Below the pieces are notes generated by a model. That model saw only the letters and a program-made list of their open reading frames with translations. It did no database searches and was not told the DNA's origin. From Anaeromyxobacter paludicola (GTDB lineage: Bacteria; Myxococcota; Myxococcia; Myxococcales; Anaeromyxobacteraceae): a stretch of 64,000 bases of DNA. The DNA is taken from positions 2,790,001 through 2,854,000 of the forward strand of contig NZ_AP025592.1 of the NCBI RefSeq assembly GCF_023169965.1, read 5' to 3'. Numbering within the stretch: the first letter of the stretch is position 1; each line of letters begins with the position of its first letter. The translations under genes and the position numbers were made by a program. Shown here in pieces: positions 1-64,000 of the stretch.

Positions 1-139
1 TCTGGCTGTGGAGCGCCGGCGCGCGGTCCACCGCGGCGACCAGCCGCAGGTCCGGCCCGGCGAGCACTGCGCGGGCGATGGCCCGGCCGATGTCGCCCAG
101 GCCCATCACCACCACCGGGATACCGCCGCGATCGGCCAA
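1..139 (-). CDS. Rossmann-fold dehydrogenase, N-terminal fragment (dihydrodipicolinate reductase-like)
   Basis: Only the first 46 codons lie in the window; the gene runs off the left edge. Reading leftwards, a TTG start at 139 follows a strong ribosome-binding site (GGAGGAAG). The protein opens with a short hydrophobic strand and MGLGDIGRAIARAVLAG, a GxGxxG-type dinucleotide-binding turn, followed by a strand ending in an acidic residue (VAAVD), as in NAD(P)-binding Rossmann folds of the dihydrodipicolinate reductase / diaminopentanoate dehydrogenase superfamily. The family is inferred from this fold only; the substrate cannot be told from the fragment. It is not the lysine-pathway dapB, which is present at 53.6-54.4 kb. 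A good promoter sits at 179-207. Confidence 0.6.
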   Translation of the reverse strand, partial: MADRGGIPVVVMGLGDIGRAIARAVLAGPDLRLVAAVDRAPALHSQ

Positions 140-178
140 GGGCTTCCTCCTCCGAGTGAAACTGCGCGTGACTCGGGG

Positions 179-207
179 TTTATAATCGAGCCCGGCGGCC
201 GGACCAA
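179..207 (-). promoter_or_regulatory. Sigma-70 type promoter of the leftmost gene
   Basis: On the minus strand TTGGTC (207-202) and TATAAA (184-179) are separated by 17 bases. The predicted start of transcription near 172 gives a leader of about 33 bases with the GGAGGAAG ribosome-binding site before the TTG start at 139. An A/T-rich hexamer stands out in this GC-rich DNA. Inferred from sequence only. Confidence 0.5.
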
Positions 208-241
208 GCTCAGAGGATCCGGGCGCCCCGGACCGCGCGGC

Positions 242-877
242 TCAGCCGCGGATCAGCCCTTCGAGGTACTCGCGGGCCGCCGGGTCGCTCCAGTTGCAGG
301 CGTCCGGCACGTAGGCGATCAGCCGGCCCCGGGCATCCACCAGATAAGACTCAGGGAACTGGAAGTTCTTGGGGCAAGCCCCCCGCGCGGCGCAGAAGTA
401 GGCCTGGGTCGCCGAACCGTCGACATCGCGGGCCACGAGCACCCCCGGGGGACCCGCCTGGGCGAAGAACTGCTGCACCGCCTCCCAGCTGTCGTCCACC
501 GAGATGGCGAGCAGCTTGAACCTGCCCGGGTAGCGGGCCTCGAGGTCGCGCCCGAGCCGGACGAGGCCCGGCAGCTCCTCCCGGCAGGGGGGGCACCAGG
601 TGGCCCAGAAGTGGACCAGGGTCACCTGCCCCTTCACGTCGACCAGGGAGACCGGCGCGCCCGTTGCCGCCTGGACCCGGAACGGCGGGGCCGGCAGGTC
701 GGTCGCCAGCATCCCGAGCTGCGCCGGGACCGGGGGCGCCTTGGGCGCCCGCGTCTGCGCCACCATCCAGCCCGCCACCGCCGCCACGAAGAGCCCCACC
801 GCCCCGGCGGCGAGCCACAGGCCCCGCCGGCCGGCCGGCGCGCCCGACTGCGCCTTCGCCGCTCCGTTCTCGCTCAT
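242..877 (-). CDS. TlpA-family membrane-anchored thiol-disulfide oxidoreductase
   Basis: 211 residues. A single membrane segment (about 19-40) anchors a periplasmic thioredoxin domain with the WCPPC redox motif (Cys95 and Cys98), preceded by the HFWATW strand typical of TlpA/ResA proteins. Members of this family reduce disulfides outside the cytoplasmic membrane, often for cytochrome c maturation; no cytochrome maturation genes are adjacent, so the partner is unknown. Two further cysteines (in CAARGAC) lie in an insert after the core and may form a structural disulfide. It is transcribed leftwards, divergent from the DUF4388 gene with about 64 bases between the starts. The family call is firm; the client is not known. 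Confidence 0.9.
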   Translation of the reverse strand: MSENGAAKAQSGAPAGRRGLWLAAGAVGLFVAAVAGWMVAQTRAPKAPPVPAQLGMLATDLPAPPFRVQAATGAPVSLVDVKGQVTLVHFWATWCPPCREELPGLVRLGRDLEARYPGRFKLLAISVDDSWEAVQQFFAQAGPPGVLVARDVDGSATQAYFCAARGACPKNFQFPESYLVDARGRLIAYVPDACNWSDPAAREYLEGLIRG

Positions 878-941
878 GCGGCCCTTCTACCGCGATGAGC
901 GACCTTGCCGCCAGACGGCGGACGGGCGACCATTCGAGCGA

Positions 942-2063
942 ATGCGCGGGCTCATGGGCCACTTCGCGGTGATGCCGCTCCTCGAGGTGCTCGAGCTCCT
1001 CCTCCGGCGCGAGCTCACCGGCACGCTCACCTGCGAGCGCGGCACGGTCCGCAAGACCATCTACGTGGAGCGCGGGCTCGCGCTGGGGGCCGCCTCCAAC
1101 GATCCCCGCGAGTACCTCGGCCAGCTCCTCATGAACTTCGGCCACCTCACCGAGGAGCAGCTCACCAAGGCCTTCTCCACGCAGGAGGAGACGCACGTCC
1201 GGCTCGGGAAGGTGCTCACGCTCGCGGGGGTGGTCACGCCGGAGGTGGTGAAGCAGGTGCTCGCGCTCAAGATCCGCGAGACCCTGCTCGACGCGCTGGT
1301 GTGGGACTCGGGCGTGTTCCAGGTGGACGCCGCCCCGCCGCCCCCGCGCGAGGAGCTCGACGCGGCGGTCCCGCTGGCGGAGGTGATCCGCGAGGCCGAC
1401 TTCCGCGCCACCGCCTGGCGCGCCTTCCGCAGCGTCTTCCCCTCCGGGACCCTCTCGCTCGAGGTGGACGAGCAGAAGACGGCGCGCGCCGGCGAGCTCG
1501 AGCGCCGGCTCGTGCAACTCGCGCGCGAGCGGCGGACCATCGACGAGATCGGGCTCGCCCTCCACGCCACCGACTTCCACCTCTACCAGCGGCTCTACGC
1601 GCTCCACCGCCAGGGGCTGCTGCGCCCGGCCCGCGCCGAGGACGCGGCGCCCGCCGCCGGCACCTCCCCGACCCCCGAGCCGCGCGTGGCGAGCGACCTC
1701 GTGAAGGACGGGCGGGCCCACCTCGCCGCCGGTCGCGCGGCCCGCGCCGAGGAGGCGGCGGTCCGGGCGCTGTCGCAGGACCCGCAGGACCCGCTCGCGC
1801 GCGCTCTCCTGGCCGAGGCGACCGAGGCGCTCGCGGCCGACCTGCGCCCCCGCTTCCTCGACCCGCCCCGCACCCCCTCCCTCAAGGTGCGCGCCCAGGA
1901 CCTCGCGCTGATGCGGCTCCCGGCGGCCGAGAAGTACCTCCTCTCCCGCTGCGACGGCACCCGCGACCTCCGCCAGATCGTCCAGCTCGCGCCCATCCCC
2001 GAGCTCGAGATCCTGAAGGCGATGCAGAAGTTCGTGGAGGGCCGGATCGTGTCGCTCGCCTGA
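942..2063 (+). CDS. DUF4388 (PatA-like N-terminal domain) regulatory protein
   Basis: About 373 residues from the ATG at 942; an in-frame ATG at 954 is an alternative. The first 100 or so residues resemble the DUF4388/PatA N-terminal domain common in myxobacteria and cyanobacteria: a short helix (LLEVLELL), then a strand pair around GTLTCERG and YVERG, as in proteins where this domain precedes receiver or TPR modules. The middle and C-terminal parts are helical with an alanine-rich TPR-like stretch (about 255-290) and no enzyme motif. Its position just upstream of two HDOD proteins and a histidine kinase points to a role in signalling. The biochemical function of the domain is not established. 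Confidence 0.75.
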   Translation: MRGLMGHFAVMPLLEVLELLLRRELTGTLTCERGTVRKTIYVERGLALGAASNDPREYLGQLLMNFGHLTEEQLTKAFSTQEETHVRLGKVLTLAGVVTPEVVKQVLALKIRETLLDALVWDSGVFQVDAAPPPPREELDAAVPLAEVIREADFRATAWRAFRSVFPSGTLSLEVDEQKTARAGELERRLVQLARERRTIDEIGLALHATDFHLYQRLYALHRQGLLRPARAEDAAPAAGTSPTPEPRVASDLVKDGRAHLAAGRAARAEEAAVRALSQDPQDPLARALLAEATEALAADLRPRFLDPPRTPSLKVRAQDLALMRLPAAEKYLLSRCDGTRDLRQIVQLAPIPELEILKAMQKFVEGRIVSLA

Positions 2064-2222
2064 GGAGCGTTCGGCTGATCCTGGCGCGTTCGCAGGGAGC
2101 GGCCCGGACCCGGGTCCTGCCCCACCCTCCCGGCACGCCGGGCTCGGGCCCGCAAACGTCCGATTTCACGCGACCCGGCGCGGCGGCGGCCGGGCGCGGC
2201 TCGTGCAACTGTCCCCCCCGCG

Positions 2223-3605
2223 ATGGACACGCAGCTCGAGCAACGGATCCTCTCCTGCCCCTCCCTGCCCAGCCTCCCGGCCGTGGCGCTGGAGGTGCTG
2301 CAGCTCTGCCACGCGGAGGAGATCGACCTCACGGAGGTCGCCGCGGTGGTGTCGCGGGACCCGGCGCTCGCCGCCCAGCTCCTGCGCGCCGCCAACTCCG
2401 CCAGCTTCGCCACCCGCGGGCAGGTCGCGACCGCCCGGCGGGCCGTCGCGCTCCTCGGCTCGAACGCCACGCTCGCCGTGGTGCTCTCCTTCTCGCTGGT
2501 GCGCCAGCGCCGGCAAGGCCCGCCCCACGGGCTCGACCACCAGGCCTTCTGGCGGCGCGCCGTCTTCTCCGCGATCGCCGGGCGCGCCCTGGGCGAGCAG
2601 CTCGGGCTCGAGGCGGAGGAGGCGTTCCTCTGCTGCCTCCTGCAGGACCTCGGGATCCTGGCGCTCGCCGAGGTGTTCCCGGCCGACTACGGCTCGCTCT
2701 ACGCCGCGGCCGAGGGCGACCACGACGCGCTCGTCGCCCTCGAGCGCGAGGCGCTGGACGTCGATCACGGCGAGGCCAGCCGGCTGCTCGCCGCCCACTG
2801 GAAGCTGCCGGCCATCATCCAGGAGGCGGCCATCGCGAGCCACGCCGCGGCGCCTCCGGAGGAGGAGGACGACGCGCGCCGGCGCTTCCTCGAGTGCGTC
2901 TACCTCTCCGGCCGCCTGGCCGACGTCTGGGTCTCGGGCGCAGCCGCGCGGGCCACCCGCGAGGCGCTCGAGGCCGGCCAGGCGCGGCTCGGCCTCGGCC
3001 CCGAGGTGATCGCGACCATCCTCGCCCGCATGGGCGCGGCGGTGCCGGAGGCCTCGGCCGACTTCGAGCTCGACCTCGGCGGCGGCCGCGTCGAGGCGGT
3101 GCTGGACGAGGCCCGGTCGGTGCTCGACCACCACGCCTCGGCGAGCGAGGCCGACGCGCGGCCGGGCGCGACCGCCTGGGCGCCGGACGCCCTCGAGCTC
3201 GCCACCGCCGCCTGCCTGGCCCGGGCCCGCGCCCGCTACCGGCCCCTCGCGGCGGTCCTCGTGGCCCCCTGCCGTGCCGACACCGACCTGGCGAGCCTGA
3301 AGGACGCGCTGCTCCGCACCCTCCGCCCCGCCGATCTGCTCGGGCCGCGCAAGGGCGCGCTCCTGGCCGTGCTGCTCGAGACCGGGGCCGACGAGGCGCT
3401 GGCGGTGGCCGAGCGGATGCGGGCCAGTGCGAGCGTGCCGCTCGCGGTCGGCGTGGCCCTCCACGATCCGGAGCGGAGCTTCACCGACGTGCACGAGCTG
3501 CAGCGCGCGGCCGAGGCGGCCCTCGCGGCGAGCCGGGCCGCGGGCGGGCGCCCGGCGTGGGTGGCGGGCGGCGGCCCGCGCGAGCCGGCGCTCGCGGCGG
3601 AGTGA
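2223..3605 (+). CDS. HDOD-domain signalling protein with decayed GGDEF-like tail (copy 1)
   Basis: 460 residues. Residues about 8-210 form an HDOD domain (LPSLPAVALEVL, then DPALAAQLLRAANSA), an HD-type helical fold in which the metal-binding His/Asp pairs are lost, so it is expected to bind partners rather than hydrolyse. The C-terminal part (about 336-450) follows the strand/helix order of a GGDEF domain, ending in a VAERM helix, the VGVAL strand and a final alanine-rich helix, but GPRKGA stands where GGDEF should be, so cyclase activity is not expected. No clear ribosome-binding site precedes the ATG, which is fixed by homology to the next gene. HDOD proteins in related bacteria act in motility and stress signalling. 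Confidence 0.85.
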   Translation: MDTQLEQRILSCPSLPSLPAVALEVLQLCHAEEIDLTEVAAVVSRDPALAAQLLRAANSASFATRGQVATARRAVALLGSNATLAVVLSFSLVRQRRQGPPHGLDHQAFWRRAVFSAIAGRALGEQLGLEAEEAFLCCLLQDLGILALAEVFPADYGSLYAAAEGDHDALVALEREALDVDHGEASRLLAAHWKLPAIIQEAAIASHAAAPPEEEDDARRRFLECVYLSGRLADVWVSGAAARATREALEAGQARLGLGPEVIATILARMGAAVPEASADFELDLGGGRVEAVLDEARSVLDHHASASEADARPGATAWAPDALELATAACLARARARYRPLAAVLVAPCRADTDLASLKDALLRTLRPADLLGPRKGALLAVLLETGADEALAVAERMRASASVPLAVGVALHDPERSFTDVHELQRAAEAALAASRAAGGRPAWVAGGGPREPALAAE

Positions 3606-3792
3606 AGTCCGGGTCGCGGCGTCCCGGCCCGCACGGGATCGAGCGTTTCGGGCCGGGTCGGCTCTACCCAGGGGCCGGCCCGACCTGCGCCACACGGGCC
3701 GTTCAATCCCGGAAGATCCCTGGACGACGGAACAATTTCCCGATGGGCGCGGCGCCCCGGCGGACCGGACCATGCAAGGCGGTGGCTCGACG

Positions 3793-5208
3793 ATGGATCC
3801 GCTCCTCGAGCAACGCCTCCTCATTTGCCCCTCCCTGCCGACCCTCCCCGCGGTGGCGATGGAGGTGCTGCGGCTCTGCCGGGAGGAGGACGTGGACCTC
3901 GCGCTCATCGCCGGCGCGGTCTCGAACGACCCGGCGCTGGCGGCGCGGCTCCTGCGCGCGGCCAACTCCGCCTCCCTGGCGACCCGCGGGCAGGTCGGGA
4001 CGGTGTCGCGGGCAGTGGCGCTGCTCGGGTCGCAGACCACGCTCACCATCTGCCTGTCCTTCTCGCTGCTGCGCATGCGCCGGAGCGGCGACGGGGGCGG
4101 GCTCGACCACCCGGCCTTCTGGCGGCGCGCCGTCTTCTCGGCGCTCGCCGGCCGCGCGCTCGGCGAGCACCTCCACCTCGACCCCGAGGAGACCCTCCTC
4201 GCCGCGCTGCTGCAGGACGTCGGCATGCTGGCGCTCGCGGCGGTGCTGCCGGAGGAGTACGGCGCGCTCTGGCGCGAGGCGGGCGGCGACCACCCTCGGC
4301 TCGTCGAGCTGGAGCGGCGCGCCCTCGGCGCCGACCACGCCGAGGTGACGCGGCTCCTGCTGCAGCGCTGGAACCTTCCCCCCGCGCTCCAGGAGGCCGC
4401 GCTCGCCAGCCACGCCCCGCCCGGCCCGGCGGCGGCGCCCGATCGCGGCCGGCAGTTCCTCCAGGCGGTGCACCTCTCCGGCCCCCTCGCCGACGTCTGG
4501 ACCTCGACCTCGCCGGGCGAGGCGGCGGCGCGCGCGCTCGCCGCGGCGCAGGCCCGGCTCGGCCTCGGCGCCGAGGTGATCTCGACCATCCTCTCCCGGA
4601 TGGCGGTGGCGGTGCCGGAGGCGGCCACCGACTTCGAGTTCGACCTCGGCGGACCCGGCCGGATGGAGTCGGTGCTGGAGGAGGCCCGCGCCAGCCTCGC
4701 CGGCCGGTTCGGGCCGGCGGTCGCCGGGGCCGAGGACCGCGCCCCGTCCGGCCGCGAGGACGGCGCCCTCGACCGGACCAGCGCGCTCGCGCTGGGGCGC
4801 GCCCAGGCCCGCCGCAAGCCCCTCGCCGCCCTGGTGGCGACGCTCGAGGGCACCGGCGAGGAGGGCTGCCCGCCGCAGCTCCTCGCGCTGCTCGCCGGCT
4901 GCATCCGGCGCGGCGACCTCGTCGGCGCGCTCGGCGCGTCGGCGCGGGTCCTCCTCATCGACACCGCGCCGGACGGCGCGGTGCGGGTGGCGGAGCGCAT
5001 CCTCCGCCAGGCCGAGGCCGCCCACCTGCCGGTCTCGATCGGCCTCGCGCTCCACGAGCCGGACGAGGGCTTCGCGGCGGCCGACGACCTCCTCGGCGCC
5101 GCCGAGTCGGCGCTCGCCGCCGCCCACCGTCCCGGCGGCGGCCGCCTCGGGCAGGTGCGCGCCCGTCACCCGGTGCCGGTGCTCTGCCAGCCCGGAGGGC
5201 TGCCGTGA
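3793..5208 (+). CDS. HDOD-domain signalling protein with decayed GGDEF-like tail (copy 2)
   Basis: 471 residues, clearly a tandem paralogue of the gene before it: MDPLLEQRL matches MDTQLEQRI, and the HDOD core (about 8-210) shares most residues, including LRAANSAS and the AFWRRAVFSA segment. The C-terminal GGDEF-like fold again lacks the active loop (LGASARVLLID in its place), and this half has diverged much more than the HDOD half. The ATG at 3793 is chosen because it aligns with copy 1; an in-frame ATG at 3772 is possible. The stop overlaps the GTG start of the histidine kinase by 4 bases, so the two are translationally coupled. A 187-base gap separates it from copy 1. Confidence 0.85.
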   Translation: MDPLLEQRLLICPSLPTLPAVAMEVLRLCREEDVDLALIAGAVSNDPALAARLLRAANSASLATRGQVGTVSRAVALLGSQTTLTICLSFSLLRMRRSGDGGGLDHPAFWRRAVFSALAGRALGEHLHLDPEETLLAALLQDVGMLALAAVLPEEYGALWREAGGDHPRLVELERRALGADHAEVTRLLLQRWNLPPALQEAALASHAPPGPAAAPDRGRQFLQAVHLSGPLADVWTSTSPGEAAARALAAAQARLGLGAEVISTILSRMAVAVPEAATDFEFDLGGPGRMESVLEEARASLAGRFGPAVAGAEDRAPSGREDGALDRTSALALGRAQARRKPLAALVATLEGTGEEGCPPQLLALLAGCIRRGDLVGALGASARVLLIDTAPDGAVRVAERILRQAEAAHLPVSIGLALHEPDEGFAAADDLLGAAESALAAAHRPGGGRLGQVRARHPVPVLCQPGGLP

Positions 5209-6491
5209 GTCGTACCCTGGGGGAGCGGCTGGGCGCCGCCTGGCGGGCCCTCACCGGCCCCGCCGAGCCCGACTGGCGCAGCCACCTCGAGCGGGCACGC
5301 GCGCAGCTCTCGGCGGCCGAGCGGCTCGCGGCGGTCGGCAAGCTCGCCGGCGGCCTCGCCCACGAGATCAACAACCCGCTCACCTTCGTGCTCGTCAACG
5401 CGGCCTACGCCCGGGAGGAGCTGTCGCGGCTCGAGGTGCCGGCGGCGACCCGGGCCCGGCTCGCCGAGGTGGAGGCGGCGCTCCGGGAGGCGACGGAGGG
5501 GGCGCAGCGCGTGGCGGACATCGTCGCCGACCTGCGCGCCTTCGGCCGGGAGCAGGCCGGCGCCGGCGCGGGCCCGGTGGACCTCGAGATGGTGCTCGGG
5601 CACGTGCAGCGGCTGGTCTCGGGCGAGCTGCGGGCCCGCGGCGCCTTCACCGTGTCGCTCGCGCCGGGGCCGCTGCTGGTCGAGGGCTCCGCCGCGCTGC
5701 TCGGGGAGGCGTTCCTCACCCTCCTGCTGCAGGCGAGCGCCGCCCTCGGCGAGGAGCCGCCTCCCGGGAGCGAGGTCCGCCTCTCGGCCCGCCGCGAGGA
5801 GGGCGCGGTGGTGGTGGAGGTCCGCGACACCGGCGAGCCGATCCCGGAGGAGGCGCTCGCCGATCTCTTCGATCCGTTCGCCGGCGGGACGGCCGGCATC
5901 CGCCAGGGGAGCGGCGGGCGCGGCGCGGGGCTCGGGCTCGCGGCGGCGCGCGGCGCCGTCGAGGGCTGCGGCGGGACCATCGAGGTCGTGCCCGGCGCCC
6001 GCGGCGCGCTCTTCCGCGTGCGGCTGCGGGCCGCCACCTCCGAGAGCCGCCTCCGGCTCTGCAAGTCGGCCGGCGGCGACGGGTCGGGGAGGCCGCGCGT
6101 GCTGGTGGTGGACGACGAGCCGCTGCTCTGCGCCTCGGTCTACCGGGTGCTCTCGCCCCACTTCAACGTGGTGCCCCACACGAGCGCGCGGACGGCCCTC
6201 GAGCTCCTCCGCCAGGGGGAGCGGTTCGACGCCCTGCTCTGCGACCTGATGATGCCGGAGCTCTCCGGGATGGAGCTCTTCGCCGAGGTGAGCCGGCTCG
6301 ATCCGGGGCTGGCCGCGGCGACGGTGTTCCTGACCGGGGGCGCCTTCACGCCCGGCTCGCGCCGCTTCCTCGAGCGCACGCCCAACCCGTGGCTCGAGAA
6401 GCCGTTCGACCCGGTCGAGCTGGTGACGGCGCTGCGCGAGGCGAGCGGCTACCGCGAGGCGGTGCGGGTCCCGCGCGGCAGCGCGAAGTAG
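5205..6491 (+). CDS. Soluble hybrid histidine kinase with C-terminal receiver domain
   Basis: 428 residues from a GTG start (GGAGG, 7 bases upstream) overlapping the HDOD gene by 4 bases. No membrane segment. A short helical N-terminus leads into a phospho-acceptor helix with HEINNP (His53), then an ATPase domain with GRGAGLGLAAA (G2 box). The N-box is atypical: the usual Asn is replaced in FLTLLLQASAAL. A receiver follows (about 290-410) with paired acidic residues in VVDDEP, phospho-acceptor Asp347 in CDLMMPE, Thr in FLTGG and Lys in LEKPF. The overlap with the HDOD gene suggests the two act together. The last 43 bases overlap the end of the convergent transpeptidase gene. Confidence 0.87.
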   Translation: MSRTLGERLGAAWRALTGPAEPDWRSHLERARAQLSAAERLAAVGKLAGGLAHEINNPLTFVLVNAAYAREELSRLEVPAATRARLAEVEAALREATEGAQRVADIVADLRAFGREQAGAGAGPVDLEMVLGHVQRLVSGELRARGAFTVSLAPGPLLVEGSAALLGEAFLTLLLQASAALGEEPPPGSEVRLSARREEGAVVVEVRDTGEPIPEEALADLFDPFAGGTAGIRQGSGGRGAGLGLAAARGAVEGCGGTIEVVPGARGALFRVRLRAATSESRLRLCKSAGGDGSGRPRVLVVDDEPLLCASVYRVLSPHFNVVPHTSARTALELLRQGERFDALLCDLMMPELSGMELFAEVSRLDPGLAAATVFLTGGAFTPGSRRFLERTPNPWLEKPFDPVELVTALREASGYREAVRVPRGSAK

Positions 6492-7729
6492 GCCTCGAGC
6501 GCCTGGTGCGCGACCTGCGAGGCGCGCACGTGCCAGAGCCGGTCGTTGGCGATGACGGTGGCCACCGCCACCTGCGGGTCGTTCACCGGCGCGAAGCCGA
6601 CGAACCAGGTGTAATCGCGGAACGGCTGCTGCTCGGCGAGCGAGCCGGTCTTGCCGGCCACGAGGACGTCGCGCAGCGGCGAGCGGCGCCAGCGGTCCTT
6701 GCCGAAGGTGCGGCGCGCCGTCCCCTCGGTCACGGTGGTCCGCATCATCTCGGCGAGCGCCAGGGCCACCCGCGGCGAGACCGCCTGGTGCGGCGTGGGG
6801 CGCGCCGGCCCGGCGCCGCCCTCCACCTCGTCGACGAGGCGCGGCGGCACGAACAGGCCGTTGTTGGCGACGATGGCGGCGATGAGCGCGGCGTGGAGCG
6901 GGGACATCCGGACCGAGCCGAAGCCGGCCGCGGTGGTGGCGAACTGGAAGCGGTCGTCGGGGATCTGCGCCGGCGAGGCCTCCACCGGCCGCTCGAAGGG
7001 GATGGCGCCGTTGAAGAGGAAGCGGCCCGCCTCGGTGCGGAGCGCGGCCGGCTCGAGGTCGCGGCCGGCCAGCTTCGCGAAGACCACGTTGGCGCTGTGG
7101 CCGAGGGCGGAGGAGAGCGAGAGGCAGCGCCCGTCGCGGCGGCTGTCCTTGAGCAGGCCCGGCTGGATGCGGTGGTTGCCGCCGTGGTAGCAGACCTCCG
7201 ACTCGGGCTGGACGCCGCGCTCGAGGAGCGCCGCCGAGGTGACGATCTTGAAGACGCTGGCGGCCGGCGCGAGGGGCCGGAGCGCGAGCCCCCGGCCGTC
7301 GCCGGCCTCGGAGCGCTCCGCCATCGCCAGCACCTTCCCGGTCCGGGGCTCGAGCAGCACCGTGGCGCCCCAGGGCATGCGAGCGTCGGCGAGCGCCTTC
7401 TCGAGCCGGGGCTGCAGGCGCGGGTCGAGGGTGAGCACGGCGCGCCGCGGGCCGTAGCTCGCCACGTACCGGCCCAGCGAGGGTTCCCAGCGCGGGTCGC
7501 CCAGCACGGGCTGCGCCGCAGGGGCCGCCGGCGCAGGGCTTGCGGGGTGGGCGACGGTCGCCAGGGTGGGCGCGAGGGGCGAGGCGGCGGCCGCGGTCGC
7601 CTCGGCGACGGCAGCCTGGGGAGCGGGGGGCGTCGCGCCACGGGCGTCCTGGCGCCAAGGGAAGGCGAGGAGCGCGAACAGGCCGGCGCTCGCGGCGAGG
7701 AACCAGGGGGCGAGGCGGTGCGTCTTCAT
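6449..7729 (-). CDS. Penicillin-binding protein, D,D-transpeptidase domain
   Basis: 426 residues. An N-terminal signal anchor (about 7-24) and an alanine/proline-rich linker to about residue 75 lead to a transpeptidase domain carrying all three active-site motifs: SVFK (Ser158, Lys161), SAN (212-214) and KTG (360-362). It lacks a glycosyltransferase domain and the large dimerisation domain of class B PBPs, so it is a compact enzyme of the PbpA/FtsI transpeptidase fold acting on periplasmic peptidoglycan. Whether it is a transpeptidase, carboxypeptidase or endopeptidase cannot be told. The ATG at 7729 starts the signal anchor. Its C-terminal codons overlap the histidine kinase gene tail to tail by 43 bases. 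Confidence 0.88.
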   Translation of the reverse strand: MKTHRLAPWFLAASAGLFALLAFPWRQDARGATPPAPQAAVAEATAAAASPLAPTLATVAHPASPAPAAPAAQPVLGDPRWEPSLGRYVASYGPRRAVLTLDPRLQPRLEKALADARMPWGATVLLEPRTGKVLAMAERSEAGDGRGLALRPLAPAASVFKIVTSAALLERGVQPESEVCYHGGNHRIQPGLLKDSRRDGRCLSLSSALGHSANVVFAKLAGRDLEPAALRTEAGRFLFNGAIPFERPVEASPAQIPDDRFQFATTAAGFGSVRMSPLHAALIAAIVANNGLFVPPRLVDEVEGGAGPARPTPHQAVSPRVALALAEMMRTTVTEGTARRTFGKDRWRRSPLRDVLVAGKTGSLAEQQPFRDYTWFVGFAPVNDPQVAVATVIANDRLWHVRASQVAHQALEAYFALPRGTRTASR

Positions 7730-7771
7730 CGAAGCAGTGGGGCCACTCTGCAAGGGGCTCGGAGAGCCGTC

Positions 7772-7803
7772 AAAAAAGAGGCGCCTGGTCTTCCAGGCGC
7801 CTC
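7772..7803 (-). terminator. Intrinsic terminator after ppdK
   Basis: A perfect 11-bp stem (GAGGCGCCTGG pairing with CCAGGCGCCTC) with a 4-base loop is followed, reading leftwards, by six T. It lies about 50 bases after the stop of the dikinase gene and upstream of the transpeptidase start, so it should separate the two transcripts. Confidence 0.9.
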
Positions 7804-7855
7804 TCCTTCCAAGCAAGCAGCGGGCCAGCGCTTCGGCGGGCCGGCCTCCTTCGCG

Positions 7856-10756
7856 TCAGGCCCTGGGAGACGGGCGAGCGCGCTTCGTCCCGCCCGCCCG
7901 GGGGGCCTTGGCGGGGGCGGCGACCGCGGAATTCCGCCTCGCCCCGCCCGCGGCCCTGGCGCCGTTCACCACGGCCCCGTTGCGGTGCGCCGGCGCGCGC
8001 GGGGCCGGCCTGGCCTCCGCCGCCTTGCGGGCGGCCCGCTCGCGCAGCGCCGCCTGCGCCGCGGCGAGCCGCGCGATGGGGATGCGCCAGGGCGAGCAGG
8101 AGACGTAGTCGAGCCCGAGCTCGTGGCAGAACACCACCGAGGCGGGGTCGCCGCCGTGCTCGCCGCAGATGCCGATCTCGAGGTCGGGGCGGGTGGCGCG
8201 GCCGCGCTCGACCGCGAGCTCCATGAGCTGCCCCACGCCGACCCGGTCGATGGTGACGAACGGATCGACCTCGTAGATCCCCTTCGCGTAGTAGGAGGCG
8301 AGCACCGGCCCGACGTCGTCGCGCGAGATGCCGTAGGTCATCTGCGTGAGGTCGTTGGTGCCGAACGAGAAGAACTGGGCGCTCTGGGCGATGTCGCCGG
8401 CGCGCAGCGCGCCGCGCGGCACCTCGATCATGGTGCCCACCTCGTAGCGGACCTTGCGCCCGTTCTCGGCGAACACCTTGGCGGCGGTGGCGTGGACCAC
8501 CTCGAGCTGGTGGTCGAGCTCCTTGCGCGTGCCGACGAGCGGGATCATCACCTCCGGGTGGACGTGCACGCCCTCCTTGGCGAGGTCGCACGCCGCCTCG
8601 AAGATGGCCCGCGCCTGCATCTCGGTGATCTCCGGGTAGGAGATGCCGAGCCGGCAGCCGCGGTGGCCGATCATGGGGTTCGACTCGCGCAGCTCGGCCA
8701 CCCGCTCCCGGATCCGGTCCACCGTCTTGCCGGTGGCGCGGGCCAGCTCGGCCATGCCCTCGGCGTCGTGCGGCAGGAACTCGTGCAGCGGCGGGTCGAG
8801 GGTGCGCACCACCACCGGGTTCGGCGCCATCGCCTTCAGGATCCCGGCGAAGTCGGCCCGCTGCAGCGGCAGCAGCTTCGCGAGCGCGGCGCGCCGCTCG
8901 GCCTCGTTCTCGGCCACGATCATCTCGCGCATCGGGCCGATCTTCCCCTCGCCGAAGAACATGTGCTCGGTCCGGCAGAGCCCGATGCCCTTGGCGCCGA
9001 AGGCGACCGCCACCGCCGCCTGGTCGGGCTGGTCGGCGTTGGCGCGCACGTCGAGGCGGCGGGCCTGGTCGGCCCAGCCGAGGAGCTTCGCGAAGTCGCG
9101 GTAGAGCGGCGCGTCGGCCGGCTTGCGCGCCCTCTCGAGGAGCACCTGGACCACCTCGGACGGGCTGGTCTCGAGCGCGCCCTCGATCACCTCGCCGGTG
9201 GACCCGTCGAGCGAGAGCCAGTCGCCCTCCTTCAGCACCCGCGAGCCGCCGGCCGCGGCCACCGTCATCTGGCGCGCGTTGTAGTCGAAGTCGAGCGCCC
9301 CGCAGCCGACCACCGCCACCTTGCCCATCTGCCGGGCCACGAGGGCGGCGTGGCTGGTCATGCCGCCGAAGGCGGTGAGGAAGCCCTCCGCCGCGGCCAT
9401 GCCGCGGATGTCCTCGGGGCTCGTCTCGTGGCGGGCCAGGATCACCTTCTCGCCCCGCTCCTTCCAGGCGGCCGCCTCGTCGGCGAAGAACACCAGGCGC
9501 CCGCGCGCCGCGCCCGGGCCGGCCGGGAGCCCCTTGGCGAGGAGCCGGCCCTCGGCCACCGCCTTCTCCTTCGCGTGCTGGTCGAAGACCGGCCGCAGGA
9601 GGTGGTCGAGCGCCCCCGGCTCGACCCGCAGCACCGCCTCGTCCTTCTTGATGAGGCCGGCCTCCGCCATCTCGACCGCCGCGCGCACCGCGGCGATGCC
9701 GGTGCGCTTGCCGGAGCGGGTCTGCAGCACGTAGAGCTTGCCCGCCTCGATGGTGAACTCGATGTCCTGCATGTCGCGGTAGTGGCGCTCGAGCCGGGCG
9801 CGCACCTTCTCGAGCTGGCGGGCGATGTCCGGGAAGTGGGCCGCGAGCTCGGCGATCTTCTGCGGCGTGCGGATGCCCGCCACCACGTCCTCGCCCTGGG
9901 CGTTCACCAGGAACTCGCCGTAGAAGGCGTTCTCGCCGGTGGCCGGGTCGCGGGTGAAGGCCACGCCCGTGCCGGAGTCGTCGCCGAGGTTGCCGAAGAC
10001 CATCGCCTGGACGGTGACCGCCGTGCCCCACTCCGCCGGGATGCCGTTGAGCTGCCGGTAGGCCACCGCGCGCTCGTTGTCCCAGGAGCGGAAGACCGCC
10101 TCGACCGCCGCGAGGAGCTGCGCCATCGGGTCCTCGGGCAGCACCTTGCCGCGCCGGGCGATCTCCGCCTTCTCCGCCGCCACGATCTCGCGCAGCGCCT
10201 CGACCCCGAGCTCCGAGTCGTCCTTCACGCCGAGCGACTGCTTCTTCCAGGCCAGGATCTGCTCGAAGGGATCGCGGTCCTCCTTCTTCTCCGGCTTCAT
10301 GCCGAGGACCACGTCGCCGAACATGGCGCAGAAGCGCCGGTAGCTGTCCCAGGCGAAGCGCGGGTTCCTGGACCGGACCGCCAGCCCCTCCACCGTGCGG
10401 TCGTTGAGGCCGAGGTTCAGGACCGTGTCCATCATGCCCGGCATCGAGACCCGGGCGCCGGAGCGGACCGAGACGAGGAGCGGGTCCTTCGGGTCGCCGA
10501 GCCGCCGGCCCACGAGCTTCTCCGTCTGCGCCAGCGCCGCCCGGATCTCCGGGACGAGGCTCTTCGGGAGCTTGCCGCCCGAGCGGTAGAACTCGGTGCA
10601 GACCTCGGTGGTGATGGTGAACCCCGGCGGCACCGGGATGCCGATGCGGCTCATCTCCGCGAGCCCCGCGCCCTTCCCGCCGAGCAGGTTCTTGAGCTCC
10701 ATGCTCCCGTCGGCCTTGCCCCCGCCGAACGCGTAGATCCGCTTCGCCTTGGCCAT
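7856..10756 (-). CDS. ppdK: Pyruvate, phosphate dikinase
   Basis: 966 residues. Catalyses reversible conversion of pyruvate, ATP and phosphate to phosphoenolpyruvate, AMP and pyrophosphate in the cytoplasm. The N-terminal ATP-grasp domain opens with VYAFGGG-like sequence and GGKGAGLAEM; the swivelling phosphohistidine domain carries GGMTSHAALVAR (His469); the C-terminal PEP/pyruvate barrel carries GICGEHGGDP with the catalytic Cys. The first ~900 residues match usual family length, but about 60 extra residues at the end are rich in Arg, Ala and Pro and unlike the family. A GGGGAG ribosome-binding site precedes the ATG. An FNR-like site lies 69-82 bases upstream, which would suit oxygen control of gluconeogenic flux. 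A strong terminator follows. Confidence 0.97.
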   Translation of the reverse strand: MAKAKRIYAFGGGKADGSMELKNLLGGKGAGLAEMSRIGIPVPPGFTITTEVCTEFYRSGGKLPKSLVPEIRAALAQTEKLVGRRLGDPKDPLLVSVRSGARVSMPGMMDTVLNLGLNDRTVEGLAVRSRNPRFAWDSYRRFCAMFGDVVLGMKPEKKEDRDPFEQILAWKKQSLGVKDDSELGVEALREIVAAEKAEIARRGKVLPEDPMAQLLAAVEAVFRSWDNERAVAYRQLNGIPAEWGTAVTVQAMVFGNLGDDSGTGVAFTRDPATGENAFYGEFLVNAQGEDVVAGIRTPQKIAELAAHFPDIARQLEKVRARLERHYRDMQDIEFTIEAGKLYVLQTRSGKRTGIAAVRAAVEMAEAGLIKKDEAVLRVEPGALDHLLRPVFDQHAKEKAVAEGRLLAKGLPAGPGAARGRLVFFADEAAAWKERGEKVILARHETSPEDIRGMAAAEGFLTAFGGMTSHAALVARQMGKVAVVGCGALDFDYNARQMTVAAAGGSRVLKEGDWLSLDGSTGEVIEGALETSPSEVVQVLLERARKPADAPLYRDFAKLLGWADQARRLDVRANADQPDQAAVAVAFGAKGIGLCRTEHMFFGEGKIGPMREMIVAENEAERRAALAKLLPLQRADFAGILKAMAPNPVVVRTLDPPLHEFLPHDAEGMAELARATGKTVDRIRERVAELRESNPMIGHRGCRLGISYPEITEMQARAIFEAACDLAKEGVHVHPEVMIPLVGTRKELDHQLEVVHATAAKVFAENGRKVRYEVGTMIEVPRGALRAGDIAQSAQFFSFGTNDLTQMTYGISRDDVGPVLASYYAKGIYEVDPFVTIDRVGVGQLMELAVERGRATRPDLEIGICGEHGGDPASVVFCHELGLDYVSCSPWRIPIARLAAAQAALRERAARKAAEARPAPRAPAHRNGAVVNGARAAGGARRNSAVAAPAKAPRAGGTKRARPSPRA

Positions 10757-10824
10757 GTGCGGCTCCCCAACGGTTTTTGGACTTCTGGAGGAGGCTATTC
10801 CGCCAGACAGGGGACCAGACCGGC

Positions 10825-10838
10825 TTGATGGGGGTCAA
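10825..10838. promoter_or_regulatory. FNR/CRP-family binding site candidate upstream of ppdK
   Basis: TTGAT-GGGG-GTCAA is a 14-bp interrupted palindrome that differs by one base from the FNR consensus TTGAT-N4-ATCAA. It lies in the 248-base gap between ppdK and the epimerase gene, 69-82 bases before the ppdK start, a plausible position for control of that promoter. No convincing -10/-35 pair was found in the gap and the rest of it shows nothing recognisable. The regulator is inferred from the site only. Confidence 0.45.
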
Positions 10839-11004
10839 GTAGTGAGGCGAAAAGATGGGGAGGCGGCGGGGCGGGGAAGCGGGGGGAGGTGGCGCAGGGT
10901 CTGGCGGTCGCTCGCCGGCGGCCGGAAGGAACGGACCGGCCGCCGGTAGCCGGCGCGGGTCTGCGAGAGCGAACCGTCGCTGGCGATGGCCGCCGCGACG
11001 CCGC

Positions 11005-11739
11005 TCAGCGCCCCGCGCGCCAGCCCGCGTCCCAGCCGAGGATCCGGGTGGCCTTCTCGATCGTCACCGCGCCGTCGTCCTCGGCGACGTTGTACACGCC
11101 GGGGGTCGCGCGGGTGAGGGCGAGCTCGGCGGCCTTGGCGGCGGCGTCCACGTGCACGGCGCCGGGGCCGACGGGCGCGTCGAACCCGGTGCCGGGGCCG
11201 TAGAAGAGCCCGTACCGGAGGACGACGCCGTCGAGCGGCGCGGCGAGCACCTGGCGCTCGAGGCTCGCGACGGCGCGCACCGTCTCGCCGTAGACCGGGT
11301 GGGTCTCGGGGAGCAGCGGGTCCTCCTCGCGGTGCGGCGTGGGCCCCTCCGCGTAGACGAAGGCGATGCTCTGGGCGACGAGCCGCCTCGCGCCGGCGCC
11401 CACCGCGGCCGCGACGAGGTTTCGCGTCCCCTCGTCGCGGAGCCGCGCGTTGCGCACCAGGGCCGCGGTCATCTTGCTCGCCTCGAGCCCGAGCGGCAGA
11501 TCGGTGAGCTGGTGGATCACCACCTCCGGCCTCGCCTCGGCCACGGCGTCGCGCAGCGCGCCGGCGTCGAAGACGTCCACCACGACCGGCTCCACCCCCA
11601 GCTCGCGCAAGAGGGCCACCTTGCCCTCCGACCGCGTGGTGCCGACCACCCGCCAGCCGCTCGCCACGAGGAGCGGCGCGAGGCGCCGGCCGATGGCGCC
11701 CGCGGCGCCCGCGAGGAACACGCACTTCTTCGTCGTCAT
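11005..11739 (-). CDS. NAD-dependent epimerase/dehydratase family protein (extended SDR)
   Basis: 244 residues. The N-terminus has a Rossmann fold with the extended-SDR glycine motif GAAGAIG and an acidic/Arg region after the second strand (TTRSEGK), suggesting NADP binding. A conserved strand with Asp (VDVF) and the HQLTD segment follow as in nucleoside-sugar epimerase relatives. The classical YxxxK is not obvious: a Tyr occurs in FVYAEG and in PVYGETVRA, but no Lys is in register, so catalysis may differ or be lost. It lies 54 bases after the Rrf2 gene on the same strand and is probably cotranscribed and controlled by it. Substrate unknown. Confidence 0.75.
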   Translation of the reverse strand: MTTKKCVFLAGAAGAIGRRLAPLLVASGWRVVGTTRSEGKVALLRELGVEPVVVDVFDAGALRDAVAEARPEVVIHQLTDLPLGLEASKMTAALVRNARLRDEGTRNLVAAAVGAGARRLVAQSIAFVYAEGPTPHREEDPLLPETHPVYGETVRAVASLERQVLAAPLDGVVLRYGLFYGPGTGFDAPVGPGAVHVDAAAKAAELALTRATPGVYNVAEDDGAVTIEKATRILGWDAGWRAGR

Positions 11740-11793
11740 CTGGAGCTCCGTCTCGATTCGCTGCGTCTGCGTGGGTACGTCACTGCCCTCGGC

Positions 11794-12348
11794 TCACGAC
11801 CTGCGGCGCGCGCCGCCTCGGGGAGGGCCCCGCCGGCCCTCCGCGCGCCCGCTCCGGCGCTCCTGGAACCAGGCCTCGGCGTCCCGGACGAACCGCTCGG
11901 GCGCCTTCTTCGCGAACTCCTGGCCCAGGTCCGCCAGCGTCTTCGAGGCGAGGAAGCCCTGGAGCGCCCCCTCCGCCTCCCGCATGAAGAGGTGGATCCG
12001 GCACATGCCGGCGACGCTCCACCCCGGCGGCTCGCCGCCGAAGAGCGCGCAGTGCCGCCGGATCTCGGCGCACTCGAAGAGCGTGCGGTGCGGATCGACC
12101 GCCTCGAGGACGTCGCGCACCGTGATCCGCTCGGGCGGCCGGGCCAGCACGAACCCGCCCTGGACGCCCTCGCTCGCCTCGACCAGCTTCGCCTTCTCGA
12201 GCCGCGTGCAGAGCTTGGCGAGGAAGCGCTCCGGGAGCTCCTGGAAGCGCGCCAGGTCGCGCGCGCTCACCGGCTCCGCGCGCGCCGCCAGGATCAGGAG
12301 TGAGTGGAGCGCGTACTCGGCGCCGGCGCCGTACAGGGATGAGCTCAA
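11794..12348 (-). CDS. Rrf2-family transcriptional regulator, probable iron-sulfur sensor
   Basis: 184 residues from a TTG start with GAGGT five bases upstream. The N-terminal winged helix (about 8-80) contains the Rrf2 recognition segment LPERFLAKLCTRLEKAKLV and the wing GVQGGFVLAR. After it come Cys93, Cys100 and Cys116, the region where IscR, NsrR and RirA bind an Fe-S cluster, though the spacing (6 then 15 residues) is wider than in IscR. The C-terminal 30 residues are basic and not part of the family. It is followed by an epimerase gene and is read from a strong promoter (12370-12399) with a small palindrome at the transcription start, consistent with self-regulation. The sensed signal is unknown. 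Confidence 0.85.
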   Translation of the reverse strand: MSSSLYGAGAEYALHSLLILAARAEPVSARDLARFQELPERFLAKLCTRLEKAKLVEASEGVQGGFVLARPPERITVRDVLEAVDPHRTLFECAEIRRHCALFGGEPPGWSVAGMCRIHLFMREAEGALQGFLASKTLADLGQEFAKKAPERFVRDAEAWFQERRSGRAEGRRGPPRGGARRRS

Positions 12349-12353
12349 CTTGC

Positions 12354-12364
12354 ACCTCTAAGGT
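12354..12364. promoter_or_regulatory. Candidate operator of the Rrf2 gene
   Basis: ACCT-CTA-AGGT is an 11-bp interrupted palindrome just downstream of the predicted -10 box and overlapping the ribosome-binding site of the Rrf2-family gene. A bound protein here would block transcription, and the position fits autoregulation. Inferred from position and symmetry only. Confidence 0.35.
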
Positions 12365-12369
12365 CGCAG

Positions 12370-12399
12370 TTTATAGCCGCGACGGGCGCGGCTCGTCAA
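12370..12399 (-). promoter_or_regulatory. Sigma-70 type promoter of the Rrf2-epimerase operon
   Basis: TTGACG (12399-12394) and TATAAA (12375-12370) with an 18-base spacer, the closest match to the housekeeping consensus seen in this window. The predicted transcript starts near 12363, about 15 bases before the TTG start codon. The rest of the 150-base gap up to the PP-loop gene shows nothing recognisable. Confidence 0.6.
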
Positions 12400-12498
12400 G
12401 GCGAGCCCGGGCTCTCAACGACCGGTCGTCGTCGGGATCGGGGGCGGCGCGGCGGCGCCTGCCCTCACGGGGCGGCCCGGATCACCCGGGCCCGGGCC

Positions 12499-13554
12499 TC
12501 ACACCCGCAGCTTCTCGAGCGCCGCCTCGTCGTCGAACGGCGCGACGGCGTACCTCTCGCTGCCGCCCTCCTCCCGCCACTCGACCTCGGCCTCCGGGAG
12601 GTCCCGGGCCTTGCCGTAGCGGGCCACGATGCGCGAGGCGAGCTGCCGCTCCTCCCAGGTCGGCGCGCCCTCGACGAGCGCCACCGGCCCCGGGATCCCC
12701 GGCACCTCCAGCCGCGCCCGCCCCTCGAGGTAGTTGTCGAGGAGCGCGTTCTCCACCTCGCTGCGCCCCACGATGAGCTTGGCGCGCGGGGAGAGCCGGA
12801 AGTGGCGGCCGGTGGAGAGGAGGACCACGTCGTCCTGCTCGATGCGCCGCTCGCCGCCCGCGGCCACGCGCGCGTCGAGCACGTCGAAGAACTTCCGGGC
12901 GAAGCTCTCGTCGGTGAGGTAGCAGCACCCGCCCGCCGGCTGCGGCCAGTCGGCGATGCCGAGCTCCTCCGCGAGCGCCATCTGCCGGTGCCGCGATCGG
13001 CCCGAGATGTCGCCCAGCCGCTCGCGGTCGATGAGCCCCTCCTGCTCGGGGATGGTCGGCTTGAGGAGCTTCGCGGAGAGCGGGCGGAGCAGCCGGCCGT
13101 CGAGCCCGCTGTCGCGCTCGATGACGCGCAGCGTGTCGCGCCGCTGGCTCTTGGGGCGCTGGCCCAGCACCTCGCCGGTGAAGACGAAGTCGGCCCCCTC
13201 GCGCTCCATGATCTCCTTCGCCTTCCGCATCATGAAGACGCGGCAGTCCACGCAGGGGTTGGCGTTCTTGCCGTAGCCGTACCGGGGCGTGACCAGCATG
13301 TCGAGGTACTCGCGCCCCGAGACGTCCACGTACTCGACGTCCACCTCCACGTCGGCGGCGGCGCGGAGCGCCTCGTTGCGCGGCACCGAGCCGTCCGGGC
13401 GGCCGCCCTTGCGGCGCTGCGTCTCGGTGATGCAGAAGCCGGTGTAGAAGTTGACCGCCTTCACCTCCACGCCCTGCGCCTTCACGAGCGCGAGGGCGAG
13501 CGTGGAGTCGAGGCCGCCCGAGATGAGGCCGATCGCCTTCGCCCGCCGGGTCAT
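12499..13554 (-). CDS. PP-loop tRNA thiolase-like protein (ThiI/MnmA superfamily)
   Basis: 351 residues. The N-terminal ATP-pyrophosphatase domain has the PP-loop SGGLDST (12-18), used to adenylate a tRNA base before sulfur transfer. A CxxC pair (Cys101, Cys104 in NPCVDCR) and Cys210/Cys211 in GGCCYLTDE could hold a catalytic disulfide or an Fe-S cluster. The C-terminal part (DVVLLSTGRHFRLS onwards) resembles the NFACT-R_2-type RNA-binding domain seen on related proteins in other bacteria. The start overlaps the stop of the TusA-like gene as TGATG, so sulfur donor and thiolase are probably coupled. The tRNA position modified is not known. Confidence 0.8.
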   Translation of the reverse strand: MTRRAKAIGLISGGLDSTLALALVKAQGVEVKAVNFYTGFCITETQRRKGGRPDGSVPRNEALRAAADVEVDVEYVDVSGREYLDMLVTPRYGYGKNANPCVDCRVFMMRKAKEIMEREGADFVFTGEVLGQRPKSQRRDTLRVIERDSGLDGRLLRPLSAKLLKPTIPEQEGLIDRERLGDISGRSRHRQMALAEELGIADWPQPAGGCCYLTDESFARKFFDVLDARVAAGGERRIEQDDVVLLSTGRHFRLSPRAKLIVGRSEVENALLDNYLEGRARLEVPGIPGPVALVEGAPTWEERQLASRIVARYGKARDLPEAEVEWREEGGSERYAVAPFDDEAALEKLRV

Positions 13555-13808
13555 CACGCGTCCTCCCGCGGCAGCCGCCGCACGTAGCTCTTCCAGGCCG
13601 CGCCGTCCTTGAAGGTGGCGAGGTGCTCGTTCCGGGTCGCCTTGCACCACATCGGCATGTCGAGGGCGATGCCCGGGTCGGTGGCGATGACGAGGAGCAC
13701 CGCGCCCGGCGCGAGCGCGCGCACGGCCTTCGCCGTCTCGACGATGGGGTACGGGCAGAGCTTCCCGGAGGTGTCGATGGTCCGGTCCGGCGCGGGCAGG
13801 TCGTTCAT
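13554..13808 (-). CDS. tusA: TusA/SirA-family sulfur carrier
   Basis: 84 residues from the ATG at 13808; an in-frame GTG at 13817 is an alternative. The CPYP motif (Cys18 to Pro21) follows an IDTSGKL strand and is the signature of TusA proteins, which carry persulfide sulfur to thiolation enzymes in the cytoplasm. Length and the following helix match the family. It precedes the PP-loop gene with one shared base, which suggests it donates sulfur to that enzyme. It diverges from an outer-membrane protein gene across about 95 bases. Confidence 0.85.
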   Translation of the reverse strand: MNDLPAPDRTIDTSGKLCPYPIVETAKAVRALAPGAVLLVIATDPGIALDMPMWCKATRNEHLATFKDGAAWKSYVRRLPREDA

Positions 13809-13902
13809 CCGGCGCACCGTTTAACCGATGCGACGCGCCGCCACAACGGAGGGGGTCCGGTAATTTGCCGCTGCCGGCGGCGGCGGGTACCCTCGTGCTG
13901 CC

Positions 13903-14646
13903 GTGACCGCCCTCCCCCTCCGCGTCCTCGCCGTCGCCCTCGCCGCGCCCCTCCTCCTCTCCGCCCCGGCCCGCGCCGACGAGGCGGCCCGCAAGAAGCT
14001 GCAGGAGAAGCTCCACCCCGCGGCGGCGCAGGCCGACGACGCGCCGGTGCCGGCGCCGCCGCTCGAGCCGGCAGAGAAGGCCGAGGCCCCGCCCGCCCGG
14101 ACGGCCGCCGACCTCTCCGGCAACCTCCCCACCCGCCCCCGCGCCGAGCCCGCGGCCGCCGAGCTGCCCCAGCGCCCGGCCCGCGCCGCCAGCCCGCGCG
14201 GCGCCCGGAGGCAGGCGGCCGCCGAGCAGCCGCTCGGACTGGCGCTCAACCTGTCGCTCGCCGGCGGCGGCACCGCGGGGACCGGCTCGCGCTACGCCAA
14301 CTCCCGCATCGCCGAGGTGGAGCTCGCGGTCGGGTACGAGCTGCTCGACGGGCTGGTCCGCCCGGAGCTGGGGCTCCTCGTGGGCACGTACCCGAACACC
14401 TACGTCGGCCTCCGCCCGGGCCTGCGCGCCTTCCTCCCCGCGACCCCCATCTACGGCCGGGCCGCCCTCGATCTCGCCGACCCCTCGAGCGTGATGCGCG
14501 CCCGCTGGGTCCTGCTGGGCGCCGGGGCCGAGCTCCGGCTCACCGACCTCGTCGGCCTCTTCGGCGAGGTGGACGTCGGGGCGCCCCTGCGGCACCAGAT
14601 GGGCTTCCCGGCCCTGCTCCGCGGCGGCCTCTCCGCGCGGTTCTGA
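13903..14646 (+). CDS. Predicted outer-membrane beta-barrel protein, unknown function
   Basis: 247 residues from a GTG. A signal peptide ends at about residue 25 (PARA before DEAARK). The next 85 residues are a low-complexity Ala/Pro/Glu-rich linker. The C-terminal 130 residues alternate hydrophobic and polar positions in short strands (LALNLSLAGGG, AEVELAVGYELL, WVLLGAGAEL) and the protein ends in Phe (LSARF), typical of outer-membrane barrels recognised by BamA. About eight strands fit. No family was recognised. It is followed after 107 bases by the triple-DsbA gene, on the same strand. Confidence 0.65.
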   Translation: MTALPLRVLAVALAAPLLLSAPARADEAARKKLQEKLHPAAAQADDAPVPAPPLEPAEKAEAPPARTAADLSGNLPTRPRAEPAAAELPQRPARAASPRGARRQAAAEQPLGLALNLSLAGGGTAGTGSRYANSRIAEVELAVGYELLDGLVRPELGLLVGTYPNTYVGLRPGLRAFLPATPIYGRAALDLADPSSVMRARWVLLGAGAELRLTDLVGLFGEVDVGAPLRHQMGFPALLRGGLSARF

Positions 14647-14753
14647 TCGGAGGAGGGCTCGCGCCCTCCCCCCCGCCGGATCGGGCCGATCGCCCGCCCT
14701 GCCCGCCCGGCGCGCCGTTGAGCCGGCCCCTGCTTTCTGTTACGACCCGGCGC

Positions 14754-16757
14754 ATGCACAAGCACGCGAGCTGGATCGTGGCCCTGATCGTGGGCGTGGT
14801 CATCGGCGCCGCCGCGGACCGGATGGTCGGCGGGTTCAAGTCGGCGCAGATCCGCCGCGCCCCGCCGGTGCCCATCGCCGCGCAGCAGCGGCAGGCCCGG
14901 CCGGTCGAGGATCCCAAGGCGGTCTACCGGGTCCCGGTGGACGACTCGCCGGTGAAGGGCAACCCCGAGGCGCTCGTCACCATCGTCGAGTCCTCCGACT
15001 TCCAGTGCCCCTTCTGCAAGCGGGTGATCCCGACCCTGCAGCAGCTCGAGCGCGACTACGGCGACAAGATCCGCTTCGTCTTCAAGGAGAACCCGCTCTC
15101 CTTCCACGACAAGGCGCTCCAGGCCGCCATGGCGGCCGAGGAGGCCCGCGCCCAGGGCGGCAACGCCAGGTTCTGGGCCATGCACGACAAGCTCTTCGAG
15201 ATCGCGCCGGCCCTCGACCGCGCCGGCCTCGAGCGGGCCGCCAAGGAGCTCGGCCTCGACGCCGAGGGCTTCCGCCGCGCGCTCGACTCCGGCAAGCACG
15301 AGGGGCGCGTCCGCCGCGACCAGGCCCTGGTCTCGGCGCTCGGCGCCAACGGCACGCCCTCCTTCTTCATCAACGGGCGCAAGCTCACCGGGGCCCAGCC
15401 CATCGAGGCCTTCAAGGCGCTCATCGACGAGGAGCTGCGCAAGGCCGAGCTGCTCGTGAAGACCGGCGTCGCGCCCCGCGACCTCTACGCCAAGGTGATC
15501 GAGGGCGGCGCCACCTCGGTGGTGTACCTCCCGGCCGGCAGCCCGTCGCAGCCGCAGGCCGCCCCGGCCGTCCCGCCCCCGGCGCAGGCCGCCAAGGTGC
15601 CGCTGCGCGCCGACGACCCGGCCAAGGGCCCGGCCGCCGCCAAGGTCACCGTGGTCCTGTTCTCCGACTTCCAGTGCCCGTTCTGCAGCCGGGTGGTGCC
15701 CACGCTGCAGCGGCTCGAGCAGGCCTACGGCAAGGACCTGCGCGTCGTCTGGAAGCACGAGCCGCTGGCCATGCACCCGAACGCCCTCCCCGCCGCCCTC
15801 GCCGCCGAGGCGGCGCGCGAGCAGGGGAAGTTCTGGCCGATGCACGACCAGCTCTTCCAGAACCAGGCCCAGCTCTCTCCCGCGAAGTACACGGAGCTCG
15901 CGAAGCAGCTCGGCCTGAACGTGGCCCGCTTTGAGCGGTCGATCGAGGCGCAGTCGGGCAAGGCGCGGATCGAGGAGGACCAGCAGCTCGCGACCGGCAT
16001 CGGCGCGACCGGCACCCCGACCCTCTTCGTGAACTGCCGCAAGGTGGTCGGGGCGCAGCCCTACGAGTCCTTCTCGGCGCTGGTGGACGAGGAGCTCAAG
16101 AAGGCCGACCGGCTCCTCGGCGGCAAGGCGCCGGACGCCGGCTTCTACGACCGGATCTGCGAGGAGAACGTGAAGGCCGCCCCCGCCGCGCCGACCGCCG
16201 CGGCGCCCGCCCCGGGCGCGCCGGTGAAGGTGGACATCCGCCCCGACGACCCGGCGAAGGGCCCGGCGCAGGCCCCGGTGACGGTGGTCGAGTTCTCCGA
16301 CTTCCAGTGCCCGTTCTGCTCGCGCGCCGAGCCGACGGTGCACCAGCTCGAGCAGCTCTACGGGAACGACCTGCGGGTGGTCTGGAAGCACCAGCCGCTG
16401 CCGATGCACCCGAACGCCATGCCGGCCGCCGAGGCCGCCGAGGCGGCGCGCGAGCAGGGCAAGTTCTGGCCGATGCACGACCTGCTCTTCCAGAACCAGA
16501 CCCAGCTCTCGCCCGAGGCCTACGAGCGCTTCGCGAGGCAGCTCGGGCTCGACCTGCCCCGGTTCCGCGCCGCGATGTCCTCGGGCAAGTACCGCGCCCG
16601 CATCCAGGAGGACATGGCGCAGGGGCAGCGCGCCGGGGTGAACGGCACGCCGGCGTTCCTCGTGAACGGCGAGCTGCTCGTCGGCGCGCAGCCGATCGAG
16701 GCCTTCAAGGCGGTCGTGGACCGGCAGCTCGAGCGGGCGAAGCAGGCGCGGCGCTAG
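14754..16757 (+). CDS. Secreted/anchored protein with three tandem DsbA-like thioredoxin domains
   Basis: 667 residues. One N-terminal membrane anchor (about 6-25) is followed by three DsbA-type thioredoxin domains (about 65-245, 290-475, 500-665) joined by Pro/Ala linkers. Each has an SDFQCPFC active site: Cys85/88, Cys308/311 and Cys519/522. Each also has the cis-Pro loop (NGTPSFF, TGTPTLF, NGTPAFL). Domains 2 and 3 are closest to each other (shared EQGKFWPMHD segment); domain 1 is more distant. The protein should act on thiols in the periplasm, as oxidase, isomerase or reductant relay. DsbA proteins normally carry one such domain. No dsbB or dsbD lies nearby. Confidence 0.9.
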   Translation: MHKHASWIVALIVGVVIGAAADRMVGGFKSAQIRRAPPVPIAAQQRQARPVEDPKAVYRVPVDDSPVKGNPEALVTIVESSDFQCPFCKRVIPTLQQLERDYGDKIRFVFKENPLSFHDKALQAAMAAEEARAQGGNARFWAMHDKLFEIAPALDRAGLERAAKELGLDAEGFRRALDSGKHEGRVRRDQALVSALGANGTPSFFINGRKLTGAQPIEAFKALIDEELRKAELLVKTGVAPRDLYAKVIEGGATSVVYLPAGSPSQPQAAPAVPPPAQAAKVPLRADDPAKGPAAAKVTVVLFSDFQCPFCSRVVPTLQRLEQAYGKDLRVVWKHEPLAMHPNALPAALAAEAAREQGKFWPMHDQLFQNQAQLSPAKYTELAKQLGLNVARFERSIEAQSGKARIEEDQQLATGIGATGTPTLFVNCRKVVGAQPYESFSALVDEELKKADRLLGGKAPDAGFYDRICEENVKAAPAAPTAAAPAPGAPVKVDIRPDDPAKGPAQAPVTVVEFSDFQCPFCSRAEPTVHQLEQLYGNDLRVVWKHQPLPMHPNAMPAAEAAEAAREQGKFWPMHDLLFQNQTQLSPEAYERFARQLGLDLPRFRAAMSSGKYRARIQEDMAQGQRAGVNGTPAFLVNGELLVGAQPIEAFKAVVDRQLERAKQARR

Positions 16758-16780
16758 GTCGCGCCCGCGGGGCGCCGGCC

Positions 16781-17665
16781 CTAGCTGACCCGGCGGTCCT
16801 TGAAGGCGTACTGCCCGATGAGGACCGCGATGTCCGGATCGCGCGGCGAGAGCGCCAGCGCGCGCCGGAGGTGCACGAGCGCGTCGGCGTACTTCCCGGC
16901 CGCGCCGAGCCGCCGGCCGAGGTCGAGCTCCGACTGCGCCGCCGCCGAGCGCTCGGCCCCGCGCGGCGCGGGGGCGGTGAAGCCGTTCCCGGCCTCCGGG
17001 AGCGGCACCGCCTCGGCGGAGGCGCGCAGCAGCGTCGGCGGCGAGGCGCGCAGCTCCGAGGGGCGGGCGCGCGCGGCGCCGCCGCCGGTCCAGACGTCGC
17101 CGCGCGGCGAGACGGTGAGGGCCCGCCGCTCGAGCAGCGCGAAGATGGCCCGGACGCGGTCGCGCGAGCGCTCGCGGTCGTCCTCGATCAGCTCGCCGAC
17201 CGTCATGCCCTCCACGAACCCGCTCAGCACGGCCAGCTCGTCGGGCCGCAGCTCGAGCAGGTCGGGCGCCTCGAGTAGGTAGAGCCGCGTGCGGTCGTCG
17301 AGCGACTGCGGGACGTGCGCCACGCGGGCGGCGATCTGGGGGTTCTTCTCGAGGAAGCGGCGGAACCAGACCCCCGGATCGTGCGCCTGGTTCGGCGCGA
17401 AGGCCACGCCCACGCGCGCCCGCTCGTCGTGGGCGCCCCAGACCGCGCCGCCGGTGACGCGGAGCAGCTCCGGGAGCGCGACGTCCTCGATGACGAGCCG
17501 CAGGGGCACGCCGGGCGCGATCACCCGCGGGGCGACCATGAGGCAGCCGCCGGGGCCGAGGTCCCGCGTCTCGGCCTGGAACTCGGCCCCCGAGGCGGCG
17601 ACCCGCACCCGCAGTCGGGCGGGAACGCGCGGCGCACGACGCGGGTTGATGATGAATCGGCCCAT
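16781..17665 (-). CDS. PilZ-domain protein with C-terminal TPR-like motif
   Basis: 294 residues. The N-terminal 100 residues form a PilZ domain: RRAPRVPARLRV supplies the Arg-rich c-di-GMP motif, and DLGPGGCLM sits where the D/NxSxxG motif should be, with Gly instead of Ser, so c-di-GMP affinity is uncertain. The middle is helical (about 120-190), a Pro/Ala-rich linker follows, and the last 45 residues look like one TPR unit (GKYADALVHLRRALALSPRDPD). PilZ proteins bind c-di-GMP to regulate motility or exopolysaccharide. The gene is convergent with the triple-DsbA gene and divergent from the HMA gene. Confidence 0.82.
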   Translation of the reverse strand: MGRFIINPRRAPRVPARLRVRVAASGAEFQAETRDLGPGGCLMVAPRVIAPGVPLRLVIEDVALPELLRVTGGAVWGAHDERARVGVAFAPNQAHDPGVWFRRFLEKNPQIAARVAHVPQSLDDRTRLYLLEAPDLLELRPDELAVLSGFVEGMTVGELIEDDRERSRDRVRAIFALLERRALTVSPRGDVWTGGGAARARPSELRASPPTLLRASAEAVPLPEAGNGFTAPAPRGAERSAAAQSELDLGRRLGAAGKYADALVHLRRALALSPRDPDIAVLIGQYAFKDRRVS

Positions 17666-17806
17666 GCAGGCGAGAGCCTACGCCTTTTTGCACGGCTGCC
17701 GGCATCCCGTGCGCCGGGGAACCCCGTGCGAGACGGGCGGGCGGGCAAGCGGCTCGACATACTGTAGAATCTCGGAAAAGCATTTGACCACTTCGGAGGA
17801 CCCGAC

Positions 17807-18190
17807 ATGAAGACCCTGATCGTCGCCGCCGCCCTGGCCTTCCTCGCCCCCGCGGCCGCCCTCGCCTGCGAGGAGTGCGGCATGACGCACGAGGGCGCGC
17901 ACCACGAGCACGCCAAGGCCGGCGCGGCCGCCACGCCGTCCGCCGCCGCCACCCCGCTCGCCGCCGACGAGGCGCGCGTCACCATCCCGATCACCGGCAT
18001 GCACTGCGATCACTGCGTCCAGCGCGTGAAGACGGCGCTGCAGGGGATCGAGGGCGTGAAGCGCGTGGACGCGAGCCTCGAGAAGTCCCAGGCCGTGGTC
18101 GCCTTCCAGAAGGAGAAGGTGAAGCCGGCCAAGCTCGCCGAGGCGATCGACGCCCTCGGCTTCAAGGCCGGCGCGCCGGTCCAGAACTAG
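17807..18190 (+). CDS. Secreted heavy-metal-associated (HMA) domain protein
   Basis: 127 residues. A signal peptide of about 20 residues ends in AALA; the mature protein starts with a Cys/His-rich stretch (CEECGMTHEGAHHEH) likely to bind metal. Residues about 60-123 are an HMA fold with GMHCDHC (the CxxC copper/zinc site). HMA proteins are usually cytoplasmic chaperones or parts of P-type ATPases; an exported one suggests periplasmic Cu/Zn/Hg buffering. GGAGG lies eight bases before the ATG; a TAGAAT -10-like hexamer is at 17765-17770 without a clear -35. A strong terminator follows, so it is probably monocistronic. No metal transporter is adjacent. Confidence 0.85.
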   Translation: MKTLIVAAALAFLAPAAALACEECGMTHEGAHHEHAKAGAAATPSAAATPLAADEARVTIPITGMHCDHCVQRVKTALQGIEGVKRVDASLEKSQAVVAFQKEKVKPAKLAEAIDALGFKAGAPVQN

Positions 18191-18216
18191 CCGGTCCGCC
18201 AGGCCGCCGGGCGAGC

Positions 18217-18250
18217 GAGGGCGCGGTTCGCCGCGCCCTCTCCCTTTTTT
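18217..18250 (+). terminator. Intrinsic terminator after the HMA gene
   Basis: A perfect 10-bp stem (GAGGGCGCGG / CCGCGCCCTC) closed by a TTCG tetraloop, then TCCC and six T. It lies 27 bases after the stop of the HMA gene and separates it from the SnoaL-like gene. Confidence 0.93.
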
Positions 18251-18324
18251 GCGGCGCCGCCGCCCCGACTTCCGCTGGCGCCGGGCGCGCCCCGCCCGCA
18301 CTCGTGGTCGGCGGAGGTGCACAC

Positions 18325-18780
18325 ATGGAGACGATCCCATCGACCGGCGAGCAGCAGGCGGGGCAACGGTCGCAAGCGGTGGACCCCTCGCTCGAGGCGG
18401 CCTGCCGCAGCTTCAACGAGGACTTCAACCGGCACGATCCGGCCGCGGTCGCCGCCCACTTCGCCGAGGACGCGACGCTGATCACCCCCGGCGGCGAGCT
18501 GGGGCGGGGGCGGGACGGCGTGGCGGAGGTGTTCGGCCGCGACGCCCGCGGCCTCCTCGAAGGCACCCGCTCCACCTTCACCATCCGCTCGGCGCGCATG
18601 CTCGGACAAGACCTCGCCCTGCTCGACCTCGACCATGACCTCCAGGGCTTCCGGATGCCGGACGGCTCGCGGCGGGCGACGCAGCTGCACGTGATGATCC
18701 TGGCGCGGCGCGCGGGCCAGACCTGGCAGTGGCTCGACGCGCGCCCCTACGCCTTCCTGCCGCCGCCGCAGCGGCAGTGA
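18325..18780 (+). CDS. SnoaL-like / DUF4440 NTF2-fold protein
   Basis: 151 residues. After about 30 variable residues comes an NTF2-like fold: helix with FNEDFNRHDPAAVAAHFAEDATLI, the typical opening of SgcJ/EcaC-type proteins, then GRDGVAEVF, and strands with LDLDHDL and LHVMILAR. Such proteins form small cone-shaped dimers that bind or isomerise small molecules, but the family is functionally varied and no substrate can be named. GGAGGTG precedes the ATG. The stop lies one base before the GTG of the MFS transporter, so the two are likely cotranscribed. Confidence 0.75.
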   Translation: METIPSTGEQQAGQRSQAVDPSLEAACRSFNEDFNRHDPAAVAAHFAEDATLITPGGELGRGRDGVAEVFGRDARGLLEGTRSTFTIRSARMLGQDLALLDLDHDLQGFRMPDGSRRATQLHVMILARRAGQTWQWLDARPYAFLPPPQRQ

Positions 18781-18781
18781 C

Positions 18782-20080
18782 GTGAGCCGGACGGACGAGG
18801 ACCCGCCGCCGCTCCCGGCGCGGCGCGACGTCGCGCTCCTCCTCGCGACGCGCGCGCTCAGGCTGTTCGCCTACGGGCTCCTCTCGGTGGGCCTCGTCCT
18901 CCACCTCGCCGCGGCGGGGCTGTCGGAGCTCCGCATCGGGCTCCTGCTCACGCTCACGCTCCTCGGCGACACCGCGGTCTCGCTGGCGCTCACCACCCAC
19001 GCCGACCGGGCCGGCCGCCGCCGCACGCTCCTCGCCGGCGCCGCGCTCATGGTCCTCGCCGGCGCGGTCTTCTCCGCCACCCGCTCCTTCTGGCTCCTGC
19101 TCGCCGCCGCCACCGTCGGCGTGGTGAGCCCGGCCGGCAACGAGGTGGGGCCGTTCCTGGCCGTGGAGCAGGCCGCGCTCGCGCAGGCGGTCCCGGCGGG
19201 GCGCCGCACCCAGGTCTTCGCCTGGTACCAGCTCGCGGGGGCCGGCGCGACGGCGCTCGGGGCGCTCGCGGGCGGCGCCGCCGCCGGGGCGCTGCAGCGG
19301 GCCGGGCTCTCCGCGCTCGCGAGCTACCGCGCGCTCACCCTCGCCTACGCCGCGCTCGGCCTCGCGCTCGCCGCCTGCTTCGCGCGGCTCTCGCCCGCCG
19401 CCGAGGCCCCGCGCGGCCCGGCGCGCGCCGGGCTCCGGGCGCGGCTCGGCCTCCACCGCTCGCGCGGCGTGGTGCTCCGGCTCTCGGCCCTCTTCTCGGT
19501 GGACGCCTTCGCCGGCGGCTTCGTGGTCCAGGCCTTCGTCGCCTGGTGGTTCCACCGGCGCTTCGGCGCCGACCCGGCGCTCCTCGGCCGCATCTTCTTC
19601 GGCGCCAACGCGCTCGCCGGGCTCTCGGCGCTGTCGGCGTCCTGGGTCGCGGCGCGCATCGGGCTCGTGCGCACCATGGTCTTCACCCACCTGCCCTCGA
19701 ACCTGCTCCTGCTGGCGGTCCCGCTCATGCCCACCCTGCCGCTCGCGGTGGCCGTGCTCTTCCTGCGCTTCTCGATCTCGCAGATGGACGTGCCCACCCG
19801 GCAGTCCTACACGATGGCGGTGGTCGAGCCCGACGAGCGGTCGGCGGCGGCGGGCGTGACCGGCATCGCGCGGACCGTCGGCGCCGCCCTCTCGCCGGTG
19901 GTGGCGGGGCCGCTCTACGCCTCGCCGGCGCTGGCGGGCCTGCCCTTCCTCCTGGCGGGCGCCCTCAAGATCATCTACGACCTCGCGCTCTTCGCCGCCT
20001 TCCGCCGCCACCCGGCGCCGGAGGAGCGCCGCGAGGCGGCCGCCCGCCCCGGCCCGGCGTCGCGCCAGGCGGACCGCTAG
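18782..20080 (+). CDS. Major facilitator superfamily transporter
   Basis: 432 residues from a GTG one base after the previous stop, no ribosome-binding site of its own, so probably translated by coupling. About twelve hydrophobic segments in two halves with a polar central loop around residues 205-225. The cytoplasmic loop between segments 2 and 3 has DRAGRRRTLL, the MFS loop motif. The substrate is unknown; the pattern fits a drug or metabolite exporter. The neighbouring SnoaL-like gene gives no further clue. Confidence 0.85.
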   Translation: MSRTDEDPPPLPARRDVALLLATRALRLFAYGLLSVGLVLHLAAAGLSELRIGLLLTLTLLGDTAVSLALTTHADRAGRRRTLLAGAALMVLAGAVFSATRSFWLLLAAATVGVVSPAGNEVGPFLAVEQAALAQAVPAGRRTQVFAWYQLAGAGATALGALAGGAAAGALQRAGLSALASYRALTLAYAALGLALAACFARLSPAAEAPRGPARAGLRARLGLHRSRGVVLRLSALFSVDAFAGGFVVQAFVAWWFHRRFGADPALLGRIFFGANALAGLSALSASWVAARIGLVRTMVFTHLPSNLLLLAVPLMPTLPLAVAVLFLRFSISQMDVPTRQSYTMAVVEPDERSAAAGVTGIARTVGAALSPVVAGPLYASPALAGLPFLLAGALKIIYDLALFAAFRRHPAPEERREAAARPGPASRQADR

Positions 20081-20185
20081 ATCGGCCCGCGTGCCCTAGG
20101 GCCTCCACCCGCGCCCTTCACGAAGCGTCATCGTGCGCTCCCGGCGGTTCTGCTAGCATGCCGGACCCTGGGTCAGGGGGGCCGC

Positions 20186-22516
20186 ATGCGCAGGTGGTGC
20201 CGTCTCGTCGCGCTCGCCGCAGCGCTGTCCGGCTGCGGAGGCGGCGCATCGCCGCAGCCAATGCCGGGGGACTGCCGGGCCGGGGACTTCACGGTCGAGG
20301 CGCCCTACGCGGTGCAGGAGGGCGCCGTCGTCTACGCCGGCCCGACCCTCGTGCTGCGCCTCCACTTCGCGGTGGACACGCCCAAGTCCTTCGCCCTGAC
20401 GCTCAACGGGATGTCCCCGTTCACCACGGTCACCGAGACCATCATCGTGGCCGACACCTCGACGCTGCCGGAGGGGACCTACCTGCTCCGCGCCGAGGCC
20501 ACCTACTGCGAGGACCGGGTCGTCACGCACGCGCTGACCGTCGAGGTAGATCACACGGCGCCGGCCCTCACCTGGACGCCGGCGCCGGGCGAGGGCGACC
20601 TGACCGGCGTGACCGAGCTCGTCGGTCAGGCCGCGGAGCCGCTCGACCCCACGACCGGACCGCTCGACGTGCGCGTCACGCGGGCGGAGGGAGACCCGCT
20701 CCTGCCGCCGTACACGGTGGACGTGGATCCTCCCTCCGGCTCGATCCGCCTCCGCTTCGCGGCGCCCCTCGACTTCGCGAACGCGGTCGGCGCGCAGGTC
20801 TTCGCGACCGACCGGGCCGGGAACGCCACGCCGGCGGCCAGCTGGGCCACCTGGACCCAGCCGCCGCTCACGCTCGCGCTCGATGGCGGCGAGCTCGAGT
20901 ACGCCAGGGGCGTGAAGAGCTACGCCGTCGCCCTCGGCGGCGGGCGGGCCGAGAAGGTGGTCCTGCGCGCCGCCTCGCCCGTCTCGGGCGAGGCCCCCGC
21001 CGTGCTCGAGCTGAGGGAGCCGCCGTACGCCTTCACCCTCGACACCTCGGCCCTGTCCGAGGAGACCTGGACGGTCCACGCCGAGGCCACCCGCGGCGGC
21101 CGGACCTTCTCCTCGCCGGTCCGGTGGCTCGCGGTGGACCGCACCCGCCCGCAAGCGGTGGGCTGCCAGGCCGCGTACTCGAGCCCCGCCAACGTGTACC
21201 GGGAGGAGCCGCTCCTGCTGTCGTTCTCGGAGCCGATGTCGGCCGCGAGCCTGGAGGCCGCGGTGACCCTACGGGGCGGCTCCGGACGGCTCCTGCCCCG
21301 GACCCTGGAGCTCGATCCGCGCGGCTACCAGCTCTCGGTCCGCGCCGCGCCCGACGAGAGCGGCACCGAGACGCTCGCCCTGGGCGCGGACGCGCGGGAC
21401 CCGGCCGGGAACCCGCTCCTCGATCCGCGCTCCTGCACGGTGTCGTTCCCGGAGTGGCAGGAGCCGGGGAACGGCTACTCCGTCTACGGAGAGACGTCGC
21501 CCTCGCTCGCGCTCGGCGGCCCCATGCCCGGCATGGGCGCGCGCGCCTCGATCGCCGCGCTCGGGATGTTCTCGGCCTCCTCGAGCACGCTCAGCGAGTA
21601 CGGCCCCTGGATGACGGGGGCGCTGCCCTACGAGCTCTCGGCGGTGGCCGCGGCCGTGGACGCGCAGGACCGGCTGGTCCTGGCCTGGGTGCGGGTCGTG
21701 GGCGGGGAGCGCCGGCTCGAGCTCGCCCGCTCCGCCGCGAGCTTCTGGACGGCGGGCACGATCCTCCCGGTCAGCGAGAGCGGCGCCAACGCCGACGCGG
21801 TCGCGCTCGCGTTCGGCCCCGACGGCCAGCCGGTCGTCGCCTGGACCGAGCAGCGGGCGGAGGGGTACGCCGTCCAGGTGCGGCGCTGGGACGGCGCCGC
21901 GTGGGCGCCCTTCGGACCGGCGGCTCCGCTGAACGGCTCGCCCTCGCTGGCCGCAGCCGCGCCGGCGCTGCGGCTCGACGGCGCCGGTCGGCCGGTGGTC
22001 GCCTGGCAGGAGGCGGCGGGCCCCGGCCAGACGGTGGTCCGGGTGCGCCGCTTCACCGGCGCGTCCTGGTCCGAGCCGCTCGGAGATCGGCTCGGGGGCG
22101 AGGCGCTGGCGGCGTCCGCGCCGGCGCTGGCCCTCGACGCGGAGGAGCGCCCGGTGTTGGCCTGGGCGGAACCGGTGGACGGGACGGTGCAGGTCCGGGC
22201 CGCGGTCTTCGCGGACGGCGGCTGGGCGGCGCTGGGAGCACCGGTGAGCGCCGGACCGGGGCTCTCGGCCCACTCCCCCTCGCTCGCCACCGGAGGCGGG
22301 AGTCTCTTCCTCGCGACGGTGGACGCGACCGGCGGGATGGAGTCGATCCAGGTCCGGCGCTGGGACGCGGGCGCGTGGGCCCCGCTCGGCGGGCCGCTCC
22401 GGGCCACGGCCTCGGACCCGGCGGCGACGCCGTCCCTGGCGGTGGACTCGAACGGCCGGCCGGCGGTGGCCTGGTCGGAGCGCTCCGGGATCCAGTTCAG
22501 GCGGTACAACCGATGA
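20186..22516 (+). CDS. Surface lipoprotein with Ig-like domains and C-terminal propeller-like repeats (copy 1)
   Basis: 776 residues. A lipoprotein signal ends in LSGC (lipidated Cys17). The N-terminal half has Ig-like beta domains, including a Big_5/SbsA-type unit around LSFSEPMSAASLEA with the following DPAGNPL. From about 481 to the end there are repeats of roughly 60-70 residues built around GRPVVAWxE, then a VRRWDGxxWxPLG strand, resembling blades of a beta-propeller. No catalytic residues were recognised. It is probably displayed on the cell surface or in the periplasm for binding. GGGGGG precedes the ATG and the stop overlaps the next gene as ATGA. Confidence 0.7.
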   Translation: MRRWCRLVALAAALSGCGGGASPQPMPGDCRAGDFTVEAPYAVQEGAVVYAGPTLVLRLHFAVDTPKSFALTLNGMSPFTTVTETIIVADTSTLPEGTYLLRAEATYCEDRVVTHALTVEVDHTAPALTWTPAPGEGDLTGVTELVGQAAEPLDPTTGPLDVRVTRAEGDPLLPPYTVDVDPPSGSIRLRFAAPLDFANAVGAQVFATDRAGNATPAASWATWTQPPLTLALDGGELEYARGVKSYAVALGGGRAEKVVLRAASPVSGEAPAVLELREPPYAFTLDTSALSEETWTVHAEATRGGRTFSSPVRWLAVDRTRPQAVGCQAAYSSPANVYREEPLLLSFSEPMSAASLEAAVTLRGGSGRLLPRTLELDPRGYQLSVRAAPDESGTETLALGADARDPAGNPLLDPRSCTVSFPEWQEPGNGYSVYGETSPSLALGGPMPGMGARASIAALGMFSASSSTLSEYGPWMTGALPYELSAVAAAVDAQDRLVLAWVRVVGGERRLELARSAASFWTAGTILPVSESGANADAVALAFGPDGQPVVAWTEQRAEGYAVQVRRWDGAAWAPFGPAAPLNGSPSLAAAAPALRLDGAGRPVVAWQEAAGPGQTVVRVRRFTGASWSEPLGDRLGGEALAASAPALALDAEERPVLAWAEPVDGTVQVRAAVFADGGWAALGAPVSAGPGLSAHSPSLATGGGSLFLATVDATGGMESIQVRRWDAGAWAPLGGPLRATASDPAATPSLAVDSNGRPAVAWSERSGIQFRRYNR

Positions 22517-24846
22517 CCTACGCCGGCCTCCCCGATCTCCGCCCCCTCCGCGGCGGGCTCCTCGTCGCCCTGCTCTCGTCGCTCGCCTGCGGCCGCACCG
22601 CCGACACGGGCGCCATCCGGCTCGCCGCCAGCGCCTGCACCGGCCCCTCCTGCCCGGCGCTGCAGGTGCAGCTCCTCTCGCCGGCCCAGGACCGCCTGCT
22701 GAGATCGGACGACCTCCTCGCCATCACGATCGCGATCTCCGGCGCGGGCCCCCTCCACGAGGTGGCGTTGGTCGTGAACGGACGGGCCTCGCCGCTGCTC
22801 CGGAAGGACACGTGGTTCACGTGCCGGGGCGACGGGATCTACGACCTCGCGGTGCGGGCCCGGAGCGGAACCGTCTGGTTCGAGAGCGAGCACCGGCGCG
22901 TCACCTGCGACGGGACCCCGCCGGCGGTGACCTGGGACCCGCCGCCGACGGAAGGCCCCCTGCCGGACGTGTCGGACCTCGTCGCCACCTTCTCCGAGCC
23001 GCTGAACGTGGCCTGGATCCGGCCGTCGATCCTCTTCGCGGGCGGCGGGGTCCCGGCAACGGCCACCTTCTCGGCCGACGGGACGCGGCTCACGGTCCAC
23101 CTGCCCGCCACCCTCAAGCAGCTGGGCTACGCGAACGTGTTCCTCGGCGGGATCGCCGCCGATCTCGCCGGCAACCTGCTCGCGCCGCACGAGTTCTCGT
23201 GGCACGAGCCGGCCGACCTGGTCTCGCTCACGGCCCCACCCCTCGTCCACCCCCCGTACGTGTCGGGCGTGGTGCCGCTCACGCTGGCGGTCAACGGGCC
23301 GCCCCCGGACGCGGTCCGCCTGGAGATCTTCGGCCCGGCGGGGTCGGCGCTGGAGATTCCCCTCACCGGCATCGCCCGCTACGACTGGGACACCGAGGCC
23401 GCGCCGGAGGGGCTGTACCGGTTCTACGCGCAAGCCTGGCGCGGCGGCCGCGTGTCGGGCAGCTCCCCCACGCTCTCGCTCTACGTCCGGCGCACCGCCG
23501 CGAGGGCCGCCATCCGCGGCAACCCGGCCGTCACGGGGCACCTCGATCAGCTCTCGGTCCGGAGCTGGATCCAGCTCACCTTCACCGCGCCCATCCGGCT
23601 CGACAGCTTCGGTCCGGACAAGCTCCGGGTCACCGCGAACGGCGCTCCGGCGGCCTTCACGATCATGAACCAGGGCGACGCCTACGTGAACCTGCAGCTC
23701 TCGGCGAAGCCGGCGGTGCCGGGCACCCTCGCCGTGGAGCTCCTCCCGGGCGTGCTCGACCAGGGCTACCTGCCGGTGCAGCCGGTGAGCGCCACCTTCT
23801 CGCTCCCCGACTGGCTGCCCGGGCACGGGATGCAGCCTCGCGAGGGCGGCTGGCTCGAGCCCGGCTGGCTCTTCGCGAACTGGCCGTCGGAAGACTCCAC
23901 CCAGGCCGCCTGGCTCGAGCACGCGCCGGGGGCCGCCGACGCGGTCCACCTCGGCTCGTTCCTGTCGGCCTGGCAGAGGACCTTCAACGTCGACTTCACC
24001 CGGCCGGCGCGCCACCCCACGGGCGCGGTGGACTACAGCGCGATGCCGATGGTGGCCTGGGCCGAGCAGGACGCGGCCGGCGTCTGGATCCTGCGCGTGA
24101 AGGGGAGCGACGGTGGATGGCCCCTGCCGTCCCCGAACCGCGCCGCCTCCGGGAGCGCCATCGACCCGGTCCTCGGCCGCGACGCGAGCGGGTACGACCA
24201 GACGCCGGTCGCCGCCTGGATCGAGGACGACGGCACCCGCCGGGCGCTCTTCGCGAGCCGGTGGAGCGGCGCGGCCTGGATCCCGCTCGGCGACGACCTC
24301 TCGGCGGGCGCGCCCGGCGAGCTCGCGCTGGCGGTCGGGAGCCGGCGGACGCCGTTCCTGGCCTGGACCGAGGCCGGGGCTGACGGGATCGCGCACGTGT
24401 ACGCGCGTCGCTGGGCGGCGGACGCGTGGGCGCCGCCGGAGGGGCCGCTCGACCTCGATCTGACGGCGCCCGCCTCCGCTCCGGCCGCCGCCATCGACGC
24501 GGCGGGGCGGCCGGCCGTGGCCTGGCTCGAGGCCTCCGCGCATCGCGTCCTGCTGCGGCGATGGGACGGGAGCGGCTGGATCGCGGCGGCGCCGCTGCTC
24601 GACGCCGAGGCCCCCTCCCTCGCGTTCGACGGCGCCGGCCGCCCCGTCGTCGCCTACGTGGAGCGCTCGACCGGGCTCGTCCGGCTGGCGCGGCTCGAGG
24701 GCGGCGCCTGGGCCGGCCTGGGAAGCGCGCTGGGACCGGCCCTGGCCGGCACGCGGCCGGCGCTGGCGGTGGACCCCGCGGGAGTGCCTCACGTCCTCTG
24801 GAGCGACGACGCCGGGGCGCTGCGGCAGGCCATGCGCAACGAGTGA
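22513..24846 (+). CDS. Surface lipoprotein with Ig-like domains and C-terminal propeller-like repeats (copy 2)
   Basis: 777 residues, paralogous to the gene before it and overlapping it by 4 bases (ATGA). The signal ends in LSSLAC (lipidated Cys26). It repeats the same plan: Ig-like domains with VATFSEPLNVAWI and a LAGNLLAPHEF strand, then from about 430 repeated units with GRPAVAWLE and LRRWDGSGWI. The N-terminal domain differs from copy 1 and has a Cys pair (ACTGPSC) after the lipid anchor. The two genes form one unit, suggesting the proteins work as a pair or recognise different ligands. No function is known. Confidence 0.7.
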   Translation: MTYAGLPDLRPLRGGLLVALLSSLACGRTADTGAIRLAASACTGPSCPALQVQLLSPAQDRLLRSDDLLAITIAISGAGPLHEVALVVNGRASPLLRKDTWFTCRGDGIYDLAVRARSGTVWFESEHRRVTCDGTPPAVTWDPPPTEGPLPDVSDLVATFSEPLNVAWIRPSILFAGGGVPATATFSADGTRLTVHLPATLKQLGYANVFLGGIAADLAGNLLAPHEFSWHEPADLVSLTAPPLVHPPYVSGVVPLTLAVNGPPPDAVRLEIFGPAGSALEIPLTGIARYDWDTEAAPEGLYRFYAQAWRGGRVSGSSPTLSLYVRRTAARAAIRGNPAVTGHLDQLSVRSWIQLTFTAPIRLDSFGPDKLRVTANGAPAAFTIMNQGDAYVNLQLSAKPAVPGTLAVELLPGVLDQGYLPVQPVSATFSLPDWLPGHGMQPREGGWLEPGWLFANWPSEDSTQAAWLEHAPGAADAVHLGSFLSAWQRTFNVDFTRPARHPTGAVDYSAMPMVAWAEQDAAGVWILRVKGSDGGWPLPSPNRAASGSAIDPVLGRDASGYDQTPVAAWIEDDGTRRALFASRWSGAAWIPLGDDLSAGAPGELALAVGSRRTPFLAWTEAGADGIAHVYARRWAADAWAPPEGPLDLDLTAPASAPAAAIDAAGRPAVAWLEASAHRVLLRRWDGSGWIAAAPLLDAEAPSLAFDGAGRPVVAYVERSTGLVRLARLEGGAWAGLGSALGPALAGTRPALAVDPAGVPHVLWSDDAGALRQAMRNE

Positions 24847-24903
24847 CCGGGGCCGCCCGCCCCGGCCCGGCGAAGGGCGAGGCCGGCCGCTAGAACGGCT
24901 TGG

Positions 24904-29193
<4,290 letters not shown>

Positions 29194-29306
29194 GCTTCCG
29201 GTGCGCTCGCACGCGCCGCGCCGCGGCGCGCTCCCAGCCGCGTCTCGTGAACTTCGCGGTGCGCGCCCGCGGGGCCGCGCGGCACGCGATCCGCCGTGCC
29301 TCGTGA

Positions 29307-29354
29307 CTCCCTCCCCGCTCGGGCGGGGAGGGCGGGGGAGGGGCGGCCAGCGGC
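29307..29354 (-). repeat. Dispersed palindromic repeat, type B
   Basis: 48 bases, identical as reverse complement to 58763-58810. The palindromic core is CCCTCCCCGCTCGGGCGGGG. With the type A copy 146 bases to its left it forms a mixed pair, repeated in inverted order at 58.76-58.89 kb. Confidence 0.85.
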
Positions 29355-29459
29355 CCGGCGCGCGATCCGGCCACCGCGCGCCTGATTTTCCAGTCGGTTT
29401 CGGCCGCATTCCCCCTCCCGGGTAGGCGCATGTAGACAGGCGAGCGAGCGTCCTTTTGG

Positions 29460-29479
29460 TGTACCCTGTTCACGGTACA
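29460..29479. promoter_or_regulatory. Candidate operator upstream of the GAF histidine kinase
   Basis: TGTACC and GGTACA form a perfect 6-bp inverted repeat around an 8-base spacer (CTGTTCAC), ending 6 bases before the ATG at 29486. Position and symmetry fit a repressor site covering the start of the gene. No matching regulator is known; the spacer resembles half of some LexA boxes but this is weak. Confidence 0.35.
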
Positions 29480-29485
29480 TCCCTC

Positions 29486-30664
29486 ATGAACCCCGATCCG
29501 GCGCTCGCGCTCGCACTCCGCCTGACGTCCGCTCAAGGACCGGGCGAGGTGGCGCTCGCGGTCCTGGAGTGCGTCCTCGGGCTCACCGGCGCGGTGGCCG
29601 GCGCGGTCTTCGCGGGCGGAGCCCTGGAGCGCGGCGCCCCGCCGGCGCTGGCGCTCCTCGCCCCCGGGCTCCGCGAGCGCGCCGGCGGCCTGCAGCAGGG
29701 GCTCGAGGCGGCCGCCCGCGCCGCCTGGCAGACGGGCGCGCCGGTCTGGGAGCTGCCCGCGACCGGCGACGAGCGCGCGGCGGGAGTGGCGACCTGGACC
29801 GCCATCCCGCTCCGCGCCGCCGCGGCGGTGCTCGGCGCCTTCACCGTGGCGTTCGGCCCCGGCCGGACCGCGGCGCCGGAGCAGCGCGAGTCGCTCCTGC
29901 TCGCCGCCGAGGCCTGCGCCGGGGCCCTGCCGCGGGCCTTCGCCTACCAGCGCGCCTGCGAGGAGCGGGACGCCGCGGTGCGCGCCGCCGAGGCGCAGGA
30001 GCGCGCGCTCGCCATGGTCGGGCACGACCTGCGCACGCCGCTCTCGGCGGTGGTCATCGCCGCCGGCCTGCTCGAGCGGCTCGGTCCCGTGAGCCCGGGT
30101 CAGGCCCGCGCCGCCGCCCGCATCGAGGCGAGCGCGCGCAAGATGAACGGGCTCATCCGCGACCTCCTCGACTTCTCGCGCATCCGCGGCACGGGCGGGA
30201 TGACGGTCTACCCCGAGCCGGTGCGGCTCGACGTCCTCTGCACGCGCGCCGCCGCGGAGCTGCGCCAGGCGGTCCCCGGCTCCGAGCTCCGGCTCGACCT
30301 CGAGCCGGTGGAGGGCCGCTGGGATCCGCTCCGGCTGGAGCAGGTGGTCTCGAACCTCGCCTCGAACGCGCTCCAGCACGGGCTCGCCGGCGCGCCGGTC
30401 TCCATCCGCCTGCGGCGCGACGGGGCCCAGGCGCTGCTCGAGGTGCACAACCGCGGCGAGCCGGTGCCCGCCTCGCTCCTGCCGGTGCTCTTCGAGCCGT
30501 TCCGCAAGGGGCCGCACCGGCGCCGCACCAGCTTCGGGCTCGGGCTCTTCATCGTCCGGGAGATCGCGCGGGCGCACGGCGGCGAGGTGGCGGTCGCCTC
30601 GGACGCGGAGCGGGGGACCACCTTCCGCGTCCGGCTGCCCGGGGCGAGGCCGGCGGTCGGCTGA
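29486..30664 (+). CDS. Soluble histidine kinase with GAF-like sensor domain
   Basis: About 392 residues from the ATG at 29486 (a TTG at 29456 is in frame but would run through the palindrome). Residues about 10-165 look like a GAF domain. The kinase core follows: VGHDLRTPLSAVV (phospho-acceptor His in the H-box), an N-box with NLASNALQHG, and the ATP lid with FRKGPHRRRTSFGLGLFIV (G2 box) and GTTFRVRLP at the end. No membrane segments, so it senses a cytoplasmic or diffusible signal. No receiver protein is in the same operon; it faces a degenerate receiver gene tail to tail, 35 bases away. Confidence 0.9.
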   Translation: MNPDPALALALRLTSAQGPGEVALAVLECVLGLTGAVAGAVFAGGALERGAPPALALLAPGLRERAGGLQQGLEAAARAAWQTGAPVWELPATGDERAAGVATWTAIPLRAAAAVLGAFTVAFGPGRTAAPEQRESLLLAAEACAGALPRAFAYQRACEERDAAVRAAEAQERALAMVGHDLRTPLSAVVIAAGLLERLGPVSPGQARAAARIEASARKMNGLIRDLLDFSRIRGTGGMTVYPEPVRLDVLCTRAAAELRQAVPGSELRLDLEPVEGRWDPLRLEQVVSNLASNALQHGLAGAPVSIRLRRDGAQALLEVHNRGEPVPASLLPVLFEPFRKGPHRRRTSFGLGLFIVREIARAHGGEVAVASDAERGTTFRVRLPGARPAVG

Positions 30665-30699
30665 GCGCCCGTCGGGGCGCGCGGCGGCGGCCGCAGGGC

Positions 30700-31053
30700 T
30701 CAGCTCCGCGCCGGCGAGGTCGCGGGCCCGAGCGCGGCGACCGCGGCGAGCAGCTCGCCGGGGCGGCACGGGTGGCTGAGCCGCACGTCGCCCAGGAGCA
30801 CGGGCTCGAGCGCGCCGGAGAGCGTGATCACCCGCAGCCCCGGCCGCTCGCGCCGCGCGTCCCGCACCAGCGCCTCCGCCGGGCCGCCGTCGTCGAGGTC
30901 CACCACCAGCGCCGCGAGCGCGGGGCGCGCCAGGCCGGCGCGCGCCTCGGCGGGCGTCGCCGGGGCGAGCACCTCGTGCCCCTCGAGCGCCAGCAGCTCG
31001 CGGAGGCTGCTGCGCAGCTCGGCATCCTCCGCGTAGACGAGCAGGCAGGGCAC
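30700..31053 (-). CDS. Single-domain receiver-like protein, degenerate
   Basis: 117 residues from a GTG with AGGAGG about 11 bases upstream. The fold matches a response-regulator receiver: LLVYAED with only one of the paired acidic residues well placed, VVDLDDGG at the phospho-acceptor strand, ITLSGA for the Thr/Ser strand, but LSHPCRP where the conserved Lys-Pro should be, so Lys is replaced by His. Phosphotransfer may be reduced or lost. It lies 77 bases after the cyclase-like gene and is probably the last gene of that operon. It is convergent with the GAF histidine kinase. Confidence 0.65.
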   Translation of the reverse strand: MPCLLVYAEDAELRSSLRELLALEGHEVLAPATPAEARAGLARPALAALVVDLDDGGPAEALVRDARRERPGLRVITLSGALEPVLLGDVRLSHPCRPGELLAAVAALGPATSPARS

Positions 31054-31130
31054 GGCGCCACCATCCTCCTCGCGAGGCCTCCCGAGGAGTCCCACGAACG
31101 CGGGGGGCCCGAAATCGACCGTCGCGGCGC

Positions 31131-33563
31131 CTACCTGTCGCCCGCGTACCACCGCGCCGCGAGCGCGCGGGCCAGCTCGGCCGGCGCGCCGAGGGGGGCG
31201 CAGATCTCCCACACCGCCACCGGCGCGAGCCCCTTGAAGGCGCAGCGGCCGGCGTACCGGAACAGCTCCGCGAGCTGCCCGCCGGGGTGGAAGGTGGCGA
31301 CGAGCCGCTGCGGCAGCTCGCCGTACCAGTAGCGGGCCGCGAGCGCCGCCGGGACGTCGCCCGCCGCGAGCGCCACCCGGCGCACCACCCGCTCGTCGCC
31401 GAGGGCCTCGAGGAACGCCTCGAGCGCCTCCTCCGACATGGCCGCGCCGGCGTTGTAGATGTCGCCGGGGCGCTCGCCGCGGGCGGCGGTCACGAGGGCG
31501 TCGCGCACCGGCTCCGCCACCGCGCGCATGGCGCCCGCGAGATCGCCGCCGCGGAGCAGCTCGACCGCGCGCGCCTCGTCGGCCGGCGGCAGGTCGATGG
31601 CCGCGGGCGGCGCCACGAAGACCGACCAGGCGTGCTGCAGCCCCGGGCTCCCCTGCGACGCCCGCTCGGCCGCGAGGAGCGCGTCGGCGCGGGCCCGGGC
31701 GGCCGAGGAGCGGGCGGTGCCCCGGGCCGACTCGTTGATCTTCTCGGCGATGGCCACCCGGCTCGTCCCGAAGACCTCGTCCTCGATGGTCACCACCAGG
31801 GGCGGCGGGCCGAAGGAGAGGAACACGCCCGCCTCGAGCGCCTCGATCTGCGCCACCTCGGGCGCGATCCGCGCGCTCCGCACCGCCGCCGCGAGCTGGG
31901 CCGAGTAGCTCGCGAGCTGCCGCCGGATGTCGAGCGCGAGCTCGGTGAGCGCGAGGATGTTCCCGGAGAAGGAGATGGCGTCGCCGAGCAGGTTGTTGAC
32001 CGAGACGCCGCCGCGATCCGAGAGGTGCTGCATCCCGGTGTAGTGGCGCTTCGCCGCGATGAGCACCGGCAGGTAGAACTCGCGGCGCAGGAAGTCGGCC
32101 ATGGCCGCCTGGCCCAGGAGGCCGGTCTTCCGGGTGAAGTCCTTCACGTCGGCGAAGAGGTGGCCGAGCGGCCGCTCCACCACGTCGCGCAGGATCGGCC
32201 CCTTCACCGAGATCCGGTAGAGCCGGCCGGCCTCCCACTCCCGCTCCGCCCCGCCCTCGGCCTCGGCGCCGGTCCGGTGCGAGAGGGCGCGGCGCGCCGG
32301 CGCGAGGAAGCGCTCCAGCGCCGCGTCGGCGAAGAGCGCCACCGCGGCCCTCGCGAAGGCGGCGCGCGCCTCCTCGCGGCCGAGGCCGGCCGAGGCGGCG
32401 GGCTCCCGCGCCTTCCAGTCCCGGAGCTGGCGCGCGCCCCGGCCGAGGAGCTGTCCCGGCTCGCCGCCGGGCGCGGCGCAGGCCTCCACGAGCCGGACCA
32501 GGTTGCGGCGCGGGCCCTCCTCGGCGGCCGCGGCGGCGAGCCGCAGCGGGGCGGTGAGGAGGTCGCGCAGCTCCGCCACCCGCTCGCCGTACCCGAAGCG
32601 CTCCGCCGAGACCACCCCGGCCGTGAGCGCCTCGCGCAGCCGCGCCACCGCCACCGCCTGCTCCGCCCGGCGGGACAGGTCGTCGTCCGCCGCGAGCCCG
32701 CGCGCCGCCAGCGCCGTCGCCTCGTCGGGGTCGCCGCCGCCGCCGAGCGCCTGCGAGAGCTCGTCCACGAGCGGGAGGTTGGAGGGCAGTTCGCAGCCGT
32801 AGAGGGTGGCGCCGCCGATCGCCACCGGCACCCGGCCGCCGAGGAGCGCGCCGGGCGAGAGGATGGCGTCGAGGGCGGCGCGGAGCGGGTCGTCGTCCGG
32901 CCGCCGCGCCTCCCGCAGCACCCGGGCGACGCCGGTCTGGGCCGCGACCCAGAGGCCGCACAGCGTCGCCACCCGCAGCTGCCGCTCCCCGAAGCCGGCC
33001 GGGAGCGCGTCCCGGATCCGCTCCTCGGCGCCCCGGAGCTCCTCGAAGAGCGCCAGCGCCACGAGCGCCGGCGTCGGCTCCCGGTCGCGGGTGCCGGCCA
33101 TCTCGGCGAAGGCCAGCCGGAGCGCCTCGATGAAGAGCGCGGTGAGCGAGCGGCCGCGCCCGCCGGGGCCCATCCAGGCGGTGACGACGCCGCCGGTGAG
33201 CGCCGGGTGGAGCGCCGGGGCGAGCTGGGCCGCGGCGCGCAGGTCGGGGCCGCCGCCGCTCGGGCCGAGCGTGGGCGCCGCGGTGGGGAGGGTGGCCTGC
33301 ATCGGGTGGAGCAGGAGCCGGTCGCGGTCCTCCGGCGGGACGAAGTGCCGGTGCTGCGTCGAGAGCAGGAGCGCGAGCTGCACCGCCGCCGCCTGCACGA
33401 TGTCGCGCGCGTCGGGCGCGACCAGCACCGGGATGCGGAGGTCGCCGAGGCTGGTGCCGAGGGAGAAGCGGAGGGCGCCCGGGTCGAGCCGGACGAGGTC
33501 CGCGGGGGCGCGCCGGGCGGCGGAGTAGAGGGTGATCCGTCGTTCCGCGAGCGCCGCCGCCAT
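31131..33563 (-). CDS. Large class III nucleotide cyclase-like protein
   Basis: 810 residues. The first ~450 are helical and not recognised. About 465-640 follows a class III adenylate/guanylate cyclase: HLFADVKDFT with the first metal Asp, NLLGDAISFSG with the second, a strand ending SFGPPPLVV where HTGxVVVG occurs in cyclases, and AEKINESARG matching the VNxAAR transition-state Asn/Arg motif. About 50 residues are inserted between the halves of the domain. The base specificity cannot be told. The C-terminal ~170 residues are unrecognised. No membrane segment. The ATG directly follows the stop of the M28 peptidase gene, with a GGAAG ribosome-binding site in its end. Confidence 0.7.
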   Translation of the reverse strand: MAAALAERRITLYSAARRAPADLVRLDPGALRFSLGTSLGDLRIPVLVAPDARDIVQAAAVQLALLLSTQHRHFVPPEDRDRLLLHPMQATLPTAAPTLGPSGGGPDLRAAAQLAPALHPALTGGVVTAWMGPGGRGRSLTALFIEALRLAFAEMAGTRDREPTPALVALALFEELRGAEERIRDALPAGFGERQLRVATLCGLWVAAQTGVARVLREARRPDDDPLRAALDAILSPGALLGGRVPVAIGGATLYGCELPSNLPLVDELSQALGGGGDPDEATALAARGLAADDDLSRRAEQAVAVARLREALTAGVVSAERFGYGERVAELRDLLTAPLRLAAAAAEEGPRRNLVRLVEACAAPGGEPGQLLGRGARQLRDWKAREPAASAGLGREEARAAFARAAVALFADAALERFLAPARRALSHRTGAEAEGGAEREWEAGRLYRISVKGPILRDVVERPLGHLFADVKDFTRKTGLLGQAAMADFLRREFYLPVLIAAKRHYTGMQHLSDRGGVSVNNLLGDAISFSGNILALTELALDIRRQLASYSAQLAAAVRSARIAPEVAQIEALEAGVFLSFGPPPLVVTIEDEVFGTSRVAIAEKINESARGTARSSAARARADALLAAERASQGSPGLQHAWSVFVAPPAAIDLPPADEARAVELLRGGDLAGAMRAVAEPVRDALVTAARGERPGDIYNAGAAMSEEALEAFLEALGDERVVRRVALAAGDVPAALAARYWYGELPQRLVATFHPGGQLAELFRYAGRCAFKGLAPVAVWEICAPLGAPAELARALAARWYAGDR

Positions 33564-35483
33564 CTACTTCCTCTCTCCCAGGGTCACCTTCGCGCTGCGC
33601 CGCTCGGGCCCCCGCGCGAAGACCACGTCCACGGTGTCGCCCGGCCGGTGGGCCCGCAGCGCGAACGTCAGATCCTCCAGGCTGCCGATGCGCGTCCCCG
33701 CCACTTCCAGTACCACGTCCCCGCCCGCGATGCCGGCCTTCTCCGCGGGGCTGCCCGGGCGCACCCCCGAGACCTTGATGCCCGGGTCCTTGCGCTCCTC
33801 GAAGTCGGGGATGGTGCCGAGGTAGGCGCCGTAGCCCCGCTCCCGCTCCCCCTGCCGCTCGCGCGACGGCGGGGCGGGGGCGCGCACCACCTCGAGCCGC
33901 GCCGGACGGAGCGCGGCGTCGCGCGCGGCCCGGTAGGCGAGCCGGCCGACCGCCTGGAGCCCGGCGGCGTCGATCTTGTCGGCGGTGTCGGTGGGGCGAT
34001 GGTAGTCCACGTGAGCGCCCGTGAAGAGGAAGAGCACGGGGACGCCCTTCGCGAAGAAGCTGGTCTGGTCGGAGGGGCCGTAGCCGTCGCCGCCGAAGGC
34101 GAGCCGGAGCGGCAGCGCCGGCGGGCGGCTCGCGAGCGCCGTCACCTCGGCCCGCAGCCCCTTCGCGGTGTCGGCCCCGTCCACGAAGACCTTCCCCTCC
34201 CGCGCCCGCCCCACCATGTCGAGGTTCACCATGAGCTGGGTCCGGCCGAGCGGGCAGGCGGCGGGCGGCGCGCGCACGTAGAGCGCCGAGCCGAGGAGGC
34301 CAAGCTCCTCGCCGCTGAAGGCCGCGAAGAGCACCGTCCGCGGCGCCGGGCCGGCCTCCTTCATGGCGCGCGCCACCGCCAGGACCGCCGCCACGCCGCT
34401 CGCGTTGTCGTCGGCGCCGGGGTGAACCTTGCCGGTCTCCTCCGGCGAGAGCGACTCGTCGCCGCCGTAGCCGAGGTGGTCGTAGTGGGCGCCCACCACC
34501 ACGCACTCGCCCGCGCGGGCGGGATCGCCGCCGGGGAGCAGCGCGAGCACGTTGGCGGTCGGGGCGCGCTCCTGCTCGACGTCGGTCGCGAGCCGGGCGC
34601 GCAGGCCGGTGGGGCGCGAGTGGGGGCGGCCGTCCTGCTGCGCCGGGGCGGCGAGCGCCGCGGCGTCCACGCCGGCGCGGGCGAGCGCCGCCAGGGTCAC
34701 GCGCGCGGCGAGCAGGCCGGCCCGCGAGGAGACGGCGCCGCGCCAGGGCGGCAGCTCGTCCTTGCCGGCGTGGTTCCAGCCGTCGCGCACCGCCAGGATC
34801 GCCGCCGCGCCGTGCTCGCGGGCGTTGATGGTCTTGTAGCGCCACTCGCCGTAACGGTAGGCCTGCGGCGCCCGGAACGGCGAGGCCGGGTCGGCCTCCC
34901 GGGGGAAGTGGGCCGCCACCAGCACCACCTTCCCCTTCACGTCGAGCCCCGCGTAGTCGTCGTAGCCGAGCTCCGGCGCGGTGACGCCGTAGCCGGCGAA
35001 GACCACCTCGCCCTCGGCCTTCCCGGGATCGGAGAAGGTGAAGGGCTGCCAGTCGCGCTGGAGCGCGAGCGGCGCGCCACCGAGGGAGAGCGCGTTCTCG
35101 CCGCGGAGGACCGCGCGCACCGGGGCGTCGAAGGGCTGCAGGTAGCCCTCCGTCCCCGCCGGCGCGAGACCGAGGGCGCGGAAGCGACCGGCCACCCAGT
35201 CGGCGGCGGCGGCGTTCCCCGGCGTGCCCACGCCGCGGCCGGTGCGGAGCGGGTCGGCGAGCCAGGTCACGTCGGCCTTCATCGGGGCGCCCTGGATGGT
35301 GGACTCGGGATCCGCCGCCCCCTCCCCGGCCCTTTCCCGCTGCGCGGGAGAGGGAGGTGGCACCGCGTCGGCCCTCCCCGGCTGCGCGGCAACGAGGGCT
35401 GGGCTGGCGTCGGCGCGCGCCGGTTCGGTGGGGGTCGGGGCCGGCGCCGCGGCCAGGAGCAGCGCGAGGATGGCGAGGTCCAT
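33564..35483 (-). CDS. Secreted M28-family zinc metallopeptidase with PDZ domain
   Basis: 639 residues. A signal peptide (about 1-22) is followed by a variable segment that includes a repeat-encoded stretch, then an M28 peptidase with a protease-associated insert and five zinc ligands visible: GAHYDH, ADDNASG, GEELG, NLDMVG and DYHRPTDT. The C-terminal 85 residues are a PDZ domain (PGSPAEKAGIAGGDVVLEV). It should cleave N-terminal residues from peptides in the periplasm or outside. It is the first gene of an operon with the cyclase-like and receiver-like genes, an unusual setting for a peptidase. It is divergent from panD. Confidence 0.9.
   Translation of the reverse strand: MDLAILALLLAAAPAPTPTEPARADASPALVAAQPGRADAVPPPSPAQRERAGEGAADPESTIQGAPMKADVTWLADPLRTGRGVGTPGNAAAADWVAGRFRALGLAPAGTEGYLQPFDAPVRAVLRGENALSLGGAPLALQRDWQPFTFSDPGKAEGEVVFAGYGVTAPELGYDDYAGLDVKGKVVLVAAHFPREADPASPFRAPQAYRYGEWRYKTINAREHGAAAILAVRDGWNHAGKDELPPWRGAVSSRAGLLAARVTLAALARAGVDAAALAAPAQQDGRPHSRPTGLRARLATDVEQERAPTANVLALLPGGDPARAGECVVVGAHYDHLGYGGDESLSPEETGKVHPGADDNASGVAAVLAVARAMKEAGPAPRTVLFAAFSGEELGLLGSALYVRAPPAACPLGRTQLMVNLDMVGRAREGKVFVDGADTAKGLRAEVTALASRPPALPLRLAFGGDGYGPSDQTSFFAKGVPVLFLFTGAHVDYHRPTDTADKIDAAGLQAVGRLAYRAARDAALRPARLEVVRAPAPPSRERQGERERGYGAYLGTIPDFEERKDPGIKVSGVRPGSPAEKAGIAGGDVVLEVAGTRIGSLEDLTFALRAHRPGDTVDVVFARGPERRSAKVTLGERK
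35318..35355 (-). repeat. Dispersed palindromic repeat, type A, inside the M28 peptidase gene
   Basis: 38 bases, 33 of 38 identical to the copy at 29124-29161 in the same orientation. It lies in the region coding for residues about 43-55 of the peptidase, where it is read as PPSPAQRERAGEG, between the signal peptide and the catalytic domain. Confidence 0.75.
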
Positions 35484-35586
35484 GCGGGCACGCTAAGAGC
35501 GGGAGGCCCCGGCGGCACCCACCGGTGGGGCCCTGCGCGGCGGCGCAACCTTGCACCCCGGTCCGCGAGAAGGTATCTAAGACCCC

Positions 35587-35982
35587 ATGCGGCGGACGTT
35601 TTTCCTGTCCAAGATCCATCGCGCGACGGTGACCCACGCCGACCTCGACTACGAGGGGTCGGTCACCATCGACGAGGATCTCATGGACGCGGCCGGGATC
35701 CTGGAGTTCGAGGCGGTCCACGTGTGGAACATCACCCGGGGCACGCGGCTCCAGACCTACGCCATCCGCGGCGAGCGCGGCAGCGGCGTCATCTGCATCA
35801 ACGGCGCGGCCGCGCACCTCAACCAGCCCGGGGACAAGGTCATCCTCGCCACCTTCGCGGAGATGGAGGAGGCCGAGGCGCGGCAGCACGCGCCGAAGGT
35901 CGTCCTCGTCGACGCGCGGAACAAGCCGGTGGCGAAGGACGTGGCCGAGGTCGCCGGACCGAAGCGGCGGATCACGGCATGA
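35587..35982 (+). CDS. panD: Aspartate 1-decarboxylase
   Basis: 131 residues. Makes beta-alanine from L-aspartate for pantothenate and coenzyme A. Pyruvoyl enzymes of this family are made as a proenzyme and cleave themselves between Gly and Ser; the site is in DYEGSVTID. The catalytic Lys is in [14 protein letters not shown] and Tyr in the [13 protein letters not shown] region. Length is normal. AAGG lies before the ATG. It is only 24 bases upstream of trpE and on the same strand, so it probably heads the trp operon. Confidence 0.97.
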
Positions 35983-36006
35983 CGGTGTTCCTTTGGCGCG
36001 GCTGAC

Positions 36007-37520
<1,514 letters not shown>

Positions 37521-37524
<4 letters not shown>

Positions 37525-38111
37525 CGCGCCTCCTCGTGGTGGACAACTACGACTCCTTCACCTTCAACCTCGTGCAGTACCTGGGCGAGCTCGGCGCGGA
37601 GGTCGAGGTCTTCCGCAACGACGCCATCGACGTGGCCGGGATCCGCGCCCGCCGCCCGCGCGGCCTCGTGCTCTCGCCGGGCCCCTGCACCCCCTCCGAG
37701 GCCGGGGTGACGCTCGAGGCGGTCCGCGCGCTCGCGGGCGAGCTGCCCATCCTGGGCGTGTGCCTAGGCCACCAGGCGATCGGCCAGGCGTTCGGCGGCA
37801 AGGTGGTGCGCAACGCCCGCATCGTCCACGGCAAGGCGAGCCCGGTGCGCCACCGGGGCGAGGGCGTCTTCGCCGGGCTGCCGTCGCCGTTCGAGGCGGG
37901 GCGCTACCACTCGCTCGTGGTCGAGCGCGAGACCCTGCCGCGGGCGCTCCGCGTGACCGCCTGGACCGACGAGCGGGAGATCATGGGGCTCCGCCACCGG
38001 ACCCTCGACGTGGAGGGCGTCCAGTTCCACCCGGAGTCCATCCTGACCGGCTGCGGGAAGCAGCTCCTCGGGAACTGGCTCGCCCGGCTCGGGCGCGGGA
38101 GGCGGCGATGA
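37521..38111 (+). CDS. trpG: Anthranilate synthase component II (glutamine amidotransferase)
   Basis: 196 residues. A class I glutamine amidotransferase that gives TrpE its ammonia. The catalytic triad is visible: Cys in [11 protein letters not shown] and His and Glu in VQFHPES. It begins with [18 protein letters not shown], typical of TrpG/PabA. In many bacteria this subunit also serves PabB; no pabB is seen here. It overlaps trpE and trpD by 4 bases each. Confidence 0.96.
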
Positions 38112-39121
38112 TCCGCGAGGCGCTCGCCAAGCTGGTGGAGCGGCAGGACCTCACCCGCGCCGAGATGGTCGCGGTGATGAACGAGGTGGCCGACGACGAG
38201 GCCACGCCGGCGCAGGTCGGCGCGCTGCTCGCCGCGCTGCGCATCAAGGGCGAGACGGTCGAGGAGATCGCCGGCGCCGCCGAGGTGATGCGCGCCCGGG
38301 TGGACCCGGTCGCCGTGCACCGCGAGGTGTTCGTGGACACCTGCGGCACCGGCGGCGACGGCCAGAACACCTTCAACATCTCCACCGCCGCCGCCTTCGT
38401 GGTGGCGGGCGCCGGGGTGTGCGTCGCCAAGCACGGCAACCGCTCGGTGTCGTCCCGCTGCGGCTCGGCCGACGTGCTCGCCGCGCTCGGCGTGGAGGTG
38501 GAGATCCCGAAGGAGCGGGTGGAGCGCTGCATCGAGGAGGTCGGCATCGGCTTCCTCTTCGCGCCGCGGCTGCACCCCGCCTTCAAGGCCGTCGCCGGCA
38601 TCCGGCGCGAGCTCGCGATGCGGAGCATCTTCAACCTGCTCGGCCCCCTCGCCAACCCCGCCGGCGCCCGCCACCAGGTGATGGGCGTGTACGAGCCGCG
38701 CTGGGTGACGGTGATCGGGGGGGTGCTGGCGGCGCTGGGCGCGGCGCACGCGTTCGTGGTGCACGGCGAGGGTCTCGACGAGATCGCCGTCACCGGCATG
38801 ACCCACTGCTCGGAAGTGAAGGAGGGGAAGTTGGACCGTTTCTCGGTAGTGCCAGAGGACCTGGGCCTGCGGCGCTGGACCCGCGAGGACCTCCGCGGCG
38901 GCGACGCCGCCCTGAACGCGCGCATCCTGCGCGACGTCTTCGGCGGACAGCAGGGCGCGGCCCGCGACGCGGTGCTCGCCAACGCGGCGGCCGGGCTGGT
39001 GGCCGGCGGGGCGGCGGCCGATCTCCGCGAGGGCGTGCAGGTGGCGTCCCGCTCCATCGACGCGGGCGCGGCCCTCGAGAAGCTCACGCGGCTCGTCGCC
39101 GCCAGCCGGGCGGACGCATGA
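38108..39121 (+). CDS. trpD: Anthranilate phosphoribosyltransferase
   Basis: 337 residues. Joins anthranilate to phosphoribosyl pyrophosphate. Visible are the PRPP-binding motif [38 protein letters not shown] for the substrates, and [11 protein letters not shown]. The length is typical. It overlaps trpG and trpC by 4 bases each. Confidence 0.97.
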
Positions 39122-39900
39122 GCTTCCTCGGAGAGATCCTGTGCCGCAAGGCGGCCGAGGTGGAGGAGCGCCGCCGCAAGACGTCGGAGCGCGAGCTCAT
39201 CACCCGCGCCAGCGACCTGCCCCCGCCCCGCTCCCTCGCCGAGGCGCTCTCGCCGCGCGGCGGGCCGGTGCGCGTGGTGGCCGAGGTGAAGCGGGCGAGC
39301 CCCTCGGCGGGCGAGATCGCCGCCGCGCTCGACGCGCCGGCCCAGGCCGCGCGCTACGCCGCCGGCGGGGCGGCCGCGGTGTCGATCCTCACCGACGGCC
39401 CCGGCTTCGGCGGCGCGCTCGAGGACCTCGCCGGCGCGCGCCGGCAGGTGGCCCTGCCGCTCCTGCGCAAGGACTTCGTCATCGACCGCTACCAGCTCCT
39501 CGAGGCCCGGGTGGCCGGCGCCGACGCGGCGCTGCTCATCGCCGCGGCGCTCTCGGAGGACGGGCTCGCCGGCCTCGTCGAGGACTGCGCCGCGCTCCAG
39601 CTCACGCCGCTCGTGGAGGTCCACGACGAGTGGGAGGTGGAGGCGGCGCTCGCCGCCGGCGCGCAGGTGGTCGGGGTCAACAACCGGAACCTCAAGACCA
39701 TGAAGGTGGACCTCTCCGTCTCGGAGCGGCTCCTCCCCATGCTGCCCGAGACCGTGAAGGCGGTGGCCGAGAGCGGCGTGCGGACGGCGGAGGACGTGCG
39801 GCGGCTCCGGGCCGCCGGCGCCGCCAACTTCCTCGTCGGCGAGGCGCTGGTGCGGGCCGCCGATCCGGCGGCGCTGCTGAAGGAGCTGATGGAGGCGTAG
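39118..39900 (+). CDS. trpC: Indole-3-glycerol-phosphate synthase
   Basis: 260 residues, a TIM barrel. Closes the ring of the carboxyphenylamino-deoxyribulose phosphate to indole glycerol phosphate. Catalytic Lys in VVAEVKRASPSAG, then LLRKDFVIDRYQ with the second Lys, Glu and Asn in VEVHDEWE and VGVNNRNL, and the phosphate-binding AESGVRTAEDV and LVGEALVRA. It overlaps trpD by 4 bases. A 46-base gap before trpF shows no terminator. Confidence 0.97.
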   Translation: MSFLGEILCRKAAEVEERRRKTSERELITRASDLPPPRSLAEALSPRGGPVRVVAEVKRASPSAGEIAAALDAPAQAARYAAGGAAAVSILTDGPGFGGALEDLAGARRQVALPLLRKDFVIDRYQLLEARVAGADAALLIAAALSEDGLAGLVEDCAALQLTPLVEVHDEWEVEAALAAGAQVVGVNNRNLKTMKVDLSVSERLLPMLPETVKAVAESGVRTAEDVRRLRAAGAANFLVGEALVRAADPAALLKELMEA

Positions 39901-39946
39901 CCGGAGCGCCTCGCTCCCCGATCACCCCGAGGCCCCCGCGGAGCTC

Positions 39947-40572
39947 ATGAGAACCCGGATCAAGATCTGCGGCATCACCCGCCTCGAGGACGCCCTCGCC
40001 GCCGTCGCGCTCGGCGTGGACGCGCTCGGCTTCAACTTCTGGGCGCAGTCGAAGCGCCACGTGGCGCCGGACGTCGCCGGCCAGATCGTGCGCCGGCTGC
40101 CGCCGTTCGTGACGACCGTCGGCGTCTTCGTGAACGCGATGCGCTTCGAGATCTTCAACGTGGCCGGAGAGGCCCGGATGCAGGCCATCCAGCTCCACGG
40201 CGACGAGCCGGTGGGCGAGTGCTCGCAGTACAGCTTCCCGGTCCTCTACCGGCTGCGCGCCGGCGAGGCCTGGGACGAGGCGGCGCTGGCGCGCTCGCAG
40301 GCCACCGCCTTCCTCCTCGACACGCCCTCCCCGGCGCAGGGCGGCGCCGGCGTCCCCTTCGACTGGTCGCTGGCGCGCCCGGAGATCGCCGGCAAGCCGG
40401 TGATCCTGGCGGGCGGGCTCACCCCCGAGAACGTCGGCGAGGCGGTGCGCCGGGTGCGGCCGTACGGCGTGGACGTGGCGAGCGGGGTCGAGTCGTCGCC
40501 CGGGGTGAAGGATCACGAGAAGCTGGCGCGCTTCGTCGAGGCGGTGCGGCGCGCCGACGCGGAGGAGGAACG

Positions 40573-40576
<4 letters not shown>
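39947..40576 (+). CDS. trpF: Phosphoribosylanthranilate isomerase
   Basis: 209 residues, a TIM barrel. Performs the Amadori rearrangement before TrpC. The catalytic Cys is in [11 protein letters not shown]; the general acid Asp is in the [11 protein letters not shown] segment. [11 protein letters not shown] and [10 protein letters not shown] fit the family. It lies between trpC and trpB, out of reaction order, as in many bacteria. The stop overlaps the trpB GTG by 4 bases. Confidence 0.96.
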
Positions 40577-41858
<1,282 letters not shown>

Positions 41859-41862
<4 letters not shown>

Positions 41863-42701
41863 GCGCCGCCCGCAGGAGCTCCGCCGCCCCCGCCGCCGCC
41901 CCCGACCGGATCGCCCGGGCCTTCGCCACCGCGCGCGAGCGGGGCGAGGCGGCCCTCGTCACCTACGTGATGGGCGGCGACCCCGACCTCGTCACCTCGC
42001 TCGAGATGGCGCTCGCCTGCGTCCGCGGCGGGGCCGACCTCCTCGAGATCGGCGTCCCCTTCTCGGACCCCATCGCCGACGGCCCCACCATCCAGCGGGC
42101 CGCCGAGCGGTCGCTCGCCGCCGGGACGACCGTGGCGCAGTGCCTCGCCCTCGCGGCCGCGGTGCGCGAGCGCTCCCAGACGCCCATCGCGCTCATGGGC
42201 TACGTGAACCCCATGCTCGCCTACGGCGAGGAGCGGTTCCTCGACGACTGCGCGAAGGCCGGCGTGGACGCGCTCATCGTGCCCGACCTCCCGCCCGAGG
42301 AGGCCGGCCGCTTCGGCGACCTGGCGCGGGCGCGCGGCGTCGCGCTCGTGTTCCTGCTCGCGCCCACCTCCACCCCCGCCCGCCGCGCCGCCGCCTGCGC
42401 CGCCGCGCGCGGGTTCCTGTACTACGTGTCGGTGGCCGGCGTGACCGGGGCGCGCAAGGCGCTGCCCGCGGATCTCGCCCCCCGGCTCGCGGCCATCCGC
42501 GCCGAGAGCCCGGTGCCGGTGGTGATCGGCTTCGGCATCTCCACCCCCGCGCAGGCGAAGGCCCTCGCGCCGCTCGCCGACGGGCTGGTGGTGGGGAGCG
42601 CCATCGTGAACCGGATCGCCGAGCCGGGGAGCCGCAAGGCGCGCGCCGAGCGGGTGGAGCGGTACGTCCGCTCGCTGAAGCGGGCGACCAGGCGGCGCTG
42701 A
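41859..42701 (+). CDS. trpA: Tryptophan synthase alpha chain
   Basis: 280 residues from a GTG with GGAGG upstream. Splits indole glycerol phosphate and passes indole to TrpB through the inter-subunit tunnel. The catalytic Glu and Asp are in [31 protein letters not shown] and [10 protein letters not shown] bind the phosphate. The first ~15 residues are Ala/Arg-rich and not conserved. It is the last gene of the operon. No clear terminator was found downstream; a 6-bp GC stem (CCCGCC / GGCGGG) at about 42727-42743 has no T run. Confidence 0.96.
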
Positions 42702-42821
42702 CTCGCGGCCCACGCGCAGCGCTCCCGCCCCTCCGGCGGGTAAGACCCCTGCCGGCCTACCGACCCGGAGCCTCCCGCCCGTCCCCCCGAGACCTAGATC
42801 TCGCGACGAGGGGGCGGGCGC

Positions 42822-43592
42822 ATGATCCACAGGCGGGTGGTGGCCTTGATGTACCACGGCCTCGGCGAGCCGGCCGACGCGGCCGAGGGGGCTCGCTACA
42901 CGGTCCGGCTCGAGGAGCTCGACGCGCAGCTCGACGTGGCGGCCGCGGCGCCGGGCGGGGTGCTCGACCCGCGCGCCCCCTCCGACGGCCCCGGCGTGGT
43001 GCTCACCTTCGACGACGGGGAGGCGAGCGTGCGGACGGAGGCCCTGCCGCGCCTCGCCGCGCTCGGGATGCGCGGCGCCCTCTTCATGACCACCGGCTTC
43101 CTCGGCCGCCCCGGGTACCTCGACGCCGCCGGGCTGCGGGCCATCCACCGCGCGGGCTGGCTCATCGGCGCCCACGGCCACACCCACCGCTTCCTCACCC
43201 TGCTCGAGCCCGACGAGCTGCACGACGAGCTCGAGCGCAGCCGCGCCATCCTCTCGGCGGTGCTCGGCGAGGCGCCGGTGCACCTCTCGCTGCCGGGCGG
43301 CCGCACCTCGGACGAGGTCGAGCGCGCCGCCCGCGCCCACGGCTTCACCACCTTCTGGACCTCGCGCCCCGGCTGCAACGCGAGCCTCGGCGAGGGCGGG
43401 GTGCTGCGCCGGACCGCCATCCGGCGCGGCACCCCGCTCGAGCGGTTCGCCCGGCTCTGCCGCGGCGAGCCCCTGGCGCACCTCGCCGACGAGCTCGACA
43501 TGGGGGCGCGCGGCCTCGTCCGCCGCGCCATGGGCGACGCCCGCTACCACGCCTTCACCGGGCGCCTGCTCGGGCTCGCCGGCCGGAGGTGA
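42822..43592 (+). CDS. Polysaccharide deacetylase family protein
   Basis: 256 residues. A NodB-type deacetylase fold: TFDDG supplies the catalytic base and a metal Asp, AHGHTH supplies metal His residues, and LPGGRTSDEV fits motif 3. No signal peptide is evident, so it may act inside the cell or be exported another way. It is three bases upstream of the glycosyltransferase gene. The pair resembles PgaB/PgaC-like systems in which a chain of acetylated amino sugars is made and partly deacetylated; this is inference. The 120 bases before it hold no recognised promoter. Confidence 0.88.
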   Translation: MIHRRVVALMYHGLGEPADAAEGARYTVRLEELDAQLDVAAAAPGGVLDPRAPSDGPGVVLTFDDGEASVRTEALPRLAALGMRGALFMTTGFLGRPGYLDAAGLRAIHRAGWLIGAHGHTHRFLTLLEPDELHDELERSRAILSAVLGEAPVHLSLPGGRTSDEVERAARAHGFTTFWTSRPGCNASLGEGGVLRRTAIRRGTPLERFARLCRGEPLAHLADELDMGARGLVRRAMGDARYHAFTGRLLGLAGRR

Positions 43593-43595
43593 GCC

Positions 43596-44789
43596 ATGCT
43601 CCCGCACCCGAGCGCGCTGCCCGACCTGGGCGACCTCCTGCTGCCCCACCCCGGCCACCCGGCGGTGGTCTGGCTCGCCGCCTCCCTGCTCTTCCTCGTC
43701 CTCACCTACGCCGGCTACCCGCTCGCCATCCGGCTGAAGGCGCGCCTCGCGCGGCCGCGCCCGCTCGCCGCCTGGCCCGGGACGCTCCCCACCGTCACCT
43801 GCGTGGTCGCGGCGCACGACGAGGGCGAGCAGCTCGTCCGGAAGGTCGAGAACCTGCTCGCGCTCGACTACCCCTCGGACCGGCTCGACGTGATCATCGC
43901 CGACGACGGCTCGCGCGACGGCGCCCCGGCCCGCGCCCGCGCGCTCGCGCCGGACCGCGTGCGCGTCGCCACCAACCCGGCGCAGCTCGGCAAGCCCTCC
44001 GCCCTCGCCCGCGCCGTGCCGCTCGCGCGCGGGGAGCTCCTCCTCCTCTGCGACAGCCGCCAGCGGTTCGACCCCGGCGCCGCGCGCGCCCTGGTGCGCC
44101 CGTTCGGCGACCCGCGCGTGGGCGCCGTCACCGGGCAGCTCCGACTCGACGCCGCCCGCGGCCCCGGCGCCTACTGGCGCTACGAGACCGGCATCCGCGT
44201 CGCCGAGGGGCGCTGCGGCAGCGTGGTGGGCGCGACCGGCGCCATCTACGCCATCCGCCGCGAGCTCTTCCCGGAGCAGCTCCCGCAGGACACCATCCTC
44301 GACGACGTCTACGTCCCCATGCGCGTGGTGCTCGCCGGGCGCGAGGTGGTCTACGCCGAGGACGCCCTCGCCTTCGACCGCGAGCTCGACGTCGGCCGCG
44401 AGTTCACGCGCAAGGTGCGGACGCTGGCCGGCAACTACCAGCTCCTCTTCCTCCTGCCGGCGCTCCTCACCCCGGCCACCAACCCGGTCTTCTGGCGCTT
44501 CTTCTGGCACAAGGTGGCGCGGCTCCTCTGCCCCTGGGCGCTCCTCGTCGCGCTCGGCGCCGCCTGGAACGCGCCCGGCCTCCTGCCGCAGGCGCTCTTC
44601 GCGGTGCAGCTCTACTTCTACGGCCTCGCCCTGCTCGGCCACCTGCGGCTCGGCCACGCCGGCCGGGTCACCGCGCTCTGCCACACCTTCGTGGCGCTGA
44701 ACGTGGCCGCCGTCTGGGCGCTCTGGCGCTTCACCTCGCGCCAGGCGCGGGTGGCCTGGGTGCAGACCAGCACGCTCGGGGACGGGTAG
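43596..44789 (+). CDS. Membrane glycosyltransferase, family 2
   Basis: 397 residues. A transmembrane segment (about 20-42) precedes a GT-A domain: AHDEGEQLVRKVENL, VIIADDGSRDG (sugar-nucleotide Asp), LLCDSRQ in place of DxD, and LDDVYVPMRV (base). A Q/RxxRW-type motif is replaced by RKVRTLAGNYQ, and three or four further membrane segments follow (from about 280), as in the cellulose synthase / PgaC type of processive enzyme. The product polymer is not known. It is cotranscribed with the deacetylase three bases upstream. Confidence 0.88.
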   Translation: MLPHPSALPDLGDLLLPHPGHPAVVWLAASLLFLVLTYAGYPLAIRLKARLARPRPLAAWPGTLPTVTCVVAAHDEGEQLVRKVENLLALDYPSDRLDVIIADDGSRDGAPARARALAPDRVRVATNPAQLGKPSALARAVPLARGELLLLCDSRQRFDPGAARALVRPFGDPRVGAVTGQLRLDAARGPGAYWRYETGIRVAEGRCGSVVGATGAIYAIRRELFPEQLPQDTILDDVYVPMRVVLAGREVVYAEDALAFDRELDVGREFTRKVRTLAGNYQLLFLLPALLTPATNPVFWRFFWHKVARLLCPWALLVALGAAWNAPGLLPQALFAVQLYFYGLALLGHLRLGHAGRVTALCHTFVALNVAAVWALWRFTSRQARVAWVQTSTLGDG

Positions 44790-44864
44790 CGGACGGACCC
44801 TCCCGCGGCCGGCCCGGACCCTGGGTATCGATCTCGCGCGCCCCCGTCACACCGGGCGGCTCCG

Positions 44865-44905
44865 GCCGTCTGTCCTCCCGTGGCGAGAAGGCGAGGACGG
44901 ACGGC
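44865..44905 (+). promoter_or_regulatory. Hairpin overlapping the ribosome-binding site of the TIR-like gene
   Basis: GCCGTCTGTCCTC (44865-44877) and GAGGACGGACGGC (44893-44905) form a 13-bp stem with one U-G pair and a 15-base loop, ending one base before the ATG at 44907. The GAGGA ribosome-binding site lies in the 3' arm, so folding would hide it. The rest of the 90 bases upstream shows nothing else recognisable. Confidence 0.6.
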
Positions 44906-44906
44906 G

Positions 44907-45287
44907 ATGACCCCGAGAGATCTCACCTACAAGCTCTACATCGGCCGCTCCGGCGGCGGCGACGCGGCGCGCGCGCGGCTCCTCGCGCTGCTGCAGGCCC
45001 GGCCCGGCTTCCGCTTCCTGGACCTGAGCCTCGCGCCGGAGGCGTCCGCCGCCGAGGTGCGGCGCCGGATGCGGGCCGCCGACGCGGTGCTGCTCCTCCT
45101 TGCGAAGGACGCGGGGGAGGAGCGCGAGCTCGCCCTGGCCCGCGCCCTCGGGCGCCCCGTCATCGGCGTCTCCCCGGCCGGCGAGCGCGCCGCGCCGCCC
45201 GCGGTCAGGCGGCTCGCCGACGAGGTGGTCGGGATGGACGCCGAGCTGGTGGTGGACTCGATCCGGCAGTACGCGCTGCCGTCCTAG
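44907..45287 (+). CDS. Single-domain TIR-like protein (MTH538/DUF1863, ThsB-like fold)
   Basis: 126 residues. The fold is flavodoxin-like: strand YKLYIGRSG, helix, strand FRFLDLSL, helix with AAEVRRRMRAADAVLLLLAKDA, and GRPVIGVSPAGERAAP, the order seen in TIR-like proteins of the MTH538/ThsB group. The DADxVLLLL and PVIGV elements are close to that family. The catalytic Glu of NADase TIRs is not certain; Glu in GEERELA is possible. The upstream GTG at 44880 is rejected because it has no ribosome-binding site and lies in the hairpin loop. No ThsA-like partner is adjacent, so defence function is unproven. Confidence 0.62.
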   Translation: MTPRDLTYKLYIGRSGGGDAARARLLALLQARPGFRFLDLSLAPEASAAEVRRRMRAADAVLLLLAKDAGEERELALARALGRPVIGVSPAGERAAPPAVRRLADEVVGMDAELVVDSIRQYALPS

Positions 45288-45323
45288 GACCCTCCACGAG
45301 GCCGGGCGCTCAGCGGAGGGTCC
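45287..45323. repeat. Inverted repeat at the convergent gene ends
   Basis: GGACCCTCC (45287-45295) and GGAGGGTCC (45315-45323) pair perfectly over 9 bases with a 19-base loop. It spans the stop of the TIR-like gene and the last codons of the convergent Ser/Thr kinase, so it may act as a bidirectional stem. No T run follows on either strand. Confidence 0.4.
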
Positions 45324-48255
45324 GGGACAGCGCCAGCGCCTCCCGCCGCAGCGGGAGGCCGGGGTCGGCCCGCTGCAGCAGCTCGAGGAGCCTCGCGAGC
45401 TCGGCCCGGGCCGTCTCGCGCTCGCCCAGCCGCGCGTGGGCCTCGGCCGAGAGGTAGAGCGCCCGCGGCCAGGCCCAGCCGCGCCAGAAGCCGCGCGGCC
45501 AGAGCCGCTGGAAGCGCCGGACGGCCGCCGCCGTCTCGCCCCACTCCCCTTGCGACGCGCTCACCTCGGCGAGGAGATAGGCGGGGGCGATCCCGCACTC
45601 CGGCCAGGAATCGTCGGCCTCGATCGCCGTCAGCGCGGCCACGGCGCCGGCGCCGTCCCCGGCTCTCCAGCGCAGCAACGCCTCGAGCTCCGCGCGAGCG
45701 GTGGACGGATTCGGCAGCAGCGGCTCGAGCTCGCGCGCCCGCGCCGGGTCCCCCCGGAGCGCGAGCAGGAGCGCCGAGACCGCGACGACGTCCCGCTGGC
45801 CGAAGCCGTCGCGGGACGCGCGGACGAGCTCGACGGCCTCGGCCGCCTCGCGCGACAGCCGCGTCGCGTCGCTCACTCCCGCCGCCAGCGTCGCCTTGAA
45901 GAAGGCGGGCCAGCTCGGCGGCATCCCCTGCACGCGCCGCTGCAGCTCGTCCAGGATCTGCGTCGCCTCGCGGTTTCGCCCCTGCGCCATGAGGACGTTG
46001 GCGAGCCAGATGTAGGCTCCCCCGCCCGCGGCGTCGAAGTCGGTGCGCGCCCGCATCAACGGCTCGACCTCCCGGTAGCGCCCGGCCGCCAGGAGCACGG
46101 TGCGAAGGTCCGCCTCACCCGTGGCGATCCGGTCGGCCGCCGCCCGCCGCGCGGCCGCGACCGCCTCTTCCGGCTGCTCGAGCCAGGCGAGCGCGCGGAT
46201 GAGCACCCGCGACCGCTCCGGGGTCCTGGGCAGCGCCCGAAGCTCGGCGACCATGGCGGTCAGCTCGCGCGTGCGACCGGTCACCGCGTAGCACTCCATG
46301 AGGTGCTCGAGCGGCCACTCGGCTTCCGGATCGAGCGCCAGCAACTTCTGGAAGTACGGGATCGCGCCGACCCGCTCGGAGCGGTGGAAGCGCAGATCGC
46401 CGGCGAGGTAGAGCAGCTCGCGGTCGTCGGGGCTCGCGGCGACGAGCTGGTCGTAGGCGCGCTCCGCCTCGTCGTCGCGCCCGTCGAGGTGGGCCTTCCA
46501 GGCGCGCACCAGGGTGGCGTCCCGCGGCGAGAGCCGGCCCGCTCCGGCGAGGGCGGCGTCCATGTGGGCGCCGATCTCGGCCGGCGCGGTGCCCTCGAGC
46601 CCCAGCAGGACGGCGAGGTGGTAGTGCGCCAGCGGGAAGGCCGGATCGCGCGCGATGGCCTGGCTGAAGTGCGGCCCGCAGGTCGCCAGCGCGGTGTTGG
46701 CCGGCCCCGCCGACGGGCGCCCGATGCAGTCGAGGCCCTCGAGGTAGTGCCGGTAGGCGGTGAGGTCCCCGGTCGCCACGCGGGCGAGCTGGATGGGCGA
46801 GGCGCGGAGATCCTCGCGCCGCTCGCGCAGCCTCGAGCGGACCTTCGCGAGGAGCCGGTCGATCGCCGCCGGGACCTCGCCCTTCCCGCGGGCCTCCTCC
46901 GCGACCTCGAACAGCGTCCGGCCGTCGTCGGGCGCGGCGGCGCGGAGCGAGAGCCGGAGGGCGCCTCCCTCCGCCCGCGCCGCGGGGAGCAGGAGCACGC
47001 TCGCGCCGGCGAGCCGGCCGAGCTCGCGGGCCTGCGCGGGATCGAGCCGGGCCGGCGGCGCGAGGCCGGCCTGGCGGGCCACGGCGGCGAGCCGATCGCG
47101 GGTCAGCGGCTCGATCCGCCGCGACTCGCCGAGCAGCGCCCGCACGCCGTCGCCGAGCCGATCGAGGTCGGGGTCACCGGTCCGGTTCTCGGCGTCGGCC
47201 ACCACCGCGGTGACCCTCTCGCCGGGCGCGGCCTCCCGGCCGAGCAGCACCGCCCAGCCGGCCACGGCCAGGGCCGCCCCCGTGGCGAGGCCGAGCCCGG
47301 CGAGGAGCCGCCGGCGCCAGCGGCCCTCGCGGTCGCGGCGGAGTCGCTCGAGCGCGCGCGCCACCTCGGCGGCGGTTCGCGGCCGGCGCCCGGGGTCGTG
47401 CGCCGTGAGCGCGGCCACGAGCCGCCGCAGCCCGGCCGGGCCGGCGCCGCGCGGCAGCGGGGCGAGCGCGGCGGTCCTCGCGTCGGGACAGGACGGCGGC
47501 GCGCCCGAGAGGAGCTCGTGGAGCACCACGCCGAGCGCGTAGAGATCGGCCCGCGCGTCCACGGCGCCGCCGGCCCGCTGCTCCGGCGCCATGTAGCCGG
47601 GGGTGCCGCCGGAGGGCTCGGTGGCGCCGCCGAAGAGGTGGGCCACGCCGAAGTCGAGCACCTTCACCACCGGGGGCGGGCCGCCGCCGGGCGGAGTCGC
47701 GCCCGGGACCGGCGCCGGGCCGCACAGGTACACGTTGCCCGGCTTGAGGTCGCGGTGCAGCACTTCGGCCGCGTGGGCGTGCGCGAGCGCCTCCGCCACC
47801 GCGGCGCCGATCCGGAGCGCCTCGTCGAGCGCCACCCTGCCCCGCGCCGAGCGCTCGGCCAGGGTCTCCCCCTGGAGCAGCTCGAAGACCAGGTAGGCGC
47901 CCTCCGGCGCCCGGCCGAAGTCGTGGAGGGTGACGATGCCGGGGTGGTTGAGGCGCGCCACCGCCTCGGCCTCGCGCCGGATCCACTCCTCGCCGCTCCG
48001 CGCCACGCGGCTCCCGGGCTTGAGGAGCTTGAGCGCCACCGTCCGGCCGAGCTCGGGATCCCGGGCCGCGTAGACCACGCCGAAGCCGCCGCGCCCGAGC
48101 TCGCGCTCCACCCGGAACCGGCCCACCGCCGCGCCGGGCGGGAGGCCGGGCGCGAAGCGGTCGGGGAGGTCGGCCTCCTCGACGCGCGCGAGCTCCTCGA
48201 GGAGGCGGGAGAGGGCCGACCCCCGCCGGCCGCCGGAGGCGCCGCCGTCGCTCAC
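45310..48255 (-). CDS. Membrane Ser/Thr protein kinase with large periplasmic TPR region
   Basis: 981 residues from a GTG overlapping the sigma factor stop. The kinase domain (about 46-310) is complete: GRGGFG, VALK (Lys76), HRDLKPGN (167-174), DFG (201-203) and GYMAPEQ. About 20 Pro/Gly residues are inserted between the catalytic loop and DFG. One membrane segment (about 310-335) leads to a region resembling a TolB/FlgO-type N-terminal fold (ERVTAVVADAENRTGD) and then many TPR-like helices. The kinase should face the cytoplasm and the TPR region the periplasm. It likely works with the overlapping sigma factor. Confidence 0.92.
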   Translation of the reverse strand: MSDGGASGGRRGSALSRLLEELARVEEADLPDRFAPGLPPGAAVGRFRVERELGRGGFGVVYAARDPELGRTVALKLLKPGSRVARSGEEWIRREAEAVARLNHPGIVTLHDFGRAPEGAYLVFELLQGETLAERSARGRVALDEALRIGAAVAEALAHAHAAEVLHRDLKPGNVYLCGPAPVPGATPPGGGPPPVVKVLDFGVAHLFGGATEPSGGTPGYMAPEQRAGGAVDARADLYALGVVLHELLSGAPPSCPDARTAALAPLPRGAGPAGLRRLVAALTAHDPGRRPRTAAEVARALERLRRDREGRWRRRLLAGLGLATGAALAVAGWAVLLGREAAPGERVTAVVADAENRTGDPDLDRLGDGVRALLGESRRIEPLTRDRLAAVARQAGLAPPARLDPAQARELGRLAGASVLLLPAARAEGGALRLSLRAAAPDDGRTLFEVAEEARGKGEVPAAIDRLLAKVRSRLRERREDLRASPIQLARVATGDLTAYRHYLEGLDCIGRPSAGPANTALATCGPHFSQAIARDPAFPLAHYHLAVLLGLEGTAPAEIGAHMDAALAGAGRLSPRDATLVRAWKAHLDGRDDEAERAYDQLVAASPDDRELLYLAGDLRFHRSERVGAIPYFQKLLALDPEAEWPLEHLMECYAVTGRTRELTAMVAELRALPRTPERSRVLIRALAWLEQPEEAVAAARRAAADRIATGEADLRTVLLAAGRYREVEPLMRARTDFDAAGGGAYIWLANVLMAQGRNREATQILDELQRRVQGMPPSWPAFFKATLAAGVSDATRLSREAAEAVELVRASRDGFGQRDVVAVSALLLALRGDPARARELEPLLPNPSTARAELEALLRWRAGDGAGAVAALTAIEADDSWPECGIAPAYLLAEVSASQGEWGETAAAVRRFQRLWPRGFWRGWAWPRALYLSAEAHARLGERETARAELARLLELLQRADPGLPLRREALALSRTLR

Positions 48256-48821
48256 TCGACGAGACCCTGCTCGCGCGCGCGGGCGGCGAGCTTCTCCTTG
48301 AGCCGCTCGAAGCGCTTGCGGAGCGTCGCCGGCTGCACCGGGGCGCCGTCGCCCGAGAGGACCGAGGCGATCTCTTCCCAGGAGAGCTGCTGGTCGATGC
48401 GGAGCGTGAGGAGCGCCTGCTCCTCCGGCTCGAGCGCCTCCCGGAGCTTCGCCACCGCCTGGAGCTGCCGCTCGACCCGGGCCGCCGAGCGCGTGCGGAC
48501 GTCCTCGGCGAGGCGCGCGGCCTGGGTGGTCTCGAGCCGCCGCCCGAGCCGGCGCCACCCCTCGTCGCGGACCGTGAGGGCGGCGTTCCAGGCGAGCCGG
48601 TAGGACCAGGTCCGGACCGAGGACTCGCCGCGGAAGGACGGGAGCCCGCGCCAGAGGTTCTCGGCGAAGAGGGAGAAGGCGTCGGCCGCGGCGGTCTCGT
48701 CACGGAGGACGGTGCGCAGCAAGCCCAGGATCTTCGGGCCGAATCCGCGGATGGCCGCCTCGGCCGCGCGGTCGAGCTCGCCCTGCGCCAGGCAGGCCGC
48801 GATGGTGGCCTCGGTCGGCAC
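48252..48821 (-). CDS. ECF-type RNA polymerase sigma factor
   Basis: 189 residues from a GTG. Region 2 includes DAFSLFAENLWRGLPSFRGESSVRTWSYRLAWNAA (written here in part: DAFSLFAENLW, then RTWSYRLAWNAA), and region 4 includes EEQALLTLRIDQQLSWEEIA with a recognition helix after it. No anti-sigma gene is adjacent; instead the next gene, overlapping by 4 bases, is a Ser/Thr kinase, the arrangement seen for kinase-controlled ECF sigma factors in planctomycetes and myxobacteria. Target promoters are unknown. Confidence 0.85.
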   Translation of the reverse strand: MPTEATIAACLAQGELDRAAEAAIRGFGPKILGLLRTVLRDETAAADAFSLFAENLWRGLPSFRGESSVRTWSYRLAWNAALTVRDEGWRRLGRRLETTQAARLAEDVRTRSAARVERQLQAVAKLREALEPEEQALLTLRIDQQLSWEEIASVLSGDGAPVQPATLRKRFERLKEKLAARAREQGLVE

Positions 48822-49021
48822 GAGCGCCGAGGATACCTCAGCGCACAGCCGTCCCGGCAGGGGGTTCCGGAAAAGAAGCTCAAGGGCGCGGCGGGCGGCC
48901 CCCCGCCGTCCGGCACCCTCGAGCTTCCCCCGCAGCGCGGCCCGATCTCCCGGGCACGAGCGTTGGACGGGCGAGCGGGCGATGTGTGACCGACGGGGCG
49001 ACGTTTTTGTGAGGTGGAGGG

Positions 49022-49531
49022 GTGAGACGCGCCGGAAGCGAGGAGGAGGAGCGGCGCGCGAGCAGGAGTGCTACTCCATCTCCCGTGCGCGACCGCCGCT
49101 ACGACTTCCTCTACGAGCGCGAGAAGCAGCCGGTGAAGGCGTACGTGCTGGCCCGGTTCGCCGAGCACCTCGCCGAGGAGCTCTCCCGCTGGCCGCCGCC
49201 GTTCGTGGAGTGGGTCTCGGACGAGCTGCGCCGGCGCTACGCCGTGGGGCTCGAGGAGCGGCCGCGCGAGCAGGCGCTCCGCTTCGCGCTCGAGGTGGCG
49301 CGGCTCGACCTCGCGCGCGAGTTCGAGGCGGTGGACCGGCTCATGGCGACCAAGGCCCCGGCCTGCTGGCAGACCGAGGCCGAGGCGGCGGCCGGCCACC
49401 TGCTGGTCCGGTTCCTGACCGAGAAGGCGCTCTCGCTCAAGGAGTACGCCGAGGGGATCCCGCTCTCGCGGGCCGACCTCATCGCGATGCTCGACGAGGT
49501 CGAGCGCCGCCTCGGCCCGCTCGCGGGCTGA
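49022..49531 (+). CDS. Conserved-looking hypothetical helical protein
   Basis: 169 residues from a GTG with GAGG seven bases upstream; a second GTG at 49085 would start at VRDRRYDFLYEREKQ. The protein is almost wholly helical and charged, without signal, membrane or enzyme motif. Its codon usage matches the neighbours, and hydrophobic positions repeat every three to four residues (about 30-165), suggesting a helical bundle. It is divergent from the sigma factor across 200 bases that show no clear promoter. I do not recognise a family. The last 53 bases overlap the next gene tail to tail. Confidence 0.55.
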   Translation: MRRAGSEEEERRASRSATPSPVRDRRYDFLYEREKQPVKAYVLARFAEHLAEELSRWPPPFVEWVSDELRRRYAVGLEERPREQALRFALEVARLDLAREFEAVDRLMATKAPACWQTEAEAAAGHLLVRFLTEKALSLKEYAEGIPLSRADLIAMLDEVERRLGPLAG

Positions 49532-49688
49532 AGAGCAGGAAGAACAGCCCGGCGACCAGGGCGGCGACGCCCAGCCACCAGAGCCAGCCGAGGCCGCCGC
49601 TGCCGGTCCGCCCGTCCGCCAGCTGGGCGAGCGCGACGCCGGGCAGCGACAGCGAGCAGAGGATCGAGAGCGCGGCGAGCCGGGTCAT
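49479..49688 (-). CDS. Small exported membrane protein
   Basis: 69 residues. A signal peptide (about 1-21, ending ALA) precedes a short Gly-rich polar segment, then a membrane helix with Trp-rich start (GGLGWLWWLGVAALVAGLFF) and an Arg-rich tail (PRAGRGGARPRRASR). This tripartite end, glycine turn, hydrophobic helix and basic tail resembles sorting-type C-termini such as MYXO-CTERM, but no Cys is present. The ATG is followed by typical coding bias. It overlaps the 49022-49531 gene by 53 bases tail to tail. Function unknown. Confidence 0.5.
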   Translation of the reverse strand: MTRLAALSILCSLSLPGVALAQLADGRTGSGGLGWLWWLGVAALVAGLFFLLFSPRAGRGGARPRRASR

Positions 49689-49781
49689 GCGGAGCTTCCC
49701 CCAGCGGGAAAGCTCGCCATCCGGGCGGCCGGCGGGAAGGGGTCGCGGCGCGCGACGGCGCGGCCGCGACCCGCGGCCCGG

Positions 49782-50432
49782 CTACTTCTCCTTCGGCACC
49801 TTCTCCCAGTCGGCGAGGAACTTCTTCAGGCCGATGTCGGTGAGCGGGTGCTGCGCGAGCTGCGCGATGACGCCGTAGGGGATGGTGGCGACGTCGGCGC
49901 CGAGCCGGGCGGCCTCGAGCACGTGGATCGGGTGGCGCACCGAGGCGACCAGCACCTTCGTGGCGAAGTCGTAGTTCCGGTAGATCTCGAGGATCTGGGC
50001 GATGAGCGCCATGCCGTCCTCGGAGATGTCGTCGAGGCGGCCCACGAACGGCGACACGTAGGTCGCGCCCGCCTTGGCGGCGAGGAGCGCCTGCACCGGC
50101 GAGAAGCAGAGGGTCACGTTGGTGCGGACGCCCTCGGAGGCGAGGTCGCGCACGGCCCGGAGCCCCTCGACGATGAGCGGCACCTTGATGACCACGTTGT
50201 CGGCCACCTTGGCGAGGTCGTGCGCCTCGCGCATCATCCCCTCGTAGTCGGTGGCGGTCACCTCGGCGGAGACCGGCCCGGGCACGAGCGCCACGATCTC
50301 CTTCAGCACCTCGGTGAACTTGCGGCCGGTCTTGGCGACCAGCGAGGGGTTCGTGGTCACGCCGTCGCAGAGGCCGAGCGCGAGCGCCTTCTTGATGTCG
50401 CCGATGTCCGCGGAATCGATGAAGAACTGCAT
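49782..50432 (-). CDS. Transaldolase / fructose-6-phosphate aldolase family protein
   Basis: 216 residues, the short TalC/FSA type. A TIM barrel with [10 protein letters not shown] at the start, GVTTNPSLV, the Schiff-base Lys in NVVIKVPL, and FVGRLDDI. Enzymes of this length act either as transaldolases in the pentose phosphate pathway or as fructose-6-phosphate aldolases; sequence by eye does not separate the two. The ATG at 50432 begins the family-typical MQFFIDSAD. It shares a divergent promoter region with kdsD. Confidence 0.92.
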
Positions 50433-50467
50433 GTCGGGGCCGTCCTCGGTGAGCGGGGGATGGCGCA

Positions 50468-50520
50468 CGGTATAGCGAACCCCGGCAGCCTGCCGCAAGG
50501 GGCGTCGGCGTGCTATACCG
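50468..50520. promoter_or_regulatory. Symmetric divergent promoters of the transaldolase and kdsD genes
   Basis: CGGTATAGC (50468-50476) and GCTATACCG (50512-50520) are a perfect 9-bp inverted repeat 35 bases apart, each giving a TATACC -10 box for one direction. Leftwards, TTGCGG lies 18 bases upstream of its box; rightwards, the box has an extended TG (TGCTATACC). The right transcript would start near 50526, only two bases from the kdsD ATG, so it may be leaderless; the left has a leader of about 34 bases. Confidence 0.5.
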
Positions 50521-50527
50521 CCGGTCC

Positions 50528-51556
50528 ATGACGAGCCGGAAGAGCGGCCGGGTGGTGAAGCTGCCCCGCCCGCGCGCCGCTGCGGCGAAGCGCGCGAAGG
50601 AGCTCGCGGCCTACGGTCGCACGGTGCTCGAGGCCGAGGCCCGCGCCATCGGCCGGCTCGCCCTGAACGGCGACTTCGCGAAGGCGGTCGAGTGGGTGCT
50701 CGCCTGCAAGGGTCGCGTGGTGGTGATGGGGATGGGGAAGTCGGGCTTCGTCGCCCAGAAGGTGTCGGCGACGCTCGCCTCCACCGGCACGCCCTCGCAC
50801 TACGTCCACCCGGCCGAGGCGGCGCACGGCGACCTCGGGCGCGTGACCCGCGACGACCTGGTCCTCGCCTTCTCCAACTCGGGGGAGACCGAGGAGCTGC
50901 TCCGGCTGCTGCCGGCGCTGCGGCGGATCGGCGTGCGGGTGGTGGCGCTCACCCGCGACCGGGCCGTGCCGCTGGCCCGCGGCTCCGACCTCACGCTCGC
51001 CATCGGCCGCATCGACGAGGCCTGCCCCATGGGGCTCGCCCCCACCGCCAGCACCGCGGCGCTGCTCGCGCTCGGCGACGCGCTCGCGATGACCGTCATG
51101 AAGAACCGCTCGTTCGACAAGGACGAGTACGCGCTCTACCACCCGGGCGGGAAGCTCGGGCGCGGGCTCATGAAGGTGAGCGAGGTGATGCGGGGCGGCG
51201 AGGCCAACCCGCTCGTCGCCGCGACGGCCTCGCTCGCCGAGGCGGTGGCGGTGATGACCGAGACCCCCGGCCGGCCGGGCGCGGCCACGGTGGTGGACGC
51301 CCAGGGCAAGCTCGCCGGCGTCTTCACCGACGGCGACCTGCGGCGGCTGGTCGAGCGCGGCGAGACCGACTTCACGATCCCGGTGTCGAAGGTGATGTGC
51401 AAGAACCCGCGGATCGTCCGCCCCGACGCGCTGGTGATGGACGCGGCCCGGGTGCTGCGCCACGCGCGGGTGGATCAGGTGCCGGTGGTGGACGAGGACG
51501 GGCGGCCGGTCGGGCTGCTCGACGTCCAGGACCTCCTCGCCGCCCGCGTGCTGTAG
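50528..51556 (+). CDS. kdsD: Arabinose-5-phosphate isomerase, KpsF/GutQ family
   Basis: 342 residues. An SIS domain ([17 protein letters not shown], then [13 protein letters not shown]) followed by a pair of CBS domains (from about 215: VSEVMRGG, then [23 protein letters not shown]). Converts ribulose 5-phosphate to arabinose 5-phosphate for Kdo in lipopolysaccharide, consistent with a Gram-negative envelope. The length is typical. Close divergence from a sugar-phosphate aldolase gene links it to pentose phosphate supply. Confidence 0.93.
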
Positions 51557-51645
51557 CGCCTCGAGCCGCCCCGCCGCGCGCGGGCTCGCCGCCCCGGGGG
51601 CGCCGCGTCCTTGAGCGCGCCCGCGTTTTCGGGAATGGTGCGGGG

Positions 51646-52323
51646 ATGGCCCGCCCTTCCGAAGCCCAGCTCCGCCGCGCGCTCGTCGCCGTCTGCCAGC
51701 GGCTCCACGCCCGCGACCTCATCGGCGCCGGCGAGGGGAACGTCTCCTGCCGGCTCGCCCGCGGCCGGCTCCTCGTGACGCCGTCCGGGGTGGAGAAGGC
51801 GTCGCTCCGCCCCGCGGACCTGCTCGTCGTCACCGAGGCGGGCGAGAAGGTGCGCGGCCGGGGGCGGCCGACGAGCGAGCTGCCCATGCACCTCGCCGTC
51901 TACGCGGCGCGCCCGGAGGTGGAGGCGGTGGTCCACGCCCACCCGCTCACCGCCGTCGCGCTGACGGTGGCCGGGGCGCCCCCGCCGGACGACCTCCTGC
52001 CGGAGGCGGCGGTGGTGCTCGGGAAGATCGCGCTCGCGCCCTTCGCGACGCCCGGCACCGCGGAGGTGCCCGCCTCGCTCGCCCCCTTCCTCGGGCGCCA
52101 CGACGTCCTCCTGCTGGAGCGGCACGGCGCGCTCGCGCTGGGGCGCACGCTCGGCGAGGCGTGCGACCGGCTCGAGACCCTGGAGCGGGTGGCCCGCGTG
52201 GCCTTCCTGGCCCGGCAGCTCGGGCGCTGCGAGCCGCTCCCCCCGGCCGCCGTGGAGAAGGTGCTCGCGGCGGCGCACGAGGCGGGGCTCACCGGGAGGC
52301 AGGGCCGCGCCCCGCGGCGCTAG
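51646..52323 (+). CDS. Class II aldolase/adducin family protein
   Basis: 225 residues. Contains GAGEGNVSCRL and TPSGVEKASL for phosphate binding, a catalytic Glu in TSELPMHLAVY, and zinc His residues in VVHAHPLTAVAL and LLERHGALALG. It fits L-fuculose-phosphate or ribulose-phosphate aldolase relatives, which split ketose phosphates to dihydroxyacetone phosphate and an aldehyde; the sugar is not known. An 89-base gap follows kdsD. The stop (TAG) overlaps the folK stop in a CTAG tetramer. Confidence 0.85.
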   Translation: MARPSEAQLRRALVAVCQRLHARDLIGAGEGNVSCRLARGRLLVTPSGVEKASLRPADLLVVTEAGEKVRGRGRPTSELPMHLAVYAARPEVEAVVHAHPLTAVALTVAGAPPPDDLLPEAAVVLGKIALAPFATPGTAEVPASLAPFLGRHDVLLLERHGALALGRTLGEACDRLETLERVARVAFLARQLGRCEPLPPAAVEKVLAAAHEAGLTGRQGRAPRR

Positions 52324-52811
52324 AGCGGGTACCGGCCCGCCGGGAAGAGATCGAGGGGCGGCGCCTCCTGGAGCAGCTGCGCGACGGTGCGCCCGGTGCC
52401 GGGGATCTCGAGGCCGGGCGCGAGCTCGGAGAGCGGCAGGAGGACGAAGCGGCGGCTCACGAGGTGCGGGTGGGGCACCACGAGGCGCGGCGTCCGGACC
52501 ACCTCGGTCCCGTACAGCAGCACGTCGAGGTCGAGCGTGCGCGCGCTCCAGCGCGGCGTCCCGTAGCGGCGGCCGGCGGCGCGCTCGGTGAGCTGGAGGA
52601 GCGCGTGCAGCGAGGGCGCGGTGAGCTCGGTCTCGAGCTCGAGCACGGCGTTGAGGTAGCGCGGCTGCGGCGGCCCGACCGGCTCGGAGTCGTAGGCGCG
52701 GGAGGCCCGCAAGAGGGAGACCCGCGGCGCGGCCCGCAGCTGGCGGGCGCCGAGGGCGAGGTGCGCCCAGCGATCCCCGAGGTTCGAGCCGACGCCGACG
52801 TAGGCCCGCAT
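52320..52811 (-). CDS. folK: 2-amino-4-hydroxy-6-hydroxymethyldihydropteridine pyrophosphokinase
   Basis: 163 residues. Transfers pyrophosphate from ATP to the hydroxymethylpterin in folate synthesis. It opens with YVGVGSNLGDRWAHL and carries the signature RTLDLDVLLYG with its metal Asp residues and PHPHLVSRRFVLLPL. It is the last gene on this leftward strand run and follows the FAH hydrolase gene after 52 bases, so it may be in the lysine operon. Confidence 0.95.
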   Translation of the reverse strand: MRAYVGVGSNLGDRWAHLALGARQLRAAPRVSLLRASRAYDSEPVGPPQPRYLNAVLELETELTAPSLHALLQLTERAAGRRYGTPRWSARTLDLDVLLYGTEVVRTPRLVVPHPHLVSRRFVLLPLSELAPGLEIPGTGRTVAQLLQEAPPLDLFPAGRYPL

Positions 52812-52863
52812 GACGATCCCTCCTGCCGGCGCGCCCCCTCGGGAGCCGCCGGCGCCCGCCCCC

Positions 52864-53619
52864 TCAGGTGACCGGGTTCTTCAGCACGCCCACCCCGCCC
52901 ACCTCCACCTCCACCCAGTCGCCCCGCACCATCCGCGACACGCCGGCCGGCGTGCCGGTCGCGACCACGTCGCCGGGCAGGAGCGTCATGATGCGCGAGA
53001 TGAAGACCAGGAGCGCGAACGGGTCCACGATCATGTCGCGGGTGGACCCGCGCTGCCGCTCGTCGCCGTTCACGCGGCAGACCACGGTGGTGTCGAGCGG
53101 GTCGAGGTCGGTCTCGATGACCGGGCCGAGCGGGCAGAAGGTGTCGTAGCCCTTGGCGCGGGTGAAGTGGGCCTCGGCGCGCTGGATGTCGCGCGCGGTG
53201 ACGTCGTTCAGGCAGGTGTAGCCGAAGACCGCGGCGCGGGCCTCGGCGGCGGTGGCGGCGCGCGTGAGCGGGCGGCCCATCACCACCGCCAGCTCCGCCT
53301 CGTGCTGCACGTCGGAGGAGACCTCCGGGATCCGGATCGGCTCGCCCGGCCCGACGACCGCCGTGGCCGGCTTCATGAAGACCAGCGGCTCCTTCGGCAC
53401 CTCGTTGCCGAGCTCCTTCGCGTGCGCGGCGTAGTTCCGGCCCACGCAGACCACCTTCTGCGGGAGCGCCGGCGCGAGGAGCCGCACCTCGGAGAGCGCC
53501 AGCGCGGGGCCCTCCGGGAGGCCGCCGGCCCAGGGCTCGGCGGAGAGGGGCCGCACCTCGAGCCCCTCGATCACGCCGTACCGCTCGCGGCCGGCGCGCC
53601 GGAACCGGCAGGTCCTCAT
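52864..53619 (-). CDS. Fumarylacetoacetate hydrolase family protein
   Basis: 251 residues. The N-terminal ~70 residues are a small domain; the FAH fold follows with [11 protein letters not shown], metal ligands in [24 protein letters not shown] and [15 protein letters not shown]. Such proteins hydrolyse or decarboxylate beta-keto acids, for example acylpyruvases or oxaloacetate decarboxylases; the substrate here is unknown. It is coupled to dapB by a 4-base overlap. There is no obvious link to lysine synthesis. Confidence 0.88.
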
Positions 53620-54431
53620 CGGCCGCTCCGCAGCCCCAGCACGTCGAACATGTCGTAGAGCCCGGGCGGCCGCCCCGCGACCCAGGCCGCCGCGCGCACG
53701 GCGCCGCGGGCGAACTGGTCGCGCGAGGTGGCGCGGTGCGAGATCTCGATCCGCTCGCCCTCGCCCACGAAGAAGACGGTGTGCTCGCCCACCACGTCGC
53801 CGCCGCGGAGCGTCTGCACGCCGATCTCGCGCTTCGTCCGCTCGCCCACGAGGCCGTGGCGCGCGTAGACCAGGTCCTGCCGGGGATCGCGCGAGAGCGC
53901 CTCGGCCGCCACCTCGGCGAGCCGGAGCGCGGTGCCGGAGGGCGCGTCCTTCTTCCGGTTGTGGTGCATCTCGAGCACCTCGACGTCGTAGCCGTCGCCG
54001 AGGATCCGGGCCGCCTCGCGCACCAGCGCGAAGACCGCGTTCACGCCCACGCTCATGTTGGGCGAGAGCACCACCGGGATCCGGGCCGCGGCCGCCTGCA
54101 CCCGGGCCTTCGTCTCGGGGGTGAAGCCGGTCGAGCCGATGACGAGCCCCGCCCCGCGCGCCGCGCAGAGCTCGGCGTGGGCGGCGGAGGCCTCGTGGCT
54201 CGTGAAGTCGATGACCACCGGCCGGGCGAGCCCGTCGAGCGCCGCGGCGAGCGAGTCCTTGACCGGGACGCCGAGCCGGCCGAGCCCGGCGAGCTCCCCC
54301 GCGTCCTCGAAGCGGGCCTGCCCCGGCCGCTCCACGCCGGCGGCGAGCCGGAGCCCCTCCGCGCCCTGGAGGCAGCGGACGAGCGTGGTCCCCATGCGGC
54401 CGGCCGCGCCGGTGACGACGACGTCGATCAT
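53616..54431 (-). CDS. dapB: 4-hydroxy-tetrahydrodipicolinate reductase
   Basis: 271 residues. NAD(P)H-dependent step in diaminopimelate/lysine synthesis. The Rossmann motif is GAAGRMG, with VIDFTSHEA; catalytic His and Lys are in [15 protein letters not shown]. Length is normal. It overlaps dapA and the FAH hydrolase gene by 4 bases each. Confidence 0.97.
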
Positions 54432-55312
54432 GCGAGCGGCACCCCGTACTGGACCATCGCCTCGCGGACGGCGGCGAGGCTCTTCTCGGAGACGGGCGCC
54501 AGCGGCAGCCGCAGCTCGGGGCCGCACTTGCCCATGAGGGCGACCGCGGCCTTCACCGGACCGGGGCTCGTCTCGACGAACATGGCGCGGTTGAGCGCCG
54601 CCATCCGGACCTGCGCCGCGAAGGCCTCCTCGAAGCGGCCGGCGCGCGCGGCGGCGAGCATGCTCGCGAACTGGCGCGGGATGATGTTGGCCACCACCGA
54701 GATGACGCCGTGGCCGCCGCAGGCGAGGAACGGGACGGCGGTGAAGTCGTCGCCGGAGAGGTAGGCGATGGCGTCCTTCCCGCACCGCTCCACCAGCTGC
54801 ACCTGCCGGTCCATGGAGGCGGTCGCCTCCTTGATGCCGCAGATGGCGCCGGCCGCGACGAGCCGCGCCACCGTGTCGGGGAGGAGGTCCACCGAGGTGC
54901 GCGACGGCACGTTGTAGGCCACCACCGGGAAGCGCGCCGCCTCGTGGATGGCGAGGTAGTGCCGGTAGAGCCCCTCCTGCGTGGGCTTGTTGTAGTAGGG
55001 CGTGACCACCAGGGCGCCGTCGGCGCCGAGCTCCTTCGCCGCCTGCACGCCGGCGATCGCCTCGCGGGTGGAGTTGGAGCCGGCGCCGGCGATGACCGCC
55101 GCCTTCCCCTTCGCCACCTCGAGGACCGCCTTCACCACCTCGGCGCGCTCCGCCGCGGTGAGGGTGGCGCCCTCGCCGGTGGTGCCGCAGGGGACGATGC
55201 CTTCGGTGCCCTCGGCGAGGTGCCAGGCCGTGAGCTCCTTCAGCGCGCGCAGGTCGACCGCCCCATCCCGCATGGGGGTGACGATCGCCACCATCGAACC
55301 TTCGAATCTCAT
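54428..55312 (-). CDS. dapA: 4-hydroxy-tetrahydrodipicolinate synthase
   Basis: 294 residues, a TIM barrel. Condenses pyruvate with aspartate semialdehyde, the entry step to diaminopimelate. [20 protein letters not shown] with the catalytic Tyr, and GIKEATAS with the Schiff-base Lys are present. Residues that bind lysine for feedback were not assigned. It overlaps lysA and dapB by 4 bases each. Confidence 0.97.
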
Positions 55313-56631
55313 GCCTTCCTCCGCCTGGGGGCCCTGGACTGCGACTCTACCCGAACCGCGCGCTTCGTGAACCGGCGCGGGCGGGGGCTGGGAGACTCGC
55401 CGCGGACGAGATCCTGGAGCGTCTCGCGGCGCCGGGCGAGCAGCGCCTCGTCGCCCTCCACCAGCACCTCCGCGGCGCGGGTGCGGGTGTTGTAATTGGA
55501 CGACATGGCGAAGCCGTAGGCGCCGGCCGAGCGGACGCAGAGCAGGTCGCCCGGCTCGAGCGGCGGGAGCGCCCGCTTCTTCCCGAGGAAGTCGGAGGAC
55601 TCGCAGACCGGCCCGACCACGTCGGCCACCACCGGCTTCGCGTCCTCCACCGGGACCACCGGCTCGATCTCGTGGTGAGCGCCGTAGAAGGCGGGGCGCA
55701 CGAGGTCGGTCATGGCGGCGTCCACCACCACGAAGTTCCGGCGGCCGTTCCGCTTCGTGTAGAGCACCTGCGTGACGAGGACGCCGGCGTTGCCGACGAG
55801 CACCCGGCCCGGCTCGAGCAGCACCTCGCCGTCGAACGACGCGAGCGCCTGCTTCACCGCCGCGCCGTACTCGTCCGGGTGGGGCGGCGCCTCGTCCCGG
55901 TACTGGATGCCGAGGCCGCCGCCGACGTCGAAGTGGCCGATCCGGATCCCCTGCCCGCGCAGCGCGCCGACGAGCTCGAGGGTGCGCCGGATGGCCTCGG
56001 TGAACGGCCCGGTCTCGGTGATCTGCGAGCCGATGTGGAGCGCCACGCCCTTCACCTCGAGGGCCGGGTCCCTGGCGGCGAGGGTGTAGAGCCGGAGCGC
56101 GTCCTCCATGGAGACGCCGAACTTCGACTCCTTGAGGCCGGTGGCGATGTACGGGTGCGTCTTCGGGTCCACCGCCGGGTTGACGCGCAGGGCGATGGGG
56201 GCCCTCTTGCCGAGGCGGCGCGCGACGATCGAGACCCGGGCGAGCTCGGCGGCGCTCTCGACGTCGAGCACCTTCACGCCGGCCTCGAGGGCGAAGGCGA
56301 TCTCGTCGTCGCGCTTGCCCACGCCGCTGTAGACGACCTTCTTCGCCTGCCCGCCGGCCTGCAGCACGCGGTAGAGCTCGCCGCCGGAGACGATGTCGAA
56401 CCCGGAGCCGAGCTCGGCGAAGGTGCGGAGGATGGCGAGGTTCGAGTTGGCCTTGATGGCGTAGCAGACGAGGTGCTTCAGCCCCTTGAGCGAGCGGTCG
56501 AGCACCTTCCAGTGCCGCTTCAGCGTCGCCGTCGAGTAGACGAAGAGCGGCGTGCCGTACGCCTCCGCGAGCCGCGGCAGCGGGATCTCGTCGGCGTGGA
56601 GGACGCCGTCCTTGAGCTGGAAGTGGTTCAT
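55309..56631 (-). CDS. lysA: Diaminopimelate decarboxylase
   Basis: 440 residues, alanine racemase-type barrel. Makes lysine from meso-diaminopimelate with PLP. The PLP Lys is in [30 protein letters not shown] and GGGLGIQY are typical; the C-terminal beta domain has the active Cys in VCESSDFLG and a [14 protein letters not shown] segment. The last ~30 residues are basic and outside the family. The ATG overlaps the stop of the small lipoprotein gene. Confidence 0.96.
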
Positions 56632-56813
56632 CGGGGCTCCGGGGCGCCGCCGTCGGGGGCGGCGCTGGGGGTCGGCGTGGGGGTGGGCGCCGGGGTGGCG
56701 GCGGGCGCGGGCGGCCGTTCGGCCTGGGGGCGCGGCGGGCGCGGGTAGCCCTTCACGCCGCAGGCGAGGGAGAGGAGCAGGAGGGGCAGCAGGGTGGCCC
56801 GGGCCGCGCTCAC
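56628..56813 (-). CDS. lptM: Small lipoprotein, probable LptM (YifL) homologue
   Basis: 61 residues from a GTG. A signal ends in [10 protein letters not shown]: the lipobox Cys is followed by GVKGYPRPP, matching the CGLKGPLY motif of E. coli LptM, after which comes a short Pro/Ala/Thr-rich tail. LptM binds the LptDE lipopolysaccharide translocon in E. coli and aids its disulfide maturation. In many proteobacteria the gene lies next to lysA or dapF, as here between argH and lysA. It overlaps argH (GTGA) and lysA (ATGA) by 4 bases. The assignment rests on motif and position. Confidence 0.7.
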
Positions 56814-58210
56814 CGGCCGCCCCGGAGCGCCTTGCTCCAGCGCGCGAGCTGGGCCTTCACCTGCTTCGGCCCCGGTGCGCCCGGGAGCTCGCGGCGGCGC
56901 AGGCTCTCGGCGGGGTCGAAGCGGCGGAGCACGTCGGCGCCGAAGCGGGGGTGGAAGCTCGCCCACTCGGCGGCGGTGAGGCGGGCCAGGGGGCGCCCCG
57001 CGCGCGTGGAGAACGCGGCGGCCTTGCCGACCGCCTCGTGCGCCTCGCGGAACGGCACGCCCTTCTCCACCAGGTACTCGGCCGCGTCGGTGGCGAGCGC
57101 CTCGCCGTCGCCGAGCGCGGCGCGCATCACCTCGGCGTGGAAGGTGGCGGTCTCGACGGCGCCGGCGAGGGCGTCGAGGGTCAGCACCAGCGCGCGCGGC
57201 CCGTCGAGGAGGGGGCGCTTGTCCTCCTGCAGGTCGCGGTTGTAGGCGAGCGGCAGGTTCTTCACCATCGCGAGCAGCGACACGAGGTCGCCGATGGCGC
57301 GGGCGGCGCGGCCGCGCGAGAGCTCCGCCACGTCGGAGTTCTTCTTCTGCGGCATGAGCGAGCTGCCGGTGGCGAAGGCGTCGTCGAGCGTCATGAAGCC
57401 GAACTCGCGCGTGGTCCAGAGCACGACCTCCTCGCCGAGGCGGGAGAGGTGGACCGAGGCGAGGGCGCAGGCGAAGGAGAGCTCGATGGCGCTGTCGCGG
57501 TCGGAGACGGCGTCGAGCGAGTTCTGGGTGACGCCGGCGAGCCCCAGGGCGCGGGCGGTGCGCTCGCGGTCGAGCGGGAGCGTGGTCCCGGCGAGCGCGC
57601 CCGAGCCGAGCGGCGACACCGCGGCGCGGCGGCGCACCTCGGCGAAGCGCTCGCGATCGCGCCCCAGCATCTCCACGTAGGCGAGCAGGTGGTGGGCGAG
57701 CGACACCGGCTGGGCCCGCTGGAGGTGGGTGTAGCCGGGCAGGAGCGTCTTCTCGTGGGCCTTCGCCTGGGCGAGGAGCGCCTGCATGAGCCGGACGAGG
57801 GCGCCGTCGCAGCGATCGCAGCCGCGCACGATGAAGAGCCGCTCGTCGAGCGCCACCTGGTCGTTGCGGCTGCGGCCGGCGTGGAGGTAGCCGGCGTCCT
57901 TGCCGACGAGCTCGCCGAGGCGCCGCTCCACGTGGGTGTGGACGTCCTCCAGCGACGGGTCGAAGGCGATCTTCCCGGCGGCGAACTCGTCGCAGACCTG
58001 GTCGAGCGCGGCCACGATCCGGCGGGCCGCCGCCTTGGGGACGATGCCCTGGGCCGCCAGCATGGAGACGTGGGCCTGGCTGCCGCGGATGTCCTCCTCG
58101 TAGAGGGCGCCGTCGTCCTGGATGGACACCGAGAGCGCCACGAGGCGGGGATCGGCCTCGCCCGAGAGGGCGGCGCGGGAGATGGGCTTCGCCTTGGTCT
58201 TCGCGTTCAT
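56810..58210 (-). CDS. argH: Argininosuccinate lyase
   Basis: 466 residues. Splits argininosuccinate to arginine and fumarate. The superfamily signature [10 protein letters not shown] with the catalytic Ser, [21 protein letters not shown] and [10 protein letters not shown] are all present and the length is normal. It heads an operon with lptM, lysA, dapA, dapB and the FAH hydrolase, all overlapping by 4 bases, so arginine and lysine genes are transcribed together. It diverges from the OsmC gene across 126 bases without a clear promoter. Confidence 0.97.
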
Positions 58211-58336
58211 GGAGGGGGCGGGACGCTACCACAGCCGGCGGGGCCCGGGGAGCCGCCCCGAACCGCCCGGGCGGCCCGCGGCTCTCACCCGGAGAGCGGC
58301 GCCGCGGCGCCCTCTCCCCTTCACCCGGAGACCCAC

Positions 58337-58744
58337 ATGGCCGGCACCACCGAGCTCCTCGTCACCTTCCCCGGAGGCAAGCGCGTGGACGCGCGGCTCG
58401 GGGACCACGTCATCCGGACCGACCAGCCCGCGGCGGCCGGCGGCGCGGGGTCGGCCCCCACGCCCTACGAGCTCTTCCTGGCCTCGCTCGGGACCTGCGC
58501 CGGCATCTTCGTGCTCGGGTTCTGCCAGCAGCGCGGGCTCCCCACCGACGGCATCCGGGTGGCGCAGCGGGCGCACCACGACCCGGAGACGGGCGCGCTG
58601 CTCGGGGTGGACCTCGACGTGGTGGTGCCGGAGACCTTCCCCGAGAAGTACCGGGAGGCGCTGGTCCGGGTCGCGGATCAGTGCAAGGTGAAGAAGGCCA
58701 TCCAGCGCCAGCCGGAGTTCCGGGTGCGGACGGTGGTGGGCTGA
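58337..58744 (+). CDS. OsmC/Ohr-family protein
   Basis: 135 residues. The OsmC fold, with Cys54 in SLGTCAGIFVLGFC and a second Cys near 116 (DQCKVKKAI), the pair used to reduce organic hydroperoxides with thiols. APTPYELFLASLGTC is the typical active-site segment. GGAG lies upstream of the ATG. It could be a peroxidase, though some YhfA-type relatives lack known substrate. The gene is alone and followed by two palindromic repeats. Confidence 0.87.
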   Translation: MAGTTELLVTFPGGKRVDARLGDHVIRTDQPAAAGGAGSAPTPYELFLASLGTCAGIFVLGFCQQRGLPTDGIRVAQRAHHDPETGALLGVDLDVVVPETFPEKYREALVRVADQCKVKKAIQRQPEFRVRTVVG

Positions 58745-58762
58745 GACGGCCGTCAGCCGGTC

Positions 58763-58810
58763 GCCGCTGGCCGCCCCTCCCCCGCCCTCCCCGCCCGAGC
58801 GGGGAGGGAG
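58763..58810 (+). repeat. Dispersed palindromic repeat, type B
   Basis: 48 bases, identical to the reverse complement of 29307-29354; a variant of it lies at 63282-63325. The core CCCGCCCGAGCGGG forms a hairpin. It starts 18 bases after the stop of the OsmC gene. Confidence 0.85.
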
Positions 58811-58851
58811 CGCCACGCGGTGCCCGCGCCGTGTGCCGCGGCAAACCTCTT

Positions 58852-58889
58852 CCCCTCTCCCGCGGAGCGGGGGAGGGTCAGGGAGGGGG
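58852..58889 (+). repeat. Dispersed palindromic repeat, type A
   Basis: 38 bases, 35 of 38 identical to the reverse complement of 29124-29161. It lies 41 bases after the type B copy and ends 11 bases before the stop of the convergent outer-membrane protein gene. The two repeats together fill most of the 156-base gap. Confidence 0.8.
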
Positions 58890-58900
58890 CGCGGCCCCGT

Positions 58901-60778
58901 CTAGAACCGGACCGCGAGCCCGGCGCGGATGGCGTGGGCGCGCGAGAGGCTCGGGTGGCTCGCCTGCAGCTCCGGCGCGAAGTCCATGCCGTCGAGCGGC
59001 TGGAAGAGGCCGTAGTTGAGCCAGGCCATGAAGCCGTCGTCCGAGGTGTAGGAGAGGCCGAGGTCGCCCTCGATCCCGAGCGGCGTCTTCCCGGTGCCCG
59101 GGCCGGTGGACGACGGGGTGGACTCGCCGTTCAGCGCCTGCGAGTAGATGACCGAGAAGGTGCCGGCGAGCCCCGGCAGCATCTCCCAGCGGATGGTCGG
59201 CTTGAGGTACCAGGCCTCGGTGACCTCCTTCATGATCTCGCGCCAGAAGATCATGTCCACCCGGTAGGCCGGGTTGAACCCGAAGCTGCGGATGTCGAGC
59301 ACCTTGTCGCCGGCGGCGTACTGCTGCCCCATGAGGACGCCGTAGGTCTTGCCGTCGGCGCTGCGGCCGTAGACGTTGCCCATGCCGGGGTTCGAGTCGC
59401 CGCTGGCGATGCCCCACTCGCCGGAGAGCGTGAGCTTGCCGTCCAGGAGGCCGTAGCTCGCGCGGACCACGCCGCCGAACTGGCGCAGGAGCACCGGGCC
59501 GAGCGGGTTCGCCGGGTCGCTCGAGACGTTGTCCATCTGGCCGTAGACGCCGACCGCCTCGCCCTCCACCTTGAGCCGGCCCTTCTGCACGCGGGTCCAG
59601 AGGTCGAAGGTGTGGGTATAGGCGCCGCGCTGGACCACGGTGGGCGTGGTGGCGAAGGCCTGCGCGCTGGTGTTCGCGGTCGCCGCGCTGCCGGCGCCGA
59701 GAAACTCGTAGCTCTGGGTGCGGTAGCTGTAGAAGAGGCCGTAGTTCACGCTCGACTGGCCCTGCTCCAGCTTGCGGCGCAGCTCGTCCTCGGTGTCCTC
59801 GTGGACGATCTTCACGCCGATGGCCCGGACGTCGTCGGCCTGGTCGCGGTCCACCGCCTGGCCGATGCCCGCGGTGGTGCGCACGTCGGCGGTGCTGAGG
59901 CCCGAGGCGACGTAGTCCCACATCGGGATGACGGTCAGGTTGCCGAGCGGCGTGCCCGGGACCGGGATGGCGAACTGGATCCGGTCCACCGTGTCGCCGT
60001 AGTCGTCGTCGATCCCGTTGCCGGCGTGGGTGAGGACGCCGAGGCCCCAGGAGGACGGCATGCGGCCGAAGCTGAGGAGGCCGACGGGGGTCTGCACCTC
60101 GCCCCAGGCGCGCTTGGCGGCGATCGAGGCGCGGTCCGAGTTCACGCCGTAGAGCGGCGGGGTGGTGCCGCTCGTGCCGAAGGTGCCGAGGCTGAAGTCG
60201 CTCGAGTAGGGGTTCGAGCCGAGGATCACGTTGTCGAGCAGGTCGACCTGCGAGAGCACCCGGATCTGCTCGGACACGTTCAGCACCGGCTCGAGCCGCA
60301 GGCGCATGTTGGCCGAGGTGAGCGTGCCGTGCTTCACCACCCAGGCCCCGGTGGTCGGGTCCTGGTAGGTGCCGACGACCGGGCGCGGGTAGACCCAGTA
60401 GTTGTTCGGGTCGGGATCGCGGTCGAGGTCGAGGTGGTCGAAGAGGTCGGCCCGGAAGCGCAGGTACCCGTGGATCTGGAGGAAGTCGAGCTTGGGGCGG
60501 CTCGCCACGTCGGCGGTGTCCATGAACTCGCGGGCCGACTGGGCGCCCTGGAGCTCCGCGCGCAGCTCGTCGCGGAGGTCGGCCTTGGCCTTCTCGAGCT
60601 CGCGGGTGACGGCCTCCTTCACGGCCCGGTCCTGCTCGGGCGTGAGGGCCGGCGCAGCGGGCGGGGTCGCGGCGGCGTCCTTCTTCTCCGCCGGGACCGG
60701 CTGGTCCTTCGACGGCTGCGGCGCGGCGGCGCCGGTGAGGAGGGGAGCCGCGAGGAGTGCGACGAGGAGCCGATTCAT
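58901..60778 (-). CDS. Outer-membrane beta-barrel protein, TIGR04551-like
   Basis: 625 residues. A signal peptide (about 1-18) is followed by a charged, partly coiled helix (about 45-85, EELEK-type) and then a barrel of alternating residues to the end, finishing AGLAVRF. LQIHGYLRFRADLFDHLDL opens the barrel and LTHAGNGIDDDYGD may bind ions. It resembles TIGR04551-family proteins of myxobacteria, which are of unknown function; I recall this family from memory and the match should be checked. AGGAG precedes the ATG. It is downstream of mce on the same strand, 81 bases away. Confidence 0.75.
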   Translation of the reverse strand: MNRLLVALLAAPLLTGAAAPQPSKDQPVPAEKKDAAATPPAAPALTPEQDRAVKEAVTRELEKAKADLRDELRAELQGAQSAREFMDTADVASRPKLDFLQIHGYLRFRADLFDHLDLDRDPDPNNYWVYPRPVVGTYQDPTTGAWVVKHGTLTSANMRLRLEPVLNVSEQIRVLSQVDLLDNVILGSNPYSSDFSLGTFGTSGTTPPLYGVNSDRASIAAKRAWGEVQTPVGLLSFGRMPSSWGLGVLTHAGNGIDDDYGDTVDRIQFAIPVPGTPLGNLTVIPMWDYVASGLSTADVRTTAGIGQAVDRDQADDVRAIGVKIVHEDTEDELRRKLEQGQSSVNYGLFYSYRTQSYEFLGAGSAATANTSAQAFATTPTVVQRGAYTHTFDLWTRVQKGRLKVEGEAVGVYGQMDNVSSDPANPLGPVLLRQFGGVVRASYGLLDGKLTLSGEWGIASGDSNPGMGNVYGRSADGKTYGVLMGQQYAAGDKVLDIRSFGFNPAYRVDMIFWREIMKEVTEAWYLKPTIRWEMLPGLAGTFSVIYSQALNGESTPSSTGPGTGKTPLGIEGDLGLSYTSDDGFMAWLNYGLFQPLDGMDFAPELQASHPSLSRAHAIRAGLAVRF

Positions 60779-60859
60779 GGGTACTCCTGTGGAGCGGACG
60801 GCGGGCGCTCGCCCGTCCCTGTGAGAACCGGCTTTTCAAGCACGCGCCGCGCGCTCAAG

Positions 60860-61267
60860 TCAAGGAGTCTTGGGCCCCTGCCGCAGCTCGACGAGCACCC
60901 CGCGCCCGCCCTTGGGATGGACGAACGCCACCTTCGCGCCACCCGCGCCGGGGCGAGGCTTCTCGTCCAGCAGCGGCGCCCCCTTGGCCCTGAGCGACGC
61001 CATCGCCTGCTCGATGTCGGGCACCTCGACGCAGACGTGGTGCAGCCCCTCGCCCCGCTTCTCGAGCGCCTTGTGCATCGGGCTGTCGGGGGAGGCGGGC
61101 GCGACGAGCTCGATCCGGCCGGCGCCGTGGCCGAAGATCGCGACCTTCACCTTCTCGCTCAGGACCTCCTCCACCTCGGCGAGGGGGAGGCCGTAGACGT
61201 CGCGGTAGAGCTCGATGGCGGCGTCGAGGTCCGAGACGAGGATGGCGACGTGGTCGAGACCGGGCAT
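60860..61267 (-). CDS. mce: Methylmalonyl-CoA epimerase
   Basis: 135 residues of the VOC (glyoxalase) fold. Interconverts R- and S-methylmalonyl-CoA in propionate and branched-chain degradation. LDHVAILVSDLDAA with metal His, IELVAPASPDSP, HHVCVEVPDI and VLVELRQ supply the metal ligands in order. The ATG at 61267 is chosen because GGAGG is 5 bases upstream; the in-frame GTG at 61273 would abut the ribosome-binding site. It shares a palindromic -10 region with the divergent membrane protein gene. Confidence 0.92.
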   Translation of the reverse strand: MPGLDHVAILVSDLDAAIELYRDVYGLPLAEVEEVLSEKVKVAIFGHGAGRIELVAPASPDSPMHKALEKRGEGLHHVCVEVPDIEQAMASLRAKGAPLLDEKPRPGAGGAKVAFVHPKGGRGVLVELRQGPKTP

Positions 61268-61295
61268 GGGCACCTCCGTGGGCGTGGGGTGGGCG

Positions 61296-61325
61296 AGTAT
61301 ACTTCACGGAACGCGCTGGCCAGCG
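61296..61325. promoter_or_regulatory. Palindromic divergent promoter region of mce and the PH-like gene
   Basis: AGTATACT (61296-61303) gives a TATACT -10 box on both strands, and CGCTGGCCAGCG (61314-61325) is a perfect 12-bp palindrome 10 bases to its right, inside the expected -35 side of the leftward promoter and near the start of the rightward one. -35 boxes are weak. A regulator of both genes could bind the palindrome. Confidence 0.4.
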
Positions 61326-61392
61326 GGGTGCTCCCATCGAGCGGACCTTCGAGGCGACCTGGGACTGGAAGATCAAGGCGACGACGGCCCTG

Positions 61393-61869
61393 GTGCTCGC
61401 CGCCCTCGCCGGCGCCGCCGCCTTCCTGCTCGACGCGGCGGCGCGGCTCCCCCCGGAGGCGCGCCCGGTCGCGCTGGCGGCCTCCCTCGGGCCACTGGCG
61501 CTCACCGCGCTCGGCTGCTTCGGCTTCGCGCCGCGCGCCTTCGGCGTCGGGCGCGAGGGCGTCCGGGTGCGCCGCTGGATCGCCGGGCCGGTGCTCGTGC
61601 CGCTCGCCGAGATCCGCGAGGCGCGCCGGCTCGAGCCCGGCGCGCTCCGGCGCTCGATCCGCCTGTTCGGGGTCGGCGGCCTCTTCGGCTGCTACGGCCG
61701 GTTCCGGCACCGCTCGCTCGGGACCTACCGGCTCTACGCCTCCCGCATGGACGGGCACGTGCTGCTCTCGACCACCCGCGGCCCGGTGGTGCTCACGCCG
61801 GCGCGGCCCGAGGCCTTCGTGCAGGCGGTGGCGGACGCGCGGGCGGCGGCGGGGCCGAGCGCTACCTGA
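61393..61869 (+). CDS. PH-like (bacterial PH/DUF304-type) membrane-associated protein
   Basis: 158 residues from the first standard start (GTG). Two membrane segments (about 1-18 and 28-45) precede a PH-like beta sandwich with VGREGVRVRRW, VPLAEIREARRLEP and LYASRMDGHVLLSTTRGPVVL, as in YdbT/DUF304 proteins. Coding character continues upstream for at least 19 codons (WDWKIKATTALV precedes the GTG) to an ATC at 61336, with GGGGTG upstream of that codon, so the true start may be non-standard. It overlaps the transglutaminase gene by 8 bases tail to tail. Function unknown. Confidence 0.65.
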   Translation: MLAALAGAAAFLLDAAARLPPEARPVALAASLGPLALTALGCFGFAPRAFGVGREGVRVRRWIAGPVLVPLAEIREARRLEPGALRRSIRLFGVGGLFGCYGRFRHRSLGTYRLYASRMDGHVLLSTTRGPVVLTPARPEAFVQAVADARAAAGPSAT

Positions 61870-63553
61870 CCGGCTCCGCCGAGAGCACCTTGAGCGCCCC
61901 GAGCAGCCCCACGGTGTCAACCTGCGTGCCGCGCCCGAGCGCGACGTGGGTCGCGTCGGCGACCGGCTGGTCGAAGGTAGGGTCCACGGCGATCCACTCG
62001 TCGCCGGCCTTCACCTCGGCCCAGGCGTGCCAGTAGAGCGCCGGGACGCCGTCGGCGTAGCGGGTGTAGACGAGGCCGTGCACGCCGCGGGCGGGGACGC
62101 CGGCGGCGCGGGCCAGGGCGAGGAAGAGCAGCGCGTGCTCGGTGCAGTCGCCCTTGCCGGCGGCGAGCACCTCGGTGGCCCGGTCGTGGCTCGCGCCGTA
62201 GACCTTCTCGAGCCGCCCGAAGACGTGGTGCACGAGCCGCGTCGAGGCGGCGAAGGTGCCGCGCGCGTCCCCGACCACCTCCTTCGAGAGGGCGGTGAGG
62301 GCCGGGTCCTGCCAGTCGATCTCGGGGGTGGCCTCGAGCAGCTCGCCCTGACGGCCGGCGGCGCGCGGCGGGTCGCGCGCGGGGTCGGCAGCGCGCGGCA
62401 GCCTCGCGCGGACGGTCAGCACGGTGGCGCCGCCCGGGCCGGCGGCGTAGCCCTGGCGGCCACCGTCGGTCTCGCGGCGGAAGCCGGGCGGGAGCCCCAT
62501 GAGCTCGTAGCGGATCGCGCCGGGCACCGTGCGCGGCAGGTCGCGCGGCAGGGGCACGCGCGCCAGGTTGAACAGGTCCACCTGGTCGAGCCGCTTCGCC
62601 ACCTCGGGCGACTCCGCCCGGGCGACCAGCGAGTCGCCGTAGCGGATCTCGGCGATGTGGCCGTCGGGGGTCACCGAGACGCGCGCCGGGAGCCGGTCGC
62701 TCTCCTCCTGCTCGCGCACCACCGAGACCTCGGTCTGCACGCCGGCGCCCGCGATCGGCTCCCGGCCCAGGTAGACGTCCTCCATCTTGCGGACGCGGAG
62801 CTGCTCGGTCTCGAGCTGCGGCCCCTTGACCGTGCCGCGCGTCGCCGCGGCGAGCCGCGCGGCGTCGGCCTGCTCGGCGGTCTCGCCGGGCGCGGGGAGG
62901 CTGCGGCGCTCGGGAGCGGCGCCGGGCGCCGAGAGGGTCACCTCGCAGGTGGTCGGGGTGCAGCGGGCCTCGAGCGAGCGGGCGCCGCCGTCGCCCTCGC
63001 GGGCGCTCGAGAAGGAGAGGAGCCGGCCGCCGGGGCGCGCCTCGTAGACCTTCTCGTCCTTCTGCGAGCGGCGGACCTGCTTGCCGCCCACGGTGGCCTC
63101 GAGGACGGTCTCGGCCCGCGAGACGAGCACGTCGGCGCCGGCGCGCGTCTCGCGGGTGACCTGGAGCGTGGACCAGCCGGCCTTCTTGCCGACGAGGTAG
63201 AGGCCGAACCACTCCGGGCCGGCGGGGCGGCGGACGGTCAGGATGGTGGCGGGGCCGCCGGGTGGAGGGGTCGAGGTCCGTCTGGCCGCCCCTCCCTGGC
63301 CCTCCCCGCCCGGCGGGGAGGGGAGCACCGAGGGAGCCCCGGCGCCGCTCGAGCTCGATCCCTGCCCGCCCGGAGCGGAAGGGAGCACCGAGACCCCGGC
63401 GCCGCTCGGCGCCTGCCCGCCCGGCGAGGGTGAGGGCGCCGGAGGAGCCACGGGGCTCTGGGCGGCGGCGGGCGCGGGGGCCGGGCCGCGGTCCTGCCCG
63501 CGGCAGGCGGCGAGGGCGGCGGCGAGCGCGAGGGGGGCGAGCAGCTTCTTCAT
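61862..63553 (-). CDS. Transglutaminase-like lipoprotein
   Basis: 563 residues. A lipoprotein signal ends in LAAC (Cys17), followed by ~80 residues of Pro/Gly/Ser linker partly coded by palindromic repeat. The middle (about 100-400) is a beta-rich N-terminal domain of unknown role, and the C-terminal domain is transglutaminase-like with all three catalytic residues: Cys in GKGDCTEHA, His in YWHAWAEV and Asp in VDPTFDQ. Such domains act as cysteine proteases or peptide crosslinkers outside the cytoplasm. It is divergent from the SpmA-like gene. Confidence 0.85.
   Translation of the reverse strand: MKKLLAPLALAAALAACRGQDRGPAPAPAAAQSPVAPPAPSPSPGGQAPSGAGVSVLPSAPGGQGSSSSGAGAPSVLPSPPGGEGQGGAARRTSTPPPGGPATILTVRRPAGPEWFGLYLVGKKAGWSTLQVTRETRAGADVLVSRAETVLEATVGGKQVRRSQKDEKVYEARPGGRLLSFSSAREGDGGARSLEARCTPTTCEVTLSAPGAAPERRSLPAPGETAEQADAARLAAATRGTVKGPQLETEQLRVRKMEDVYLGREPIAGAGVQTEVSVVREQEESDRLPARVSVTPDGHIAEIRYGDSLVARAESPEVAKRLDQVDLFNLARVPLPRDLPRTVPGAIRYELMGLPPGFRRETDGGRQGYAAGPGGATVLTVRARLPRAADPARDPPRAAGRQGELLEATPEIDWQDPALTALSKEVVGDARGTFAASTRLVHHVFGRLEKVYGASHDRATEVLAAGKGDCTEHALLFLALARAAGVPARGVHGLVYTRYADGVPALYWHAWAEVKAGDEWIAVDPTFDQPVADATHVALGRGTQVDTVGLLGALKVLSAEPVR
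63282..63325 (+). repeat. Dispersed palindromic repeat, type B, inside the transglutaminase gene
   Basis: 44 bases matching the type B copy at 58763-58810 in the same orientation, with a one-base deletion, a one-base insertion and two changes. It codes (on the other strand) for PSPPGGEGQGG in the linker after the lipid anchor. Confidence 0.7.
63300..63430 (-). repeat. Degenerate tandem repeat in the transglutaminase linker
   Basis: About two full units and a partial one of roughly 60 bases (shared GGGAGCACCGAG and CCCCGGCGCCGCTCG), coding for repeated SGAGxSVLPSxPGGxG in the linker of the lipoprotein. The units overlap the type B palindrome and seem to have arisen from it by duplication. Confidence 0.55.
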
Positions 63554-63610
63554 GCCGGCCACCTTGTAACAAAAACTCGCGTCCCCGACCTTCCACGCGA
63601 GAATCGGGCC

Positions 63611-64000
63611 GTGGGCGCCATCCTGGCCGTGCTCTTCGCCGTCTCGGTGGCCGCCGCCGCCGTGAACGGGCGCATGGAGGCGCTCACCGGGGCGGTGGTG
63701 CAGTCGGCCCAGCAGGCGGTCGCGCTCGCCCTCGGGCTCGCGGGCGTGATGGCGCTCTGGCTCGGCCTCATGAAGGTGGCCGAGGAGGCGGGCCTGGTCG
63801 GCCTGCTCGCGCGGGCGGCCCGCCCCCTGCTCCGCCGGCTCTTCCCGGAGGTGCCGCCGGACCACCCGGCGATGGGCGCCATGCTCATGAACCTCTCCGC
63901 GAACCTGCTCGGGCTCGGCAACGCCGCCACGCCGTTCGGCCTCGAGGCGATGCGGCGGCTCGAGGAGCTCAAGCCCGCGCCGGGGCCGGCGAGCGACGCC
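63611..64000 (+). CDS. spmA: SpmA-like nucleoside recognition/Gate domain membrane protein, N-terminal part
   Basis: 130 codons from a GTG, cut by the window edge. Hydrophobic segments at about 2-16 and 35-50 surround a conserved run MNLSANLLGLGNAATPFGLEAM, the signature of spore maturation protein A and related Gate-domain membrane proteins. These occur widely in non-sporulating bacteria; in sporulating firmicutes SpmA and SpmB act in spore core dehydration. The role here is unknown; spmB may follow outside the window. Confidence 0.75.
   Translation, partial: MGAILAVLFAVSVAAAAVNGRMEALTGAVVQSAQQAVALALGLAGVMALWLGLMKVAEEAGLVGLLARAARPLLRRLFPEVPPDHPAMGAMLMNLSANLLGLGNAATPFGLEAMRRLEELKPAPGPASDA

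Follow-up and report, generated by a model that had tools for sequence, protein, structure and literature searches.

The window, meaning the whole 64,000-nucleotide stretch of DNA analyzed here, encodes an 810-residue protein that, judged from its sequence and a structural model, is most likely an active enzyme and a new variant of the class III cyclases that is enlarged and has diverged strongly. More specifically, it is considered probable that this is a class III-type nucleotidyl cyclase, soluble and catalytically competent, whose family goes unrecognized by the models searched. The analysis shows the predicted fold, an invariant pair of aspartates together with an invariant asparagine and arginine, large insertions that are conserved, and a separate all-helical N-terminal domain.

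Gene, Neighbors, and Genomic Spread

31131-33563, reverse strand: open reading frame of the diverged class III cyclase family, 810 amino acids, ATG start, with homologues
33564-35483, reverse strand: upstream adjoining gene, an M28 peptidase with a PDZ domain (Pfam), joined through a TAGATG junction

The open reading frame is real and a member of a conserved family; its ATG directly abuts the stop codon of the upstream gene. Among 60 relatives, 33 have a homologue; across the phylum, a single-sequence search found one in 53 of 195 genomes and a profile search in 56 of 195. A scan of GTDB contigs returned 15 loci labeled Anaeromyxobacter, Myxococcaceae, Myxococcales, or Deltaproteobacteria, and none of the nine genomes examined from genus g3 of the same family gave a match. 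The highest mean hydropathy over 19 residues (Kyte–Doolittle) is 1.43, with no obvious membrane helix, so that by hydropathy the new family would be soluble.

Neighboring genes were chosen by open reading frame length and codon-position GC with a custom script rather than a gene finder. The M28 peptidase gene separates the cyclase gene from panD; in several relatives, panD is the divergent neighbor of the cyclase gene. A copy of the peptidase with 68% identity is also located upstream of a cyclase-family gene at locus L109; as this was its only tblastn match among the 35 loci compared, where the same genome occurs twice in some cases, it was rejected as a general partner. Downstream of the cyclase gene lies a small open reading frame (30700-31059, reverse strand) that we take to resemble a degenerate response-regulator receiver; it had no Pfam match at E<=0.01 and no tblastn match in any of the same 35 loci. 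Farther along are a large Lhr-type helicase (24904-29193, forward strand) and a histidine kinase (29456-30664, forward strand), the latter convergent with the cyclase gene. Since the cyclase-family gene adjoins panD/trpE in several relatives, and none of the PADLOC models matched the window protein, a reading as a Pycsar-type defense gene was set aside.

Searches with Sequence Models

Searches of Pfam, NCBIfam, PADLOC, and PDB sequences, whether with the single protein or with a 16-row alignment, yielded no credible relative. The 810-residue protein had no Pfam match at E<=1, none of 16 family members matched PF00211 (Guanylate_cyc) at that threshold, and the protein falls outside PF00211 by the gathering cut-off. 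A PDB sequence search with the 16-row profile returned nothing. The scattered weak matches were all taken as chance: pfkB in NCBIfam (E 0.014, 14.4 bits against a cut-off of 292), a maltose-binding fusion among PDB sequences (E 0.019), DUF4349 and T4_Rnl1_C in one member each (both E 0.0059), DUF7291 (E 0.0092) and atpD (E 0.0025) in single members, LmuB in single members (E 0.065 and 0.075), and PAS_5 in two members (best E 0.046). A literature search at the level of abstracts, covering few subscription journals, found no description of this cyclase family among the papers listed.

Predicted Fold of the Catalytic Domain

31191-32183, reverse strand: enlarged catalytic domain of class III cyclase type, residues 461-791, predicted from the model, Foldseek/VIA-align, and hhalign

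An AlphaFold2 model of the 810-residue protein, built from the 16-row alignment, has a mean pLDDT of 83.4, and the predicted fold is that of a class III cyclase. With this model, Foldseek gave eight matches at E<=0.001, the best being Cya2 (E 1.5e-4) and CyaB (E 4.8e-4). VIA-align, which re-examines Foldseek's top chains, aligned 155-183 residues among the matches listed, mainly spanning 434-792, and all 50 of those matches were class III cyclases (Z 12.6-14.3).

A comparison of profiles gave a concordant picture. Of 30 class III loci collected as a canonical set, three (L058-L060) were outside the search pattern, which left 27 canonical myxococcal domains. Against these, the family core scored 50.4 in hhalign (P 1.9e-7), a value reached by none of 200 column-shuffled templates (maximum 23.2) and compared with 13.5 for a reversed template. 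In this alignment, DVKDFT falls opposite DIxxFT, and LLGDA opposite IGDA; when the alignment is global (P 1.8e-6), IAEKINESAR is matched to GDxVNxASR. Against the canonical domains, the N-terminal part gave P 0.33 and the C-terminal part P 0.16. In the predicted secondary structure, D472 is part of strand 466-474, and D528 is found between two strands of a hairpin (521-526 and 529-534); these are the places that the two metal-binding aspartates occupy in canonical class III domains. A modeled structure lacking the cyclase fold, or one with the metal-binding aspartates apart, had been named beforehand as refuting the original prediction. The model did not refute it, having the class III fold and both aspartates in the canonical secondary structure elements.

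The palm fold is common to class III cyclases, GGDEF, and Cas10 enzymes, and this kinship, together with an unusual base pocket, would leave room for another nucleotidyl chemistry, such as the making of a cyclic dinucleotide or oligonucleotide. That reading is regarded as highly improbable, as class III cyclases are what the Asn-x3-Arg segment fits, as does a structural match that reaches the C-terminal strands, and they are the only class among the VIA-align matches listed.

Enlarged Layout

31836-31904, reverse strand: variable insert, residues 554-576, between a helix and strand beta-4
31467-31709, reverse strand: mostly helical insertion, residues 619-699, absent from canonical class III domains

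The proposed class III cyclase domain is enlarged at three points: between the metal-binding aspartates, before beta-4, and between the catalytic arginine and the C-terminal lysine. The aspartates are separated by 55 residues in 35 of 41 rows and by 52-56 in the others, versus 43 in all 27 canonical domains. The insert before beta-4 comprises 23 residues here and 13-164 across the 41 rows. From R614 to K777 the distance is 120-179 residues in 41 rows. A pattern found the KG motif in 24 of the 27 canonical domains, and there the corresponding distance is 28-36. These distances bear out the enlarged domain that had been predicted. The layout proposed with it held in part: the unrecognized front stands, at about 435 residues and all helical, whereas the approximately 170 residues placed behind the domain do not form an additional part, because class III cyclases match the model structurally up to about residue 791. 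The same ground served to reject a separate C-terminal domain, and most of the residues in question, given the enlargement between arginine and lysine, lie inside the enlarged domain.

Catalytic Residues and Their Conservation

32133-32156, reverse strand: FADVKDFT with the first metal-binding aspartate, D472; 41 of 41 readable rows
31977-31997, reverse strand: NNLLGDA with the second metal-binding aspartate, D528, and Asn524 four residues before it; 41 of 41 readable rows each
31710-31739, reverse strand: INESARGTAR with the predicted catalytic residues Asn610 and Arg614; 41 of 41 readable rows
31230-31238, reverse strand: FKG with K777, in the position of the C-terminal KG motif; 40 rows, weak profile match

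The original prediction had listed two metal-binding aspartates and an asparagine and arginine resembling VNxAAR, and had supposed that every residue needed for catalysis is kept. Both statements agree with the alignment, in which D472, D528, N610, and R614 are each invariant in all readable rows; as far as the sequence goes, the residues needed for the catalytic chemistry are retained. The segments FADVKDFT (470), NNLLGDA (523), and INESAR (609) each occur once in the protein, and the Asn-x3-Arg spacing of N610 and R614 is identical to that of VNxAxR. The alignment comprises 43 rows including the window protein, of which 41 are readable, L012 and L015 being cut at contig ends. A 44th aligned row, L026, is an out-of-frame fragment (frame 2) and was excluded throughout; repeats sharing the same last 300 letters and the protein's own copy (L001) were removed.

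The rows were drawn from the best-match loci and do not cover every one of the 53 or 56 matching genomes; some of the rows are closely related. Within the catalytic domain, 34 of 331 positions are invariant, and the chance of the four named positions all being invariant is approximately 1e-4, a rough figure because adjoining residues are not independent. Position 777 is lysine in 30, arginine in 9, and cysteine in 1 of the 40 rows with a residue there, that is, lysine or arginine in 39 of 40. K777 presumably corresponds to the phosphate-binding lysine of the mammalian enzymes, and its segment alone gave a weak match in profile comparison (P 0.029).

The proposed working form is a head-to-tail homodimer as in other class III cyclases. 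In each composite site, D472 and D528 of one chain would bind two Mg2+ or Mn2+ ions, and N610 and R614 of the partner chain would stabilize the transition state, a nucleoside triphosphate thereby yielding pyrophosphate and a 3',5'-cyclic mononucleotide. Closure of the dimer may be governed by the helical N-terminal half. The segment with the asparagine and arginine is poorly modeled (pLDDT <50 at 607-611 and 613-618), and at such values its predicted geometry is unproven.

The N-Terminal Helical Half

32259-33563, reverse strand: N-terminal all-helical domain, residues 1-435, with no Pfam family and no convincing PDB fold

Modeled alone, residues 1-435 form an almost entirely helical structure with a pLDDT of 91.1 and a pTM of 0.92. 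The best Foldseek match of this domain had an unconvincing E of 0.096. TTYH3 was rejected as a relative; its VIA-align Z of 7.4, the best obtained, falls in the range that VIA calls common for helical models, and the rmsd was 7.5 over 107 residues. The front part, described earlier as unrecognized, remained without a relative in the profile search, where the best E against PDB sequences was 0.32. Only three of 440 N-terminal positions are invariant, compared with the 34 of 331 given above for the catalytic domain, although gaps were allowed for differently in the two counts.

The N-terminal half may have a regulatory role. The sensory function first suggested for it found no support: no known family or fold was matched, and a scaffold is equally possible. 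A helical front that is modeled confidently and has no convincing PDB match would be a candidate for a new regulatory domain.

Base-Reading Positions and Substrate

The two positions that read the nucleobase are presumably those four residues before the second metal-binding aspartate and seven before the asparagine. Here they are occupied by Asn524 and Val603, each in all 41 readable rows. In the canonical domains of the relatives, the first position is lysine in all 27 and the second threonine in 20, alanine in 5, and aspartate in 2. Published work (PMC7384201) assigns lysine with aspartate or threonine to adenylyl cyclases and glutamate with cysteine or serine to guanylyl cyclases. Asn524 and Val603 correspond to neither pair, and the protein was accordingly not filed as an adenylyl or a guanylyl cyclase. 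Across the aligned sequences the two residues are fixed within the family and not drifting. With both at the places of the canonical pairs, the choice of base is not readable from the residues. These non-canonical residues went unremarked in the original prediction. An invariant non-canonical pocket would offer a direct test of nucleotide choice in class III cyclases.

ATP is the plainest guess for the substrate. An ordinary adenylyl cyclase making cAMP from ATP, in which Asn524 and Val603 hold adenine differently, would be a special case of the preferred explanation and is given somewhat less than an even chance. It would fit the module of the relatives, where a canonical cyclase is accompanied by CRP and a phosphodiesterase of the class II cAMP family; the adenine-type lysine occurs in all 27 canonical domains, and the receptor served by the new gene would be the same one. 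Set against this, both members of the published adenine pair, lysine and aspartate or threonine (PMC7384201), are absent. In a bolder proposal, possible if rather improbable, the family would have its own base-recognition code and make a cyclic nucleotide beyond or besides cAMP and cGMP, such as cCMP, cUMP, or cIMP. A new all-helical regulatory domain would control it, and a housekeeping regulator of CRP type would read the product.

The CRP–Phosphodiesterase Module

The window genome (4.59 Mb in one contig, 99.97% complete) gave no matches to PF00211, PF01295, or CYTH, and the new gene is the only cyclase candidate found in it. Five cNMP-binding domains are encoded, the strongest in a CRP-type protein (genome positions 1329738-1330388) with a GE...RSA cassette. 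At approximately 1.33 Mb (L133:4975-6389), the genes for the CRP-type protein and a class II phosphodiesterase (PDE) overlap or abut, with CRP at 5736-6389 and the PDE starting at the end of CRP, at a GTG at 5739 or 5733. The PDE keeps HSHLDH. Since the new gene is the only candidate, its cyclic nucleotide would probably feed the retained CRP-type regulator, and the class II PDE would remove it. Genomes free of class III cyclases by Pfam could then still encode one, which could explain a genome that has a cyclic-nucleotide receptor and a phosphodiesterase yet no visible cyclase.

In the relatives, the genes usually run in the order purM, canonical class III cyclase, CRP, PDE, accD, and folC, with single genes unseen in some loci. 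In the window genome, the canonical cyclase is missing between purM and CRP, and CRP and PDE remain. Nineteen spots of the same family were fetched and 18 were readable, the contig of G014 stopping before the spot. The canonical cyclase is present at five (G002, G005, G010, G012, and G023) and missing from 13 (G000, G001, G003, G004, G006, G007, G009, G011, G015, G016, G017, G019, and G021). Because only nine of these 13 genomes carry the new gene, with partial matches at contig ends in G001 and G017, loss of the module cyclase is not tied to it.

The new gene was not found in the remaining four, G003, G016, G019, and G021. G003 and G019 keep CRP with an intact cassette, and neither a cyclase nor a PDE was found in them; a kept CRP is therefore no proof of a cyclase. 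In G021, both CRP and PDE are kept, and a single PF00211 match lies elsewhere. At L155, L156, and L157 (G003, G019, and G016, respectively), CRP lies between purM and accD and the spot is without cyclase and PDE, as if the signaling module had been lost stepwise. Three Myxococcaceae genomes (G113, G114, and G118) have the new gene within the module, flanked by PDE and accD, and the canonical cyclase as well. Among the other five Myxococcaceae loci, L101-L104 have no PDE or CRP beside the gene and L106 is too short.

PF02112 was matched in 43 of the 60 relatives, one of them (G042) below the curated cut-off, and all 43 also have PF00211 or the new gene. All five genomes with PF02112 and no PF00211 match have the new gene (G000, G001, G006, G014, and G017, of which G001, G014, and G017 are only 79-80% complete). 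Within the same family, all 13 genomes with the new gene also have a PDE, as do 2 of the 11 without it by profile, or 3 of 11 counting G021. The profile thus misses at least one PDE, that of G021, which tblastn detected. Among the 60 relatives, the new gene occurs alongside a PDE in 28 and a CRP in 26 of 33 genomes, and G041 carries it with no PDE, CRP, or PF00211 match. As the genomes share ancestry, these co-occurrence counts are not independent.

These distributions also bear on whether the domain is catalytic. A silent or vestigial class III domain could serve as a dimerizing or nucleotide-sensing regulator, which would accord with base-selecting positions that are non-canonical in every readable row, with the large insertions, and with a PF00211 match also being present in 27 of the 33 relatives that have the new gene. 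Such a role is judged unlikely: a silent domain should lose some of the metal-binding and Asn/Arg residues, which are kept in 41 of 41 rows in relatives down to 22% identity, and the five relatives just named keep a PDE without a PF00211 match.

Comparison with Known Systems

The proposed cyclase resembles the class III cyclases (PF00211; Cya2, CyaB, CyaC, and soluble guanylyl cyclase) in the predicted fold over approximately residues 434-792, in the two metal-binding aspartates, and in the Asn-x3-Arg segment; the C-terminal KG motif is probably also common to both. It differs from them in 12 additional residues between the aspartates, in about 130 extra residues between arginine and lysine, and in the variable insert before beta-4. 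It would also read the base with asparagine and valine, and PF00211 does not match it at E<=1.

Among known enzymes, PycC of the Pycsar system is likewise class III-type and has its base chosen by other residues. In the cCMP-making EaPycC (PMC11224242), R142 lies four residues before the metal-binding aspartate D146, the place of Asn524. It is there described as one of three residues needed for the use of CTP, and its change to alanine abolished activity (PMC11224242). The new protein has Asn524 and Leu526 where EaPycC has Arg142 and Gln144.

A further comparison is with the canonical cyclase of the CRP–PDE–accD–folC module. Its catalytic domain is canonical, 50-80% identical to the PF00211 domains of relatives; the new family differs in being soluble by hydropathy and in having a different front domain. 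The canonical enzyme is presumably the 'CHASE2' protein. The two cyclases occur in the same module in three Myxococcaceae genomes and possibly share the same receptor and phosphodiesterase.
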